A DNA stretch of 64,000 nucleotides from NCBI GenBank assembly GCA_020073495.1, contig JAIQFD010000001.1:372001-436000 (forward strand), read 5' to 3'. Positions 1 to 64,000 of the stretch are shown here, one piece after another (the first letter of the stretch is position 1; each line of letters starts with the position of its first letter). Source of the stretch: Terriglobia bacterium. GTDB taxonomy: Bacteria; Acidobacteriota; Terriglobia; Terriglobales; Acidobacteriaceae. The notes beneath the pieces were generated by a model. That model had not been told where the DNA came from and did not search any database. It saw nothing but the letters and a program-made list of their open reading frames with translations. Position numbers and translations under genes: made by a program.

Positions 1-250
1 GGCTGCGGTCATCGTCGGTGAACACCCTCATGACGCCGGGATGGTCCAGCTTTGCGCCAATCTCCTCCTCGCGATGAAAACGCTCGAAGAAGACCGGGTC
101 ACTCTCGACTTCGGGATGGGGAATCTTGATGGCGACGGGGCGACCGGTGAGGAGATCGATGCCGCGGAAGATGGAGGCCATCCCGCTGCGGGCAACAACT
201 CCTTCGATGCGATAGTGGTCGAGTTGATCGCCGGGATGGATGGAATTCAT
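1..250 (-). CDS. Ser/Thr protein kinase, N-terminal part (cut by window edge)
   Basis: The minus strand opens with MNSIHPGDQLDHYRIEG and continues into kinase subdomain I (a glycine-loop equivalent reading GVVARSGMASIFRG), subdomain II with the ATP-binding lysine in VAIKIPHP, and the helix-C region with its conserved glutamate (HREEEIGAKLDHPGV). This is the start of a Hanks-type Ser/Thr kinase catalytic domain; about 83 residues are visible and the rest lies left of position 1. The glycine loop is poor in glycines. It begins 45 bp after the stop of a PP2C-type phosphatase on the same strand, a common kinase/phosphatase pairing that implies reversible protein phosphorylation. Confidence 0.85.
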   Translation of the reverse strand, partial: MNSIHPGDQLDHYRIEGVVARSGMASIFRGIDLLTGRPVAIKIPHPEVESDPVFFERFHREEEIGAKLDHPGVMRVFTDDDRS

Positions 251-295
251 GTGGCAGCGCCGATCCGCGGCGACAAGCGGGTGCGATTCCCAGGC

Positions 296-1174
296 TCAGC
301 GAAGCTTGTAGGGGCGCCCGCGGTACATGCCGACACGTTCAACGCCTCGAACGCGGATCAATTGAACGCTGACATTATCGCTGCCGTCGCGTTGATTGGC
401 AATCGCGACCAGTTCGTGCGCCGCTTCCTGCAAGTCAGCGCGCCGGCTGACGGCGTGGGCCATCTCCGATTCGGTGACCGGGCCGTGCAGCCCGTCGGAA
501 CACAGCAGCAGGACATCGCCGGGAAGAAGGAGGTTCTCGCAACAGTCGACGGCGACGAAAAGATCGTTTCCCAGCGAGCGGCTGAGGAGGTGGCGAGTGG
601 GTGCCGCAGCCGCCTCGCGGGCTGAGAGCACGCCCAGCCGGAACTGCTCACCGGCGACGGTATGGTCGCGGGTCAAGAGCCGGGCGTGGCCGCGCCGGAT
701 GAGGTAACAACGCGAATCACCCACGTGGGCCACGACTGCATGATCGAAGCGAAGAGCGCAGGCCACGATGGTGGTCGCCATGGCCACAGCCCTGGGTACG
801 GCCGTGCGCCCAGCGTCGTACACATGGGTATTGGCCGCCTGGATCAGACGCGTCAACAAGGCGGCGTGGGGTTCGTCTTTCGGAGCTGTGCGAAAGCCAG
901 CGGCCAGGTCGTCCACCGCGGTGCGAGAGGCCACGTGTCCCTGCTCCTGTCCGCCGACTCCATCGGCCAGCGCGAACATCCAGCCATGAGTGCGGGCCTG
1001 CTCCGGCGTCGCGGGAAGCGCATGGCCGAGATAATCCTGGTTCTGCTCGCGCACGCAGCCGTGGTCGGAAAGCTGCGCGAACTCGAGATCCAGCACAGAC
1101 GTATGCGCAGGACGGTGCGTGCCGGAGAGCTTGCCGGCCCCGCCAGAGAGCGGCCCTCGAGATTGCTTCAACAT
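296..1174 (-). CDS. PP2C-family Ser/Thr protein phosphatase
   Basis: This 292-residue protein has the PP2C (PPM) metal-binding motifs in order: SDHGCVREQNQD near residues 36-47, ALADGVGGQEQG near 69-78, VAHVGDSRCYLIRRG, LLLCSDGLHG, and the C-terminal GSDNVSVQLI. No membrane segment is visible, so it is probably a cytosolic Stp1/PrpC-like phosphatase that removes phosphate from proteins modified by the kinase encoded directly downstream. I chose the ATG at 1174, which has AAGGAG only 3 nt upstream. A TTG two codons upstream at position 1186 or one codon downstream is possible and would barely change the product. Confidence 0.9.
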   Translation of the reverse strand: MLKQSRGPLSGGAGKLSGTHRPAHTSVLDLEFAQLSDHGCVREQNQDYLGHALPATPEQARTHGWMFALADGVGGQEQGHVASRTAVDDLAAGFRTAPKDEPHAALLTRLIQAANTHVYDAGRTAVPRAVAMATTIVACALRFDHAVVAHVGDSRCYLIRRGHARLLTRDHTVAGEQFRLGVLSAREAAAAPTRHLLSRSLGNDLFVAVDCCENLLLPGDVLLLCSDGLHGPVTESEMAHAVSRRADLQEAAHELVAIANQRDGSDNVSVQLIRVRGVERVGMYRGRPYKLR

Positions 1175-1190
1175 TTGCTCCTTCAAGAAG

Positions 1191-1210
1191 GGGCGGGCCT
1201 AAGCCCGCCC
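1191..1210. terminator. GC hairpin between permease and phosphatase genes
   Basis: An 8-bp perfect stem (GGGCGGGC / GCCCGCCC) with a 4-nt loop lies between the permease stop and the phosphatase start. It may act as a terminator for the permease transcript. The following T-run on the minus strand is weak, so an mRNA-stability role is equally possible. Confidence 0.4.
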
Positions 1211-1234
1211 ATTCTCACGAGCAATCGCACGTCG

Positions 1235-3037
1235 TCACACCGCCTGTGTCCGGCTTGCGACCAGCGTGGTCCTCCCCATCGTGCGACTGCTGCGGACAAA
1301 GAAGATCCCACCGTAGATCCCCCAGACCAGAGCGATCCCTAAAGCCAGCAGCGGCTCCATCTTTGTGCCGTAGCCCAGGAACGGTCCGACCAGGTAGAAA
1401 ATCATGCAGGCCAGGTTGGCAACCAGCCCGAAGACAGGGATCAAGAGGTGCCGCAGAACGCTGAACTTCGGGTGGCCATGGTAGGCGACGATGCAGATCA
1501 CGCAGCTCAGGCCGTACAGCAGGAAGGTACCGAAGTTCGACGCCAGCGTGATGGTCAGCAGCGAATTGGGCAGCGCCGCCATCTTGTCATGAGTGGTGTA
1601 CCCAAAGCTGGACCAGAAGCCATGGGGCAACGCCTGGATTGCGCTGTCGGTGGGCGCACCGGCGTCGCCGAAGGCCATCACGACCGCGATGCAACCGACC
1701 ACCGCCGAGATCGCCGCCAAGGTCCAGATGGCGCGATGAGGAGTGAGGTTTTTCCCGTGCAGGAAGCCGAAGTGCTCCGGCACTTCCTGATCCTTCCCCA
1801 TGGAGTAGGTCACGCGCGCCCCGGTGTTCATGCAGGACAGAGTGGTTCCGATAAGCGCCAGGAACACGGTGAAGGCCTCGCACAACATGAAGATACGTCC
1901 CCGCCCCGCGCCGAACAGAGCATCGCCCACCATGATCATCATGTCACCGATGGGCGCCGCCGAGCCCGCGGCACTTTGCAGGGTGTAGCCACTGTTGAGG
2001 AAATAGTTCGCCGCAAAGTACTCGAACAGGTAGCAGAACGCCCCCTGGACCAGCAGCGAGACGATGACCGCAATGGGCACGTCGCGCTTGGGATTCTTGG
2101 CTTCGCCGCCCATGGCGGTCACCGATTCGAATCCCACCAGGATCAGGATGGCGACCGTGGCCTGGACGAACACCCAGCCCCAGTTGTGCGCCTTGATCAC
2201 GGAAGCGGCGTTGGAATGGGTCAGGAAATTGCCGCTGTCGTCTTTGGTGGGGTAGCTGATGCGAAACGGCACGGGCTTTCCGGCAGTGTCCAGCTTGGGC
2301 TGCGGGATACCGTCCGGGTTGCGCACGATCGATTCCGTCTCTTTTCCGTCAACGACCGCCTTCTGGGTCGCGAATTCGTAGGTGTACGCCGCACCCGACG
2401 CCGAATCGAACTGGAAGGCTACGCTGCCCGGCGGATGGTTCACGCGATACCCCAGCGCCAGCACGGAGAACACGACCAAGGCTGCGATCTGGATCACGTT
2501 GATGGCAATACTGACCGACGTGGAGCCGTTCACGCCCCGATACGCGATGTAAGCGACTCCGAAGGAGAAGACGATGGCAATCAGCATCATGAATGCCGGA
2601 CCGGGATTGGAGGCATTCATGAAACTCGGCCAGATGGTCCCCACCAGGTAGCCGCAGAGGACTCCCATTACCCCGACCATGACGCCGGGATAGATCCAGT
2701 AATAGAGGTGCGAACCCCAACCGACGATGAACTTGGAAAGCCGGGCGTACCGCCACGCCTTGTCGTGATTGAGGAAGGACTGTTCGGCGAAATAGTAGGA
2801 ACTGCCGGTCCCGGGATACAGCTTCGCCATCTCGGCATAGCACACGGCGGTCGCCAGGCAGAGCGCGAGCGCCAACAAGATCCCGAGCCACATGGCCGGT
2901 CCGGTCACGCCGGTGGTCGCCTGGATGTAGAAGGTCAACCAGAGAAAGGCGCCCGGCGCGATCAGCGCCATGGCATTCATGGTCAAGCCGGTCAAACCCA
3001 GGGTCGGTTTCATCTCAACGGGGGCGTTCGCCGCCAT
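1235..3037 (-). CDS. APC-superfamily amino acid permease
   Basis: This is a 600-residue integral membrane protein with about 12-14 hydrophobic segments. The N-terminal LGLTGLTMNAMALIAPGAF and the GWVFVQATVAILILVGFESVTAMGGEAKNPKRDVP segment are typical of amino acid-polyamine-organocation transporters. A hydrophilic insert of roughly 70 residues (near 220-300, ending NAASVIKAHNWG) is longer than usual. The start ATG at 3037 is chosen because AAGGAGG sits 6 nt upstream; an ATG at 3043 is directly adjacent to the same ribosome site. The substrate cannot be read from sequence. A small membrane protein gene overlaps its start and may be translationally coupled. Confidence 0.9.
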   Translation of the reverse strand: MAANAPVEMKPTLGLTGLTMNAMALIAPGAFLWLTFYIQATTGVTGPAMWLGILLALALCLATAVCYAEMAKLYPGTGSSYYFAEQSFLNHDKAWRYARLSKFIVGWGSHLYYWIYPGVMVGVMGVLCGYLVGTIWPSFMNASNPGPAFMMLIAIVFSFGVAYIAYRGVNGSTSVSIAINVIQIAALVVFSVLALGYRVNHPPGSVAFQFDSASGAAYTYEFATQKAVVDGKETESIVRNPDGIPQPKLDTAGKPVPFRISYPTKDDSGNFLTHSNAASVIKAHNWGWVFVQATVAILILVGFESVTAMGGEAKNPKRDVPIAVIVSLLVQGAFCYLFEYFAANYFLNSGYTLQSAAGSAAPIGDMMIMVGDALFGAGRGRIFMLCEAFTVFLALIGTTLSCMNTGARVTYSMGKDQEVPEHFGFLHGKNLTPHRAIWTLAAISAVVGCIAVVMAFGDAGAPTDSAIQALPHGFWSSFGYTTHDKMAALPNSLLTITLASNFGTFLLYGLSCVICIVAYHGHPKFSVLRHLLIPVFGLVANLACMIFYLVGPFLGYGTKMEPLLALGIALVWGIYGGIFFVRSSRTMGRTTLVASRTQAV

Positions 3038-3233
3038 ATCCATCCTCCTTGTGTGTGCGTTGCAGAATCGGTTCGTAGATCCCAGGGGCCTTGCAGAAGC
3101 CAGCCGCCGCATAGAGCAGAAGTGCCATGGCGGCCAGCGCGATCAGCGTGCCCGCCACCGGATCACCCTCCAATGCGAGCAAGCCGCCAAGCAATCCAGG
3201 AAAGCCAATCAGGAACGCTCCGAGGTTAGTCAT
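3015..3233 (-). CDS. Small two-helix membrane protein, unknown function
   Basis: A 72-residue reading frame with two hydrophobic segments (LGAFLIGFPGLLGGLLAL and VAGTLIALAAMALLLYAAAG) and a charged C-terminus overlaps the start of the permease gene by 23 bp on the same strand. This arrangement suggests translational coupling and perhaps a partner role for the transporter. An upstream ATG at 3254 (MTTGRRQ) has a GGAG about 10 nt before it and may be the true start. I do not recognise the family. Confidence 0.5.
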   Translation of the reverse strand: MTNLGAFLIGFPGLLGGLLALEGDPVAGTLIALAAMALLLYAAAGFCKAPGIYEPILQRTHKEDGYGGERPR

Positions 3234-3510
3234 TTGTCGCCGGCCTGTGGTCATCGCCGGGTTTCTCCGCCGCAGGCACTGCCGGAATCGCGTCTGATGA
3301 AGCCACCGGCCGACGGTGGCTGCGCCTCCCGGATGGCAAGGAGCGGGTGCGGATTGGGAGCGGGCGCAGCTTGAGCATCGCTGGTCGTTGGGTTTGTTTG
3401 AGTTTTTGCCCAAGCTGCGGACCCGCACAACGAAAGTGGCGCCGGAAACCCTCTACCGGCCGCAGCCACCTCCGATCTCGTATTTGGCGCACCGAGGATG
3501 CCCCCAAGTC

Positions 3511-4812
3511 TCATTGCTCCCTCGAATCGATCGCGTAGATCAAACCGGCACTGATGGTGCTCTGCCCCGGCACCGGCGTGCTGCCTTTCATGAAGACGGG
3601 AGCATTGGAGACGTCGTGGCGGAACTCGAGCCGGGTGATCAGGTGGTGAGACACGAGGCGTTCCAGCGTCCCAGTGAACTCGTTCAGGTGCTGGGGTGTA
3701 CCCGTGGTGAAGCCGTTATGGTCGTCGAAATACTCGTATCGGGTTGCCAGGGAGTACCGCGAATTGAAGACGTAGCGGACGTAGCCTCCGATCCCGGTCC
3801 AGAAGGCTGGGTTGGCGTAGCCGAGGACCATGTCGCCACGGCCGTAGTCGTAGTTCAGAGCCAACGAGAGCCGGTTGGTGGGCGCGTAGGTGAAGACGGT
3901 GTCGCTGACCTGGCGCCAGTGGCTGTTCGTGTTCAGCCCTTCCGGGCCGGCCATGTAGTTCTGCGTCAGACTGAACTTCTTGGTGGGGTTCCACGCGAAA
4001 CTCAGGCCGAAGGTCTTCCCGGTGTTGTTGTCGATGACATCGTTCCACCCGTTCACCACGTATCCGGTCAACGAATACTTGCTGTTGAAGGCGTATTTCG
4101 CCCGCACGCCGTAGTGGTAATAGGGGATCGCGTAACTGAATAGGAGCCCGCGGGAGTAGTTCCAATCGTCCTTGCTCTCGATGACCTCGAAGCCGTGGGG
4201 CGTGACGAACTTGCCGACGTCGATGGTGAGACCGCTTCCGACCGGGGCGAGATAGGTGAAGTAGGCTTCCTTGAGGTACTGGGCGAAGCCCAACCCGCCC
4301 GGATCGGTGGCATTCACTGCGTTCATGGCATCGCCGTAGCCGAACGCGATGTGGTAGCCGAGGCGGCTGTTGGTGGCTTCCGCCGGCTTGTCGATAATCA
4401 GCTCGATCATGTTCAGCGAGAACTGGTTTGCCGGAGCGTCGAAGCTCCGCAGACCGGTCATGCGGGATTGCGGCTGGTTGATACTGAACCCGTAATAGGT
4501 GTCAACGAAGCCGCTCAGGGTGGTCGAGCCCAGAAGGTGTCCGAGGGACTCCGCCGCAGTCGCGGGCGGAGCGGGAGTTGCAACGGCTGCCGCCGCGGGA
4601 GGCACAGCGGAGCTGGCGGCAGGGGCGGCGGGCGCGTTGGCGGCAGCCAGAGCAGCGCGCAGATCGCTGACCTGCTTTTCCAACAGCTCCAGCCGGTGAT
4701 TCAGCTCGGCGGTATCGGAGGCCGAACCGTTAGTTTGTGCGTTCAGCGTCATCGCTGAACATGCAAGGAACATCAGCAAAGCGACAGCAGCCACCTGCCG
4801 GGACAGAGGCAT
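3511..4812 (-). CDS. Outer membrane beta-barrel porin (BBP2/OmpL-like family)
   Basis: The 433-residue product has a signal peptide (about residues 1-25, cleavage near NAQT), then a short coiled-coil-like stretch (LNHRLELLEKQVSDLRAAL), an Ala/Pro-rich linker, and a barrel domain beginning STTLSGFVDTYYGFSINQPQ. Alternating aromatic/polar strands run to the C-terminus (LEFRHDVSNAPVFMKG, STISAGLIYAIDS). This fits the putative beta-barrel porin 2 family, where the protein forms a channel in the outer membrane. Substrate is unknown. The gene stands alone, reading away from tRNA-Lys on the same strand. Confidence 0.8.
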   Translation of the reverse strand: MPLSRQVAAVALLMFLACSAMTLNAQTNGSASDTAELNHRLELLEKQVSDLRAALAAANAPAAPAASSAVPPAAAAVATPAPPATAAESLGHLLGSTTLSGFVDTYYGFSINQPQSRMTGLRSFDAPANQFSLNMIELIIDKPAEATNSRLGYHIAFGYGDAMNAVNATDPGGLGFAQYLKEAYFTYLAPVGSGLTIDVGKFVTPHGFEVIESKDDWNYSRGLLFSYAIPYYHYGVRAKYAFNSKYSLTGYVVNGWNDVIDNNTGKTFGLSFAWNPTKKFSLTQNYMAGPEGLNTNSHWRQVSDTVFTYAPTNRLSLALNYDYGRGDMVLGYANPAFWTGIGGYVRYVFNSRYSLATRYEYFDDHNGFTTGTPQHLNEFTGTLERLVSHHLITRLEFRHDVSNAPVFMKGSTPVPGQSTISAGLIYAIDSREQ

Positions 4813-5096
4813 TTCGGATACTCACTTTCCCCCACAAGCCGCGCGGTTGCCCACATCCAACCCGCGACTTGACGACCAGCGAGCCGACAGTATCGGTGGA
4901 GGTTTCCCCTGTCCAACTCATAGTTTTTCTCCGGCGAATCGCAATTACGCCCAGAAATTCTGCTTATGGGCACGATAAACGATTTCTTGCGGCCTTTATA
5001 TCGTAAGGCGATGTAATCGTGCGGAGCGAGTACGTTTTCCGGCGAGAAAGGGCGGCGTCACGGCGGGGGATGGATCGGGATACGGAGAGATTCGAG

Positions 5097-5172
<76 letters not shown>

Positions 5173-5443
5173 AAGACGTTTCTCTTGAATAGATTACCAC
5201 AGGCTCCAGGGATACAAGTGATTCTCGGGTCAGTCGTTCTCTCAGTAGCATCAATAATTTGAGTGGACTCACCGTAGCCCGCCGTATTCGTCCGATGCAG
5301 GCGGTCCCTACGAAAACCCCCACATGTTTGACGAGTTGTGACGTATTCCCCTACCGCCATGCCTCATGAGATGACAGATGGTAGAGCGCAGCGTTTTCAG
5401 TGTGGCGATAATTTGCAGTTTCAATAATCTCACTTATGTGGCT

Positions 5444-5664
5444 TCAAGTGGCTGCGTCCATCACTGAAAAGTCACCACAGGCGAGCACGTAGAGCGTCAG
5501 TATCTTCGCTTCCGGCGGTCCGATCGTCTTGCCGAGATACTCCTGCGTTCGGCCCACCATCAGTCCCGCCAGCAGCAGGCCCAGCAGGGCGACCAGGATG
5601 CGAGCGGCTTGACCAACAGTGTGAGGATCAGCAGGAAAGCACCGTATTGAATCAGTGCTTGCAT
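5444..5664 (-). pseudogene. kdpA remnant with internal deletion and frameshift
   Basis: On the minus strand the ATG at 5664 reads MQALIQYGAFLLILTLLVKPL, a typical KdpA N-terminus. The frame then shifts, and the next frame reads [27 protein letters not shown] followed by GPPEAKILTLYVLA, which matches the KdpA segment around [15 protein letters not shown] near residue 410 of the intact protein at 8423-10222. About 400 codons between them, and everything C-terminal, are missing. It is therefore a decayed second kdpA just downstream of the intact kdp operon. The remnant is not a simple copy of the neighbour: the GPPEAKILTLYVLA tail differs from its [13 protein letters not shown], so it derives from a different kdpA variant. 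Confidence 0.8.
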
Positions 5665-5761
5665 TCATGACCTGTCGGGGTGGAAGAAGCCGCCGGAAGA
5701 GCCCCGGCTACTCTGATTCGATAACGAGCCCGTAACGTTCGAATGAAAAGTCCATCGAGAC

Positions 5762-6367
5762 TTAAGGATGGTTTTGTTCCATGGTCTTTGCCTGCTTTCT
5801 TGCCGGGTAACGGGTATCCAGCTCGAGATTAAGCTCTAGAACATTGACACGCGGCTCTCCCAGAAATCCCAACTGTCGTCCCGCGGTGTGTTTGCCGATA
5901 AGCTGCCGCAGCTGGTCTTCGCTCAAGGCACGTTCGCGGGCGACGCGGGGGACCTGGAACTCGGCTGCCGCGGGCGTAATGTCGGGATCGAGACCGGAGG
6001 CAGATGTGGTGACCAGGTCGATCGGCACAGGCTTGCCGGGATTCTCCGATTGGAGTGAGGCGATGTCCTGCTTCACGCGGTCGATCAGTTTCTGATTGGT
6101 GGGGCCGAGATTCGTTCCACCGGAATTGGCGGCGTCATAGCCATTGCCGGCCGCAGACGGACGTGAGTGGAAGTATCCCGGTCCTGTGAAGGGCTGGCCG
6201 ATGATCCGGGATCCGATGATCCTTCCGTCGCGCTGGATCAGCTGGCCGCCGGCCTTGTCTGGAAACAGGACCTTAGCGATGCCGGTCACAACCAGCGGGT
6301 AAATGATGCCCAGCAAGATCGTGGTTGCGATCGTCATGAGCACGGCGGTGATGAGATTCTTCTTCAT
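5762..6367 (-). CDS. kdpC: K+-transporting ATPase subunit KdpC
   Basis: The 201-residue protein has one N-terminal membrane helix (residues about 5-35, LITAVLMTIATTILLGIIYPLVVTGIA), then KdpC signatures GSRIIGQPFTGPGYFHSRPSAAG and DLVTTSASGLDPDITPAAAEFQVPRVA, and a C-terminal GFLGEPRVNVLELNLELD. KdpC is the small accessory subunit of the high-affinity KdpFABC potassium pump in the inner membrane and stabilises nucleotide binding by KdpB. The gene starts 12 bp after the kdpB stop, last in the operon. Confidence 0.97.
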   Translation of the reverse strand: MKKNLITAVLMTIATTILLGIIYPLVVTGIAKVLFPDKAGGQLIQRDGRIIGSRIIGQPFTGPGYFHSRPSAAGNGYDAANSGGTNLGPTNQKLIDRVKQDIASLQSENPGKPVPIDLVTTSASGLDPDITPAAAEFQVPRVARERALSEDQLRQLIGKHTAGRQLGFLGEPRVNVLELNLELDTRYPARKQAKTMEQNHP

Positions 6368-6379
6368 TGCGGCATTCCT

Positions 6380-8404
6380 TTATGCAAGACCAATGTGCGT
6401 GATCACCATGTCGATCAGCTTGATCCCGATGAACGGCACGATGATCCCGCCCAGGCCGTAGATCAGGAGGTTCCGCCGCAGCAGCGGAGCTGCGCCCATA
6501 GGCCGGTATTTCACGCCGCGCAATGCAAGCGGGATCAGAGCGATGATGATCAGAGCGTTAAAGACAACGGCCGACAAAATGGCCGACTCCGGTGTTTGCA
6601 GACGCATGATGTTCAGCGCTTGCAGCACAGGGAACGTTCCCGCGAACATGGCGGGAATGATGGCGAAGTACTTGGCCACATCGTTGGCGATGGAGAACGT
6701 GGTCAGCGAGCCGCGCGTCATCAGAAGCTGTTTACCGATCTCTACGATCTCGATCAGCTTGGTGGGATTCGAGTCCAGGTCCACCATGTTTCCGGCCTCT
6801 TTGGCAGCCTGCGTGCCGGTGTTCATGGCGACGCCCACGTCGGCCTGCGCGAGCGCCGGCGCGTCGTTGGTGCCGTCACCCGTCATCGCGACCAGCTTAC
6901 CGCCGGCCTGCTCACTCTTGATCAAGTCCATCTTGTCCTTGGGCGTGGCCTGCGCGAGAAAATCGTCGACACCGGCCTCGCGCGCGATGGCGGCTGCGGT
7001 CAACGGATTGTCGCCGGTGATCATCACAGTGCGGATGCCCATGGCGCGTAAATGGTCGAAGCGATCGCGCATGCCGCCCTTGACGATGTCTTTCAGTTCG
7101 ATCACGCCTAGAGCGCCGCGGCTCTTCTCGGCGACCACCAGGGGGGTGCCTCCGCTGCGCGCGATCTCCTCAACCGTGGCCTGCACTTCCTTTGGAAACT
7201 CTGTGCCTCCCTGAGACAGGTAGGCTGCAATTGCGTCGGCTGCACCCTTGCGGATCTCGAAGCCGTTCATGTTTACGCCCGACATGCGGGTCTGGGCGGA
7301 AAAAGGCACAAATTGCGCATCGTGGGAAGCCAGTTCGCGTCCGCGCAGACCATATTTCTCCTTGGCGAGCACCACGATGGAACGGCCCTCAGGAGTCTCG
7401 TCTGCCAAAGATGAAAGTTGCGCCACGTCTGCCAACTCCTTCTCTGTCACGCCGGGAGCCGGAACGAAGCGCGAGGCTTGCCGGTTGCCGAGAGTGATGG
7501 TGCCGGTTTTGTCCAGCAGGAGAGTGTTCACGTCACCGGCTGCTTCGACGGCCCGTCCGGACATGGCGAGCACGTTGTGCTGGATGAGCCGATCCATTCC
7601 GGCAATACCGATCGCCGACAGCAGCCCGCCGATGGTCGTCGGGATGAGGCAGACCAGCAGCGACACCAGCACGAACACCGTCTGCGGAGAGCCGGAGTAG
7701 ATAGCGAACGGCTGTAGAGTGATAACCGCCAGAAGGAAAATGATCGTCAGACCAGCCAGGAGAATGTTGAGCGCAATCTCATTCGGGGTCTTCTGCCGCT
7801 CGGCGCCTTCGACCAGCGCGATCATGCGGTCCAGGAAGGTTTCGCCAGGGTTCGCCGTGATCTTGACTTTGATCTGATCGGAGAGAACCCGCGTGCCGCC
7901 TGTCACAGCCGAGCGATCGCCGCCGGCTTCGCGAATGACCGGGGCGGATTCGCCCGTGATCGCCGATTCATCGACTGAGGCCACGCCTTCGAGGATCTCG
8001 CCGTCCGATGGAACCAATTCACCGGCAGAGACGATCACCAGGTCTGCAGCACGCAGCTTGGAACTCGGCACTTTCTCGATCGTTCCATCCCCGAGCAGCC
8101 GATTGGCGACGGTCTCGGAGCGTGCCTTACGGAGCGTGTCTGCCTGGGCTTTTCCGCGTCCCTCAGCCATGGCCTCGGCGAAATTGGCGAACAACACCGT
8201 GAACCAAAGCCAGAGCGTGATCTGCAGGTTGAAGTTGAAGGCCGTACCACCGCGGAACAGCAGCACGGTCGTGATCACGCTGCCGATCTCCACCACGAAC
8301 ATGACGGGATTGCCCATCATCTTGCGCGGGTTCAGCTTGACGAAAGAGTCCACGATCGCACGTCGTACGATCTTCCACTCCCAAATAGCTTTCTGCTTTG
8401 CCAT
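6380..8404 (-). CDS. kdpB: K+-transporting P-type ATPase subunit KdpB
   Basis: The 674-residue protein is a complete P-type ATPase. It has the phosphorylation motif [13 protein letters not shown] near residue 300, the actuator motif ([12 protein letters not shown]), KGAADAI in the nucleotide-binding domain, and the hinge motif [24 protein letters not shown]. Hydrophobic helices flank these domains. KdpB hydrolyses ATP to drive K+ uptake through KdpA. It lies 18 bp after kdpA and 12 bp before kdpC, in one transcription unit. Confidence 0.98.
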
Positions 8405-8422
8405 ATCGTTTATCCAACCAAA

Positions 8423-10222
8423 TCAGAAGGTCTTGCCCGCCCCCATCAGCAGGTGCTCGAGGATCGGTCCCAGGCTCAAAGCCGGGAAAAACGTCAGCGC
8501 GCCGACAATCAGAATCACGCCGATCAGAAGTACGGTGAACAGCGGCGTCGTGACCGGGAACGTGCCCAGCGACGGTGGCACGTACTTCTTGCGCGCCAGA
8601 TTCCCGGCGATGGCCAGCATGGGGATGATCATCAAGAACCGTCCCGCCAGCATGGTCAGGCCGATAGTCGTGTCGTACCAGGGTGTGTTTACGGTCAATC
8701 CGCCAAATGCGGAACCATTGTTGCCAGCGCCCGAGACGAAGGCGTAGAGCATTTGGCTCAATCCGTGAGGTCCCGGATTCGAGATGCCCGACGTGCCGAA
8801 TGGCTTGACCGATGAAATCGCCGTGAACACCAGGATCACCAGCGGGAACACCAGCACTACGAGCATGGCCATCTTCACGTCATAGGCTTCTATCTTCTTG
8901 CCAAGGTATTCGGGTGTGCGGCCCACCATCAGGCCGGCGATGAACACCGCCAGCACGATGTAGATCAGCATGCCGTACATCCCGGAACCGACGCCACCGA
9001 AGATGACTTCGCTGAGCATGATGTTGACCAGCGGAACCATGCCGCCGAGCGGCGTGAAGGAGTCGTGCCAGCCGTTGATGGCGCCGCAGCTTGCGTCGGT
9101 AGTCACCGTCGCCCACAGGGCGCTATTGGCGATGCCGAACCGGACTTCTTTGCCCTCCGTGTTCCCACCGGACTGGGTCGCGCTCACGCGTTGGTCTACG
9201 CCGGCCAGCAGTGGGTTCCCGCGCGATTCCGCCCAGTACGCCGTTGTAACCCCGGCCAGGAACAATACGGCCATCGCCGCCCACACCGCCCATCCATGGC
9301 GCTGTGAGCCCGTCATCCGGCCCAGTGTGTAAGTCAGTCCGGCCCCAATTGCGAAGATGGAGAACATCTCGATGAGATTTGAGAAGGGAGTCGGGTTCTC
9401 AAACGGATGCGCGCTATTGGCATTGAAGAAGCCGCCACCGTTGGTGCCAAATTCCTTGATGATCTCCTGCGACGCTACTGGGCCTTGGGCAATCGTTTGC
9501 TCGGTGACCGTGTCCATCACCTGCTTGCTGTCCGGCCCGATTACGGGTTTTCCATTCGCATCCACCTTCGGTACCTGCTGCGGCTCGACCAGCTTCACCG
9601 TGTCGTACGGTTTCAGGTTCTGCACGACGCCCTGGGACACGAGCACCAGCGATCCAACGATGCAGAACGGCAACAGCACCCATAGGCTGCAGCGAGCCAG
9701 ATCCACCCAGAAGTTGCCGATCGTCTTCATCTCACGCCGCGCAATACCTCGAATGAAGGCAATGGCCAGGGCGATGCCGGTCGCTGCCGAGACGAAGTTG
9801 TGGTAAGCCAGGCCCGCCATCTGGGTGAAATAGCTCATCGTGGTTTCACCCGAGTAGGCTTGCCAGTTCGTGTTGGTGGTGAACGAAGCCGCGGTGTTGA
9901 AGGCCAAATGAGCTGGCGCTACTGCGCCGAACTTCTGCGGGTTGAGCGGCAGGAATCCTTGGACGCGCTGAATGACATACAGCAGCAGCATCGAAACTGC
10001 ACTGAACAAGAGCATGGACACGCCGTACTCGACCCAGCCCATCTCCCGGTCTTCATCCACGCGGGTCACCCGGTACAGCAGCCGCTCGATCGGCCGCAAC
10101 ACGGGATCCATAAATGTGCGCTCGCGGTTGAACACGCGCGCCATGAAGACGCCCAAAGGCTTGGTCACAGCGAGGATCAGGGCAAGAAAAAGCAGTATTT
10201 GGAACCAGCCGTTGACTGTCAT
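8423..10222 (-). CDS. kdpA: K+-transporting ATPase channel-like subunit KdpA
   Basis: The 599-residue protein has about ten transmembrane helices and KdpA selectivity-filter loops, including [13 protein letters not shown] near residue 115 and [21 protein letters not shown]. The internal [17 protein letters not shown]-type segment is intact here, unlike in the remnant at 5444-5664. KdpA binds and translocates K+ in the inner membrane complex. The start lies 1 bp after the kdpF stop. Confidence 0.98.
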
Positions 10223-10223
10223 C

Positions 10224-10313
10224 TCAGAACTTCTCCGGACGCAGCAGTGCGTAGATCAGATACACCATTGTCAGGGCACTCACTGCAAGCATGATGATCG
10301 ATTCCAGGCTCAT
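10224..10313 (-). CDS. kdpF: KdpF small subunit
   Basis: The minus strand encodes 29 residues, starting [20 protein letters not shown] and ending ALLRPEKF, directly before kdpA (one base between stop and start). A single membrane helix followed by LLRPEKF is characteristic of KdpF, the lipid-like peptide that stabilises the KdpABC complex. Confidence 0.93.
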
Positions 10314-10325
10314 ATTCTTTCTCTC

Positions 10326-10412
10326 TTACTTCACGCGATCGCAGAAACGCACATAGGCAATGGAAATCGCAAAGAATGCGATCGAAATGGCCACGAAGAT
10401 CAGATCCTGCAT
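10326..10412 (-). CDS. 28-residue membrane peptide upstream of kdpF
   Basis: The frame starts MQDLIFVAISIAFFAISIAY and ends VRFCDRVK: a single membrane helix with a short positively charged tail. A clear AGGAG ribosome site lies 8 nt upstream. It sits 12 bp ahead of kdpF in the same direction. Similar tiny frames ending in a [RG]CDR motif often precede kdpF in other genomes (from memory, not checked here). It may be an extra small subunit or regulator of the pump. Confidence 0.7.
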   Translation of the reverse strand: MQDLIFVAISIAFFAISIAYVRFCDRVK

Positions 10413-10427
10413 ACGCGAGCTCCTAAT

Positions 10428-10589
10428 TCAAACTTTCAATTGACTGTTCTTGCTCGAAGGTCGCAGTGGTTTCCTTCCCGATTTCCTGAGCTGGTCGAGC
10501 TCCCCCAATACCCGCCAGCCAAGGCGGATTAGATATGCGAGAAGTCCGACAGCAGCCAACGCTGCAACGGTCTCAAGTCCGTTAACCAT
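10428..10589 (-). CDS. 53-residue single-helix membrane protein, kdp operon
   Basis: The frame starts MVNGLETVAALAAVGLLAYL, one membrane helix, and continues with a charged cytosolic tail (RVLGELDQLRKSGRKPL). It lies 15 bp before the 28-residue peptide and 12 bp after the next upstream frame, so it looks like part of the kdp transcript. Function is unknown and no family is recognised. Confidence 0.5.
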   Translation of the reverse strand: MVNGLETVAALAAVGLLAYLIRLGWRVLGELDQLRKSGRKPLRPSSKNSQLKV

Positions 10590-10601
10590 TGTGCGTCCGC
10601 C

Positions 10602-10919
10602 TCACAACCTATGTCGAATGTCTTCTGATCCTTCCGGGAGTGCCACGCTTGGTCGAGAGGTGTTGCGCCGGGTTTTCAGAAGGTGTGGATACATCGGGAT
10701 CACTCTCCCGAGAGGGATGGGTGAATCCGCATGCTGGGGAAACACGTCTTGGTCGCGTTCACTTTCACCATCCTCACCGCTATCGTGCTCCGGCCCGACC
10801 TGCACCAGGTAGCCCAATCGTGCGGCTCTACCTTCCCTGCCGCAGATGGCAATCAGGAACCGAACCATGAATAGCACCGAGCTGGTGCATATCGCAACGA
10901 GAATGGGAGTCAACAGCAT
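10602..10919 (-). CDS. 105-residue hypothetical protein, first gene of kdp operon
   Basis: The product has one N-terminal membrane helix (MLLTPILVAICTSSVLFMVRFLIAIC) and a polar, low-complexity C-terminal region rich in Pro, Arg and Glu. Its position directly upstream of the small kdp membrane genes, and downstream of a candidate operator array, suggests it is the first cistron of the operon. The C-terminal half does not look conserved, so the reading frame is only moderately supported. Confidence 0.45.
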   Translation of the reverse strand: MLLTPILVAICTSSVLFMVRFLIAICGREGRAARLGYLVQVGPEHDSGEDGESERDQDVFPQHADSPIPLGRVIPMYPHLLKTRRNTSRPSVALPEGSEDIRHRL

Positions 10920-10998
10920 TTGAGAACTCGACTCGGAGGGACCAGCACGCGGAGCGGTCCGCGATCTCGTCTCCTCACAGCAACATTGGATACCGTCG

Positions 10999-11042
10999 TA
11001 CGTAAAACTTGTCTAAAGAGTGCATAAAGAAGTTGTAACGCC
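10999..11042 (-). promoter_or_regulatory. Array of 11-bp direct repeats facing the kdp operon
   Basis: Read on the minus strand, four contiguous 11-mers occur: GGCGTTACAAC (11032-11042), TTCTTTATGCA (11021-11031), CTCTTTAGACA (11010-11020) and AGTTTTACGTA (10999-11009). The shared core is TTTAY at positions 4-8 of each repeat. Exact 11-bp spacing is the hallmark of tandem binding by OmpR/PhoB-family regulators, and KdpE belongs to this family. A -10-like TATCCA follows 6 bp after the last repeat, as in class II activated promoters. Confidence 0.6.
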
Positions 11043-11098
11043 ATTGTTTGCTGCGCTTGTTCCCCTTCCGAGACCTGCGGTGAGCGGCTTATTCGGGG

Positions 11099-11142
11099 GC
11101 AGTTATGAAGTCTTTACGAGGGTTTTATTCGGTCTTTACGGC
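11099..11142 (+). promoter_or_regulatory. Array of 11-bp direct repeats facing the divergent gene
   Basis: On the plus strand four contiguous 11-mers occur: GCAGTTATGAA, GTCTTTACGAG, GGTTTTATTCG and GTCTTTACGGC. They share the TTTAY core of the array at 10999-11042 but point the other way. The last repeat ends 5 bp before the candidate -35 at 11148. Both arrays could be bound by the same response regulator, so that the kdp operon and the plus-strand gene respond together. Confidence 0.6.
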
Positions 11143-11147
11143 TTCTC

Positions 11148-11176
11148 TTGTCCAATCAGAGTAGCCGGATTATGTA
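11148..11176 (+). promoter_or_regulatory. Candidate promoter of the divergent small gene
   Basis: A -35-like TTGTCC (11148-11153) and a -10-like TATGTA (11171-11176) are separated by 17 bp, just downstream of the repeat array. The -10 is poor, as expected for an activator-dependent promoter. A transcript starting near 11184 would have a leader of about 12 nt containing GGAGG before the GTG at 11196. Confidence 0.4.
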
Positions 11177-11195
11177 AAGTTCGGCTGGAGGCGAG

Positions 11196-11360
11196 GTGAC
11201 TTCACTCACGGCAGTTCTGGGTTTCTTATTGCTGTTGGGCCTGCTACTAACCGGAAGTCAGATTCGGCGGCGGCAACTGAAGAGCAACGAGAAAAGGCCA
11301 CACCAGCAGCCAATGAAGGCGAGCACAGCAGCTTTTGGCTGTCAGTCGACAACTCACTGA
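11196..11360 (+). CDS. 54-residue membrane peptide divergent from kdp
   Basis: A GTG-started frame (GGAGG 4 nt upstream) encodes TSLTAVLGFLLLLGLLLTG, one strong membrane helix, followed by a basic tail (SQIRRRQLKSNEKRPHQQP). It is preceded by the operator array and promoter described above and is the only plus-strand frame here. Function is unknown; co-regulation with K+ uptake is inferred from position only. Confidence 0.45.
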   Translation: MTSLTAVLGFLLLLGLLLTGSQIRRRQLKSNEKRPHQQPMKASTAAFGCQSTTH

Positions 11361-11403
11361 CCTTTGGCCACGAGGATGCTTACAGTTTCGGCTCTCTGGT
11401 CGA

Positions 11404-12009
11404 TCATGATTCGCTGATACGGTTACTCGTCTCCAGGATCGAAACGATAACCAACCCACGGCTCAGTAATAAGGTAGCGCGGCGCGATCCCAGCGCCAAC
11501 TGGCCCTTGCGGCAGAGGTCGATAGCCTCGGCCAGCGATTTGATCGAGTACTGGTCGGCGTGGAAACCCATGGAGTTCTCGGAGATCATGAAGTCGATGT
11601 AGAGCTGCGCCTGGCGCTGGTATTGGCGCGCTTGCTCCATGTCGGTTTCGCTGGCGCCGGCGTCCTTGGCCGCCTTGATGTCGTGGATCAGGTCCATGAG
11701 GGCATCGAGGGCGATGTTGCACGTGTCATAGAAGCGGGTCTGGATCTCCTCGACCCGGTCCTTCAGCTCCTTCTCCGGCCAGCGATGACAGGTCTGGCAG
11801 GCGCGGTTGATGTTGAGCAGGGGCGAGCGCACGTCGTGGTCGCTGATCTTCAGGCCGCCCTCGCGGGTGTAGGGCATGTGGCAGTCGGCGCAGGCGTTGG
11901 GGTCATTCGTGAGGTAGGAATAGCCTTTGGCGTAGACGAAGGTGTACAGGCCAAGGCCGAGGGCAACACCAACCAGGATGCCGAGGACGATCGTCGCAGT
12001 GCTTCGCAT
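11404..12009 (-). CDS. Chimeric cytochrome: NrfH N-terminus joined to NrfA C-terminus
   Basis: Residues 1-40 (IVLGILVGVALGLGLYTFVY, AKGYSYLTNDPNAC) are the membrane anchor and first heme approach of NrfH, the quinol-oxidising subunit of nitrite reductase. From residue 40 the sequence reads CADCHMPYTREGGLKISDHD, then VRSPLLNINRACQTCHRWPE and later ENSMGFHADQ (H150), which is the C-terminal part of pentaheme NrfA with its last two CXXCH hemes. The join falls at the heme motif, where NrfH normally has CANCH. The catalytic CXXCK heme and six or so other hemes of a normal NrfHA pair are absent, so nitrite reductase activity is not expected. It may be a deletion product. The last 20 residues look unlike NrfA. 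Confidence 0.75.
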   Translation of the reverse strand: MRSTATIVLGILVGVALGLGLYTFVYAKGYSYLTNDPNACADCHMPYTREGGLKISDHDVRSPLLNINRACQTCHRWPEKELKDRVEEIQTRFYDTCNIALDALMDLIHDIKAAKDAGASETDMEQARQYQRQAQLYIDFMISENSMGFHADQYSIKSLAEAIDLCRKGQLALGSRRATLLLSRGLVIVSILETSNRISES

Positions 12010-12030
12010 GGGCGCCTCAGATCGGGACTG

Positions 12031-12459
12031 CTAGCGGAGCGCGCCCAGTTGTGTGCCGGCCCCGCCGTGGCAGGCACCGCACATCATCTGTCCTTCCATG
12101 GAGTTCAGCTTCCGCTGAACCGCGACTGCGGTGCCGTCCTTGCCATCGTCGGAAGTGTCGTGATCGAGATGGAAGCGGACGGCGTCCGACAAGCGCGATT
12201 CCAACTCCAGTTGCTGGCGGATGACTGGATCGCCGCTCGTGATATGCACCCGCGTCATTGCCATGGTGCGCAGGAGGTCTAGGATCTCAGCGGTCTGGGC
12301 CTGCTCTTCTTGGAGTTGCCGCATGGGGACTACACGGATCAAGGCGCGCTTGGTCATGCGCGGCCCGGGGGCGTCTTCCAGCCCATAGCGAGGTTGCGGG
12401 GCCTGGGCATCGAGGGGAATAGCCAGAACGAGGACGACAAGGAACAGGAAGCGTTTCAT
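12031..12459 (-). CDS. Periplasmic monoheme c-type cytochrome, unknown partner
   Basis: The 142-residue product has a signal peptide (MKRFLFLVVLVLAIPLDAQA) and a single C-terminal heme motif CGACH at residues 127-131. The start ATG at 12459 has AGGAGG 6 nt upstream. The middle is helical and charged. It lies 21 bp before the NrfH/NrfA chimera and may pass electrons within this cytochrome cluster. No named family is recognised. Confidence 0.7.
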   Translation of the reverse strand: MKRFLFLVVLVLAIPLDAQAPQPRYGLEDAPGPRMTKRALIRVVPMRQLQEEQAQTAEILDLLRTMAMTRVHITSGDPVIRQQLELESRLSDAVRFHLDHDTSDDGKDGTAVAVQRKLNSMEGQMMCGACHGGAGTQLGALR

Positions 12460-12624
12460 GGCCGGCCTCCTCGCAGGCAGCCTAGTGCGGAGCAGGCCCC
12501 GCAGGGGAGGACGGCGGTCACATGAATCTGTGACCTGGTCCGAAGGGACGAGCACGGGGATCGGGCGCCGGGATCGATCCCCTCACCACAAGGGACACAA
12601 GGACGCACGAAGGAACATGACGGA

Positions 12625-13962
12625 CTAGTGCGCAACGGGCTTCTTGGCCGGCGCAGGTGGTACGGCCGGCTTTTTCACCGCGCGCGGGGCGGGCGCCCGC
12701 ACCGCCGGGACAGCGCCCTTGCGCATCTGCTCGGCCAGATCCCTGATCTCGGTGAGGTCGCGGCGCATCTCGCTCCAGCCGTACCAGAGAGCGTAGTCCG
12801 GACTTTGGTGGAAGGTGCCCTGGAAGGCTCGCATGCGATGTTCCAGGTGCATGACGAAGAGCTTCTGCTCGATCACGGTGGGGGCGTCGTGGAAGGTCAG
12901 CAGGTCGGGGAATGGGTAGGCGTAATTGGCCGGCTTCTTGAGCACGCCGTCCTTGTAGAGCGCCGCGACCGCCCGGATGGCTTCGGCCAAAAGGTGGTCG
13001 GCTTCCCGGATCATGTCGTCGCCCTTGGCCAACTGTTGTTTGGCGAAGTTCGAAGAGTGGCACTGGTTACAGGTCTTGAGCGCCTTGTCGCGCTCCTGCT
13101 GCCAGTCGTTCTGGTCGAGACGTGCCACTTCGGCGGCCTTCACTACGTCGAGCCGGGCGGTGGGTTTGCCAGCAGGATCGAGCACACCCAGTGCCTGGAG
13201 GATGACGGCGCGGTCGGCGGCCCACTGCTTGTCATCGGGCATGGGCAGGCGGACGGCGAGGAAGCCCCAAGCGGTGCGCACACCGTGGTCGCCGTTCTGC
13301 ATGTGGCAGGTCTGGCAGGTGGGTGCGGCCGAGGTTTCGGGGATGGCCTTGGTCGCGATCAGCGTATGGCGCACGCCGTGCTTGGACGAGGAGTACATCT
13401 CCCACTGCGGGTGGTCGAAGCCCATGTGGCAGGTCTGGCAGGCCTCGGGCTGCTTGGCCTCGGCGACGGAGAAAGTGTGGCGCGTGTGGCAGGAGTCGCA
13501 GGAGGCGACGCCAAAGCCGCCCGTCGTCTGGCGAAGCTCCTTGATCTCCTGGTCAGTCTTGAGGCCGATCTTGTGACAGCCGCCGCAGCCCTTCATGCCC
13601 TCGATGAGCGCCATGGGCTGATAATGGATGGTGGGCATGGCTTTCATCGCGGCCCAGGCAAAGGAGTGCTTGCCCTTGGTGAACTGCGCGAGCTGGCGAT
13701 CGTGGCAGGCGCCGCAGGTATCGGGGGTGGGGATCTTGACCTGGTCAACGTCCTTGGCGGAGTGGTGCTGGTCGCCGTGACAGACGTCGCAGGTGATGCC
13801 GCCTTTGCTGTGCTTCGACAATTCCCAGTCAGAAACGATGTTGGGCGTGACGCCCTTATGGCAGGTCACGCAATCGGAGGGTTTCGCCGCGGCGGGCTGC
13901 TGGGCTGAAACGACGATCGGAAGAAAAAGGATGAATGCGACGACGACCGCTCTGTAGCTCAT
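12625..13962 (-). CDS. Octaheme c-type cytochrome, hydroxylamine oxidoreductase-like
   Basis: The 445-residue product has a signal peptide and eight CXXCH motifs: CVTCH, CDVCH, CGACH, CGGCH, CDSCH, CQTCH, CQTCH and CNQCH. The segment CHMGFDHPQWEMYSSSKHGVR and the C-terminal helical region ending YALWYGWSEMRRDLTEIRD fit the HAO-like octaheme family. Members either oxidise hydroxylamine or, when the crosslinking tyrosine is absent, reduce hydroxylamine or nitrite; I cannot settle which from sequence alone. The tail is Ala/Pro/Lys-rich. AGGAG lies 8 nt before the ATG. It heads a small cytochrome cluster and acts in the periplasm. Confidence 0.85.
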   Translation of the reverse strand: MSYRAVVVAFILFLPIVVSAQQPAAAKPSDCVTCHKGVTPNIVSDWELSKHSKGGITCDVCHGDQHHSAKDVDQVKIPTPDTCGACHDRQLAQFTKGKHSFAWAAMKAMPTIHYQPMALIEGMKGCGGCHKIGLKTDQEIKELRQTTGGFGVASCDSCHTRHTFSVAEAKQPEACQTCHMGFDHPQWEMYSSSKHGVRHTLIATKAIPETSAAPTCQTCHMQNGDHGVRTAWGFLAVRLPMPDDKQWAADRAVILQALGVLDPAGKPTARLDVVKAAEVARLDQNDWQQERDKALKTCNQCHSSNFAKQQLAKGDDMIREADHLLAEAIRAVAALYKDGVLKKPANYAYPFPDLLTFHDAPTVIEQKLFVMHLEHRMRAFQGTFHQSPDYALWYGWSEMRRDLTEIRDLAEQMRKGAVPAVRAPAPRAVKKPAVPPAPAKKPVAH

Positions 13963-13998
13963 AAGTGTGCTCCTGCGTACAGATTGGTGTTCGTTAAG

Positions 13999-14022
13999 AG
14001 AGACGCCCTGACGGGCGTCTCT
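13999..14022. repeat. Dispersed inverted repeat, copy 1
   Basis: A 10-bp perfect stem (AGAGACGCCC / GGGCGTCTCT) with loop TGAC is followed by CTACG-type flank. A second near-identical copy lies at 21970-21993. Both are intergenic, next to a gene end, and may act as terminators or REP-like elements. Confidence 0.7.
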
Positions 14023-14045
14023 ACGCCAACGAAATTATACGCGGG

Positions 14046-15452
14046 TCAGCCGATGGGCGGTCTCTTGCGGTGCCAATCGCTGTGCCGCTGGAAGAGGGTT
14101 GCGGCGGCGAGCACTGCGTGTTCGCCAAGTACGGGGCCAACGAACTGGATGCCGACGGGTTTGCCGCCTTCGAAACCGCAGGGGACGCTGATCGCGGGCA
14201 GGCCGCACATGTTGCCGATGCCGCCAATGGGATCCGAAAAATCAAGGGCCTCGTCCAGGTTGGCCTCGATGTTGGTGGCGGTGGCAGGCAGCGATGCGGC
14301 GGCGAGCACGTCCACCTTCTTGAAAATCTCGCTCATCCTCTTCTGGCAAATGGCGCGGACGCGATTGGAGCGGATGAAGTCGGAAGCGGGGATCTGCTGG
14401 GAGACGTAGCCGCCGATCTTCCCTGCCGGGTCGACCAGCTCAGAGACACGCCCGGATTCGATGAGGTCGTGGAAAGCGGCAGCGCCTTCGACGGAAATGA
14501 TGGTGCCGGCGGCAGCTTCCCAGGGGCCTTCGGGGAGAGCGATGTCCTGAAACTGCGGCCCATTCTTCGCGAGAACCTCTTTCGCGGCGTTCACCGCCGA
14601 TTCGATGCCGGGCGACACCTTCTTCCACTGGTTGGTGAGCCAGCCGATGCGCAGCGGTTTCTTGCGGTCGAGGGTCGCACGAAACTCGAAGCGCGCCTCG
14701 TTCGGTCCGGGCAGAGATCCGGGACCGAGAGGATCGTGTCCGGCGATAGCGGCGAGCACGAGCGCGCAATCCTGCGCCGCACGGCACATGGGGCCGATCT
14801 TGTCCATGGAGTATGCCAAGGCCATAGCGCCGTGGCGCGAGACGCGGCCATAGGTTGGACGCAGTCCGGAGACGCCGCAGAAGGCCGAGGGACAGACGAT
14901 GGATCCCCAGGTTTCGGTGCCGATGGCGAAGGCCGCCTGTGCCGAGGCGACGATGCCGCCGGAGCCGCTGGACGAACCGCAGGTCCAGCAGGTTTCGTCC
15001 CAGGGGTTCTTGGCGGGGCCTTGCAGGGAGGCGGAGGCGAAGCGATATCCCATGCCGCCGGCCAATTCGATCATGGCAGCTTTGCCGAGTAGGACGGCGC
15101 CGGCCTGGTTCAGCTTCTCGATGATGGTGGCATCGAAGTCGAACTTCTGGTTGGCGTAGGGCTTGGCGCCCCAGGTGGTGGGATAGCCCTTCACCGCCAG
15201 CAGATCCTTCGCGGCATAGGGGATGCCGTGCAGCGGGCCGCGATACTTCCCTGCCGCAACCTCCTTGTCGGCGGCCTGCGCCTGCTGGAGAGCGAGATCG
15301 CGGGTGAGTGTGGCGTAAGAGTTCAGCTTGGCGCCGAGCTTGGCGCTGCGGTCCAGATATGCCTGAGTGAGTTCGGTGGAGGACAGCTTGCGGGTCTTGA
15401 TGCGCTCCCCCAGTTCGGCCACGGTAAGATAGAGGACGTCTTCGCCGATCAT
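14046..15452 (-). CDS. Amidase signature-family hydrolase
   Basis: The 468-residue protein carries the amidase Ser-cisSer-Lys triad region: Lys82 in IPYAAKDLLAVKG, the Gly/Ser-rich GSSSGSGG at residues 159-166, and Ser184 in GTETWGSIVCPSAFCG. The C-terminal region has the usual GLPAISVPCGFEGGKPVGIQ. It hydrolyses an amide or transfers ammonia; GatA of the Glu/Asp-tRNA amidotransferase belongs to the same family, but no gatB or gatC is adjacent, so a stand-alone amidase is more likely. Its start overlaps the stop of the Tat-signal protein gene by 4 bp, indicating coupled translation. Confidence 0.9.
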   Translation of the reverse strand: MIGEDVLYLTVAELGERIKTRKLSSTELTQAYLDRSAKLGAKLNSYATLTRDLALQQAQAADKEVAAGKYRGPLHGIPYAAKDLLAVKGYPTTWGAKPYANQKFDFDATIIEKLNQAGAVLLGKAAMIELAGGMGYRFASASLQGPAKNPWDETCWTCGSSSGSGGIVASAQAAFAIGTETWGSIVCPSAFCGVSGLRPTYGRVSRHGAMALAYSMDKIGPMCRAAQDCALVLAAIAGHDPLGPGSLPGPNEARFEFRATLDRKKPLRIGWLTNQWKKVSPGIESAVNAAKEVLAKNGPQFQDIALPEGPWEAAAGTIISVEGAAAFHDLIESGRVSELVDPAGKIGGYVSQQIPASDFIRSNRVRAICQKRMSEIFKKVDVLAAASLPATATNIEANLDEALDFSDPIGGIGNMCGLPAISVPCGFEGGKPVGIQFVGPVLGEHAVLAAATLFQRHSDWHRKRPPIG

Positions 15453-15802
15453 TGCGCGCTCCTCACCAGGTGCAGAACGGTGGCTGGTTCGTCCGCGTTA
15501 TCGAGCGGAAAGGCGCGGAGCTTTTCGACGCCCGACATGCCCTCGGTGATGTTCTTGCGGACCTCGGCCTTCTGGTCGTCGGTCAAGCGGTCGCCGTATT
15601 TGCGAAGCAGGTTCTGGATGCGGGCTTCGGCCTCGGCCTGGAGTTCGGGCGAGAGCTTGGGCTTCTCGGGAGGCTTCTCCGGCGGCTTGGCGGCCGCCTT
15701 TTCCTGCTGTGCGAGCAGATCGTGTGGAAGGACGGCAGCAGTGGCGGCGGCCAGGGCCGCACTGCGGGCAAAATCACGGCGGGAAAACTTGTCTTTGGAC
15801 AT
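15449..15802 (-). CDS. Tat-signal small protein coupled to the amidase
   Basis: The 117-residue product begins MSKDKFSRRDFARSAALAAA, a twin-arginine export signal (SRRDF), then LLAQQ as a likely cleavage area. A Lys/Pro/Glu-rich linker and a helical domain (LSPELQAEAEARIQNLLRKYG) follow. It overlaps the amidase start by 4 bp. The mature part is unlike a redox enzyme; it may be an exported partner of the amidase. Function unknown. Confidence 0.75.
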   Translation of the reverse strand: MSKDKFSRRDFARSAALAAATAAVLPHDLLAQQEKAAAKPPEKPPEKPKLSPELQAEAEARIQNLLRKYGDRLTDDQKAEVRKNITEGMSGVEKLRAFPLDNADEPATVLHLVRSAQ

Positions 15803-15904
15803 GGCGCGCGAAAGCCTAATGGGAAGCGAGCCGCGGCGTCAACGTTAAGATCTCAACACCAAAGAACACGAAGGCTTTTACGAGGGAACGCAAGGGGAAA
15901 CCGG

Positions 15905-17590
15905 CTAGAAGGTGAAGGACAGGCCGCCGCGGATAGAGCGGGCGGACTGGACGAGGTACACCGTCTGGCCGTCCTGGGCGAGGACGGGGATGTAGCCCTG
16001 CGCCAGGAGATTGCGGAGGTCAACGATCGCTTCCATGCGTCCCGGCAGGAATGAGGAGGTGGGAAGCGGTTGGCGCAGGAACACGTTCAGGTAGGGGTCG
16101 GCCTGACCGGGCGAAGCATTGAACAGATCCACCGGAGTGAGCGCTCCGCCGCTGGTCCACTTGTAGGAGGCGATCCAGCGCGTCTTGTAGCGGGGGATGC
16201 CGCCGGCGATCTTGCCGGTGAAAGCATGACGGCGCTCGTTGTGCAGCGATGCCTGGACGCTCTCCCAATCGGCGGCGGAGCGGTCGAGGGCGACCACGCC
16301 GCCGAAGGCGTAGTCCACGGTCGCAGTGAGCTCCTGGGCCAGTTTGCGCGAGTACACCACGCGGACGCCGTTGGTAGAGAGCGTGCCGCCGTTGTAGGTG
16401 AAGGTGCCGGAGTAGACGTCGGGCAGAAAGTCGCTAGACGCCGCGGTCACGTCCCCCACGCCCACCAGCGCGGCGTTGCTGATCTGGTCGGAGTACAACG
16501 CGACCTGGAAGTTGTTGCCAGCGAGCCGATGCGAGAGCGATAGCTCGTGGTGGTGAGCGCGCTCCAGCGCGGGCTGCGACTCGGCCAGCGACATGCGCGG
16601 CCCGGACTCGCTGAGGTCGGCGGGCGCGGTGTCGAATCCCTTGGCCCCGCGCATATCCGGCTCCGAAGTGGCGTAGCGGTACTGCACGATGGTGCCGGAC
16701 GTCACATGGACGGCCACGGAGCCGAAGGGTCGGAAGCCGGAGACGCGTTGCCCGAACTGGACAGTCTGGAGTTCGCCGCCATAGTTCAGCTCTACGACGT
16801 CTGCCAGAGTGATGCCGTCGGTGGCGCTGAGCGCCAGGGCCTCGAGGGCGCCGTCCGCGATGGTGTTGCCGGGGGAGCCGAAGCGACGGACGGTAAGGGC
16901 GAACTCGGGGTGCAAGCCGTTGGAGAAACGGTGGCTGTATGCGGCGCGCACCACGCCAGCGGGGCCGTTGCCGTATCCCAGGTTGCCGTCGAAGGAGAGT
17001 GTGCCGGAAGAAAAGATCGACTGCTGGACGCTAAAAGCGGTGCCCATGGCGGGAGCGGCGCCGAAGCCTTCCGCCTCCGACCCGGCGAGAAAGACGACCT
17101 GGCCCTTGAGACGGCGGTCGTCGCTCTTCTGCTCGCTGACCAGCACGGGCGGTCCGTCGTCCAGCACGCGCAGGATGGGCCGGTTGGCGGATGAACGCAG
17201 GGTCCACTTCCAGTCGTCGTCGTCCTCGGAGACACGAGGCCGGGCGGGCAGGAACTGGGCCGCCTCGAACAACGTGTTGAGCGTGAGGTTGATGATGAGG
17301 TGGGCGCCGGGAGCGACGCTCACATTCTCGCGCATGGAGGGCAGGAATGCGGGCGCGGTGACGCGCACGTCATAGGTGCCGGGCGCAAGGTCGGCGGCGG
17401 AGAAATGTCCCTTCGCGTCAGTGAAGACGACCCGGGCGGATGGACCGGCCGCGATCTCGACGGCGGCGCCCATCTGGGGCGAGCCGGTGGAGGTGCGCAC
17501 GAAGCCGGAGATCGTGGCGGGCTTGCCGCCGGCACACGCAGGCAAGGAGATCGCCAAGAGCAATGCGACGAGTCCGAGCTTGCGAGCCAT
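15905..17590 (-). CDS. Carboxypeptidase-regulatory-like domain plus barrel-like surface protein
   Basis: The 561-residue product has a signal peptide ending LLLAISLPACAGG, which could be a lipobox. A carboxypeptidase regulatory-like (transthyretin-fold) domain spans about residues 28-110 (ISGFVRTSTGSPQMGAAVEI, GHFSAADLAPGTYDVRVTAP). The rest is a long beta-rich region with alternating aromatic strands and a C-terminal RGGLSFTF, as in outer-membrane TonB-dependent-like barrels. No plug domain is visible and it is shorter than a full receptor. Role is unknown; such proteins are abundant in Acidobacteriota. Confidence 0.7.
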   Translation of the reverse strand: MARKLGLVALLLAISLPACAGGKPATISGFVRTSTGSPQMGAAVEIAAGPSARVVFTDAKGHFSAADLAPGTYDVRVTAPAFLPSMRENVSVAPGAHLIINLTLNTLFEAAQFLPARPRVSEDDDDWKWTLRSSANRPILRVLDDGPPVLVSEQKSDDRRLKGQVVFLAGSEAEGFGAAPAMGTAFSVQQSIFSSGTLSFDGNLGYGNGPAGVVRAAYSHRFSNGLHPEFALTVRRFGSPGNTIADGALEALALSATDGITLADVVELNYGGELQTVQFGQRVSGFRPFGSVAVHVTSGTIVQYRYATSEPDMRGAKGFDTAPADLSESGPRMSLAESQPALERAHHHELSLSHRLAGNNFQVALYSDQISNAALVGVGDVTAASSDFLPDVYSGTFTYNGGTLSTNGVRVVYSRKLAQELTATVDYAFGGVVALDRSAADWESVQASLHNERRHAFTGKIAGGIPRYKTRWIASYKWTSGGALTPVDLFNASPGQADPYLNVFLRQPLPTSSFLPGRMEAIVDLRNLLAQGYIPVLAQDGQTVYLVQSARSIRGGLSFTF

Positions 17591-17665
17591 CCTAGCTACC
17601 TCCTCCCCGCCCTGTCACCCCCATGGCATGGCGGAGACCCCAATCCGATTCCGGCGTTGCCGGGC

Positions 17666-19399
17666 TTACTCGACAATGAACCTGGCCGTGGGAGTGACCG
17701 TCTGCTTCGAGACATTGTCGCTCACCTTGATGGTGATCTGGTACAGACCGGGCTCCACTTTGTCCAGGGGCAGGCTCTTAAGCAGGGTGATCTGGTCGCC
17801 GACGTTGCCCATGGTTTCGGTGGATTCGACCTGCTTGACCACTTCTTTCTTGGTCGAAGTGTTCACAATGTCGTACTCGATGGTGGCCGAGGGTTTCTTT
17901 TTCTGCTCGTCGATGCCGAGATTATAGATCTGCATCCAGAAGTTGACCTTCTGGCCGGCGATCCGCTTGAAGGTGGCGGGCTTGCCATCGGCGCCATCCA
18001 CGCGCGGGCGCACCCTGGTGGTGCCGATCACGAAGTTGCCGGAGCCCACGTTGCGGGATGGCACGGGCTCCATCTGATCGGCCACGATGAGGGTCGAGTT
18101 GGCCAGCTTGTCATCGCCGAAGTCGGGGACGCGGATGCCGCGGCTCCACGTACCCACGCGGTCGCCGTTGACGTCCTTCAGAACGATGTCCACCCGGTAG
18201 AGATTGGGACGCAGCGGCAGCGCCTTCCAGTACACCGAGGAATTCTCGATGGTCTTGGGAAGCAGCTCGGCGGGCACGTCCACGCGGACCGTGTCCTCAA
18301 AGGTCTGGGCGATGCGGCCCGTGAGGGTGGTGACCCGGCCGAAGATGTTCACCACTCCGCGCTGCACGCCGTCTTTGTTGACGAAGGTGACGTCCTTGTT
18401 CTTCACCTGGATAGTGATCGGCACCAGCACGGTGTCGGAGGTCACCTTCACGAAATCGGCGCGCACTTCGAAGGGCAGCAGGTTGACGCTGATCTTGTGA
18501 GTGACGACCTCTTCCAGGTCTTTGAACTTGACCGTGGGCGGCCGGCTGAGCTTGGCGAATGTCTCCAGGCGGTCAAACTGCTTGCTTTGCAGATTCTGGT
18601 TGAACGGCGAGGCGCCCAGGCTCTCCAGCCCGCCGCCGGTGAAGCGATCGGCCTTGTTTGCCATGCCCATCTGTTCATACAAGGTCAGGCCGGCGTTGGG
18701 GACGTGGAGGAGCGCGTCCTTTTTGGAGCGGTCGAGGGTCATCTGGTACTCGCCGCTCATGCTCGGGTCCACGAATTCGATCTCGATGTTCTGCCCGATG
18801 CCCTCCAGGTAACGATAGGTCCAGACCTCGAACGGAAAGGTCGAAGTGCTGCCGCCACCCTCTTCCATGGGGCGCTGGTAGAAGCCGCCGGAGGGATGAG
18901 TCTCGATGTTGTCGGCCGGGCCATACATGATGTACATGCGGCCGCGGTCGGACTTCCAGCCGGGAATGCCCGAGGCAAAGTGCTCGTTGGCGTAGGTGAT
19001 GCGGCGGTAGTGTTCTTCCTTGTACTCGTTCTCGACGGTGTCCGGAGTGGGATCGCGGCGGAGCCAGAACTGTTCGATGAACTGGTCCCGCTCCTCGTCG
19101 TTGGAGAGTTGCTTGAAGGCGGTGCGCTCCTCGTCGGTGATGATCCAGGCGACGTCCTGGTTCAGCCATTTCTTGTAAGTGCCTTCGAGCTCCTGCTTGA
19201 GCTTTTTCTCCTGCTGCTTCTTCTGCTCGGGGGTAGGAGGACGCTTCAGCGGGTCGACCTGCTGATCGGACTGGGAGGTAGCGGCCTTGCCTTGGGATGA
19301 AGAGGTTGCCGGTGGTTTCGAGGCGTCCTGAGCCAGCGCCATCCCGGGCGCCAAGATGCCTGCTAAAAGGACGGAAATCGAACGCCCAACAAACCTCAA
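17666..19399 (-). CDS. GWxTD-domain secreted protein
   Basis: The product (about 577 residues) has a signal peptide (RFVGRSISVLLAGILAPGMA, cleavage near ALAQ), a charged linker, and a GWxTD domain around residues 70-220: EQFWLRRDPTPDTVENEYKE and FASGIPGWKSDRGRMYIMYG. A beta-rich C-terminal half ends in an Ig-like strand pattern (GLYQITIKVSDNVSKQTVT). The start is uncertain. I prefer TTG at 19399, with GAGGTG 6 nt upstream; GTG at 19408 is next best, and a much longer frame to 19513 lacks a signal peptide at its start. GWxTD proteins are periplasmic or surface proteins of unknown role. Confidence 0.85.
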   Translation of the reverse strand: MRFVGRSISVLLAGILAPGMALAQDASKPPATSSSQGKAATSQSDQQVDPLKRPPTPEQKKQQEKKLKQELEGTYKKWLNQDVAWIITDEERTAFKQLSNDEERDQFIEQFWLRRDPTPDTVENEYKEEHYRRITYANEHFASGIPGWKSDRGRMYIMYGPADNIETHPSGGFYQRPMEEGGGSTSTFPFEVWTYRYLEGIGQNIEIEFVDPSMSGEYQMTLDRSKKDALLHVPNAGLTLYEQMGMANKADRFTGGGLESLGASPFNQNLQSKQFDRLETFAKLSRPPTVKFKDLEEVVTHKISVNLLPFEVRADFVKVTSDTVLVPITIQVKNKDVTFVNKDGVQRGVVNIFGRVTTLTGRIAQTFEDTVRVDVPAELLPKTIENSSVYWKALPLRPNLYRVDIVLKDVNGDRVGTWSRGIRVPDFGDDKLANSTLIVADQMEPVPSRNVGSGNFVIGTTRVRPRVDGADGKPATFKRIAGQKVNFWMQIYNLGIDEQKKKPSATIEYDIVNTSTKKEVVKQVESTETMGNVGDQITLLKSLPLDKVEPGLYQITIKVSDNVSKQTVTPTARFIVE

Positions 19400-19710
19400 G
19401 AAAGACACCTCGGGGAGAGTCTGGATGCCAATTCTAGGTTCTTGAGGGATGGAAAGCAAGGCGCGGGGGCGCGTCCGATGCGGCTGAAAACGGCTCACAA
19501 ACCCTTGTGACATAACGGACTGGGGCCCGTCTATAGGGGGAGGAACGGGTGCGCCGGCGCGCTCCAGCCGATATAATCGGGAAGGAATAGACGCCCCCAG
19601 ATTTCGCCGATGCGGGTCGGTTGGGAGGGAACTTTTCCGACGGCGCGAACGTTAGTACATTACAGAGCGGGCCCTCGCTCGCACCGCGGCTTTGTATGTA
19701 TAGAGGAACG
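19400..19710. other. Divergent intergenic spacer
   Basis: This 311-bp spacer separates the GWxTD gene from the efflux adaptor gene. A TATAAT at 19572-19577 within the small palindrome CGATATAATCG is a plausible -10 for the plus strand, but no good -35 is visible. No RNA gene or conserved frame was found. Confidence 0.4.
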
Positions 19711-21081
19711 ATGAAGAACTGGAAGAAGATCGCAATCATCGCCGGCATCGTCTTGCTGGTCCTGATCGTCGCCGGCGCCATCTACTCGCGAACCCAGGCG
19801 GGGGTGGTGACGGTACAGACGGGCAAGGTCATCCACGAGGACCTGGCCAGCATCGTGACGGCCTCGGGGGAGATCAAACCCCTGACCTACGTCAACATCG
19901 GCGCCAACGCCTTCGGCAAGATCACGAACCTCTATGTGCAGGAAGGCGAACGGGTCAAGAAGGGCCAGATGCTGGCGCAGATCGAGAACGTGCAGCCGGA
20001 GGCGAACGTCGCCGGCATGAAGGCAGGGCTGGAGGCGACGGCGGGGGACGCGACTGCGGCCGATGCGGCCTATAACACGGCAGTGGCCGACCTGGCCCGC
20101 GCCAAGGCCGATGCGGAGCGAGCCAAACTGGACTACGAGCGTGCCGACGGGCTGTACAAGGACCGGTTGATCGCCAAGGCGGACTACGACCTGAAGAAGG
20201 CAACGTGGGAGATGGCAGCGTCCGGACTTTCGCAGGCACAGGCGCGGATCGTGCAGACCAAAGCGCAGCGCGATGCGGCCCACGTGCGCATCAGCCAGGC
20301 ACGGGCTCAGCTGACCTCGGCCTCCGACGTCCTGAGCAAGACCATCTACACCGCCCCCTACGACGGTCTCATCACCAACCTGCCGGTGCGCCAGGGCGAG
20401 ACGGTCGTGATCGGCATCCAGAACGCGCCGGGCAGCACGCTGATGACGCTGGCGGACACGTCGGTGATCACAGCCGAAGTGAAAGTTGACGAAACCGACA
20501 TCGTGAACGTGAAACTGAATCAGCCGGCAGAGGTGACGATCGACGCCATGCCGGGCAAGACGTTCAAGGGGCATGTGACCCAGATCGGCGACAATGCGAT
20601 CGTGCGCTCCACCGGGGTGGCGACGACGCAGACCACGACCGGCAGCCAGGAGGCCAAAGACTTCAAGGTGGTGGTGACCCTGGATGATCCGCCCCCGAAC
20701 CTGCGCCCCGGCCTGTCCACGACCGCCAAGATCACGACGGCGACGAAGTCAAATGTGGTGGTGATCCCCATCCAGGCGCTGACCATCCGGCAGAAGGCCG
20801 ACCTCGAGGCCAAGGACAAGAGAGAATCGGTGCAGGCCGCCAGCCCGACGCCGAAGAAGGACAAGGAAGAGATCCAGGGCGTGTTCGTGGTGCGCAACAA
20901 GAAGGCCGAGTTCGTGAAGGTGGACACGGGCATCACGGGCGTGACCGAGATCGAGGTCCTGAACGGCCTGAAGGACGGCGACGAGATCGTCACCGGGAGT
21001 TACAAGGTGCTGCGCACGCTCAAGAACGGAGCGAGCGTCAAGGTGGACAACACCGTAAAGGCCCAGGAAAAAGAGTCGTAA
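19711..21081 (+). CDS. HlyD/AcrA-type membrane fusion (efflux adaptor) protein
   Basis: The 456-residue protein has an N-terminal membrane anchor ([20 protein letters not shown]), a biotinyl-lipoyl-like half ([40 protein letters not shown]), a coiled-coil hairpin rich in Ala and charged residues (about 110-215), the second lipoyl half ([20 protein letters not shown]), and beta-barrel domains. It links an inner-membrane pump to the outer membrane. The ATG at 19711 is preceded by GAGGA. A MacB-type ATPase follows, so a MacA-like role is likely. Confidence 0.9.
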
Positions 21082-21128
21082 GGCAGCGCGCCTTACAGGA
21101 CGAGGAACAGGTGGACGAGGAGAAGCGG

Positions 21129-21866
<738 letters not shown>

Positions 21867-21896
21867 TTTTCAGTCGTCAGTTGTCAGTTGTCAGAG

Positions 21897-21919
21897 AGGC
21901 CGCGGGGACGCGGCCTTTT
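21897..21919 (+). terminator. Rho-independent terminator after the ABC ATPase
   Basis: An 8-bp perfect stem (AGGCCGCG / CGCGGCCT) with loop GGGA is followed by TTTTG, about 30 bp after the stop codon of the ATPase gene. Confidence 0.75.
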
Positions 21920-21936
21920 GTTGCGCCGGAAATATG

Positions 21937-21960
21937 AAGGCCTCCGCTGGCGGAGGCCTT
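21937..21960. terminator. Hairpin between convergent genes
   Basis: A 10-bp perfect stem (AAGGCCTCCG / CGGAGGCCTT) with loop CTGG lies between convergent transcription units. It could stop transcription from both sides, though T-runs are short. Confidence 0.5.
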
Positions 21961-21969
21961 AGTCATTGA

Positions 21970-21993
21970 GGAGACGCCCTGACGGGCGTTTCT
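21970..21993. repeat. Dispersed inverted repeat, copy 2
   Basis: GGAGACGCCC, loop TGAC, GGGCGTTTCT followed by ACGG. This is a near-copy of the element at 13999-14022, with one substitution in each arm. It abuts the 3' end of the transpeptidase-domain gene. Confidence 0.7.
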
Positions 21994-21999
21994 ACGGAA

Positions 22000-23208
22000 T
22001 CATTGCGTCGAGCCGGCCGACTGCGCGGGAGTGCGATTGGAGGACGTTGCCTTGGTTTCGGTGAAGAAGCTGTGGTCGTAGAGATTGCGGTACATGCGGC
22101 CGGCGATCTCGGCGGCCTTGGGGCCGTAGGTGGGACGCCCGCCTTGCAGGAAAACCACGGTGACGATGCGGCCGTGCTGAGTGTTGGAGTAGCTGGCGAA
22201 CCAGCCGAAGCGTGTGCCGTCCTTGGAGCAGGTGCCGGTCTTGCCCAGGATCTCTTCCTCGCTGAAGTTGTAGCGGACGCTGCGCGCGGTGCCGTACTCG
22301 ACGGCGCCGGCCATGCCGTCGGCGATCTCAGGAACCAGCGGCGCGATGTCGAGCTGCCGCTTCAGCTTGGGCTGGAAGCCAGCCACCTCCGCGGGAGAGT
22401 TCGGGTGCTGGAGGTAGTAGAGCGAGCCGCCGTTGGCGATGGCTGAAACCAGCGCGCCCAGTTGCAGCGGCGTGATGGAGATGCTGTCGCCGTAGGAGCA
22501 CATCTTGCCCACCCCGCCGAGCCTGGCGTCGAGCACTTCTGTGGGATAGACGCCAAGGTGTTCGCCCTCGATGTTCCATCCAGCCATTTCGCCCAGGCCG
22601 TAAAGCTGGGCGTAGTGGTGCACCTTGTCGAAGCCAAGGCGGCGCCCTACGTTCTCAAAGTACGCGTTGTTGGAGTGCGCGAGGGCCTCGGTCAGATTCA
22701 TGCGCACGCGGCGGCCAAGGCGGATCTCGGTGTCCTTGTCGATGACGTGCTCGCTCAGGGCGGCCAAGGCGACGGCCAACTTGATGGTGGAGCAGGGTTG
22801 GGCGCCTTCGGAGAGCGCCAGCTTCTGGTTGACCATGGCCAGAACGCGTCCGCTGGTGGGGTCGATGGCCACAACCGTGCCATTCATGTTGCCCAGGGCC
22901 TCGGTCGCAGCCTGGCGCACCACCGGGTCTTCGCCCGCGATGACGTCGCCCGCGGTCACGTCGTCGACGTAGGAGCTGGTGTAAAAGCGCTCGTAGTAGC
23001 GACGCCGACGGCTCTTGCGGCTGTGCTTCAGCCGGGTCATTTTCGTGCTGGCCTTCGGATTCTCGGCGATGGACGAGGTAGAAGAACCAGAAGAGCGGGA
23101 CTTCGAATTAGCGGCGCTGTCGGTGGAACTCGCGGCAAGGGCGGCGGCGCACCACATCATCGCCGCGACCAGTACCAGAACGACCCGAATCGATAGAATT
23201 TTTTTCAT
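22000..23208 (-). CDS. Penicillin-binding transpeptidase-domain protein
   Basis: The 402-residue product has a signal or anchor segment (residues 3-25), a Ser/Lys/Arg-rich linker (about 26-72, SRKSRRRRYY), and a transpeptidase domain. Active-site motifs are S140-T-I-K143 (PCSTIKLAVAL), S179-N-N in AHSNNAYF, and KTG in ILGKTGTCSKDG near residue 310. This is the fold of class B penicillin-binding proteins and class D beta-lactamases. The N-terminal pedestal usual for PBP2/PBP3 is missing. It probably acts on peptidoglycan in the periplasm; beta-lactam binding or hydrolysis cannot be excluded. Confidence 0.85.
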   Translation of the reverse strand: MKKILSIRVVLVLVAAMMWCAAALAASSTDSAANSKSRSSGSSTSSIAENPKASTKMTRLKHSRKSRRRRYYERFYTSSYVDDVTAGDVIAGEDPVVRQAATEALGNMNGTVVAIDPTSGRVLAMVNQKLALSEGAQPCSTIKLAVALAALSEHVIDKDTEIRLGRRVRMNLTEALAHSNNAYFENVGRRLGFDKVHHYAQLYGLGEMAGWNIEGEHLGVYPTEVLDARLGGVGKMCSYGDSISITPLQLGALVSAIANGGSLYYLQHPNSPAEVAGFQPKLKRQLDIAPLVPEIADGMAGAVEYGTARSVRYNFSEEEILGKTGTCSKDGTRFGWFASYSNTQHGRIVTVVFLQGGRPTYGPKAAEIAGRMYRNLYDHSFFTETKATSSNRTPAQSAGSTQ

Positions 23209-23476
23209 TACTCCCTATGCCCTAGTTCGACCCCATAACCTGCTGCGTACCCCACGCCCGACAGACACCCCGCCCACATCTTGCGAGCAAAGGGATCTGT
23301 CCCGGAGAGAATGGCAGAGCTTTCGCGATAGTAAGAGAGCAGCACACGCGAGTTCAACGGAAAAGTGCACACTTGTTTCAAGAAAAATGGCCGTAAGCGA
23401 TGGATGCAGCGGCTCGGCTCAGAGTTGCGGGAAGAGTGGACAGTGGTCAGTGGTTTGGAGAATCAGCCACCGGCCA

Positions 23477-24685
23477 CTATCGGATGGGACTGATGGTGAT
23501 GGGCCCCATGGAAACACGCTCGCCGACCACCGACGATCCTCTCTCCTGAACCTGTTCGTGGACCTCCCCGAGCCTCTGGCGCAAAGCGGCGAGCAACAGA
23601 CCCACGGCGTTGGCCACGCGCTGGCGCCGGGTCAGCGGCTCGAGTTCGCCTTCCTTCACCCCCAGGCGTGCCACTTGCGTGCCCGGGGTGCCGTGGGAAT
23701 CGAGCATGAAAATGTAGTGGTACGCCAGCCAGAACAGGCAGGGGACCAGCAGGCCGATGGGGAGGGCCAGCTTGGACTGCGGGACGCTGGAGGAGAATTC
23801 GAAGACCAGCACGCCGAACAGCACCGTGGCAGCGAGAACGATCACGCCGTCCACGCAGGTGCCGAAGATGCGCTCCGCGGTGTTCTCGGCGGCAAGAGAG
23901 AGCAACGCGGGATGGTCATCCGAGCCCAGCGTGCTGGGCGCCACGTGGATGCTGGCGGCGAAGTCGCGTGGCGTATCCGCGTCCCGGTACCGGCTGGGCA
24001 TGGCGATGCGCGAGGGGGCGACGGTGTTGACGAAGATCCAGTCCTTCAGCGCGCTCGAGCACTGCTCGGGAACGTCCACGAAGCGGATGCCGGCGCGGCC
24101 GGAGGCGTCGGCCCAGGTGATCTCGCCGCTGACCTGCAGGCGCTTTTTGGTGCCGGGCAGATCGAAGCGAAGTTGCAACACCTTGCTGGCTTCCACCGGC
24201 GCAAGCGCCTGGATGGCCATGCCACCCTCGCTCAGGTCGAGGATGATGGCCTGCTCGGAAAGAGAATTCATCTCGACGAACGCCAGGGTCTGTACCTGCA
24301 CACGGACAGAACGGCGTCCCATGCGGAAGATCAGCCCCTTCATGGCGCGGATGGTGCGCGCCACCGGTTCCGGAGCCATCGGCTTGCAGAGGACAAAGTT
24401 GGCGCCATTATCGAGCGCACCCTGCATGGCGGCCAGGTTCTCAACCAGCGCCAGGCTGATGGCGTTCTTGTTGTCGCCGGTCAGGCGCACATAGCGCAGC
24501 AGGTCGGAGGCGTCGGCGACCTGGCAGTCCACGATGACCGCCTCATATCTTTCGTGCACCAGGCGGTCGAGTGCCTGGTCGCGATCGTGGCAGAGCTCAA
24601 CCGTTACTTCAAGGTCGCCCAGCACGTCGCTGAGGACATAGATGGATTCCGATTCCTCGCAGAGGAGTAAGGCCCGCATTTCCAT
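23477..24685 (-). CDS. Receiver-like + PilZ + RDD fusion membrane protein
   Basis: The product (402 residues from ATG 24685) has three parts. Residues 1-115 resemble a response-regulator receiver fold (MRALLLCEESESIYVLSDVL, YEAVIVDCQVADASDLLRYV, NFVLCKPMAP), with Asp in VDCQ at the phosphoacceptor place and the conserved Lys in CKP. Residues about 120-225 match a PilZ domain (RRSVRVQVQTLAFVEM, ILDLSEGGMAIQA). The C-terminal part is RDD-like, with two membrane helices and GTPGTQVARLGVKEGE. PilZ domains usually bind c-di-GMP, so this may link a phosphorelay and c-di-GMP to a membrane function. It lies downstream of ftsZ with a repeat-containing gap. No clear ribosome site marks the start. Confidence 0.75.
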   Translation of the reverse strand: MEMRALLLCEESESIYVLSDVLGDLEVTVELCHDRDQALDRLVHERYEAVIVDCQVADASDLLRYVRLTGDNKNAISLALVENLAAMQGALDNGANFVLCKPMAPEPVARTIRAMKGLIFRMGRRSVRVQVQTLAFVEMNSLSEQAIILDLSEGGMAIQALAPVEASKVLQLRFDLPGTKKRLQVSGEITWADASGRAGIRFVDVPEQCSSALKDWIFVNTVAPSRIAMPSRYRDADTPRDFAASIHVAPSTLGSDDHPALLSLAAENTAERIFGTCVDGVIVLAATVLFGVLVFEFSSSVPQSKLALPIGLLVPCLFWLAYHYIFMLDSHGTPGTQVARLGVKEGELEPLTRRQRVANAVGLLLAALRQRLGEVHEQVQERGSSVVGERVSMGPITISPIR

Positions 24686-24785
24686 AGCACAGGCGATGCT
24701 AGCGCCCAGATTATGGCAGTAACATTGACCAGGTTGATTCCGGGGGTAACCTTTGAGGTTCCTGCAAGTCTCGGCGAAGAAGATT

Positions 24786-24864
24786 CGACCGCAGAGACCG
24801 CAGAGGTCGCAGAGAGTCAAATCCACTTCTCACTGCGTTCTCAGCGTTCTCTGCGGTTCAATCC
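24786..24864. repeat. Short-period repeat element at the 3' end of ftsZ
   Basis: The stretch consists of degenerate CCGCAGAG/CGCAGAG units, followed by the reverse-complement pattern (TTCTCAGCGTTCTCTGCGG), so it can fold on itself. It abuts the ftsZ stop codon. Similar CTCGGCG-type units end the elements at 56853 and 58363. Confidence 0.5.
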
Positions 24865-26112
24865 TCAGTGGTGCTCGCCGCGCTTGCGGATGAAGGCGGG
24901 CACGTCCAGATCGTCCTGCTCCACGCTTCCCTTCACCGAATCCTTCACCGCATCGAGCGACGGTGTCTCGCGGTGCGGGATGTTGGCCTGGGTACGCTCG
25001 GTGGCGCGCGCGGGGGGCGGAGCGATGGGCGGAGGCGGGGCCACCGGCCGCGGCCCGGCGGGGACGAAGGACGACTGCTGGCGCGCCTGCGCGATGGCGG
25101 CCTGCGCCGCCGTCACTTTCTCCCGCTTGGGCAGGTGGTCGGTCTTGAAGCCGGTGGCGATGACCGTGATCTTGACCTCGTCCTTCATCTTCTCGTCGTG
25201 CACCGCGCCGAAAATGATGTTGGCGTCCTCGTGGGCGGCGCTCTGGATGATGGTGGAGGCCTCGTTCACCTCGGCCAGCTTCAGCGAGCTGGAGCCGGTG
25301 ATGTTGATGAGCAGGCCGCGGGCGCCGTCGATGGCGCCGGCCTCGAGCAGCGGCGAGGCGATGGCGCGGTTGGCCGCCTCGATGGCGCGCCGCTCGCCCC
25401 TGGCCTGCGCGGTGCCCATGACGGCGTAGCCCATCCCTTGCATGATCGCCTTCACGTCGGCGAAGTCACGGTTGATGATGCCGGGAATGGTGATGATGTC
25501 GGAAATGCCCTGCACCGCCTGGCGCAGGATGTCGTCGGCCACGCGGAACGATTCGAAGAAGCCCGCGTTCTGGGCCACGGCGAGCAGCTTCTCGTTGGGG
25601 ATGACGATGGTGGTGTCCACGGAGTCGATCAGGTCGGCGAGACCGCGCTCCGCCTGGGTCATGCGGCGCTTGCCCTCGAAGGCGAACGGCTTGGTGACCA
25701 CCGCGACGGTGAGTGCGCCCATCTCGCTGGCCAGCGAGGCGATGATGGGAGCGGCGCCAGTGCCGGTGCCGCCGCCGAGTCCGGTGGTGACGAAGACCAT
25801 GTCCGCGCCCTCGAGCGCCTCGATGATCTTGTCGGCATCCTCGAGCGCGGCCTTGCGTCCGATCTCCGGGTTGGCGCCGGCGCCCAGCCCGTTGGTCAGT
25901 TTCACGCCGAGCTGGATCTTGATGGGCGCGCGCGACAGTTGCAGCGCCTGAAGATCGGTGTTGGCGGTCAGGAACTCGACGCCCTCGAGATGGGCGTCGA
26001 TCATGCGATTGACGGCGTTGCCGCCGCCGCCACCCACGCCGATGACCTTGATCTTGGCGTTGTTGCGCGGGTCTTCGCCGAACTCGATGCGGATATCGCT
26101 CTTGTCAGTCAT
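24865..26112 (-). CDS. ftsZ: Cell division protein FtsZ
   Basis: The 415-residue tubulin homologue has the GTP-binding signature GGGTGTG at residues 113-119, an N-terminal [18 protein letters not shown], the T7-loop region ([12 protein letters not shown]) and a C-terminal peptide [13 protein letters not shown] that fits the FtsA/ZipA-binding tail after a Pro/Ala-rich linker. FtsZ polymerises at midcell to form the Z-ring. It starts 11 bp after ftsA and is the last gene of the dcw cluster. Confidence 0.99.
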
Positions 26113-26123
26113 TCCCCACTCCG

Positions 26124-27338
26124 TCAGGCTCGCTTCGCGAAAAGCGCTTTCAACTTCGAGGTGAAGCTATTGTCTTGTGTGCCGCGGGCCAGCCGGGCAC
26201 GGTTTCCGTAAAAGATCATTCCGATGGAACAGGCGAACTCGGGCTCGGCCAGCTGCGAGGGCATCTTGGAGATGGGCAGCGGGACGGCCTTGCGCCCGGG
26301 CCGGCGCAGGACGTCCTCGGCGACCTCGAGCAGGGCGTTGAGGCGAGAGCCGCCGCCGGTGAGCGCGATCCCCGCGCTGCAGAGGTCGAGCACGCCGGCA
26401 TGGCGCAGGTTGTCGCGCAGCATCTCGAACAGCTCGCGGGCCCGCGGCTCGATGATCTCGGAGAGGAAGCGCTGCGGCATCAGACGCGAGGGCCGGTCGC
26501 CGACCGCAGTGACCTCGATCTCGTTCTGTTCGGGCACCTTGCTGACCACGGCGCAGCCGAACAGCTTCTTGATCTTCTCGGCGTCGGAAAGCGGGGTGCG
26601 CAAGCCGACGGCGACGTCGCTGGTGAAGTGGTCGCCGCCGATGGGCACTACGCCGGTGTGCACGACGGCGCCCTCGTGGAAGACGATGATGTCGGTGGAG
26701 CCCGCGCCGATGTCGGCCAAGCAGACGCCCAGCTCGCGCTCGTCGGCCTTGAGGCAGGCGTCCGCAGCGGCGAGCGGTTCGAAGACGGTGTCGTCCACGT
26801 GGATGCCGGCGCGGTTCAGCGAAGTGATGATGTTCTGCGCGGCGGTGGAGGCCGCGGTCACCACGTGCACCTGGACCTCGAGCTTGGAGCCGAGCATGCC
26901 CGCGGGATCGCGGATGGAGCCCTGCTCGTCGAGGATGAACTGTTGCGGCAGCAGGTGCAGGATCTCGCGGTCGGGGGGCAGGGTGATGGAGCGGGCGCGC
27001 TCGACGGCGGAGCGGATGTCGTCGCGGGTGATCTCGCGAGAGCGCCCTACATTGATGCCGCCGCGGCTATTGACGCCGCGCACGTGGGCGCCGGCCACGC
27101 CGACCAACGCCCGCTCCACCGCCACCCCGGCGGATTGCTCGGCTTCTTCGACGGCCTTCTGCACGGACACCACGGCCTTCTCCAGGTCGACGATGACGCC
27201 CTTGCGCGAGCCGCGCGATTCGTAGATGCCGTGGCCGCGGTAGCGCGGCCCGGAATCGGTGAGTTCGGCCACCAGCGCGCAGGTCTTGGCGCTGCCCACG
27301 TCAATTGCCGTCAACAGGTTCTGCTGGTCCTTGCTCAT
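26124..27338 (-). CDS. ftsA: Cell division protein FtsA
   Basis: The 404-residue actin-like ATPase begins [19 protein letters not shown], with adenosine-binding motifs [20 protein letters not shown] and [15 protein letters not shown]. The C-terminus ([15 protein letters not shown]) is a typical amphipathic membrane-targeting helix. FtsA anchors FtsZ filaments to the membrane. It lies 4 bp after ftsQ and 11 bp before ftsZ. Confidence 0.98.
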
Positions 27339-27342
27339 GGCC

Positions 27343-28359
27343 CTAATGCCTGGTCCCCCGTGCCCGGGTGGCCGCCGGCGGTGCGGGCGCCTGGGCCGCG
27401 GGCACGGCTTTCGTGTCCGGGTTGACGATGATCTGGCCCTCGTAGCGCAGGTCCACGGAGTCCAGTTTCTGGCCGGGCACCTGCTGCCGCCACTCGGCGA
27501 CGTGCGCGATGAAGGTCTTGTAACGGCGCAGGAACTCGGAGGACCCCATGTGGATGAGCACCGCGCCTGCGGCTTCGGGCACGATGATCTTCACGTCCTC
27601 GGGATCGGAGAGGTCCACCTCGCTGAGCGCCGACGAATAATTGCCGCCCTCGGAGTCGAGGTCGCGCACCAGGGCGGAGTATATCTTCATGCGCGCGGCG
27701 CGGGTGGAAAGTGGCTCGGATTCCTGCATGCCGGTGATGACCGGGAACGAGTAGTGCGTCTGCCGGGTGGCCGGCATGTCCATCACGACACCGGAAGCGT
27801 CGATGAGAGAAACTCGTGAGCCGATCTGGACGAAAGCGACGGGCGTGCGCTCCTTGATCTCGATGCGCAGGCGGTCGGGCAGCAGGCGCATGACGCTGGC
27901 CGACTCCACCCAGGCGATGTCCTCGAGCTGCTTCTTGCGCTCGAACAGCGGAACGAAGAAGACGTTGCGGCCGATGTCCGATCCCATGACCTCGAGCACC
28001 TGCGCGCGAGTGACGTTGTGGGTGCCGCGGATCTCAAGGTTGCTGCTGGACTCGAGGCGGAAGCGCCAGGAGTGTGCGCCATAGCGGTAGAGCACAGTAG
28101 CGACGGCGCCCACGACGGCGGCCGCGAGCAGGACGATGGCGGCGATCTTGACCCGCCGCGCCGTCCTGCGCGGCAGCGGCCCACGGCGCACCGGCACCCG
28201 CTTCTGGCCGCGCAGGAATGGAGACTCTTCTTCGTTCTCGAGGTCGATCAGGCGGGCATCGGTTTCTTCGATTTCGTCAACGGCGTCGCGCACCGCTCCG
28301 GCTGGAGGCCGGGGCAGCCGTTCGTCTTCTCGCGTGAACTGACCGTTATCGCGCGCCAT
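27343..28359 (-). CDS. ftsQ: Cell division protein FtsQ
   Basis: The protein (338 residues from ATG 28359) has a charged cytosolic N-terminus, one membrane helix (VKIAAIVLLAAAVVGAVATVLY), a POTRA domain (SNLEIRGTHNVTRAQVLEVM) and the FtsQ domain (WVESASVMRLLPDRLRIEIKERTPVAFV). It is a bitopic divisome scaffold. A TTG 12 codons upstream at 28395 is possible but less likely. It lies between murC and ftsA, without the murB and ddl genes that often sit here. Confidence 0.93.
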   Translation of the reverse strand: MARDNGQFTREDERLPRPPAGAVRDAVDEIEETDARLIDLENEEESPFLRGQKRVPVRRGPLPRRTARRVKIAAIVLLAAAVVGAVATVLYRYGAHSWRFRLESSSNLEIRGTHNVTRAQVLEVMGSDIGRNVFFVPLFERKKQLEDIAWVESASVMRLLPDRLRIEIKERTPVAFVQIGSRVSLIDASGVVMDMPATRQTHYSFPVITGMQESEPLSTRAARMKIYSALVRDLDSEGGNYSSALSEVDLSDPEDVKIIVPEAAGAVLIHMGSSEFLRRYKTFIAHVAEWRQQVPGQKLDSVDLRYEGQIIVNPDTKAVPAAQAPAPPAATRARGTRH

Positions 28360-28462
28360 TCCCGACTTTGGAGGGAAACATCGCCGTGGCAGCAACTATA
28401 ACTGCTTTCGTTGCAATTTGAGACAGGGATTTTTGGGTGGTCTGTGGATATTTCGCAGCCGG

Positions 28463-29881
28463 TCAGCCGCCAGCAGGTTTTGTCGCAACGCGGAGATCAC
28501 GCGCGGCGAGCTTCTCCAGAATCTGTTGCGCGAGTTGGGAGACGTTGCCGGCACCAAGGGTGAGCACCATGTCGCCGTCCTGAGCGACCGCAGCGACAGC
28601 CGTTGCCGCGTCGGCGAACGAAGCAACATACATGGCGCTGGGGTTGCCGAACTCCGCGATGTGGCGGGCAAGACGCTCGCCGGAGACGCCAGCGATCGGC
28701 GCCTCGCTGGCGGCGTAGATGTCGAGCACGAAGACCGAGTCGGCGTCTCGGAAGGCAGTACCGAACTCGTCCATCAGCAAGTGGGTGCGGGTGTAGCGGT
28801 GGGGCTGGAAGACGACATGGACGCGCTTGTATCCGCACTGGCGCGCGGCGGCCAGCGTAGCCCGGATCTCCGTGGGATGGTGGCCGTAGTCGTCGACGAC
28901 GGCGACGCCGGCGGCTTGTCCCTTGAGCTGGAACCGGCGATCCACGCCGCGGAAGCTGGAGAGCGCGCTGCGGATGTGTCCGGGCGAGACGTCGAGGCCG
29001 ATGCCCACGGCGATGGCCGCGCCCGCGTTGAGCACGTTGTGCGTGCCGGGAACGTGAAGGTGGAATTCTCCGAGATCGGCGCCACGGTAAACGGCGCGAA
29101 ACTGGCTCAAGGGGCGGTCGGCGCCCAGCCCGGTCTCGACCGACGCGATGTGCAGATCGGAATCGGGGAGCGTGCCGTAGGTCACGATGCGGCGCTGCAC
29201 GCGCGGAATCAGGCCGCGGAGACGCGCGTCGTCGTTGCAGAGCACGACCATGCCGTAAAAGGGCACGCGGTCCATGAACTCGATGAAGGAGCGCTCCACG
29301 TCGTCCATGTCGCGGTAGCAGTCCATGTGCTCGCGATCGATGTTGGTGACGACCGAAAGGATTGGGGAGAGCTTGAGGAACGAGCGGTCGCTCTCGTCGG
29401 CTTCGGCGACCAGGTAGTGGGACTTGCCCAGGCGCGCATTGGAGCCCATGGCGTCCACGCGGCCGCCCACGACCACGGTCGGATCGAGGCCGCCCGCCGC
29501 GAGCACGGCCGCGACCATGGACGTGGTGGTGGTCTTGCCGTGCATGCCGGCAATGGCGATGCCGTACTTCAGGCGCATCAGCTCGGCCAGCATCTCGGCG
29601 CGCTGGATGACCGGGACGTGGTGGCGGCGGGCCTCGGCGACCTCGGGATTGTCCCCGGCGATGGCTGAACTGGTGACCACGACCTCGGCACCGAGCACGT
29701 TCTCGGCACGGTGTCCTTCGAAGATGGTAGCGCCCAGCTTCTCGAGGCGGTCCGTAAGGCCGGAGCGCTTCAGATCAGAGCCGGAAACCTTGTAGCCGAG
29801 GGTGAGCAGGACCTCGGCAATGCCGCTCATGCCGATGCCGCCGATGCCGACGAAATGGACGCGTTGGAGTTTGGCGAACAT
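28463..29881 (-). CDS. murC: UDP-N-acetylmuramate-L-alanine ligase
   Basis: The 472-residue protein begins with the MurC-type Rossmann motif VHFVGIGGIGMSGIAEVL, the ATP-binding loop AGMHGKTTTTSMVAAVL, and ends with ATP-grasp-like Mur ligase motifs (VVDDYGHHPTEIRATL). It adds L-Ala to UDP-MurNAc in the cytosol. Confidence 0.98.
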   Translation of the reverse strand: MFAKLQRVHFVGIGGIGMSGIAEVLLTLGYKVSGSDLKRSGLTDRLEKLGATIFEGHRAENVLGAEVVVTSSAIAGDNPEVAEARRHHVPVIQRAEMLAELMRLKYGIAIAGMHGKTTTTSMVAAVLAAGGLDPTVVVGGRVDAMGSNARLGKSHYLVAEADESDRSFLKLSPILSVVTNIDREHMDCYRDMDDVERSFIEFMDRVPFYGMVVLCNDDARLRGLIPRVQRRIVTYGTLPDSDLHIASVETGLGADRPLSQFRAVYRGADLGEFHLHVPGTHNVLNAGAAIAVGIGLDVSPGHIRSALSSFRGVDRRFQLKGQAAGVAVVDDYGHHPTEIRATLAAARQCGYKRVHVVFQPHRYTRTHLLMDEFGTAFRDADSVFVLDIYAASEAPIAGVSGERLARHIAEFGNPSAMYVASFADAATAVAAVAQDGDMVLTLGAGNVSQLAQQILEKLAARDLRVATKPAGG

Positions 29882-29960
29882 CAGTACTCGATACTCGGTA
29901 CTCAGTACTCAGTTGAGTAAAGAAGATAGCCTAACACTGTCGCGTACCGGGCGTAGCAGG

Positions 29961-31037
29961 TCACGCTGTGGCGGCGGACCAGCCGGCGAGGCGGGCGGCG
30001 AGGGCGGCGATCTCGCGGGTGGCGTTGGGATGAGCGAGAGTGCGCGCGGCCTGGGACATGCGGGCCAGGCGCGCCGGATCATTCAGCAACGAGGCCACGG
30101 TGTCCGTCAGCTTCTCGGGCGTGAGCTCTGGTTCAGGCAGAAGAACCGCGGCCGCAGCGCGTTCCAGCGCTTCGGCATTGCGGCGCTGGTGGTCGTCGGC
30201 GGCGTGTGGAAAGGGGGCGAAGATGGCCGGCTTCCCTGCCGCGGTGATCTCGGCAACGGTGCTGGCGCCGGAACGGCAGAGCAGCAGGTCGGCGCGGCGG
30301 AAGGCCTCGGGCATCTGCTCAATGAAGGGAAATATCTCGGCCGACACGCCCGCCTCGAGGTACACGCGCTGCGCTTCCTGGAAGTCGCGCTCGCCGGTCT
30401 GGTGGACGATGTGCAGTCCGGGGACGCGTTGGTAGAGCGCGGGAAGAGCCTCCTTGAGCGCTCGGTTGATGGCGGTGGCGCCTTGCGATCCGCCGAAGAC
30501 CAGCAGCGTCGGACTGCCGCCCTGCTTCGCCGGAATGTCGAAGAAGGCGCGGCGCACAGGCACGCCGGTGACGTGGCAGTTGCGGAAGTAGCTGCAGGTC
30601 TCCTCGAAATGCACGGCCGCGGCCGAGACCATGGGAGCGATAACACGATTCGCGAATCCCGGTACGACATTGGGCTCGAAGGCGAGCGTGGGGCGGCCGC
30701 TGAACGCAGCCGCGAGCATCCCCGGGCCGCTGGCGTATCCGCCAACGCCGATCACCACATCCGGCCGGAACTCGCTCAGGATCATCCACGAGCGCACGAT
30801 GGCCCGGGGCAGAGCCAGCAGGGTGCTGAGGCGCGTTGCCAGGCCCACATTCTTCAGCGCGCCAACCTCTATCTGTTCCAGCACGTATCCGGCCTGGGGC
30901 ACGAGCCGGGTCTCGATGCCGCGCGCCGTGCCGATGAACAGAACCTCGGCGTGGTAGCGCTCGCGCAGCTCGTGAGCAATGGCCAGCGCGGGGATGACGT
31001 GCCCGCCCGTTCCTCCTCCGGCGATCACGGCGCGCAT
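29961..31037 (-). CDS. murG: UDP-GlcNAc:lipid I GlcNAc transferase
   Basis: The 358-residue GT-B glycosyltransferase starts [20 protein letters not shown], with a second G-loop [12 protein letters not shown] and the donor-binding [20 protein letters not shown]. It converts lipid I to lipid II on the inner face of the membrane. It starts 1 bp after the ftsW stop. Confidence 0.98.
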
Positions 31038-31038
31038 G

Positions 31039-32130
31039 TCAGTCCGTCTGCTGCGTAATGTTGAGGAGCACGCCGACGCAGGCCAGCGTCACGAACAGCG
31101 ACGATCCGCCGTAGGAGATGAAGGGCAGCGGGATGCCCTTGGTGGGCATCAGGCCGAGGACCACGCTGACGTTGAAGAACGCCTGGGCCACGATCATGGT
31201 TGTAATACCGGTGGCCAGGAACTTGGCGAAGAGATCGTCGGTGGCGAGCGCCGTGCGCATGCCGCGGTAGAGGAAGACGCCGAACAGGCTCACGATCACC
31301 AGCGATCCGATTAGCCCGAGTTCTTCCGCAGTGACGGCGAAGATGAAGTCGGTATGCGGCTCGGGAAGATAAAAGAGCTTCTGCTTCCCTTCCATCAGGC
31401 CGAGGCCGCTGACGCCGCCGGTGCCCACCGCGATCAGCGACTGGATCATGTGGAAGCCGCGCCCCTGCGGGTCGGCATACGGATTGAGGAAGGCGAGAAT
31501 GCGGTCGTACCGCCACTTCACACGGAATACCAGGAAATACAGCGGGAGCAGCGAGGCCGCGACAGCGTAGGCGAAGTAGCGCAAGCGCATCCCAGCGACG
31601 AACAGCACCACCGCGGCGATGCCCAGGCAGACGATGGTCGTGCCCAAGTCAGGCTGCCGGACGACGAGGACTGCCAGCACCAGGGGTGGGATGACGGCGG
31701 GCAGCAGCGTGTTGCGCCAGTCGTCGATGGCCTTTGTCCGGCTCTCCAGGAAGTACGCGAGGAACAGGATGATGGCGGGTTTCGCCAGCTCCGAAGGCTG
31801 GAACGAGAACATGCCCAAACGGATCCAGCGGTGCGTGTTGTGCGAACGGTCGAGGAAGAAGACAGCTACCAAGAGCAGCATCGTGACACTCAACAACGAG
31901 AAGACCACCGCCGGATGCTTGAAGCGGCGGTAGTCCACATTCATCGCGCCCCACATCACGAGCATGCCGGCGACCGCCCAGGCGAACTGGCGCAATAAGA
32001 AGGTGTAGGCGGAGCCGTAGCGCTCATTGGCCATCACCGCGGAGGCGCTGAAGACCATCACCAGACCGATAAAGACCAGCACCAGCGTGACCGCGAACAA
32101 CGTCTTGTCCACGCTGACGCGCTTGGCCAT
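31039..32130 (-). CDS. ftsW: Septal peptidoglycan glycosyltransferase FtsW (SEDS)
   Basis: The 363-residue multi-spanning SEDS protein has [24 protein letters not shown] at the first helix, [38 protein letters not shown] and [20 protein letters not shown]-type C-terminal motifs. It polymerises lipid II with FtsI at the septum. Its start abuts the murD stop. Confidence 0.97.
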
Positions 32131-33498
32131 CTAGGCGGCTCCTTTGGCGGCCAGCGCCTGGACCAAGTCCTTGAAGACCTTGCCACGATGCTCGTAGCTG
32201 GTGAACTGGTCAAAGCTGGCGCAGGCGGGCGCGAGCAGGACGATGTCGCCGGCGGCGGCGTGCTGCGAAGCCTGCTTGACGGCGCTCTCAATCGTCTCGG
32301 CGTGTACGATCTCGGCGGCGCCGGTGATCTGCTGCTCGATCTTCCCAGCCGCTGCGCCGATGGTGTATACGCGCTTCACCCGCTCCCTCAGCAGCGGGTT
32401 GAGCACCGAGTAGTCGCTGCCCTTGTCCTTGCCACCCAGAATGATGTGGATGTTGGCGGGAAACGATTCCAGCGCCTTGATGGTGGCGTCGACGTTGGTG
32501 GCCTTGGAGTCGTTGTAGAACTCGACACCGCGGATGGTAGCCACGTATTCCAGCCGGTGCTCGACCGCTTTGAACTCCTGCACCGCTTTGCGGATGCGGC
32601 CGGGCTCGCATCCGACGATGCGCCCGACGCAGACGCTCGCCAGGACGTTCTCCACGTTATGCGTACCCTTCAGCGAAATGTCGGCGACCGCCATGACCTC
32701 CTGCTCGCCGCTGTCGGCATCGCGGTAGAAGATCTTGCTGCCTCGAACGAAGGCGCCTTCCGTAACTTCTTTCTTGCGGCTGAACCAAAGAACCTTGGCC
32801 TTGGTGCGGCCGCCCAGCTTCGCGCATTCGGGGTCGTCGGCATTGAGGACTGCATGGTCGCTCGGGGTCTGGTTCTCGAAGATACGCACCTTGGCGGAGA
32901 TGTAGGCTTCCATCGTGTGATGGCGGTCGAGGTGGTCGGGCGTGATGTTCAGGACGACCGCGATCTGGGGATGAAATGTCTCGATGGTCTCTAGCTGAAA
33001 GCTGGAGATCTCGAGCACGTTGTAGGTATCCGACGTGGCTTCCGGCACCAGGGAGATCACGGGCGTGCCGATGTTGCCGCCGACCAGCGTCTCGTAGCCG
33101 CCCCAGGAGATGACCTCGCCGATCAGCGCGGTGGTCGTCGTTTTTCCATTCGAACCGGTGATGGCGATGATGTGCCCGGGCAGGAAGCGCGAGGCCAGCT
33201 CGACCTCGCCCATGATGGCGATGCCCGCCGCCCGTGCCTGCACCAGGTGCGGCTCGTCGCTGGGAACGCCCGGGCTGACCACGATCAGGTCCTGGTCGCG
33301 GAAGGTGCGCTCGCCGTGCCCCCCGGCCTCGACCGCGATCCCCTTATCCAGAAGCTGCGGAATTGCCTCGCGCAGCTGCTCCTCGGTTTTGGCGTCGGAG
33401 ACAGTGACTCGCGCGCCTCTCTCTTTCAGGAAGAGCGCGGAGCTCACGCCCGATTTACCCAGCCCGACCACCAGGACCCGTTTTCCCTTAACGTCCAT
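32131..33498 (-). CDS. murD: UDP-MurNAc-L-Ala:D-Glu ligase
   Basis: The product (455 residues from ATG 33498) starts MDVKGKRVLVVGLGKSGVSS, with the Mur-ligase ATP loop ITGSNGKTTTTALIGEV and the C-terminal FYNDSKATNVDATIKALESF. It adds D-Glu to UDP-MurNAc-L-Ala. A GTG 8 codons upstream is possible, but family members begin at MDVKGK-like sequence. Confidence 0.97.
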   Translation of the reverse strand: MDVKGKRVLVVGLGKSGVSSALFLKERGARVTVSDAKTEEQLREAIPQLLDKGIAVEAGGHGERTFRDQDLIVVSPGVPSDEPHLVQARAAGIAIMGEVELASRFLPGHIIAITGSNGKTTTTALIGEVISWGGYETLVGGNIGTPVISLVPEATSDTYNVLEISSFQLETIETFHPQIAVVLNITPDHLDRHHTMEAYISAKVRIFENQTPSDHAVLNADDPECAKLGGRTKAKVLWFSRKKEVTEGAFVRGSKIFYRDADSGEQEVMAVADISLKGTHNVENVLASVCVGRIVGCEPGRIRKAVQEFKAVEHRLEYVATIRGVEFYNDSKATNVDATIKALESFPANIHIILGGKDKGSDYSVLNPLLRERVKRVYTIGAAAGKIEQQITGAAEIVHAETIESAVKQASQHAAAGDIVLLAPACASFDQFTSYEHRGKVFKDLVQALAAKGAA

Positions 33499-33534
33499 AC
33501 TCGTCCATCCGCATTGTGCCACGCGCGCGCGCGG

Positions 33535-34668
33535 CTAGCGCAACTTCAGCGTGGTCAGAGCAAAAAGTGCAAACACCAGCGAGGCGATCCAGAAGCGCAC
33601 GATGATCTTCGATTCCGACCAGCCCAGCAGCTCGAAATGGTGGTGCAGCGGGGCCATCTTGAAGACGCGCTTCTTGCGCGTCTTGTAGGAGACCACCTGG
33701 ATGATGACCGAGAGCGCCTCGATCACGAAGATGCCTCCGATGAAGGGCAGCAGCAGCTCTTGCTTGATGATGACCGCGACCGTGCCGATGGCGCCGCCCA
33801 GCGCCAGAGAACCTACGTCGCCCATGAAGATCTCGGCCGGATGCGCGTTGTACCAGAGGAATCCGATGGCCGCGCCCACCATCGCGCCGCAGAATATCGT
33901 GAGTTCCGCGACCTGGGGCATCCGTTGAAGCTCAAGATAGGAGGCAAACGCGGCGTGTCCGCTGACGTACGTGAGCACGGCCAGAGCGCCGGCAGCGATG
34001 ACGGTGCAGCCGATGGCCAGGCCGTCTAATCCGTCGGTCAGGTTGACCGCATTGCTCGAACCGACGATGACGATGACCACAAAGCCGATGAAGGGCAGGA
34101 AGGCGATGGGCCAGAGATAGGGATTGTGGAGGAGCGCGCTGATCACCAGGTCCGGGCGGTAGGTCTTGAAGAACGGGACGATCAGGTGCGTCGAGTAGTT
34201 CCCTCGTGCCTGCAGCAACACCAGCACGACCGCGATAATGGTGCTCAATAGTATCTGGAGCATCAGCTTGGAGCGCCCGGTAAGTCCCAGGTTGCGATGG
34301 TGGACGACCTTCAAGTAATCATCGGCGAAGCCGATGGAGCCAAAGGCTATGGTCGCGATCACCGCGACCCACACGAAGGGATTGCTCAGGTCGGCCCAGA
34401 GCATGGTCGGCACCACGATGGCGATGCAGATGAGCACGCCGCCCATGGTCGGAGTTCCCGCCTTCTTCTGATGCGCCTTGGGGCCTTCCTCGCGGATGTA
34501 CTGGCCGATCTGGAACTCGCGGAGCTGGCGGATGACGGAGGGTCCGACGATGAGCGCCATGAACAACGCGGTCAGGCTGCCGAAAGCGGTGCGGAAGGTA
34601 AGGTAACGGAAAAGGCGGAACGGTCCGAAGTGCGGTTGAAGTACCTGGTACAGCAGCCAATAGAGCAA
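33535..34668 (-). CDS. mraY: Phospho-MurNAc-pentapeptide transferase
   Basis: The 377-residue membrane enzyme has the MraY motifs KAGTPTMGG, IGFADDYLKV (catalytic Asp pair), SNAVNLTDGLDGLAIG and MGDVGSLALGG, with about ten helices. It makes lipid I from UDP-MurNAc-pentapeptide and undecaprenyl phosphate. I choose a TTG start at 34668 (LYWLLYQVLQPHFG follows), because GGAG lies 7 nt upstream and homologues begin M-LYWLLY; an upstream start at 34707 would add 13 uncharacteristic residues. Confidence 0.96.
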   Translation of the reverse strand: MLYWLLYQVLQPHFGPFRLFRYLTFRTAFGSLTALFMALIVGPSVIRQLREFQIGQYIREEGPKAHQKKAGTPTMGGVLICIAIVVPTMLWADLSNPFVWVAVIATIAFGSIGFADDYLKVVHHRNLGLTGRSKLMLQILLSTIIAVVLVLLQARGNYSTHLIVPFFKTYRPDLVISALLHNPYLWPIAFLPFIGFVVIVIVGSSNAVNLTDGLDGLAIGCTVIAAGALAVLTYVSGHAAFASYLELQRMPQVAELTIFCGAMVGAAIGFLWYNAHPAEIFMGDVGSLALGGAIGTVAVIIKQELLLPFIGGIFVIEALSVIIQVVSYKTRKKRVFKMAPLHHHFELLGWSESKIIVRFWIASLVFALFALTTLKLR

Positions 34669-34759
34669 ATCGTTTCTCCGCCTCTGCCCGCAGGGGCTCT
34701 CGCCCAAGTGTTACATGGATAGGGGGCCGCCGCCCATGCCATCCCGTGTTCCCGGTCTA

Positions 34760-36139
34760 TTACTTCGCGTCTGCGAGGCGCGATCGCCAGGCATCCAACG
34801 CGCGCTCCAGCTTGACGCCGCGCGAAGCCTTGAGCAGGATCGCGTCGCCGCGCTGCGTCTCGCGCGCCAGCCACTCGCCCGCCTGTTCGGGCGACTCCAG
34901 GAATTCGGCGCGGAGCCCGGCTTGTTTCGCTGCGGCGACGATCTCAGTCGCCAATCCACGCACTCCGACCACGACGTCGATTTTCTGCTCCGCCATGTAG
35001 GCGCCCGTGCGGCGGTGCAGTTCGGGGGACGTGGGTCCGAGTTCCAGCATCTCGCCGGCAACCACGATGCGCCGCTTGGCGGGCATGCTTGCCAGCACGT
35101 CCACCATGGCGTTCATCGCCTTCGGGTTGGCATTGTAACAATCGTTGATGACGGTAGCGCCGCCCAGTTCGAGCAGTTGCCCGCGCTTATCCTGCGCCTG
35201 GAGCGTGGCCAGCGCCGCCGCAGCTTCCGAGGGCTTGATGCCGCGTTCCAGCGCCGCCGCGATGGCCGCCAGCGCATTGTAGACATTGTGCTTGCCGACG
35301 AGCGGGAGCGAGGCGCGCTCGCGCACGCTGCCGACCACGATGTCGAAGACCGACCCTTCCGCGCCGCGGTGCAAGATGTTCTCGGCTCGCACGTCGGCCG
35401 TCGCACCCAGACCGAAGGTCACGACCTTGCCGTGGAAATCGCGGCCGAACTGCGAGACATATTCGTCGTCGCAGTTGAGGACCGCCGTGCCGCCGGCGTG
35501 AAGGCTTTCGATCAGCTCGTACTTGGCGCGCGCAATGGCCGCCACCGAATCGAAAAACTCCAGGTGCACGGGCGCCACGTTGGTGACCACGCCGACATCG
35601 TGCGCGGCGATCCTGGCCAGCGCGGTGATCTCGCCCGCGTGGTTCATGCCTAGTTCGATGACCGCGATGTCGTGGGCCGGCTCGAGCTTCAGCAGTGTGA
35701 GCGGCAGGCCGAAGTGATTGTTCAGATTGCCCTCGGTCTTGAGCACGCGGTACTGCAGGGCCAGCAGGTGCGCGATGGCTTCCTTGGTAGTGGTCTTGCC
35801 GGTCGAACCGGTCAGCCCGACCACGGTCTTGCCCCACATACGGCGCACGGCCGCCCCCAGCGCCTGAAGCGCCGAGAGAGTGTCGTCCACGACCAGCAGG
35901 CCAGTCTTCACCGTGTAGCGCGGGGCGTGTTCTTTGCCGATGATTGCGCCGATGGCGCCCGTGGCCAGCGCCCGCTCGACAAAGTCGTGCCCGTCGAGGC
36001 GCTCGCCTTTCACGGCAAAGAAGAGGTCGCCCGGTTGCACGGTGCGCGAGTCGATGGAATAGCCGGCCGCGACGGCGCTGCGGTCGAACTCGCCGACCGC
36101 GTGTGTGAACTCGGCGACGCGCGCCAGGGGCAGCTTCAT
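34760..36139 (-). CDS. murF: UDP-MurNAc-tripeptide D-Ala-D-Ala ligase
   Basis: The 459-residue Mur ligase has YSIDSRTVQPGDLFFAVKG at the N-terminus, the ATP loop GLTGSTGKTTTKEAIAHLL, ELGMNHAGEI and VINDCYNANPKAMNAMV. It adds D-Ala-D-Ala to complete the pentapeptide. It overlaps murE by 4 bp. Confidence 0.98.
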   Translation of the reverse strand: MKLPLARVAEFTHAVGEFDRSAVAAGYSIDSRTVQPGDLFFAVKGERLDGHDFVERALATGAIGAIIGKEHAPRYTVKTGLLVVDDTLSALQALGAAVRRMWGKTVVGLTGSTGKTTTKEAIAHLLALQYRVLKTEGNLNNHFGLPLTLLKLEPAHDIAVIELGMNHAGEITALARIAAHDVGVVTNVAPVHLEFFDSVAAIARAKYELIESLHAGGTAVLNCDDEYVSQFGRDFHGKVVTFGLGATADVRAENILHRGAEGSVFDIVVGSVRERASLPLVGKHNVYNALAAIAAALERGIKPSEAAAALATLQAQDKRGQLLELGGATVINDCYNANPKAMNAMVDVLASMPAKRRIVVAGEMLELGPTSPELHRRTGAYMAEQKIDVVVGVRGLATEIVAAAKQAGLRAEFLESPEQAGEWLARETQRGDAILLKASRGVKLERALDAWRSRLADAK

Positions 36140-37647
36140 GTGTTGCCGTCCCTGGCCGCGCCCACAGCGGCGTAGCCGGCGGCGCGAAGCGCTTCGCGCG
36201 CGACTTCAACGTCGTCGAACGGGGCGGCGCCATCGCGCGTGACCTGGACCTTCTCATGGCCCTTGCCCGCGACGAGAACGATGTCGCCGGCTTTCGCATC
36301 ACCGACGGCGAGTGCGATGGCTTTGCGGCGGTCCGGCTCGACCGTGTAGCTGGTCCCGGTGCGCTGGAGACCCACCACCGCGTCCTGGATGATGGTGAGC
36401 GGGTCCTCGCTGCGCGGGTTGTCGGAGGTAACGATCACGAGATCGCTGCCCTTGCCCGCCGCCTCGCCCATGAGCGGCCGCTTGGTGCGGTCGCGGTCAC
36501 CGCCACAGCCGAAGACGGTGATCACCCGCCCGCGGCGCCCGCGTCCGCCGACGAACTCGCGCGCCAGCGCGGTGAGATTGCGCAGTGCGTCGTCGGTATG
36601 CGCGTAGTCCACCACTAGCGAGAACGGCTGCCCGGCATTGACCCGCTCGAAACGCCCGGGCACGCGCTCCAGGGCCTCGACACCTTTTGCAATCTGTTCC
36701 GAGGAGCAGCCGCGCGCGGTAGCGGCGGCCGCCGCGGCCAGGATGTTGAAGACGTTCACCCGCCCGATCAGTGGCGAGAACACGGGGATGGTGGTCGTGC
36801 CGGTGACGATATCGAAGCGCGTGCCGCTGCTGCTGATGTCTACGCCCGCCGCGTGGAAGTCACCACCTTCCAAGCCATACGTGACAGTCTCGGCCGACCT
36901 GCTGGCCTTCGCCAGGCGCTTTCCGTATTCGTCCTCGAGATTCAGCACGCTGACGCGCGGAGGCTCGGTGCCGCAGCCCTGGAAAAGAACGCTTTTCGCG
37001 GCGAAGTAATCGTCCATGTGGCGATGGAAGTCGAGGTGGTCGCGCGTGAGGTTGGTGAACACGGCGACATCGTACGGGATGCCGAAGACACGCTGCTGTG
37101 CCAGGGCGTGCGAAGAGACCTCCATGGCGGTTTCGGTGACGCCGAGCCCCGCCGCCTTGGCAAAGAGCTGGTTGAGTTCGAGCGATTCCGGCGTGGTATG
37201 CGGCGCCGCTAGCACCTCTCCGGCGACGTGGTACTCGATGGTCCCCACCAGCGCGCACTGGCGTCCGGCAGCGCGAAAGATCGATTCCACGAGCAAAGCG
37301 ACGGTGGTTTTACCGTTGGTGCCGGTCACGCCCGTGATGGCCAGCTTCTGCGCAGGGTTTCGATAGAGGTTGGCGCTGAGGCGGCCCATGGCACGCCGGC
37401 CATGGGAGATCTTCGCCCAGGCGACCTTCTCGCGCGGCTTTTCTTCCTTTGAGTCCGTGACCACGGCGACTGCGCCGGCAGCGATCGCTTTGTCGATGTA
37501 GCGATTCCCGTCGGTGGTCTCGCCGTGCATGGCCAGGAATACGTCCCCGGGACGAATGCGCCGGGAATCGTATTGCAAGCCGCTGACGGCCGGATTGCCT
37601 TGCTGAAAGAGCACGTCCGCTCCGTCCAGCAGTTCGAGGAAGGTCAT
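36136..37647 (-). CDS. murE: UDP-MurNAc-dipeptide:meso-DAP ligase
   Basis: The 503-residue protein has the ATP loop VTGTNGKTTVALLVESIF and the diamino-acid selectivity motif TSDNPRSEDP. The DNPR tetrapeptide indicates addition of meso-diaminopimelate rather than lysine. It implies DAP-type peptidoglycan, as in most Gram-negative bacteria. Its 3' end overlaps murF by 4 bp. Confidence 0.98.
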   Translation of the reverse strand: MTFLELLDGADVLFQQGNPAVSGLQYDSRRIRPGDVFLAMHGETTDGNRYIDKAIAAGAVAVVTDSKEEKPREKVAWAKISHGRRAMGRLSANLYRNPAQKLAITGVTGTNGKTTVALLVESIFRAAGRQCALVGTIEYHVAGEVLAAPHTTPESLELNQLFAKAAGLGVTETAMEVSSHALAQQRVFGIPYDVAVFTNLTRDHLDFHRHMDDYFAAKSVLFQGCGTEPPRVSVLNLEDEYGKRLAKASRSAETVTYGLEGGDFHAAGVDISSSGTRFDIVTGTTTIPVFSPLIGRVNVFNILAAAAAATARGCSSEQIAKGVEALERVPGRFERVNAGQPFSLVVDYAHTDDALRNLTALAREFVGGRGRRGRVITVFGCGGDRDRTKRPLMGEAAGKGSDLVIVTSDNPRSEDPLTIIQDAVVGLQRTGTSYTVEPDRRKAIALAVGDAKAGDIVLVAGKGHEKVQVTRDGAAPFDDVEVAREALRAAGYAAVGAARDGNT

Positions 37648-37699
37648 TGGTGTCGATTATATAAAGCGGGGATGAGGAAATCGGCTGTTCCGGCGCGAT

Positions 37700-39862
37700 T
37701 CATCGCGAGAATCTGACGGCCACGTGTCCGCCGGCCGGGATGCGGCTGCCGGGCGGCGGCATCTGTTCGCGCGCGATGCCATTGCCCACCACGTCGATCT
37801 CGATCCCCGTCTGCTGCGCGATCTCCAGCGCGCTGCGCACTCCCTTCCCCAGCAGCGACGGCACGATCACGCCGCCCTCGGTGTCCACGACGACCGTCCC
37901 GGATGTCTGCATCGGCGGGCCGGCAGGCGCGGTCAATGGCGGAGCAGGTCCGGATGGCGCCGGTGAGCGCGTCTTCAGGGCCACGTTCAAGACCTTCGCA
38001 GTAGCCGCGACCTCCGGGCTCGGCACTTTGGCCGGGACCTTGACCTCCGGCGTCGGAGCTGCTTCCGCGTCCACGATCTCCGCGCCGCCGCCCAGCCGGT
38101 CCGGCGAGCTCTCGTCCAGGTCTTCGTCCTTGACCTTCGCCAGCAGCATGCGCCGCTGCGGCGAATTCCTTGCGTCGGCGTCCTGCGGGACATTCAGGTA
38201 GGCGAGCACCTGCTGCGTCACCCGCGTCCACACCGGCGCGGCCACCTGTCCGCCCTGGTGCAGCCCCTGCGCCGAATCGATGATCACCACCACCGTGATC
38301 GCCGGTTCGTTGACCGGCGCAAACCCCGCAAATGAGCCGATGTACTTCGACTTCGAATACGCCCCGGTCGCAGGATCAACCTTCTGCGCGGTGCCGGTCT
38401 TGCCCGCCGAGGTGTAACCGTCGAGCAGCGCCTTGCGGCCGGTGCCGTGCAGCACCACGCTCTCCAGCATCTTTTTCATCTCGACCGCGGTGAGGGGCGA
38501 GATCACGCGGCGTTGCTTGGGGACGTGGAAGGCGACGCGCTGCAGCGGCGCATTCGACGGCGTGCTGCCGGCCACGATCCGCGGCGGCGTGTAGAGCCCG
38601 TCGTTGGCGATGGTGGAGACCATCGCCGCAAGCTGCACTGCGGAGATCCCGATCTCCTGCCCCATGGAGATGGCGCCGATCGAGACTTTCGACCAACGGC
38701 TGACCGGCTTGGCCAGGCCCCGGGTCTCGCCCGGCAGCTCGATCCCGCTCTGCGAGCCGAAGCCGAAGGCGCGGATGTAGTGGTCGAAGCGCTCATCACC
38801 CAGCCGCAGGCCCACCTTGATGGCGCCTACGTCGCTGGAGTGCGTCACGATGTCGGAAACGCTGAGCATACCGAACTTCTCATGGTCGCGGATGCGCAGG
38901 CCGCCGATCTGGATCGCGCCCTCCTGGCAATCGATCATCTCCTCGGGGCGAGTGACCTTCTCTTCCAGTGCCGCGGCGATGGTCACGATCTTGAAGGTCG
39001 AACCGGGCTCGTACACGTCCGATACCGCGCGGTTCTTCAGCGCCTGCGCCGGCACCTTTCCGAAGACGTTGGGATTGAAGGTCGGCCGGTTGGCCAGCGC
39101 CAGCACCTCCCCGGTGTGCGGGTTCTGCACGATGATGGTCGCACCTTCGGCCCGGGTCTCCCGCATGGCGCGCTCCAGTTCGCGCTCCGCGATGTACTGG
39201 ATCTTTTCGTCGATGGTGAGGACGAGGTTCTTGCCGCTGTCGGGCTGGCGCTCCACGCGCCCGAACCAGCGGCGCTTGGCGTCCACGGAAATGAGCATCT
39301 TCCCCGGCCGCCCGTGCAGCTGATCGTCGTACTCGCGCTCCAGCCCGCCCAGGCCTTCGTCGTCGAGGCCAACGTAGCCGAGCGCCTGTGCCGCCAGCTC
39401 GCGCTTGGGATAGAAGCGCTTGGACTCCTTCTGGAAGTAAATACCTTTGAGATTCAGTGCCCGCACGCGCTCGCTGTCCTGGGCGTCCACCTTGCGCGCG
39501 ATCCAACTGAAGGCGCGCGAGGACTTCATGCGCGCCAGGATGTCGTCGGCATCGAGCTTCAGCACCCTGGCAAGGATCGCCGCCGTACTCTGCTGATCGG
39601 GGATCTCCGAGGGCACGGCGAAGATCGAGTCGACCTGCACCGACATGGCCAGCTCGTGGCCGTTGCGGTCGTAGATGATGCCGCGCTTGGGCGCGACTTC
39701 GATGGAGCGCTGCTGCTGCCGCCGCGCCTGCTGCGCAAAATCGCCGTAGTGCAGGACCTGGAGGTAGACGAGACGGAAGCCGATGGCGATGAGCCAGACA
39801 ATAAGGATCCCTGCGAGGACATAGAGACGCCGGGTTGCGATGGCCGCGCTGTTCGCTGGCAT
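37700..39862 (-). CDS. ftsI: Class B penicillin-binding protein with PASTA domain (FtsI/PBP3)
   Basis: The 720-residue protein has one N-terminal membrane helix (residues 13-34), a dimerisation/pedestal region (RSIEVAPKRGIIYDRNGHEL), and a transpeptidase domain with S288-T-F-K291 in YEPGSTFKIVTIAAAL, SSD in THSSDVGAI and KTG in SAGKTGTAQKV. A Pro/Ala-rich linker leads to a C-terminal PASTA domain (VVPSLLGKGVRSALEIAQQT) ending VAVRFSR. It crosslinks septal peptidoglycan with FtsW. A PASTA domain on FtsI is usual in some phyla but absent in Proteobacteria. Confidence 0.96.
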   Translation of the reverse strand: MPANSAAIATRRLYVLAGILIVWLIAIGFRLVYLQVLHYGDFAQQARRQQQRSIEVAPKRGIIYDRNGHELAMSVQVDSIFAVPSEIPDQQSTAAILARVLKLDADDILARMKSSRAFSWIARKVDAQDSERVRALNLKGIYFQKESKRFYPKRELAAQALGYVGLDDEGLGGLEREYDDQLHGRPGKMLISVDAKRRWFGRVERQPDSGKNLVLTIDEKIQYIAERELERAMRETRAEGATIIVQNPHTGEVLALANRPTFNPNVFGKVPAQALKNRAVSDVYEPGSTFKIVTIAAALEEKVTRPEEMIDCQEGAIQIGGLRIRDHEKFGMLSVSDIVTHSSDVGAIKVGLRLGDERFDHYIRAFGFGSQSGIELPGETRGLAKPVSRWSKVSIGAISMGQEIGISAVQLAAMVSTIANDGLYTPPRIVAGSTPSNAPLQRVAFHVPKQRRVISPLTAVEMKKMLESVVLHGTGRKALLDGYTSAGKTGTAQKVDPATGAYSKSKYIGSFAGFAPVNEPAITVVVIIDSAQGLHQGGQVAAPVWTRVTQQVLAYLNVPQDADARNSPQRRMLLAKVKDEDLDESSPDRLGGGAEIVDAEAAPTPEVKVPAKVPSPEVAATAKVLNVALKTRSPAPSGPAPPLTAPAGPPMQTSGTVVVDTEGGVIVPSLLGKGVRSALEIAQQTGIEIDVVGNGIAREQMPPPGSRIPAGGHVAVRFSR

Positions 39863-39980
39863 TTCCTCGTCTGACGATCAGATGGCATGGCGGCCCGACG
39901 GGCGGGCCGCCACGATTTGGACTGCTCCCGGCCGGGACCCTGGTTCAAGCGCCGGCCGGTATCTTACCCCGTCCAAACTT

Positions 39981-40430
39981 CTAGTACTGGACCGTCGGCA
40001 TCACCACGGAAACGCGCGCCATCACCGGACCGCCGGGGTCGCGGTCGTCGCCCGAATCCATACGCAGGATCTGCCCGGCCTGCGGCGCCACCAGACCCAT
40101 CTGCTGGGCCAGGGCGTCGATGCGCTCGGGATCGCGCAGCGAGGCTTCCTCAAGCCGCAGCGCACGGTTCAGTTCCGCCACTCCGTCTCGTTGCGCCCGC
40201 AGCGCCTCGATGCGGTAGCCGTACTCGATGGCGCTGAAATGCTGCCAGGCGTAGCCGATCACCAGCGCGAACAGCACCACCAGCGCCACGGTGAACATCC
40301 CCATCTCGCGGTTGCGCTCGTGGTCGGTCACCTTCACGAGCCGCGAGTTGTCGATGTGCTTGGCGATGTAGATCTCCGGCGCACAGGGGCGCCGTCCCAC
40401 CGCCGGCGAAGTCCACGCTCCGGCCGCCAT
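39981..40430 (-). CDS. ftsL: FtsL-like divisome protein
   Basis: The 149-residue protein has a cytosolic N-terminus, one membrane helix (MFTVALVVLFALVIGYAWQH) and a periplasmic coiled coil with IEALRAQRDGVAELNRALRL and a PERIDALAQQMGLVAPQAGQ motif. This is the layout of FtsL/FtsB bitopic division proteins, and the position between rsmH and ftsI is that of ftsL. The ATG directly follows the stop codon of the 57-residue gene upstream. Confidence 0.88.
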   Translation of the reverse strand: MAAGAWTSPAVGRRPCAPEIYIAKHIDNSRLVKVTDHERNREMGMFTVALVVLFALVIGYAWQHFSAIEYGYRIEALRAQRDGVAELNRALRLEEASLRDPERIDALAQQMGLVAPQAGQILRMDSGDDRDPGGPVMARVSVVMPTVQY

Positions 40431-40604
40431 CTAGGCCACACCTACGAGTCCCTGGTTGTACGAGAAGTTGTAGATGAACGTGTCGCGGCTCTGGTGGACG
40501 TCCACCTTGATGACGTCCGCCTCACCTGCACGCATCATGTGCGCATGCTGCTCCGCGCGTTCCACGCTCTCCATCAACTCTTCGATCACTCTTCCTGTGT
40601 ACAT
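40431..40604 (-). CDS. 57-residue conserved-position protein in the dcw cluster
   Basis: The frame starts at ATG 40604 with a strong GGAGG 6 nt upstream and reads MYTGRVIEELMESVERAEQH, then AHMMRAGEADVIKVDVHQSR, ending with an aromatic stretch (DTFIYNFSYNQGLVGVA). Its TAG stop directly abuts the ftsL ATG, so the two are probably translationally coupled. It is soluble, with an amphipathic N-terminal helix. I do not recognise the family; the position suggests a role with cell division or simply coupling of ftsL translation. Confidence 0.7.
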   Translation of the reverse strand: MYTGRVIEELMESVERAEQHAHMMRAGEADVIKVDVHQSRDTFIYNFSYNQGLVGVA

Positions 40605-40787
40605 CGCTCACCTCCGGCCCTACCCAGACCAGGTCCAGCGAAATTCTTTCGGGACGGCGCGCTCTTATTGGGAAGGTTTGGTGAACTGCTTCGCCCGTAT
40701 CAGGAGAGAGGCAGCGCCGCCCCGAAACCTTCAACTGAAATCCACATTTCTCACAGCTTGTTTCACAGCGCCTTACAAATCCGTGGG

Positions 40788-41744
40788 CTACAGCCTTTCT
40801 GCCGCCCGTAATTTCGCGCTCCTGCTGCGAGGATTGCGATCGATCTCCTCTTCCGTGGCCGTCACCGGCTTTTTGGTCAGCAGCCGGTACAAACCCTGTT
40901 TTGCGCCTTCGCGCAGGCTGTCCTTGACTTTCCTGTCTTCCAGCGAGTGGAAGCTGATCAGGACCAGCCTTCCTCCCGGCCTGAGGACCCGGGGCGCGCT
41001 TGCCAGCAGCGCCTCCAGGTCTTCCAGCTCTCGGTTCACGTGAATTCGGATCGCTTGGAAAGTTCGAGTCGCGGGATGGATGCGGCGATCGGCCGGATTC
41101 ATTGGCCGGGCCGCGGCCGATATAACTTGCGCGAGATGAGCGGTAGTTCGTATCGGCCGCGACCGGACAATGGCTCTGGCGATTCTCCGCGACCTCCTTT
41201 CCTCACCGAATTCGTAAATCAGATCGGCGAGCTCGCGCTCGTCCATCCGATTTACCACTTGATCGGCGGTACGCTCGCCGCGCGGGTCCATGCGCATGTC
41301 GAGCGGTCCTTCCGCCTGAAAACTGAATCCCCGCTGCGCGTCGGCCAACTGGAAAGAGCTGAGCCCCAGGTCGGCCAGCAGCCCGTCTGCCGACTTCGGC
41401 GCGACGCGCTCGCTCACCTCCGCGAAGGAGGCGTGCACCAGCGTGACCTCGGGCCAGTTCCCCTCAAAATGCGGGGGAGGCTGGCTCAAACGCTTGCGGG
41501 CGATCTCCAGCGCCGCGGTGTCCTTATCGAAGCCAATCAAATGACCCTGTGCGCCGAGGCGTCTTGCGATTTCGTAACTGTGCCCGCCAGCGCCCAGTGT
41601 CGCGTCGATATAGGTCCCGCCGCGCTTTACGGCCAGGAAATCGATCGCTTCTTGTAAAAGAACCGAAACATGGCCACTGCTTTCGTTCTCGCCATGTCCG
41701 CCCCGTGGGGCGTGGTTGAATTCCCCAGAATCCTCGTCCGCCAC
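40788..41744 (-). CDS. rsmH: 16S rRNA m4C1402 methyltransferase
   Basis: The 318-residue protein has HVSVLLQEAIDFL, the SAM-binding YIDATLGAGGHSYEIARRLG, LADLGLSSFQLADAQRGFSF and the C-terminal LVLISFHSLEDRKVKDSLRE. It methylates C1402 in the ribosomal P site. It starts with GTG overlapping the mraZ TAG by one base. A gap of about 180 bp follows before the 57-residue gene. Confidence 0.98.
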   Translation of the reverse strand: MADEDSGEFNHAPRGGHGENESSGHVSVLLQEAIDFLAVKRGGTYIDATLGAGGHSYEIARRLGAQGHLIGFDKDTAALEIARKRLSQPPPHFEGNWPEVTLVHASFAEVSERVAPKSADGLLADLGLSSFQLADAQRGFSFQAEGPLDMRMDPRGERTADQVVNRMDERELADLIYEFGEERRSRRIARAIVRSRPIRTTAHLAQVISAAARPMNPADRRIHPATRTFQAIRIHVNRELEDLEALLASAPRVLRPGGRLVLISFHSLEDRKVKDSLREGAKQGLYRLLTKKPVTATEEEIDRNPRSRSAKLRAAERL

Positions 41745-42187
41745 TAGATGCCCAGTTCGTCGAGAGTCTTTTCATCCTCAGCCGTGAACGGGTTCTCTGC
41801 CATCTCCTTGCGGAACTGCTCCATGTTGCGAACTTCCAGGTACGTCAGGTTGCCCAGCACCGCGACCTCGCCTTTCAGGTCGGCCGCTTCCCGCAACAGC
41901 GCCGGCATCAGGACGCGCCCTTGGCCGTCCATCTCCACCACCTGCCCGAAATAATTTGTCCGCTGCAAAAGCTTTTTCTTGGTCGGGTTGAAGTTCGACA
42001 GGCGCGCCAGCTTCTCCTCGATGCGCTGCCACTCTTCGAACGGATACACTTGAGCAACCTTCCCATCCAGGCTGGTGATGTAAAATTCGGCGCCGGCATA
42101 CTTCTCGTCCAACACGCGCTTGAATTCCGCGGGGATCTTGAGCCGCCCCTTTTCGTCGACGCGAGTTGGATGATTGCCGCGAAACAT
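41744..42187 (-). CDS. mraZ: Transcriptional regulator MraZ
   Basis: The 147-residue protein begins MFRGNHPTRVDEKGRLKIPA and contains two SpoVT/AbrB-like swapped-hairpin repeats, each with a D-x-K/Q-GR motif (VDEKGRLKIPAEF and MDGQGRVLMPALL). MraZ binds direct repeats in its own promoter region and represses the dcw operon. It is the first gene of the cluster and is preceded by the repeat array at 42327-42391. Confidence 0.97.
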   Translation of the reverse strand: MFRGNHPTRVDEKGRLKIPAEFKRVLDEKYAGAEFYITSLDGKVAQVYPFEEWQRIEEKLARLSNFNPTKKKLLQRTNYFGQVVEMDGQGRVLMPALLREAADLKGEVAVLGNLTYLEVRNMEQFRKEMAENPFTAEDEKTLDELGI

Positions 42188-42326
42188 GTGTCGTGGGCCT
42201 TGGGCCCCTCGATCTGATTCCCGCTGCTACTGCCGCAGCCAGGGAGGTAAAAGCGGTCACGAGTTCGTTCATCTGGGGTTCGTTGGCGTCGTTTTTGGGG
42301 CTTTTCTTGTCCATCAAGCGACTGTC

Positions 42327-42391
42327 ACCACTTGTTGGCACCGCTACCCACCGACGAACTTGTATTACCACTTCTAACCACTTTGGACCAC
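42327..42391 (-). promoter_or_regulatory. MraZ operator: 10-bp-period ACCAC/GTGGT array
   Basis: On the plus strand ACCAC occurs at 42327, 42367, 42377 and 42387, all in one 10-bp register. The intermediate slots hold GGCAC (42337), CCCAC (42347) and AACTT (42357), which are degenerate copies. On the minus strand this reads GTGGT every 10 bp, preceded by AA in several copies (AAGTGGT). MraZ proteins bind tandem short G-rich repeats of this spacing. The array overlaps the expected transcription start and leader, which fits repression. Confidence 0.75.
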
Positions 42392-42419
42392 ATCCTACGC
42401 CTAAATGGTTGACTGTCAA
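42392..42419 (-). promoter_or_regulatory. Promoter of the dcw cluster
   Basis: On the minus strand a perfect TTGACA (42414-42419) and a -10-like TAGGAT (42392-42397) are 16 bp apart. The expected start near 42385 lies inside the MraZ repeat array. The mRNA would have a leader of about 200 nt before mraZ. Confidence 0.65.
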
Positions 42420-42689
42420 TAGGAATTTTGGAGGTTAGGTGCGGGTATGGGGAGACCTTGGGGAAACCGCGATTCCTTGTGCTGCCCTGCCCGCGGAACC
42501 CCAAGGGGTTGCGTTTACTGCCGTGGTGCACGCCCCTCCGGGAGCCCCCTCGGGATGATGAGCTTGGCGTCGCTAACCTGTGGAAAACAGACGTTGTTGG
42601 GAGTGGAAAGGACTTTACCGCCCTAGCTTGACGTGATTGGGCGGGGCGCCGGCTTGTTTCTACACTGCCTGCGCCCCCTCACTAAGCAC
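42420..42689. other. Intergenic stretch upstream of the dcw promoter
   Basis: These 270 bp lie between the DUF35 gene's 3' end and the dcw promoter, making about 500 bp without a gene together with the promoter, operator and leader. A perfect 14-bp palindrome AACCCCAAGGGGTT sits at 42497-42510 and another GC-rich foldable stretch at 42528-42556. No T-run follows either. No RNA family or conserved frame is recognised. Confidence 0.4.
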
Positions 42690-43268
42690 TCACGCCTTCT
42701 CACTTGGCACGAAGTAGACGTCGGTGGGCTTGAATTGAGCCAGCCGCCGAAACTTGGCTTTCACCGGCATGCCGACCTTCATTCCCTCCTGCCCCACGCC
42801 GATGACGCGGCTCAGGAACAGGGTGTTCACCCCCTCAAACTCGATCAATGCAAGGTTGAACGGTGTCTCCTTCAGAAAAGCCTCCGACCCGAAGTGGCAC
42901 GTCGTCCAGGTGTGCACGCGGCCTTGGAGGGGTAGCTCGATCCAGCGCGTGCGCCCGCCACATTCCATGCAGGACGCGCGCGGCGTGGCGAAACGGTAGT
43001 GGCACTTGGTGCACTCGCTGGCCATCAGCTTGCCTTGCGCCAGCCCGGTGAAGAAGGGCGAGTCCTCGGCATAGCTGTGGATGTAATCGATCTCGTAATG
43101 GTCCTTGACGACCAGGGGATCGGTGCGGAAGACGACCGCGCCCTGGTCGCTCTCCGGCAGCCGCACCTTGTCGTAGACCGGCTTGGGGCCGCGGACGCGC
43201 TGCGGTTTGGGAGCTGCCCCGGCCACGATTGGCGTGGTCTTTTTGCGCACAGATGCTGCTTTGGCCAT
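42690..43268 (-). CDS. Zn-ribbon/OB-fold protein (DUF35 type), thiolase partner
   Basis: The 192-residue protein has a basic N-terminal extension, a rubredoxin-like zinc ribbon with two CXXC pairs (CTKCHYRFATPRASCMECGG) and an OB-fold (GRVHTWTTCHFGSEAFLKET, PFNLALIEFEGVNTLFLSRV). Such proteins form complexes with SCP2-type thiolases and related acyl-CoA enzymes. It lies 9 bp after the thiolase gene on the same strand, so the two form an enzyme pair. Confidence 0.85.
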   Translation of the reverse strand: MAKAASVRKKTTPIVAGAAPKPQRVRGPKPVYDKVRLPESDQGAVVFRTDPLVVKDHYEIDYIHSYAEDSPFFTGLAQGKLMASECTKCHYRFATPRASCMECGGRTRWIELPLQGRVHTWTTCHFGSEAFLKETPFNLALIEFEGVNTLFLSRVIGVGQEGMKVGMPVKAKFRRLAQFKPTDVYFVPSEKA

Positions 43269-43277
43269 GATTTCCTC

Positions 43278-44579
43278 CTAATCGCCCTGGAACGGGACTG
43301 GGCTGCTGGTGCTTTCCATGATGCTGACCGTGACGTAGGTTCCGGTACCGGCGTGGCTGTGAATGGCGCCCCGCAGCTTGCGCCGGTCGCGGCCCCGCTT
43401 CTGCTTCACCTGGATGGTGGCGTCGCCGTCGTTGTGCTTGGCGATCGAGCCCTGCAGCTGCCAGAACGCGAACACCGCCTGCATCAGGCCGGTGGCGCCC
43501 ACGGGATGTCCGCAAGCGATCAGCCCGCCCGAGGGGTTCACCGGCAGCGCGCCGGTCAGTTCGGGGTGGCCCGCATCAATGTATTTGCCGCCCTCGCCAT
43601 AGCGGCACAGCCCCATGTCCTCATAGGTCTGGATCTCGCTGGAGGTGTACGCATCGTGCAGTTCGACGAAGTCCAGTTCCTCGCGCGGGTCATCGATACC
43701 GGCCTTTTCATAGGCCATCTTGGAGGCCATGCGCCCGGCCCGGAAACTGTGCACACCGGGATACTTCAAGTCTTTATACCAGCGCGGGTCTTCGTGCTTG
43801 AGCAGCGGCACCTCGCCATGCGGACGGTCGGCCATGCGCATGGCGTCAGAGCCCTGCCCCACGCCCAGGATCTTCACCGGGTTTTCGCAGTACTTTTCCG
43901 CCACCTTTTCGCTGGCCAGGATGGCCACCGCTGCCCCGTCTGACATGGTGCAGATGTCGAGCATGGTCAGCGGGTACGCCACCATGGGCGAACGGCGCAC
44001 GTCCTCCACCGTGATGTCGTAATGGTGTTGCGCCCACTTGTTGTACAGCGCGTTGCGGTGGTTCTTCACGCTCACCTTGGCCATCTGCTCCACGGTGGTG
44101 CCGAACTCGTGCATGTGCCGCACCACCATCATGGCGTAGTAGCCGCTGTAGAAGCCGCCGACCGGGTAATCGAAGTTGGTGTCGCTGGCCAAGGCGATGA
44201 ACTCGTTGCCCTTCCAGGTGTTGACATGGGACATGGTCTCGAAGCCCATGGCCACCACGCAGTCCATCCAGCCGGAAGCCACGTGCCGCCAGGCCTCCTG
44301 GAAGCACAACCCGCCGGTCGCGCCGCCGCCCTCGACCCGGATGGTGGGCTTGGGCACCAGGCCGCAGGTGTCCACAGCCATGATCCCGGCCATGAGCTGG
44401 CGGGTGAAGTGATCGCTGAAATAGCTGACCACCGTGCCGTCAATGCGGTCGCGCTTCAGCCGCGGGCAGTCGTGCCTAGCGTAATCGAAGGCTTCCTTGA
44501 CCATGCTGCGGAACGATTTCCGCGGCTCGGCCTTGGTGAACTTGGTCAGGCCCCCGGAGATCATGTAGACGGGTCGCAT
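43278..44579 (-). CDS. Thiolase-family (SCP2-like) acyl-CoA acetyltransferase
   Basis: The protein (433 residues from ATG 44579, AGGAGG 5 nt upstream) has thiolase-fold motifs: VEGGGATGGLCFQEAWRHVA with the candidate nucleophile Cys, DFVELHDAYTSSEIQTYEDM and VNPSGGLIACGHPVGATGLM with the catalytic His. It resembles lipid-transfer-type thiolases that need a DUF35 partner, encoded just downstream. It probably makes or cleaves a beta-ketoacyl-CoA; the substrate is unknown. Confidence 0.88.
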   Translation of the reverse strand: MRPVYMISGGLTKFTKAEPRKSFRSMVKEAFDYARHDCPRLKRDRIDGTVVSYFSDHFTRQLMAGIMAVDTCGLVPKPTIRVEGGGATGGLCFQEAWRHVASGWMDCVVAMGFETMSHVNTWKGNEFIALASDTNFDYPVGGFYSGYYAMMVVRHMHEFGTTVEQMAKVSVKNHRNALYNKWAQHHYDITVEDVRRSPMVAYPLTMLDICTMSDGAAVAILASEKVAEKYCENPVKILGVGQGSDAMRMADRPHGEVPLLKHEDPRWYKDLKYPGVHSFRAGRMASKMAYEKAGIDDPREELDFVELHDAYTSSEIQTYEDMGLCRYGEGGKYIDAGHPELTGALPVNPSGGLIACGHPVGATGLMQAVFAFWQLQGSIAKHNDGDATIQVKQKRGRDRRKLRGAIHSHAGTGTYVTVSIMESTSSPVPFQGD

Positions 44580-44768
44580 CAGAGCCTCCTGCACGGGCGC
44601 GCATCCGGTAAGATTGCGGGGTGGGAAAGACCGTGCGCCCGTAGCGCGCTCACACTGAGCGTGCCCGCGGGAAAAAAGCAGTGACCCGGCTCACAGACGC
44701 CGGTGACTTCGCAGAAAGAAAAAGGCCGGCTGCAGTTCCTGCCACCGGCCCGCTTCAATAGTCTAGCC

Positions 44769-46823
44769 TTAGCGGCTCGCCGTGGCCAGGGCGCGCTGGT
44801 CGCGCAGGCCCTTCTTCTTGACCTCCATCAGCGACACCGCCTTCTGCGCGATGTGCTCGGCGCTCACTTCGAACTCCTTGATCAGTTCCCAGGGCGCGCC
44901 GCTGTCCCCGAAGCGGTCCTTCACCCCGATGGCGCCGGTGATCAGGGGCACGCCGTAAAGCTCTTCGCTCTCGGTGAGCACGCTGCTGACGCGCCAGGCC
45001 AGCGCACCGATCTGGTGCTCTTCGGCCGTGACCACCACGCCCGTCTCCCTTCCCGCGCGCAGGATGGCGGCGACGTCGATCGGCTTCAGCGTGTGCAGGT
45101 TCACGACACGCGTCTCATAGCCGAAGTCCTGCTTCAGGATGTAGGCGGCCCGCATGGCTTCCGGCACCATGGGACCGCAGGCGATGATGGCGAGGTCCTC
45201 GTGCTCGTTGTCGTAGTCGGCGGCGAGCACCGTTTCGAAGGCGTCGATGAATTTTTCCGCTTCCCGCCGCAGGCGGATGACGTTGGCCTTGCCGAACACG
45301 AACGGTGTTTTATCGGTGGTCACGATGGGCGTGGCCTCGCGCGCAAAGCGCAAGTACTTCGGCCCCACGTGCTTCAGCAGCAGGTAGTCGGTCGCCTTGC
45401 GCGTCTCCACGACATCGCAGGGCACGCAGACCACCATGTTGGGCAGGCCCTGCATGGCAAAAATATCCTCCAGCGCCTGGTGCGTGGCCCCGTCCGGCCC
45501 CACCGATACGCCGCCGTGCGCTCCCGCTACCAAGACATTGAAGTTTCCGTAGCAGACGGACGTGCGCACTTGGTCGAGGTTGCGCGAGGCGGCGAAGGTC
45601 GCGTAGGTACCGAAGACCGGCAGCTTCCCTTCCCTAGCCAATCCGGCCGCTACCCCAGTCGCCGACTGCTCGGCGATGCCCATCGAGAGCCATCTCTTCT
45701 TGCGCTCGGGATTGTTGGCGTAGAACTCGCTGATGGTGATGGATCCGGAGATGTCCAGCCCCAGCGCCACCACGCGCTCGTCGCCTCCATTCGCCGCCAG
45801 CGACTGGCCGAAGCCCAGCCGCGTCGGCTTCATATCCGCCTTCATCTTCGAGTCGGCGTTCCACCAGTAGTTGCGGCGGAACTTGGGCATCTTAGCGCTC
45901 AGCTTTTTTTCCACCTCCACCTGGTACGCCTTGGCTTTTTCCAGCAATTCCTTGTACGGGACTTCTTCCAGCAGCCCGAGCTCGGTCAGTCCCTTGACCA
46001 TCTCGTCCTGGTTCGGCGCCTTGCCGTGCCAGCCCGCGATGTTCTCGCAGAAGCTGACGCCCTTGCCCTTTACCGTGTCGGCAATGATCAGCAACGGCCG
46101 TTCGGTTTGCCGTTTGCCCTGCTCCAGCGCCTCCACCACCTGCGCCATGTCGTGCCCGTTGATGCGGGTGACATCCCAGTTGAACGCCTTGTACTTGGCC
46201 GCCAGGGGATCGATGCTCATCACGTCCGACACGAACCCGTCGATCTGCAGCCGATTGCAGTCGATGATGCCGACCAGATTGTTGAGCTTGTAGTGCCCGG
46301 CCTCCATGGCCGCTTCCCAGATCTGTCCTTCCTGCTGCTCGCCGTCGCCCATGATGCAGAAGGTGGTGTGCTTCCTGTCGTTCAGCTTGGCGGCCAGCGC
46401 GATCCCCACGGCGATGCTCAGTCCCTGACCCAGCGATCCGGTCGAGGCCTCCACGCCCGGCAGCTTCACCCAGTGCGGATGCCCCTGGAAGGGGGAATAC
46501 AGTTTGCGCAACGTGACCACATCCTCTTTCGGAAAGTAGCCGGCAAACGCCAGGCCGAGGTACAGGCTCGGCGCCTTGTGCCCGGTGGACCAGATGATGC
46601 GGTCGCGGTCCTCCCAATCGGGGTTCTGTGGATCGTGATCGGCCACCTTGAGGTACAGGGCGGCGGCGATGTCCATGATGGACAGCGTGCCCCCGGCGTG
46701 GCCTGAACCCGCGGCCGCGAGCGCCACCAGGTCATAGCCGCGCATGAGGTTTGCGTTCTCCACCAGTTCGCTGATGGTGTAATCCCGTATCTTCTTGCCA
46801 GTCTTGGAGTTAGTAAGAGCCAT
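44769..46823 (-). CDS. tkt: Transketolase
   Basis: The 684-residue full-length protein has AAAGSGHAGGTLSIMDIAAA, WSTGHKAPSLYLGLAFAGYF, the thiamine-diphosphate motif MGDGEQQEGQIWEAAMEAGH ending near NCNRLQIDG-type sequence (IDCNRLQIDG), the pyrimidine-binding domain (MGIAEQSATGVAAGLAREGK) and a C-terminal domain. It transfers two-carbon units in the non-oxidative pentose phosphate pathway in the cytosol. It is a single-gene unit. Confidence 0.96.
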   Translation of the reverse strand: MALTNSKTGKKIRDYTISELVENANLMRGYDLVALAAAGSGHAGGTLSIMDIAAALYLKVADHDPQNPDWEDRDRIIWSTGHKAPSLYLGLAFAGYFPKEDVVTLRKLYSPFQGHPHWVKLPGVEASTGSLGQGLSIAVGIALAAKLNDRKHTTFCIMGDGEQQEGQIWEAAMEAGHYKLNNLVGIIDCNRLQIDGFVSDVMSIDPLAAKYKAFNWDVTRINGHDMAQVVEALEQGKRQTERPLLIIADTVKGKGVSFCENIAGWHGKAPNQDEMVKGLTELGLLEEVPYKELLEKAKAYQVEVEKKLSAKMPKFRRNYWWNADSKMKADMKPTRLGFGQSLAANGGDERVVALGLDISGSITISEFYANNPERKKRWLSMGIAEQSATGVAAGLAREGKLPVFGTYATFAASRNLDQVRTSVCYGNFNVLVAGAHGGVSVGPDGATHQALEDIFAMQGLPNMVVCVPCDVVETRKATDYLLLKHVGPKYLRFAREATPIVTTDKTPFVFGKANVIRLRREAEKFIDAFETVLAADYDNEHEDLAIIACGPMVPEAMRAAYILKQDFGYETRVVNLHTLKPIDVAAILRAGRETGVVVTAEEHQIGALAWRVSSVLTESEELYGVPLITGAIGVKDRFGDSGAPWELIKEFEVSAEHIAQKAVSLMEVKKKGLRDQRALATASR

Positions 46824-46977
46824 GTGAGTCCCTCACGACTATTCTCCGGATTGCCGGACTTTCAGCAGTGATGGGCACCACATGGCGCTGTGACGAGCAA
46901 ACCGGTGGTGCGGTCTGGCTTGGGCGGGGAGATTGAAGAGGGCGGCGCGATCGGACGGGCCGATCGCGCGCCGCCGC

Positions 46978-48093
46978 TCACTGCTGGAAGAGGTAGATCG
47001 CCATGGGGTGGTTGTTCACGGTGTCCTGGGCGAGCAGAAAGATGACGAACTTGTTTTCTGGATTGCCCACCACGGCGACCGCGGGAAATGAAGGATTGGC
47101 CCCGATGGTCACGCTTGCCGCCTTGTACAAACCATTGCTAACGCTGTCCTGAGTCCCCAGGTTGATGGTCATGTTGGTAGCGTGCGCCTGGGTCGGGTCG
47201 TCATTCGGAAAGGTGCCCCCCGTCATGCTCGTTCCCGCCCCGCCACCGAAGCCGGCCATCTGGCTCCTCGCCGCCGCACCCGGCTCATACAGGAAGCCGA
47301 GGTAATTCCCGGCGACGACGCTACCTGTGTTGAGTGGGCCGGAGGGCTCGATCACGCCAGCCTCTCCCTGACCTCCCGGACCTTCGTCCGCTGCAAATAT
47401 CCCCGATGGGCCGACTCCGACGGTGACCGTGTTCTGGATCGTCGGGCTCGGCGGGATGGTAATGACGGAGTTGCTGCAGTTGCCGGGCGAGAGCGCTGCT
47501 CCTACATCCTTGGGAGTGCCCCCCAACGTTGCCTGCGTCAGGCTGGAGAAATTCCAGATGTTTCCGTTGGTGCTTGCCTGGACGCTGCCGAATGCCACGT
47601 CGCTCCCCACCGCCCAACTCGAGCTGGGGACGGTCACGAATTCGAAGCCGACGGTCCCGCTGATGTTGAGGCAGGTGCCAGTCGGCGTCTGGATCAGCGC
47701 GATGAGATCATTCGTGTCGTCGCCCGGGCGGGCCAGCACGGCCCGGCTCAGGATCTCCAGCGCATAACCCGAAGGCACAGCGTTGACGCTGAATTTCAGG
47801 AATCCCCCGGCGTTCACAAAGGTGCCATTCACCGTCGGCGTGCCAGCGGTCTTGTCCTGCGCGCTGAAAGTGTTGCCGGTGTGATCGATGTGCACGGTCC
47901 AAATGTCTCCAGGAGTGGCCGTTCCCGTGTAGTCGTTCACCTGGGTCGGTGCGGGCGGGTTGGGAAGACTACCGGCGAAGCCTTTGCTGACGAAAGAGCC
48001 GGTGGTCGTGTTGCAGCCCGCAAGCAGCGCTGCAATGGAAAAGGCAAGCGTCAGTACCGCTGCCCACAAGGTCCTTCTCTGCGCGAGATTCAT
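46978..48093 (-). CDS. Putative lipoprotein, beta-rich, unknown function
   Basis: The 371-residue product has a lipoprotein signal (TLAFSIAALLAGCNTTTGSF, lipobox LLAGC) and then beta-rich sequence with many Gly/Thr/Asn residues (DIWTVHIDHTGNTFSAQDKT). No catalytic motif is seen. It is probably anchored in the outer membrane facing the periplasm or outside. Such lipoproteins are frequent in Acidobacteriota; I do not recognise a named family. Confidence 0.75.
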   Translation of the reverse strand: MNLAQRRTLWAAVLTLAFSIAALLAGCNTTTGSFVSKGFAGSLPNPPAPTQVNDYTGTATPGDIWTVHIDHTGNTFSAQDKTAGTPTVNGTFVNAGGFLKFSVNAVPSGYALEILSRAVLARPGDDTNDLIALIQTPTGTCLNISGTVGFEFVTVPSSSWAVGSDVAFGSVQASTNGNIWNFSSLTQATLGGTPKDVGAALSPGNCSNSVITIPPSPTIQNTVTVGVGPSGIFAADEGPGGQGEAGVIEPSGPLNTGSVVAGNYLGFLYEPGAAARSQMAGFGGGAGTSMTGGTFPNDDPTQAHATNMTINLGTQDSVSNGLYKAASVTIGANPSFPAVAVVGNPENKFVIFLLAQDTVNNHPMAIYLFQQ

Positions 48094-48429
48094 GTTCCGC
48101 CTCTCGTGGATCTGACACCCATGTCCTTGGTGTTGGGCCCGGAGAACTAAACCCCCACTTGCATAAAGTGACCGGATTGTGAGAACCGATGACTATCGTG
48201 TCAAGATAAAAATCACGGCACTGGCCGCACTCGAATCCCATCGTACCGAAACAGGAGGCGCGCGGACAGAGGAATTGCTCCCGCCGGCAGGGATCCAGGA
48301 AGAATCGCATTCAGAAAGTTCTCGGGACTGTGAAGCGCGGCTGGGGCCGCAAAATCCGGGTTGGCGGGTAGGGTGGAACGGGGAAGGTGGTCAATTCCGA
48401 AAGCTGAGGCCGGGTAACGAATCCGCGAG
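48094..48429. other. Intergenic stretch, no gene seen
   Basis: These 336 bp lie between the lipoprotein start and the 3' end of the ATPase gene. I see no conserved frame, RNA gene or strong hairpin. The first 90 bp should carry the lipoprotein promoter, but no clear -35/-10 pair is visible. Confidence 0.35.
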
Positions 48430-48909
48430 CTACTGTCCGCAGTTTTTCACGGTCGCCGGCACGGGGAACTTGCGCATGTGGATCTCGGTCCCGCCGCGCT
48501 TGTACTCCACGTGGTCCATGAGCTGATTGATGAGAAAGACGCCGCGGCCGTGCTCCGAATAAACATTCTCGCCCACGCACGGGTTGGGCAGGCTGTCGGG
48601 ATCGAAGCCCTGCCCGGGATCGCGCACTACCACCAGCATCCCGTGCACGTCGTCGCAAGCCACGCAACATTCCACCTTGCGCGCGGGATCGCCCGCGGCG
48701 CCATGGATGATGGCGTTGGTCAGCGCCTCCCGCATGGCCAGCTCGACGTCCTGTTCGTGCCCGCAGGCGCATTTCATCGCCGTCACGATCTTCATGAAGC
48801 CGTCGATCACCTCGGAAAGCCGGGTGACCTCGGCCGGGAACACCATATCCATCTTGACCTTGAGGTTATCGGCGTAAAACTCGCACGTGGGCAGCGATTG
48901 TTCCGGCAT
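48430..48909 (-). CDS. RsbW-type anti-sigma factor / histidine-kinase-like ATPase
   Basis: The protein (159 residues from ATG 48909) has GHKL ATPase motifs: N-box VELAMREALTNAIIHGAAGD, G1 VVVRDPGQGFDPDSLPNPC and G2 EHGRGVFLINQLMDHVEY. It lacks a histidine-phosphotransfer domain, as in RsbW/SpoIIAB serine kinases that bind anti-anti-sigma factors or sigma factors. A likely network partner in the window is the SpoIIE-type phosphatase at 56940-58220, although not adjacent. Confidence 0.88.
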   Translation of the reverse strand: MPEQSLPTCEFYADNLKVKMDMVFPAEVTRLSEVIDGFMKIVTAMKCACGHEQDVELAMREALTNAIIHGAAGDPARKVECCVACDDVHGMLVVVRDPGQGFDPDSLPNPCVGENVYSEHGRGVFLINQLMDHVEYKRGGTEIHMRKFPVPATVKNCGQ

Positions 48910-49010
48910 GGCTCTCTCCGGCTGACCCATTGTACGACCACAGTAGCGGGTTCACTCGACTAGTCATTGCCAACAAGGACTGGCGGCGGCACTCTAGGGT
49001 CACAAGATTG

Positions 49011-49038
49011 TTGACACCCATTCCCAAATCGGTATAAT
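49011..49038 (+). promoter_or_regulatory. Promoter of the metYX operon
   Basis: A perfect TTGACA (49011-49016) and a perfect TATAAT (49033-49038) are separated by 16 bp. The expected transcription start is near 49045, at or within a base or two of the ATG at 49046, so the leader peptide mRNA is probably leaderless. Confidence 0.85.
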
Positions 49039-49045
49039 CCTTGCC

Positions 49046-50568
<1,523 letters not shown>

Positions 50569-50570
50569 TC

Positions 50571-51692
50571 ATGGCTGCGCTGCAACCGACCTTCGAGGGC
50601 GACGTCACCCTGCGCGAGCAGCCGTTTGTGCTCGACTGCGGGGCGCAGTTGCCCTCGGTCACTCTCCACTACGCCGTGTACGGCGATCCGGCGCGGCTAC
50701 CCGTGGTGCTGGTGTGCCACGCGCTCTCCGGCTCGGCGCGCGCGGCCGAGTGGTGGCCGCAGCTCTACGCACCCCGCGCGCCTCTCGACCGCTTCGCCTC
50801 CGTCTGCTTCAACATCGTTGGCTCGTGTTACGGTTCGACCGGGCCGACTTCGGTCGATCCGGCCACCGACCGGGCGTATGGACCCGAGTTCCCTCCCGTG
50901 ACCATCGCTGACATCGTGCGCGCGCAGGCTTCGGCGCTGGAAACTCTCGGCATCCACAAGCTGTACGCCGTGATCGGCGCCTCCATCGGCGGGATGCAGG
51001 CGCTGCAGTGGGCGATCGATTTCCCGGAGCGCGTGGAACGATGTATCGCCATCGGCGCGGCGCCGCTCAGCGCCATGGGACTGGCCTTCAACCACCTCCA
51101 GCGCCAGGCGATCCGCCTCGATCCCGGCTGGGAGGACGGGCGATACGCCCGCCAGCCCGCGTCCGGCCTGGGGCTGGCCCGCGCCATCGCCATGTGCACC
51201 TATAAGTCGGCGACCCTGTTTGACGAGCGGCACGCGCGGCGCCCCAACCCGCACGAGGACCCCTACCGCTCTCTCGACGCCCGTTTCGACGTCGCCGGCT
51301 ACCTCGATCACCAGGGTGCGAAGATGGTCGCCCGCTTTGACGCCAACTCCTACCTGGTGATCTCGAAGGCCATGGACACCTTCGACCCGGTGCGCGGCTA
51401 CACTTCCGACCAGGCGGCGTTCGGGCGCATCCGTGCCCGCACCACCCTGGTCGGCATCAGCACCGACTGGCTTTTCCCTGCCACCGACGTGTGGTCGCTC
51501 TCCCAGCGCATCCGCGGCGCGGGCGCGACATGCGATTACGCCGAGATCGACAGCGGACACGGCCACGATGGGTTCCTCGCCGACGCGCACCTGCTCGAGC
51601 CCATTCTGCTTAAGGCGCTCGACGTCCAGCCGAGGGGCGCCGTGGCGGCGCATACCCTCACCAAGGAGCTGCGTAATGGAACAGGTGACTGA
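50571..51692 (+). CDS. metX: Homoserine O-acetyltransferase
   Basis: The 373-residue alpha/beta hydrolase-fold protein has CHALSGSARAAEWWPQLYAP, the nucleophile elbow GASIGGMQALQW with S138, GISTDWLFPATD and the catalytic His region SGHGHDGFLADAH. It makes O-acetylhomoserine for MetY; some members use succinyl-CoA. It starts 2 bp after metY and overlaps the SDR remnant by 17 bp. Confidence 0.95.
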   Translation: MAALQPTFEGDVTLREQPFVLDCGAQLPSVTLHYAVYGDPARLPVVLVCHALSGSARAAEWWPQLYAPRAPLDRFASVCFNIVGSCYGSTGPTSVDPATDRAYGPEFPPVTIADIVRAQASALETLGIHKLYAVIGASIGGMQALQWAIDFPERVERCIAIGAAPLSAMGLAFNHLQRQAIRLDPGWEDGRYARQPASGLGLARAIAMCTYKSATLFDERHARRPNPHEDPYRSLDARFDVAGYLDHQGAKMVARFDANSYLVISKAMDTFDPVRGYTSDQAAFGRIRARTTLVGISTDWLFPATDVWSLSQRIRGAGATCDYAEIDSGHGHDGFLADAHLLEPILLKALDVQPRGAVAAHTLTKELRNGTGD

Positions 51693-51827
51693 ACAGGAGA
51701 TTCGCGTCCCCAGGGACCTGCTGCACTACCGGGTGGCGGTCGTGACCGGCGGGTCCCGCGGCATCGGCCGCGACACATCACCGGCGAGGTGCTGAACGTC
51801 AACGGAGGCGCCGTGCTCTGCGAATGA
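51676..51827 (+). pseudogene. SDR (FabG-like) remnant with internal deletion
   Basis: From ATG 51676 the frame reads VPRDLLHYRVAVVTGGSRGIGRD, the N-terminal Rossmann motif TGGSRGIG of a short-chain dehydrogenase, and then stops after a few residues. In the next frame the sequence reads HITGEVLNVNGGAVLCE and stops at 51825, which is the usual C-terminal end of FabG-like SDRs. Some 200 codons, including the catalytic Ser-Tyr-Lys region, are missing. It overlaps metX by 17 bp and was once the third gene of the operon. Confidence 0.8.
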
Positions 51828-51833
51828 TTGCTA

Positions 51834-54299
51834 TCAGTTCACGTTCACCGTGACGGGCACGATGTGGATGTCTGCATTACTCTTGCCCTGGAGGACGATC
51901 GTCCCCGACTCCGGTACCGGCGGTGGAGGTGGGGGCGGAGGCGTCACGTTCGATCCGCTGCTGCCGCCGCATCCTGCCAGCATGGCCACCAGCAGCAGCA
52001 TGGCGATGAACGTGGCCGCCAGCGCAGTCTTCTTCTTCGTGCTCCAGCGCTTCCTGTCATCTCTGCCCACGAGCAGGAAGCCGGCTATTAGGGCCGTTCC
52101 CCCTCCAGTCCAGGCAAAGAACGTCGGCGAAGCACCGGGTCGCGGTGCGAGCTTCGCCGTGGCGGACGCCGTGATCATGAAGGAGGGGTTTCCGGGAGGC
52201 GACATCGCACTCGGCGGCGTACAGGTCACGCCTGCCAGAGACGTCGGCACGATGCAACTGAACGTGATAGTCCCGTTGAAGCCATTCATCCCCTGGAGCG
52301 AAACCATCACCGGCTGCGAGGTTCCGTGGGTCACAGTGAGGCTCTGCGTCGTGCTGCTGATCGTGAAGTCCGGCGGCGCCGGCGTGCTGGTGGTGCCCGT
52401 GCTCAATTCCGTGATCAGGTTGTAGGCATCCACCGAGCCAAGCCCGCTGGCCAGGTCGTATCCGAGCCCCGCCGTGAAGCCGATCGGCACGCCGCTGGGA
52501 CAGCCCGGCGATCCGGACTGGCATGGAACCTTGTTGTCCACGGCGGTAATGTCATGGAACGCATCTGTCGAGCCGGCTACGACAAGCCCGTACAGGAGCG
52601 GATTCACGTTCCCGACGGGGGTAGGCTGTCCCTGATTCTTCAGTGCCTGGTTCAACAGCGCGACCATGCCCGCGAAACTAGGTGTACCGGCGGAGGTCCC
52701 GCCAATCGCGTCCAGAAAGGTACCCGAGTCGCGGAACCCGTTCGTGCAATCCGCGGGAGTTTGCTGACTGGCACAGATCAGGTAGCCGTCGTGGATGAAC
52801 GCTGCGGCTAAGGAAATGTCAGGCACGTCGCGCGCGCCGTCGGCGGGGGTGAGCGCAGTCTGCCAGGGTGGCTTCGGGAAGATGGCACTGGCGCCGCCGC
52901 CTCCCGCTGCGAGGCTGCCCGCAGCGACGGTCTCGTTCCACACCAGTTCCGGGATGTAGGAGAGGGCTGAGCCGTTCGAGCTGTTATTCGCCGTGCTCCA
53001 AAATTGGGATGCGTTGGCACCCTCATTGAACTGCGTCCCTCCGACTCCCGTGACATAGGGGCTGCTGGCAGGGAAATCCACCGCTAGTCCATGGATAGCT
53101 GTCGGAGCGGTAGGATCTTCGCAATCGGCGGCGCCGGTATCGCCGCCGGGGCCGACCACCGTCTGGCCTTGCAGATTCGCCTGCTGCAAAACAGTGTTTA
53201 TGGAATTGAGCTCGGCAATGGGCCAACCGTTGGGCGTAGTCGAATTCTCACAAAGGCCATAGCTGATGCTGATCACCGGGACAAACTGTGCCGGTTGACC
53301 GTTCGGGGAGATCGGGAAATTGACCGTATAGGTCAGCGAATCGAACACGCTCATGTTAGCTGCTGTGCCCGCGTTGACGTAGATGACGGTGGCATTGCGC
53401 GCCACCGCGCCGGCCCACTCCACGTCCAGGTCCGCTTCTCCGATGTCGCTTGTCGAGATCCCGGTATTGGCTCCAGGGATCTGCTGCACGAATGGCGGAT
53501 TCGCGGACAGCCCGGACAAACTGCGGAAGGTAGCGATATCGCTTAGCGGGATGGCTGTCTGTCCCATGACCGCCAGCCATTGTCCTGTCCCATCGATGCC
53601 GGCGTCGTACAACGGCTTCAGGTGGTAGATGGTCGCGAAATCGTCGGGCGTCAGGTAATGGCTGCCGCTGATGCTGGAAGTGAACCTCGGCTGCGCACTG
53701 CGGATACCTCGCGGCTTCGGCCGGAAATCGTGCAGGCCGCGTATGCCCAGCACCACATTTGTCAGAGCGTGGGGGAGCGACGGCTCTGCCGCGTTGGCGA
53801 AGTGCGCCTCCCCGTTCACTACGTAGTTGTGGATCTCGGTGCCGAACGCCGCCTGCACCTGCGCGGCAGTCCCGCTGAAGGCGATGTACTGCCGTCCTCG
53901 CGCCTTTTCGACGATGGTGAACCCCTGCGCTTGCAGCCAGTCGGCCGTCCTGGCGAGATCGCCTTCGCTCGCCCCAAAACGGTCGGCATACTGCTCCGGC
54001 GTCAGCCACTTGTGATAGTTCGGCGAGGAAGGGTCCATCTGTTCGCGCAGGAGATTGTCGAGGTCGGCCTCCTGCGCCGCCGTTCGATTGAAGAACAGCG
54101 TGATGCGCTGGAGGGGGAACGATCCCGCCACTTTGCCGGTGTCGAATCTCGCCTGTGCGAGAGGATGCACGTTCCCGCGAAGCGCCGTGCGCGCCTCGTC
54201 GATCGTGGTGGGGATCCGATTGTAGCCCTGCGCCAGCGCCGTCGAGGCGGCCAGCAGAAGGCTCGCAAACAATACCCAATATCCTGACGTTCTTCTCAT
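51834..54299 (-). CDS. S53-family (kumamolisin/sedolisin) secreted peptidase
   Basis: The protein (821 residues from ATG 54299) has a signal peptide (WVLFASLLLAASTALAQG), a pro-kumamolisin activation domain (about 35-185, YHKWLTPEQYADRFGASEGD) and a catalytic domain. The Glu/Asp pair lies in IGEADLDVEWAGA, the oxyanion Asp in VVGPGGDTGAADC and the nucleophile Ser in IGGTSAGTPSFAGMVALL. An Ig-like C-terminal domain and two hydrophobic segments (FFAWTGGGTALIAGFLLVG and ATFIAMLLLVAMLAGCGG) follow. It is an exported, probably acid-active, serine-carboxyl peptidase. The start is by signal peptide; no clear ribosome site is seen. Confidence 0.9.
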   Translation of the reverse strand: MRRTSGYWVLFASLLLAASTALAQGYNRIPTTIDEARTALRGNVHPLAQARFDTGKVAGSFPLQRITLFFNRTAAQEADLDNLLREQMDPSSPNYHKWLTPEQYADRFGASEGDLARTADWLQAQGFTIVEKARGRQYIAFSGTAAQVQAAFGTEIHNYVVNGEAHFANAAEPSLPHALTNVVLGIRGLHDFRPKPRGIRSAQPRFTSSISGSHYLTPDDFATIYHLKPLYDAGIDGTGQWLAVMGQTAIPLSDIATFRSLSGLSANPPFVQQIPGANTGISTSDIGEADLDVEWAGAVARNATVIYVNAGTAANMSVFDSLTYTVNFPISPNGQPAQFVPVISISYGLCENSTTPNGWPIAELNSINTVLQQANLQGQTVVGPGGDTGAADCEDPTAPTAIHGLAVDFPASSPYVTGVGGTQFNEGANASQFWSTANNSSNGSALSYIPELVWNETVAAGSLAAGGGGASAIFPKPPWQTALTPADGARDVPDISLAAAFIHDGYLICASQQTPADCTNGFRDSGTFLDAIGGTSAGTPSFAGMVALLNQALKNQGQPTPVGNVNPLLYGLVVAGSTDAFHDITAVDNKVPCQSGSPGCPSGVPIGFTAGLGYDLASGLGSVDAYNLITELSTGTTSTPAPPDFTISSTTQSLTVTHGTSQPVMVSLQGMNGFNGTITFSCIVPTSLAGVTCTPPSAMSPPGNPSFMITASATAKLAPRPGASPTFFAWTGGGTALIAGFLLVGRDDRKRWSTKKKTALAATFIAMLLLVAMLAGCGGSSGSNVTPPPPPPPPVPESGTIVLQGKSNADIHIVPVTVNVN

Positions 54300-54463
54300 A
54301 GCTGTGTCGATTCTCTCTTCCTCGCAGGACGCAAGGGGGCGTGTCGCCGAATGTCGAGGCATTATCCTTAGAACACTCCAGGCACTGCAAGGTTGCCACT
54401 ACTTTGGTGAGTTCGTTGGTACATGTACCAATCCGGAACGAGGACTGTGTGGGAACAGATGTA

Positions 54464-54626
54464 TGGCGGAGAGAGAGGGATTCGAACTTGAGCCGCTCCG
54501 CGGGCGTGAGCGCGCAGCGCGGGAGCCCGCTGGCGAAATTTGAGCCGTCTTGCCGGCGTCCGAGCCGGCAGGCGAAATCCTGAGCCTCGAGCAGCGAGGC
54601 GAAGGACCTCGCACCTTCCAAAATGC
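54464..54626. repeat. tRNA-Ser 3'-end tandem repeat, unit 1 (163 bp)
   Basis: The unit begins with a 24-bp copy (54464-54487) of the tRNA-Ser 3' end: CCA, acceptor strand and part of the T-arm, read on the minus strand. A GC-rich palindromic filler follows (GCGGGCGTGAGCGCG then CGGGAGCCCGC) and a second palindromic insert near 54552-54575. It ends with GAAGGACCTC and AAAATGC. Confidence 0.75.
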
Positions 54627-54746
54627 TGGCGGAGAGAGAGGGATTCGAACTTGAGCCCCTCAGCGGGCGTGAGCGCGAAGCGCGGGAGCCCGCTGGCGAA
54701 ACCCTGAGGAGCGCAGCGACGAAGGACCTCGGGGCGGGCAAAATGC
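54627..54746. repeat. tRNA-Ser 3'-end tandem repeat, unit 2 (120 bp)
   Basis: The unit begins with the same 24-bp tRNA-Ser 3' fragment (54627-54650), then GC-rich palindromic filler almost identical to unit 1, and ends with GAAGGACCTC plus AAAATGC directly before the 3' end of the intact tRNA-Ser gene. Unit 1 differs mainly by an extra insert of about 43 bp. Confidence 0.75.
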
Positions 54747-54836
54747 TGGCGGAGAGAGAGGGATTCGAACCCTCGATACGGTTTCCCGTATACACGCTTT
54801 CCAAGCGTGCGCCTTCAGCCACTCGGCCATCTCTCC
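54747..54836 (-). tRNA. tRNA-Ser(GGA)
   Basis: The minus strand folds as a class II tRNA of 90 nt with encoded CCA (54747-54749): acceptor GGAGAGA/TCTCTCC, discriminator G, anticodon stem CACGC/GCGTG with loop TTGGAAA giving anticodon GGA, a long variable arm (TACGG/CCGTA) and T-arm GAGGG-TTCGAAT-CCCTC. Two partial copies of its 3' end follow in tandem downstream. Confidence 0.97.
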
Positions 54837-54888
54837 GGTGAGACGTAACCAGGCAGGCGAGCCCGGGTGAGCTCGTTGTTTATTCTAA

Positions 54889-54939
54889 CAGGAGGCAGGA
54901 TGAGGGCGGCGGGAGGCAGGTCCTGCATCCTGCCTCCTG
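54889..54939. terminator. Inverted repeat at the 3' end of bacterioferritin gene
   Basis: CAGGAGGCAGGATG (54889-54902) is exactly complementary to CATCCTGCCTCCTG (54926-54939) with a 23-nt loop. It lies 4 bp after the bfr stop and may stop transcription or be a dispersed repeat; similar GCAGGAGG-rich sequence lies at 59757-59850 after pmbA. Confidence 0.5.
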
Positions 54940-54943
54940 CCAG

Positions 54944-55420
54944 CTAATCGTCCTTGTGCAGTTGCTGGGCGAGGTAGTTCTCGATGCCCATCTCGTCGAT
55001 GGCGTGGAGTTGGGCCTCGAGCCAGTCGATGTGCTCTTCCTCGTCCACCAGGATGTGCTCGAAGAGCTCGCGCGAGCCGCCGTCCTTGAGCCGGTCGCAC
55101 TCGACGATGAACTCGTTGAGGCGCTTGACCGCGTCGTACTCCAGCTTCACATCGTTCTTGAACTGCGACTCGACGTTCTGCCCGATGTTGATCCTGAAGT
55201 AGTCGCTCATGTTGGGCGTGCCGTCGAGGTAGAGGATGCGCTCCATCAGCTTCTCGGCGTGCTTCATCTCCTCGATGGATTCCTTGCGGGTGTGCTTGGC
55301 CAGCCGCTCGTACTTCCAGTTCTCCAGCATCTCGGCGTGGAGGAAGTACTGGTTGATGGCCGTCAGCTCGGCCTTGAGCGCCTCGTTCAGCATCGCGATG
55401 ACTTTGGAATCGCCTTTCAC
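54944..55420 (-). CDS. bfr: Bacterioferritin
   Basis: The protein (158 residues from GTG 55420) reads KGDSKVIAMLNEALKAELTA, with four-helix ferritin ligands: Glu in LKAELTAINQYF, EEMKHAEKLMERILYLDG with the candidate heme-binding Met, and VDEEEHIDWLEAQ. Length equals that of classic Bfr. It stores iron and detoxifies ferrous iron in the cytosol. The GTG start is preferred because family members begin M-KGD and AAAGGA lies 8 nt upstream; an ATG three codons earlier (55429) touches that ribosome site. Confidence 0.95.
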   Translation of the reverse strand: MKGDSKVIAMLNEALKAELTAINQYFLHAEMLENWKYERLAKHTRKESIEEMKHAEKLMERILYLDGTPNMSDYFRINIGQNVESQFKNDVKLEYDAVKRLNEFIVECDRLKDGGSRELFEHILVDEEEHIDWLEAQLHAIDEMGIENYLAQQLHKDD

Positions 55421-55429
55421 GGGCAGCAT

Positions 55430-55731
55430 CCTTTCGCTAGGAATTGAAGGGCGGATAAGGATAGCAGAGGAAGCGCCGCTCCAGATTTGTACCCCCCTGC
55501 CCCCGGCTTTGCCTAACAAGCACGATAAAATCCTTAATTTGTAGGCAACAATCAGAGTTTTTAGGCAAGTGAAATTATACCAACCGGGTCTTCGGTTCGG
55601 GGAGTGTAGCGCAGCGTTTTCCAAATCAATCCCTTGGGGGTTTCCCGTGATTCTAAGTATTATGAAGCACGGCAAAAGCACCCGAATTCAAGGACAAGGA
55701 CATCAGAACGCTGCGTCAGCGTGCGGGAGAG
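55430..55731. other. Spacer with candidate bfr promoter and repeated TAGGCAA half-sites
   Basis: This AT-richer 302-bp spacer separates bfr from the HNH-like gene. TTTGCCTAA (55508-55516), TAGGCAA (55542-55548) and TTAGGCAA (55561-55568) are repeated half-sites around the expected bfr promoter and may bind a metal-responsive repressor. A stretch like the 5' end of a tRNA (55598-55614) and the in-frame codons upstream of the HNH-like ATG also lie here. Confidence 0.45.
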
Positions 55732-56253
55732 ATGTGTTCACGCTGCAAGAAGACGACCAGCCAGTCCCACTCCCATCTCGATAAATCAGTCACACTTGGA
55801 GAAGCCGCCCACATACGTGCCGCACGGCATGGAGAAGCGAGGTACATCGCTTCAATGACGGACGAAGAACGCGGACACATAGGTAACGGCATCTGGGTGT
55901 GCCGCCCGTGCCACAAGACAATCGACAGTGACGAAAACCTGTACACGATAGAGATCGTTCAAGCGTTGAAAGACCGCCATGAGGCGTGGATACTGGACGG
56001 CAAACCTAACTTAGAAAATGCAAGGAAGAAAGCTCGCATTCTTGAGTATCAGGGGCAGACAGTCGGGCAGCTAAACGGCTCGCGTCAATCGAACCCCTCT
56101 ACTGTATTCGTGGTCGATTGTAATGATGACAACGTGATCCTACGATTTGGGAACGCCGAGCAGCAGCCGATTAGCTGGCCTCTGAACGAAGTCACCTTGG
56201 AAACTGATGAGCGTGGCAGGTTCACAATCGTCCTTCACGGACATGGTAGGTAG
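55732..56253 (+). CDS. HNH-like zinc nuclease domain protein, possibly 5'-truncated or frameshifted
   Basis: The 173-residue frame has a CXXC zinc pair (MCSRCKKTT), an HNH-type core GEAAHIRAARHGEARYIA, NGIWVCRPCHKTIDSDENLY and a C-terminal beta-rich tail. The open frame continues upstream to a TGA at 55662 (KDKDIRTLRQRAGEMCSRC), and those residues look like the natural N-terminus, yet no start codon is in frame. An ATG at 55661 (MKHGKSTR) is in another frame, so a frameshift between about 55680 and 55700 is likely. Lower GC than the neighbours suggests transfer. Nuclease function is inferred. Confidence 0.6.
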   Translation: MCSRCKKTTSQSHSHLDKSVTLGEAAHIRAARHGEARYIASMTDEERGHIGNGIWVCRPCHKTIDSDENLYTIEIVQALKDRHEAWILDGKPNLENARKKARILEYQGQTVGQLNGSRQSNPSTVFVVDCNDDNVILRFGNAEQQPISWPLNEVTLETDERGRFTIVLHGHGR

Positions 56254-56677
56254 GAAAGAATTTGCTCCAAGAATGAGACTGTTTTACGTTCACGGTTCCT
56301 GTTTGGACACGAAACTTAAGGCCGGGTGCCCCGTCCTAGCCCGGTTTTGGCTAGGGCGGGCAAACTCCTTCGTGCGCCTTCGTGATCCTTTGTGCCCTTT
56401 GTGTTGAGCCTTTCTTCACCCAAAGCTCCACAATCTATAGCTCTCAGTAATAGTCAAGAACTATTTTTTCTCGCCTGCAACCCCTTGATCCCACGGCATC
56501 TACGGAACCGCCCCGCACGGCCGTGCCGACCCGATTTGCTATGCTCGATGTAGCGGGTCTCGCGCCCGCCGCGCTGCCCTCTACAGCGCTAGTTCATTGA
56601 CAAGAAAGATCCGTGCCGGACGCAATCACTAACTCCTTTACCCGACATATTTTGCGGAACTGCCGCTGCAATGAAAT

Positions 56678-56705
56678 GACTTAGCGACAAATATGTCGCT
56701 AAGTC
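56678..56705. repeat. 12-bp perfect inverted repeat
   Basis: GACTTAGCGACA, loop AATA, TGTCGCTAAGTC. It is flanked by two imperfect direct repeats of TCCTTTAC-nn-CGACATAT (about 56633-56650 and 56704-56720). It could be an operator, a small RNA hairpin or a mobile-element footprint. Confidence 0.7.
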
Positions 56706-56852
56706 CTTTACTTCGACATATCGAGGGAGGGGGGAGGGGGTCGAAATCCGGAGCGCCTCTCCTGATCCCCTTGATATCAGGACGTAACTCCTTTGTTTGA
56801 ACTGATGACCCCAGGGGGTAGGGGGTGTCCGGACCTGGAGATCTGGGAGGAG

Positions 56853-56935
56853 GTAGGGGTCCCTCGACTTGGGCTAAAGCCCTCGCTCGGGATGACTCAA
56901 ACGCTCTCGGCGCTCTCGGCGTGCTCGGCGGTGAA
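56853..56935. repeat. Dispersed intergenic repeat, copy A
   Basis: It starts TAGGGGTC, contains AAGCCCTCGCTCGGGATGAC and ends in CTCGGCG units and GGCGGTGAAA, 5 bp before the stop of the downstream minus-strand gene. A copy lies at 58363-58471. Confidence 0.7.
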
Positions 56936-56939
56936 AAGA

Positions 56940-58220
56940 TCACGCGCTGCGCAGCAGGATCACCGTAGCATCGTCCTCCAGCGCGCATTTGCCCCGAAAG
57001 TCCTGAACGGCTTGCATCAGGCGGGTGACGTTGCAATCGTGCGTCGCCACGAATTCCGCGAGGCGTGCGTGGCCGAACTCCTGCTCCTCGCGGTTCAGCG
57101 CTTCGGAGATGCCGTCGGTGTAGAACAGCAGGCGGAAATCGTGACAGAACTTCACGGTGTGCTCGGTGAACGCGCAGGGAAACAGGCCGAGCGGCAGGCC
57201 AGCGTCGGTGTGCAGCGGGCGCACTTCCGTTCCGTGGCAAAGGAACGGCCAGGGATGCCCGGCGCTGGCGAAGGTGAGTGTGCGGCGCGCCGGATCGAGT
57301 ACCCCGTAGATCATGGTGACGTAGCGGCCGGTGGCGACGTCGTCGAGCAGCATCTGATTGACCCGCGCCAGCATCTCGGCGGGGCCGCCGGCCAGCGGCG
57401 CCAGCGAGCGCACGATGCTGCGGACCGATGACATCAGCAACGCCGCGGGCAAGCCTTTGCCGGAAACGTCGGCGAGCACGATGCCCCAGCGCCCATCGGC
57501 CAGCGGGATGTAGTCGTACCAGTCGCCGCCCACCGCTCCCGCGGAGACGCACTCCGCCTCCAGTAGAAAACCGGGGAGCGAGGGCGCCGCGCGCGGGAGC
57601 AGGTTGCGCTGGATGCGGCTGGCTTCGTCCTGCTCCTGCCGGAGTTGGTGCGTCTGGTTCCGCTCACGCTGGATCCGTTGGGCGTTGTCGACGGCCACGG
57701 CGATGTGGCCGGCCAGGGCCTTCAGGATCTCGATCTGGGCGCGGGGAAACGCGTCCAACTCGTGGTGCGACGCGCCAAACACACCGATGATCCGGTCGCG
57801 CACCTTCAGGGGGATGATGACCTCAGACTGGGTATCGGGCTCGCAGGCGCGATAAAGCAGCTCCTGCGAGACATCGGGCGCGTAGTAGGGCGCGCCGGTC
57901 GCAACCACGTGGCCTGATAAACCTTGCGTAACGGGCCAGCGCTCGCCTTTCTTCGACTGGGTGCAGCCATGCACAGCGGCGAGTTGGAATTCATCGCCGT
58001 CGATGAGGACGACGGTGGACTCGATGCAGCCAAAATCCACGGCGACGCGATCAACGATGGTGTCGAGGAGCTCGTCGAGCTCGAGGATGGAAGTGATTTG
58101 TTGCGCTGCCTTCTGCAACGAGACCAGGGCTTCGACCCGGCGTTGCTGGAAGATCCCAGGGGTCGGCGGCAGGGGAAACGGACTTGCAGGGCTGGCCACG
58201 ACTTCCTCCTTGCGGATCAA
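56940..58220 (-). CDS. GAF domain + SpoIIE/RsbU-type PP2C phosphatase
   Basis: The 426-residue protein has a GAF sensor domain (about 28-195, RRVEALVSLQKAAQQITSIL to HIAVAVDNAQRIQ), a short coiled coil, and a SpoIIE phosphatase domain with PP2C metal motifs VGGDWYDYIPLADGRWGIVL, ADVSGKGLPAALLMSSV and DGISEALNREEQEFG, ending CALEDDATVILLRSA. It probably dephosphorylates an anti-anti-sigma factor in a partner-switching pathway. The RsbW-like ATPase at 48430 is a candidate counterpart. Confidence 0.93.
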   Translation of the reverse strand: MIRKEEVVASPASPFPLPPTPGIFQQRRVEALVSLQKAAQQITSILELDELLDTIVDRVAVDFGCIESTVVLIDGDEFQLAAVHGCTQSKKGERWPVTQGLSGHVVATGAPYYAPDVSQELLYRACEPDTQSEVIIPLKVRDRIIGVFGASHHELDAFPRAQIEILKALAGHIAVAVDNAQRIQRERNQTHQLRQEQDEASRIQRNLLPRAAPSLPGFLLEAECVSAGAVGGDWYDYIPLADGRWGIVLADVSGKGLPAALLMSSVRSIVRSLAPLAGGPAEMLARVNQMLLDDVATGRYVTMIYGVLDPARRTLTFASAGHPWPFLCHGTEVRPLHTDAGLPLGLFPCAFTEHTVKFCHDFRLLFYTDGISEALNREEQEFGHARLAEFVATHDCNVTRLMQAVQDFRGKCALEDDATVILLRSA

Positions 58221-58362
58221 ACTATTGGATTCCGGGGCCAGTTACGGGATGCAAAAACGACGGGCGGATGGACCGCCCACCGCCCACGGGAATTATAGAA
58301 CCGGCCAGGGCGGAGTGAATGAATCCGTGTCTCGTCCCACCCCGGAGCCAGCGGGGAGATAG

Positions 58363-58471
58363 TAGGGGTCGCTTCGGCTTCGCTCAGGGCAGGCTCTCGA
58401 CTCGGGCCGAAGCCCTCGCTCGGGATGACACAAAAAGATTCTCGGCGTTCTCGGCGATCTCGGCGGTGAAA
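58363..58471. repeat. Dispersed intergenic repeat, copy B
   Basis: It starts TAGGGGTC like copy A, has an extra stretch of about 25 bp, then AAGCCCTCGCTCGGGATGAC and CTCGGCG units ending GGCGGTGAAA. It lies 1 bp before the stop of the response-regulator gene, the same position relative to a gene end as copy A. Confidence 0.7.
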
Positions 58472-58472
58472 G

Positions 58473-59267
58473 CTAGGCTTTCTGTTGCTGGGCTTGGGCG
58501 GCGGCGGCAGCGGCGGCGGCGCTGGCATCGGTCTGGTCGGAGCCCTTGCCGCCGGCGAGGATACGGTGGTGGATGCAGTACAGCGCCAGCTCAAGGCGAT
58601 CGGAGACGCCCAGCTTGTCGTACACCTTGCGCAGGTAGTTCTTCACCACCTGCTCGGTGGTCCCGATCTCGCTGGCGATCTCCTTGTTCTTCATCCCCTG
58701 GGTGACGCAGGACACGATGAGCAGCTCCTTGTCGGTCAGCTTCGTCTTGTGGCGTGGTGACGTGAGCTGCGAGGCCTGCGAGCGGTAGGCCTCCATGACC
58801 CAGTTGATGCCCTGGTTGTCGAGCCAGGTCTCGCCCTCGGCCACCTTGCGCACGCAGCGCACCAGCAGGTCGGGGGAGATGGAGCGGGGCACGATACCGC
58901 GAACGCCGCGGCGGAAATACTCGATGGTGGCTTCCTCGTCCATGGACTCGGCGATGACCACGATGCGGGCGTTGGGAGCGCGTTTGGAGACTTCGCCCAC
59001 GGCCTCTGCGGGATTGGGGCAGATGCCGGATTCGAACAGGATCACGTCGGGCGAGAACTTTTGGGCGGCGGCCAGGGTCTGGCCGAGGGTCTCGGCCTGG
59101 GCGACCACGCGCAGCTCGTCCTCCAGGGCGAAGATCTTGCGGATGCCGACGCGGTAGATGGCCTGGCTGTCGGCCAGCAACACCTTCAGGACCGGCGCTG
59201 AGCCGGACTTTCCCTCATTTGTAGCTTTGGCGGGAGGGCTGCCGGGTTTGGGAGTCGCACTACCCAT
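58473..59267 (-). CDS. Atypical NarL/LuxR-family response regulator
   Basis: The 264-residue protein has a receiver-like domain (about 26-145, KVLLADSQAIYRVGIRKIFA) and a LuxR-type HTH (about 175-240, KLTDKELLIVSCVTQGMKNK, then VVKNYLRKVYDKLGV). At the phosphoacceptor place the sequence reads PDVILFESGICP, so Glu79 replaces the usual Asp; one of the two acidic pocket residues is also lost (LLADSQ). Phosphorylation control is therefore unlikely or different. The C-terminal tail is poly-Ala/Gln. Confidence 0.88.
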   Translation of the reverse strand: MGSATPKPGSPPAKATNEGKSGSAPVLKVLLADSQAIYRVGIRKIFALEDELRVVAQAETLGQTLAAAQKFSPDVILFESGICPNPAEAVGEVSKRAPNARIVVIAESMDEEATIEYFRRGVRGIVPRSISPDLLVRCVRKVAEGETWLDNQGINWVMEAYRSQASQLTSPRHKTKLTDKELLIVSCVTQGMKNKEIASEIGTTEQVVKNYLRKVYDKLGVSDRLELALYCIHHRILAGGKGSDQTDASAAAAAAAAQAQQQKA

Positions 59268-59285
59268 GTATTGCTGATCGTGCGT

Positions 59286-59609
59286 TTAATTGCGGTCGAA
59301 ACGATACTCGTCGATAACGGCGGCGACGGCTCTGCGGTTGCCCTCCTCCGCGCATCGCACCACTCGACCCACACACTTTACCATCACATCGGAAGCGGTC
59401 CCCAGCACGGTGGCGGGCATGGCGATGGCAAACTCGATTCGCGAGCCTGGGGCCATATCGGCGTCCACGGTGAACAGAACGCCGCCGGCGGAGATGTTCT
59501 CCGTCTCCGCGTGGTGTTCCTGCTTGGCTTCGGTCGTAATGGCTACCGGCAACTTGATCGGGAAGCGGACAGAACTGCGCAGTTCATCCGTCTGCTCGGA
59601 ATTTTGCAT
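59286..59609 (-). CDS. PilZ-domain protein
   Basis: The protein (107 residues from ATG 59609) is a single PilZ domain with the N-terminal RSSVRFPIKLPVAI and the TENISAGGVLFTVDADMAPG motif (the D/N-x-S-x-x-G element). The R-x-x-x-R motif is weak (RSSVR). PilZ domains often bind c-di-GMP. A GTG 6 codons upstream is possible. It lies upstream of the atypical regulator, 18 bp apart. Confidence 0.8.
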   Translation of the reverse strand: MQNSEQTDELRSSVRFPIKLPVAITTEAKQEHHAETENISAGGVLFTVDADMAPGSRIEFAIAMPATVLGTASDVMVKCVGRVVRCAEEGNRRAVAAVIDEYRFDRN

Positions 59610-59850
59610 GGCAGCTAGCTTATACACCCGGTTTGGGAGGGAAATGAAGCGTTTTGTGCGAGATACGAGGTAACGAAGGTCATAGGAGGGGAGATGACCT
59701 GGCGGGCGGGGCGGAGGTTACTTCAGGATGCGGATAGCAAGGGAGAGCGGGCAGATAGCAGGAGGCTGGGGGGCAGGAAGCAGGGGGCAGGAGGTAGGCC
59801 AGCAGGAGCCAGCGGGCGGGAGCTGCATCCCGCCGTCTGCATCCTGCGAC

Positions 59851-61239
59851 CTAAAACTTAGTGACCTCGGTGAAGTTGAAGTCGCGCACCTTCATGGGCG
59901 GAACGACCATGTCGAAGGACTCTTCCCCGCTGGCCCGTACCGGCGTACCCAAGGCTTCCACGCCCGAGAGCATGGCGATCAGGCTCTGATTAAAGCGGAA
60001 GTTGCGCACGCCGCCCTGGATCTTGCCGTTCTCCACCAGGAAGGTGCCGTCGCGGGTCATGCCGGTGAGGATCTTCTCGTAGGGATCCACCTCGCGGATG
60101 TACCAGAGGCGGGTGACCAGGATGGCGCGCTCGGTGGAGGCGATCATCTGGTCCACGGTCCGGCGCTGGGCCTCGGGGCCAGCGTCAAAGACGATGTTGA
60201 GCGGAACTTCGCCAATCTCGTTGGGCAGGGGCAGGCCGTGGCCGGTGGGACGGATGTCGCCGACCTTCGCGGCGTACTCGGACTGCTTCATTTTTTCGGC
60301 GGTACCGCGCGCGTACACCAGGCTCTTGATGGTCCCACGATCGACAAGCTGGACGCGCTGGCGGCGGACACCTTCGCCGTCGAACGCCGGCCCGGACTGG
60401 AGCGGGTGGTAGGCGTCGTCCCAGATGCTGACGTTTTCGCCGAAGAGGCGAGCGCCCACGCGGTTGTTAAGGAACGAGCGCTGGTCGAGGACGGCCAGCC
60501 CGCCGAAGTCATAGAACATGAACCCGACCAGATCGAGGACGGCGGCGGGCTCGAGGATGACGGTGTACTTGCCGGGGGCGAGTTCCCTGGGATGGGCCGA
60601 GTCGCGGGCCTTGCGCGCCGCGGTTTCAGCCAGCGCGCCGGGGTTGAGGTTGCGCACGTCGGGGGAGTTCGCCTTCTGCCAGCCGGAGGAGTCCTCGGCG
60701 AGCATCGTAATGGAAATCTCCGACGAGGTCTGGCGATGGAAGGTCTCCAGGCCGCGGGAATTGAAGATGGCCTCCACACTGCGCGATGAGGAGTAAATCC
60801 CGGCTGTGACCAGCTGGTTGCGCTTGGCCACGTCCACGATGTTGGCGACGGCGGCGGCGCGGTCCTGCGGCGTGATGGCGGCGGTCTCCGGAAACCAGCG
60901 GTTGGGCGTGCGCTCGTCGGGGCGGTCGGGTTCGGGCTCGGCCATGGGCAGCAGGTCGGGGTCCGGCTGCTGGACCTCGGTGATGGCTTCGGCGGACCGG
61001 ACGGCGCGCCGCAGCGACTCGGGATCGAGCTTGTTGGTCGTCGCGCGCGCGGTCTTCTTGCCGATCACAGTGCGAACGGAAACGACGTAGTTCTCGTCCG
61101 CAACGTTCTGGTGGATGGTGTTGTTGGCGAAGCGGGTGAGTGCGTGATGTCCGCCGGCGATCAGGACCTCGATCTCATCGGCTTCTGAGGCTCGGCTCAC
61201 TATCTCGAAAATGTCGTTGGCGCGTTCTTCGTTAAGCAT
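59851..61239 (-). CDS. pmbA: PmbA/TldE metallopeptidase-like subunit
   Basis: The 462-residue protein has the modulator-of-gyrase fold: N-terminal DEIEVLIAGGHHALTRFANN, VSVRTVIGKKTARATTNKLD, central KYTVILEPAAVLDLVGFMFY and the C-terminal GVRNFRFNQSLIAMLSGVEA. It lacks the zinc HExxxH motif found in TldD, as TldE subunits do. TldD and TldE form a heterodimeric protease. It starts 4 bp after tldD. Confidence 0.93.
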   Translation of the reverse strand: MLNEERANDIFEIVSRASEADEIEVLIAGGHHALTRFANNTIHQNVADENYVVSVRTVIGKKTARATTNKLDPESLRRAVRSAEAITEVQQPDPDLLPMAEPEPDRPDERTPNRWFPETAAITPQDRAAAVANIVDVAKRNQLVTAGIYSSSRSVEAIFNSRGLETFHRQTSSEISITMLAEDSSGWQKANSPDVRNLNPGALAETAARKARDSAHPRELAPGKYTVILEPAAVLDLVGFMFYDFGGLAVLDQRSFLNNRVGARLFGENVSIWDDAYHPLQSGPAFDGEGVRRQRVQLVDRGTIKSLVYARGTAEKMKQSEYAAKVGDIRPTGHGLPLPNEIGEVPLNIVFDAGPEAQRRTVDQMIASTERAILVTRLWYIREVDPYEKILTGMTRDGTFLVENGKIQGGVRNFRFNQSLIAMLSGVEALGTPVRASGEESFDMVVPPMKVRDFNFTEVTKF

Positions 61240-61243
61240 TCAG

Positions 61244-62716
61244 CTATGAGCCTTTGTATGCTGTTCCCACGGTCACATTCTTGAAACGCGCCGGACTCGC
61301 GCCGTGGCCGGTGCCCATGGTCTGCATGGGCTGGCCCTTGCCGCAGTTGGGCGTGCCCCAGAGCGTCCACTGGTCGCGCGAGCAGATGGCGTCCATGGAG
61401 GCCCAGAACTCGGTGGTGATGCCGGAGTACGACGGGTTCTTGAGCATGCGGCCCAGCTTGCCTCCCTTGATCTCCCATCCGATCTCGGTGCCGAACTGGA
61501 AGTTGTAGCGCTTGTCGTCGATCGACCAGGAGCGGTTGGTTTGCATGAGGATGCCGTGATCGGTCCCGGCGATGAGCTGCTCGAAGGTGAGTGGCTTCTC
61601 GCCCGGCAGGATGCTGACGTTGGTCATGCGGATGATGGGGATGCGGTTCCATCCTTCGGCGCGCATGGTCCCGTTGGAGCGGTTCTCGCCGATGGAGTGC
61701 GCGGTCTCGCGCGACGAGAGGTAGCCGGTGAAGAGGCCGTCTTTGATGATCGGCGTGCACTGCGCCGGAACGCCCTCGTCGTCGTAGGCAAAGGTGCCAA
61801 GGCCGGGGCCGTGGTGCTCGGTGGCATCGGCGACGACGTTGACAATGTCGCTGCCGTAACGGAGTTTCCTGAGCTTCTCCAGCGTGAGGAACGACATGCC
61901 GGCAAAGTTTGCCTCCATGCCGAGCACACGGTCGAGCTCGATGGGGTGACCGATGGATTCGTGGATCTGAAGACCGAGCTGCGAGGAGTCGAGGATGATG
62001 TCGAACTTCCCTTCCGGACATTGGTCGGCTTTGTGCAGCGAGACACACTCTTCGGCGATGCGGCGCGCGTTCTCCACCAGCTTGAGCTCGTCGATCAGCT
62101 CGTATCCCTTGTTCTGGTACTGGCCGCCGAAGGAATTGGGAAACGAGCGCTTCTGGATCTCGGTCCCCTGGAAGCTGTAGGCCGTGAATCCGGCGCCGGT
62201 GGTGGTGCGGGTCTGGTGGATGTCGGAACCTTCGGACGAATAGAACCACTGCTCGCAGCGGCGGAAGTGCAGGTTGGTCTCGGCGAGGGTCACGCCTTCG
62301 ACGGCGCGGAGTTCCTTGTCTACGCGCAGCAGCAGGTCGATGTTCTGCGCGATGGAGGTGGAGAAGGGATCGATGCGGCAGGGCGAACTCCATTCGACCA
62401 CAGCCGCTTTCTCCGGGGCGAGGCGCACATCGTGCTCCTTGACCCCGGCCGAGGCGCGCGCGATCTCGACCGCCTGGGCGGCAGCAGCTTCCACTCCGTC
62501 CCTGGTGAGTTCCTCCGTGGCAGCGAAGCCCCAGGAGCCATTGACGATGACGCGGATGCCGACGCCCAGGGACTCGCTCTCCGAGGCGTGGCCGACCGCG
62601 CCGTTCTTGGTGGCCAGCAGGCGGTGGCGCTCGTCCACGACGCGCAGGTCGCAGTAGGTGGCGCCGCGCTGCGTTGCCGTGTTCAGGGCCCAATCAGCGA
62701 TCTGTTTCATGCTCAT
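61244..62716 (-). CDS. tldD: TldD metalloprotease subunit
   Basis: The 490-residue protein contains the zinc motif HESIGHPIELDRVLGME (HExxxH), DEGVPAQCTPIIKDGLFTGY and an N-terminal GATYCDLRVVDERHRLLATK. It is the catalytic subunit of the TldD/TldE cytosolic protease that degrades unfolded or leader peptides. pmbA follows immediately. Confidence 0.95.
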   Translation of the reverse strand: MSMKQIADWALNTATQRGATYCDLRVVDERHRLLATKNGAVGHASESESLGVGIRVIVNGSWGFAATEELTRDGVEAAAAQAVEIARASAGVKEHDVRLAPEKAAVVEWSSPCRIDPFSTSIAQNIDLLLRVDKELRAVEGVTLAETNLHFRRCEQWFYSSEGSDIHQTRTTTGAGFTAYSFQGTEIQKRSFPNSFGGQYQNKGYELIDELKLVENARRIAEECVSLHKADQCPEGKFDIILDSSQLGLQIHESIGHPIELDRVLGMEANFAGMSFLTLEKLRKLRYGSDIVNVVADATEHHGPGLGTFAYDDEGVPAQCTPIIKDGLFTGYLSSRETAHSIGENRSNGTMRAEGWNRIPIIRMTNVSILPGEKPLTFEQLIAGTDHGILMQTNRSWSIDDKRYNFQFGTEIGWEIKGGKLGRMLKNPSYSGITTEFWASMDAICSRDQWTLWGTPNCGKGQPMQTMGTGHGASPARFKNVTVGTAYKGS

Positions 62717-62782
62717 GGCGACCGAACATCATAAATCAGCCGTCAGCCCTCAGCCATCAGCCCTCAGGTATAGTTGGCGGCG

Positions 62783-63139
62783 ATGAGCCGCAAACCGGCG
62801 GTAATGAAACTGGTGAATCTGGAGGACGGGATGCCGACGGTGGAGCGCGCGCAGCTGCTCCTCGAGCACGAACTCCGCACTTCGCGCGAGCAGGGATACA
62901 AGGCGGTCAAGATCATCCACGGCTACGGCTCGAGCGGCGTCGGGGGCGGGTTGCGCACCGGATTGCAGGCGACGTTGCGGTGCGCGGCACAGAACGGCGA
63001 CATCGCGGCCGTGATCTACGGCGAGGACTGGCGCGTATCCGACGAAACAACCTGGGAAATGCTCAAGCGCTATCCCGAGTGGAAGAAGGACCCCGACCTG
63101 GGGCGCGGCAACAAGGGGATCTCAATCGTCTTTCTATAG
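62783..63139 (+). CDS. Smr-domain protein (small MutS-related)
   Basis: The protein (118 residues from ATG 62783) reads MKLVNLEDGMPTVERAQLLL, with the Smr signature AVKIIHGYGSSGVGGGLRTG. Smr domains are nucleases, often acting on RNA or collided ribosomes. An ATG 3 codons upstream is possible. The gene diverges from tldD; short GTCAG-type repeats fill the spacer. Confidence 0.8.
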   Translation: MSRKPAVMKLVNLEDGMPTVERAQLLLEHELRTSREQGYKAVKIIHGYGSSGVGGGLRTGLQATLRCAAQNGDIAAVIYGEDWRVSDETTWEMLKRYPEWKKDPDLGRGNKGISIVFL

Positions 63140-63183
63140 AGTTCGTCGGCCGCGCAGGGCGGCGTGTATTCTGGTTCTCATCC

Positions 63184-64000
63184 ATGCCGAACGTCTTCGA
63201 CAAGACGACAGCGCGGGTGCTGGCGACGGTGCTGCTGTTCGCCGCAGCGCTTGCGGTCCTCTACCTGGCGCGGAAGACATTCATCGTTTTCCTGTTCGCG
63301 ATGTTCTTCGCGTACGTGCTGGAGCCGGTCGTGGCGCGGGTGGAGTTGTGGGTGAAAGGGTCGCGGGTGCGGGCGATCGCGGTCACCTATGTCGTACTGC
63401 TGGTCATTGTGGCGGTCTTCCTGCTGACGGTGGGGCCGAAGATCGCGCTCGAGGGACAGAAGCTGGCACAGTCGGTGCCTGGGCTGATCGAGAATTTCAG
63501 CAGCGGCAAATTCATCGTCACCATCGGCGAAAAGCGCGGATGGAGCTACGAGACCGAGATGCGGATCCAGCAACTGATCACGACGCACCAGGGAGAGATC
63601 GTGGCCGCGGCGCAGAGCTTCGCCAAGCGGGCCGCTGAAGTGGCGACGAATGCGCCGTGGGTGGTGCTGATCCCCATCCTGGCCATTTTCTTCCTCAAGG
63701 ACAAGGGTTCCTTCGTCAGCAGCCTGGTGGAGACGGCGAAGCCGGGCGGCGGCCAGACCTTTCTGCGGCGCATGCTGAACGACGTGGACGTGATGCTGGC
63801 CAAGTACATCCGTGCGCAATTGGTGCTGGCCGCGATCTCGCTGGTCGTGTACACGGCATTCCTGGCGATCATGCGTGTGCCCTACGGGTTCGCGCTGGGC
63901 CCGGTGGCGGGCGTGCTGGAGTTCATCCCTGTCGTGGGTCCGGCGATCGCGGCGGTGCTGATCGTGGGGGTGAGCTTTCTCAGCGGATATCAGCACGTGT
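63184..64000 (+). CDS. AI-2E family transporter (partial, cut by window edge)
   Basis: The frame from ATG 63184 to the window end gives 272 residues with paired N-terminal helices (VLATVLLFAAALAVLYLARK, FIVFLFAMFFAYVLEPVV), a long periplasmic/cytosolic segment, then helices WVVLIPILAIFFLKDKGSFV and GFALGPVAGVLEFIPVVGPA. The last is the conserved AI-2E family (PF01594-type) motif. Members are membrane permeases or exporters of varied substrates. The C-terminal helices lie outside the window. Confidence 0.88.
   Translation, partial: MPNVFDKTTARVLATVLLFAAALAVLYLARKTFIVFLFAMFFAYVLEPVVARVELWVKGSRVRAIAVTYVVLLVIVAVFLLTVGPKIALEGQKLAQSVPGLIENFSSGKFIVTIGEKRGWSYETEMRIQQLITTHQGEIVAAAQSFAKRAAEVATNAPWVVLIPILAIFFLKDKGSFVSSLVETAKPGGGQTFLRRMLNDVDVMLAKYIRAQLVLAAISLVVYTAFLAIMRVPYGFALGPVAGVLEFIPVVGPAIAAVLIVGVSFLSGYQHV

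Follow-up and report, generated by a model that had tools for sequence, protein, structure and literature searches.

The closest described systems are the two components encoded by nrfHA operons. NrfA, the pentaheme cytochrome c nitrite reductase (PF02335), has five heme motifs, the first of which is usually CxxCK (excerpts of PMC12285233). NrfH, a tetraheme anchor of the NapC/NirT family (TIGR03153, PF03264), holds four c hemes, and the quinol-side one has the motif CxxCHxM (excerpts of PMC12285233 and PMC8840924). Within the window, i.e., the whole stretch of 64,000 nucleotides analysed here, an open reading frame of 201 amino acids on the minus strand (11404-12009) displays similarities to both. 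As in NrfA, the helices of the C-terminal part and hemes 4 and 5 are present, but hemes 1-3, the active site with its catalytic heme, the calcium site, and the native C-terminus are missing. Like NrfH, it has a membrane helix and the sequence leading to the first heme, but none of the NrfH heme motifs is kept as such, so that the anchor's own heme set is lost, CxxCHxM included. No NrfH-NrfA fusion was named among the titles and abstract beginnings listed by a literature search, and the excerpts of a study on Geobacter cytochrome mutation rates (PMC12977616) contained nothing on motif recombination.

A two-part frame joined at a heme motif

Judged by profile matches and tblastn comparisons with relatives, this frame consists of NrfH up to its first heme, NrfA from heme 4 to near its C-terminus, and a tail unrelated to NrfA. 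When the whole protein was scanned, residues 39-178 matched PF02335 (E 1.8e-42, 146 bits against a curated cut-off of 24.1), covering only positions 246-385 of the 438 in the profile, while at the N-terminus NapC/NirT and NrfH were matched only below cut-off. Searching the halves separately, as the earlier note had advised, returned NrfH for the N-terminal part and NrfA for the remainder: residues 11-45 matched positions 2-36 of TIGR03153 (E 1.2e-8), and residues 39-173 matched NF008339, the model of NrfA, starting at its position 288 (E 1.8e-26). Both NCBIfam equivalog cut-offs were missed by a wide margin, with 94 bits vs 595 for NF008339 and 39 bits vs 134 for TIGR03153. Solved structures pointed the same way. 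Among 24 structure sequences listed at E <=1, 22 were NrfA or octaheme nitrite reductases (E 1e-10 or better), all of which aligned only from residue 38-39 onward; the other two were weak matches to NrfB (E 0.19) and to a designed protein (E 0.47), and NrfH was absent from these 24.

The NrfH-derived part (residues 1-39; 11893-12009, minus strand) is predicted from the TIGR03153 match and from tblastn to the nrfH genes of relatives to be an NrfH-type membrane anchor running into the first heme, in agreement with the initial reading of residues 1-40. The NrfA-derived part (residues 40-173; 11491-11892, minus strand) is 78% identical in amino acids to the NrfA of genome G016. It carries the only two CxxCH motifs of the fusion, compared with the five heme motifs that are the norm in NrfA: CADCH at residues 40-44 (11878-11892), identified as NrfA heme 4 by alignment and by the structure-sequence search, and CQTCH at residues 71-75 (11785-11799), which aligns with heme 5.

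The assignment of everything from CADCH onward to the NrfA C-terminus thus holds for residues 40-173 and fails for the last 28, residues 174-201, which together with the stop codon occupy 11404-11490 and could not be aligned to NrfA. The native NrfA stop is lost, and the composition of the tail is not protein-like: third-position GC is 0.61 vs 0.93 in the NrfA part, and overall G+C is 0.53, the lower value of the flanking stretch, vs 0.62. A plus-strand frame at 11165-11490 matched nothing except itself among 61 genomes, own genome included, and none of five frames around the residue-174 border reached a Pfam cut-off, the one weak match being to DUF6234 (E 0.026). A second breakpoint at residue 174 is possible.

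The junction and its counterparts in other genomes

We compared the junction DNA with 11 nrfH and 12 nrfA genes of relatives, which stand in for the presumed parent genes. The DNA is nrfH-like as far as GCCTGCGCC and nrfA-like starting at GACTGCCACATGCCC, and GCCTGCGCC (11887-11895, minus strand) is a putative microhomology that occurs both at heme 1 of nrfH and at heme 4 of nrfA. A heme motif thus stands at the junction, as would be expected of an internal deletion bounded by direct repeats. It had been claimed that both genes carry CA[ND]CHM at this point. This is true of NrfA, and the methionine directly after CH in the fusion (CADCHMP) is of the NrfA type, whereas the relatives' NrfH reads C[AT]NCHVM, or CANCHAM in L118. 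The normal adjacency of the two genes was borne out in 11 related loci of 10 genomes, where nrfH and nrfA, as called from open reading frames, overlap by 4-209 bp. In the same loci nrfH heme 1 and nrfA heme 4 lie 1292-1381 bp apart, so that a loss of 1.29-1.38 kb between motifs in the same register yields the observed frame; that a deletion between the two heme motifs would do so had been the reasoning of the earlier note. Since both motifs encode CxxCH in the same register, the in-frame state is no evidence of selection. Pairs of nrfH heme 1 or heme 2 with nrfA heme 4 (H1xA4, H2xA4) were within the four best-matched heme-motif pairs in 7 of 8 loci, the exception being L114; in these eight, further pairs often match as well, for example H1xA1 or H1xA2.

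The fusion was sought in overlapping samples of 398 genomes of the family, 399 of the class, and 396 of the phylum. Matches to it, own genome included, were found in 17, 37, and at least 98 of these, respectively, and by hand count the NrfA heme-4/5 region occurred in about 130 genomes among the matches listed. Neither these draws, among the matches listed, nor 64 contig loci contained a second fusion of heme 1 to heme 4 or any similarity continuous across residue 40, the finding that had been named as decisive against a chimera. By tblastn the two halves lay on separate genes in 58 of the 64 loci, and the other six gave the NrfH side only. Motif-to-motif distances in the 58 ranged from 593 to 1484 bp; the value of 593 belongs to L048, with reversed gene order, and the rest fall within 1266-1484 bp. 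This KSB1 bacterium locus (L048, 244-2102) seemed to match residues 1-171, and proved to hold two genes, nrfA followed by nrfH. Seventeen plasmid records were matched, none covering 80% of the fusion, and the best 10 of the 17 start at residue 39-40.

Listed NrfA-side matches with open frames of about 315 amino acids or less were inspected singly. Those in G076, G131, and the second copy of G178 are frameshifted, G779 has a full-length nrfA with a TGA, G088, G562, and G729 hold partial NrfA frames, and the matches in G589, G974, and G632:C420 lie at contig ends; none of these displays an nrfH-nrfA joint. The second nrfHA copy of G178 (L157, G178:C119) accompanies a long-frame nrfA on contig C185, and its frameshifts may be either decay or sequence error. 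Joints were present only in G760 and, as scrap, in G084. The search for the same fusion elsewhere thus returned two parallel nrfHA remnants in place of a second copy.

G760, which belongs to another family of the phylum, resembles the window in that the 5' end of nrfH runs in register into nrfA heme 4, the two meeting at a heme motif (L151, G760:C9:18000-23000, 1142-1762, minus strand). It differs in that its junction is at NrfH heme 2, its anchor contains an in-frame TAG, and its C-terminus is NrfA-like with its own stop. The downstream gene, presumably encoding an outer-membrane protein, is the same as in its congener G779 (83% over 191 amino acids). In G779 (L152, G779:C328) both nrf genes are full length. 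A TGA interrupts the nrfA frame (764-2227, minus strand) at the motif of heme 3 and may reflect decay of the operon there too or a sequence error; in another congener, G770, both genes are stop-free. Changes in the NrfA part, with G770 as outgroup, were 20:21 (nonsynonymous to synonymous) in G760 vs 10:23 in G779, a difference that is not significant (Fisher p 0.15) and for which the stop in its own nrfA makes G779 an imperfect control. Meanwhile, G084, from the window's own family, holds an nrfH anchor, a linker scrap, and an nrfA C-terminus (L159, G084:C18:34500-39500, 2447-2856), all within about 400 bp and in three frames, with stops including one in the anchor. Some of the stops in G760, G779, and G084 could be sequence errors. 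We interpret the window, G760, and G084 as probable separate losses caught at different stages, that of the window being the youngest.

Heme ligands, constraint, and gene neighbourhood

To compare functional residues, we aligned the fusion with 74 other segments of 134 residues, all ungapped, stop-free, and motif-filtered, the others being dropped. The position 7 residues before the first cysteine of heme 4 is histidine in 73 of the 74, the sole exception being the G760 fusion, and leucine in the window. We take this histidine to be the distal axial ligand of heme 5 (E. coli H275); its loss follows from its place upstream of the junction. Both H44 and H150 are retained, the latter presumably the distal ligand of heme 4, so that the two would form the heme-4 ligand pair, while H58 would be the distal ligand of the lost heme 2. 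The spacings of the E. coli NrfA ligands assumed here agree with the alignment of the fusion. Residue 97 is arginine in 66 of the 74 segments and cysteine in the fusion. At positions that do not vary among 11 relatives, the fusion has two further changes of its own, no more than are seen in most relatives (0-11).

These residues indicate that one bis-histidine heme may form and that the second, without its ligand, is probably not properly ligated. The protein is predicted to be unable to reduce nitrite. The earlier description of a membrane-anchored diheme protein without a catalytic heme is thus upheld for the catalytic loss and the two motifs, while the presumed ligand of the second heme is gone. 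Since electron storage is the role ascribed to NrfA hemes 4 and 5 (excerpts of PMC12285233), the kept NrfA part would have no catalytic role of its own.

The frame is free of stops over 201 codons and is preceded by GAGG before its ATG. Tajima counts against G016 NrfA were even with three outgroups (9:11, 10:9, and 10:9), with no rate increase visible, which suggests that the fusion is either recent or constrained. These features, together with the third-position GC of 0.93 in the NrfA part, speak against decay. The next gene upstream (12031-12459, minus strand) ends 21 bases before the start of the fusion, and the two are likely co-transcribed. Its protein has one CxxCH motif, near the C-terminus, belongs to no Pfam family, and has relatives in 11 of 397 other genomes of the family, at most 36% identical. 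Farther upstream, 12625-13962 (minus strand) encodes an octaheme cytochrome with eight CxxCH motifs, counted by eye. It is distantly similar to the HAO/HDH group (PF13447, E 1.2e-32) and to hydrazine dehydrogenase, scoring 91 bits against NF052343, for which the cut-off is 900. Of 16 genomes selected for comparison, G239 alone has a close orthologue (71%, with one TGA in frame), and a distant match (38%) occurs in the congener G001, in which neither nrfH nor nrfA was found.

The own genome (3.7 Mb, scored 100% complete) contains no second copy of the fusion, which is its sole PF02335 match over cut-off; a second match, at 19.4 bits, falls below. The missing middle of nrfA had no match at cut-off elsewhere in this genome. 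Three PF03264 matches lie in frames of 522-1087 amino acids, two of them over cut-off and all unlike NrfH in size.

Origin of the fusion and its implications

Based on these findings, we consider it probable that the fusion is a relic, most likely non-functional, of a lost nrfHA operon for nitrite reduction to ammonia (DNRA). Recombination or replication slippage between the CxxCH-coding repeats of nrfH heme 1 and nrfA heme 4 would have removed about 1.3-1.4 kb from an ancestral operon of the membrane anchor NrfH and the nitrite reductase NrfA. As the two repeats share motif and register, the product would automatically be one open frame, and the relic would so far have acquired no stops. The deletion mechanism, the lack of function, and the young age of the fusion are our interpretation of this pattern. 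Of the three readings offered by the earlier note, that of a deletion mutant is the best supported, given the parallel broken nrfHA remnants in two other genomes. Because those in G760 and G084 remain, the TGA of G779 leaves this assessment unchanged.

Had the fusion instead been retained as an anchored cytochrome of one or two hemes, it might serve as an electron carrier linking the quinone pool with the octaheme enzyme two genes upstream. The open frame with its ribosome site, the likely operon with two cytochrome genes, the absence of rate acceleration, and the conservation of H44 and H150 are all compatible with such a role, and a young relic and a retained small cytochrome cannot be told apart from sequence alone. 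We nonetheless regard retention as unlikely, for the fusion occurs in one genome only (in the draws, among the matches listed), the NrfH heme motifs are all gone along with the quinol-side CxxCHxM heme, the presumed heme-5 ligand is missing, and the NrfA stop has given way to a tail of non-protein-like composition. Moreover, the octaheme orthologue of G239 has no nrfH-like neighbour in the surrounding 7 kb, and the nrfHA of that genome lies on another contig. For the new electron-transfer protein that had been proposed, the positive evidence amounts to an open, unaccelerated frame.

Intact nrfHA reads might also have been joined wrongly at the heme motifs, which are indeed repeats. Such an assembly collapse is unlikely for a repeat this short: the exact match at the window's junction is about 9 bp, the longest run shared by the two motifs is 5-8 bp in 11 loci, and even the nrfH of L110, which agrees with the fusion motif in 17 of 18 bases, has its mismatch inside. 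In addition, the contig measures 830 kb, and the own genome holds elsewhere neither the nrfA middle at cut-off nor an NrfH-size match. Hardly credible is an old gene family of chimeras that arose without any recent deletion. Similar layouts do exist in G760 and G084, but NrfH heme 2 is the point of fusion in G760, where the window has heme 1, and the two genes stand apart in the G760 congeners G779 and G770, which argues for independent events.

More speculatively, and in our judgement improbably, recombination between nrfHA heme motifs could repeatedly give rise to anchored mini-cytochromes in frame, this one kept as a quinol-side relay for the octaheme enzyme. The relic reading has implications for how multiheme genes decay and recombine, as deletion between in-register CxxCH-coding repeats can give an open chimera. 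Such a chimera exceeds the Pfam cut-off for NrfA, so that its genome could be wrongly credited with the reduction of nitrite to ammonia, while the stricter NCBIfam cut-offs reject it.
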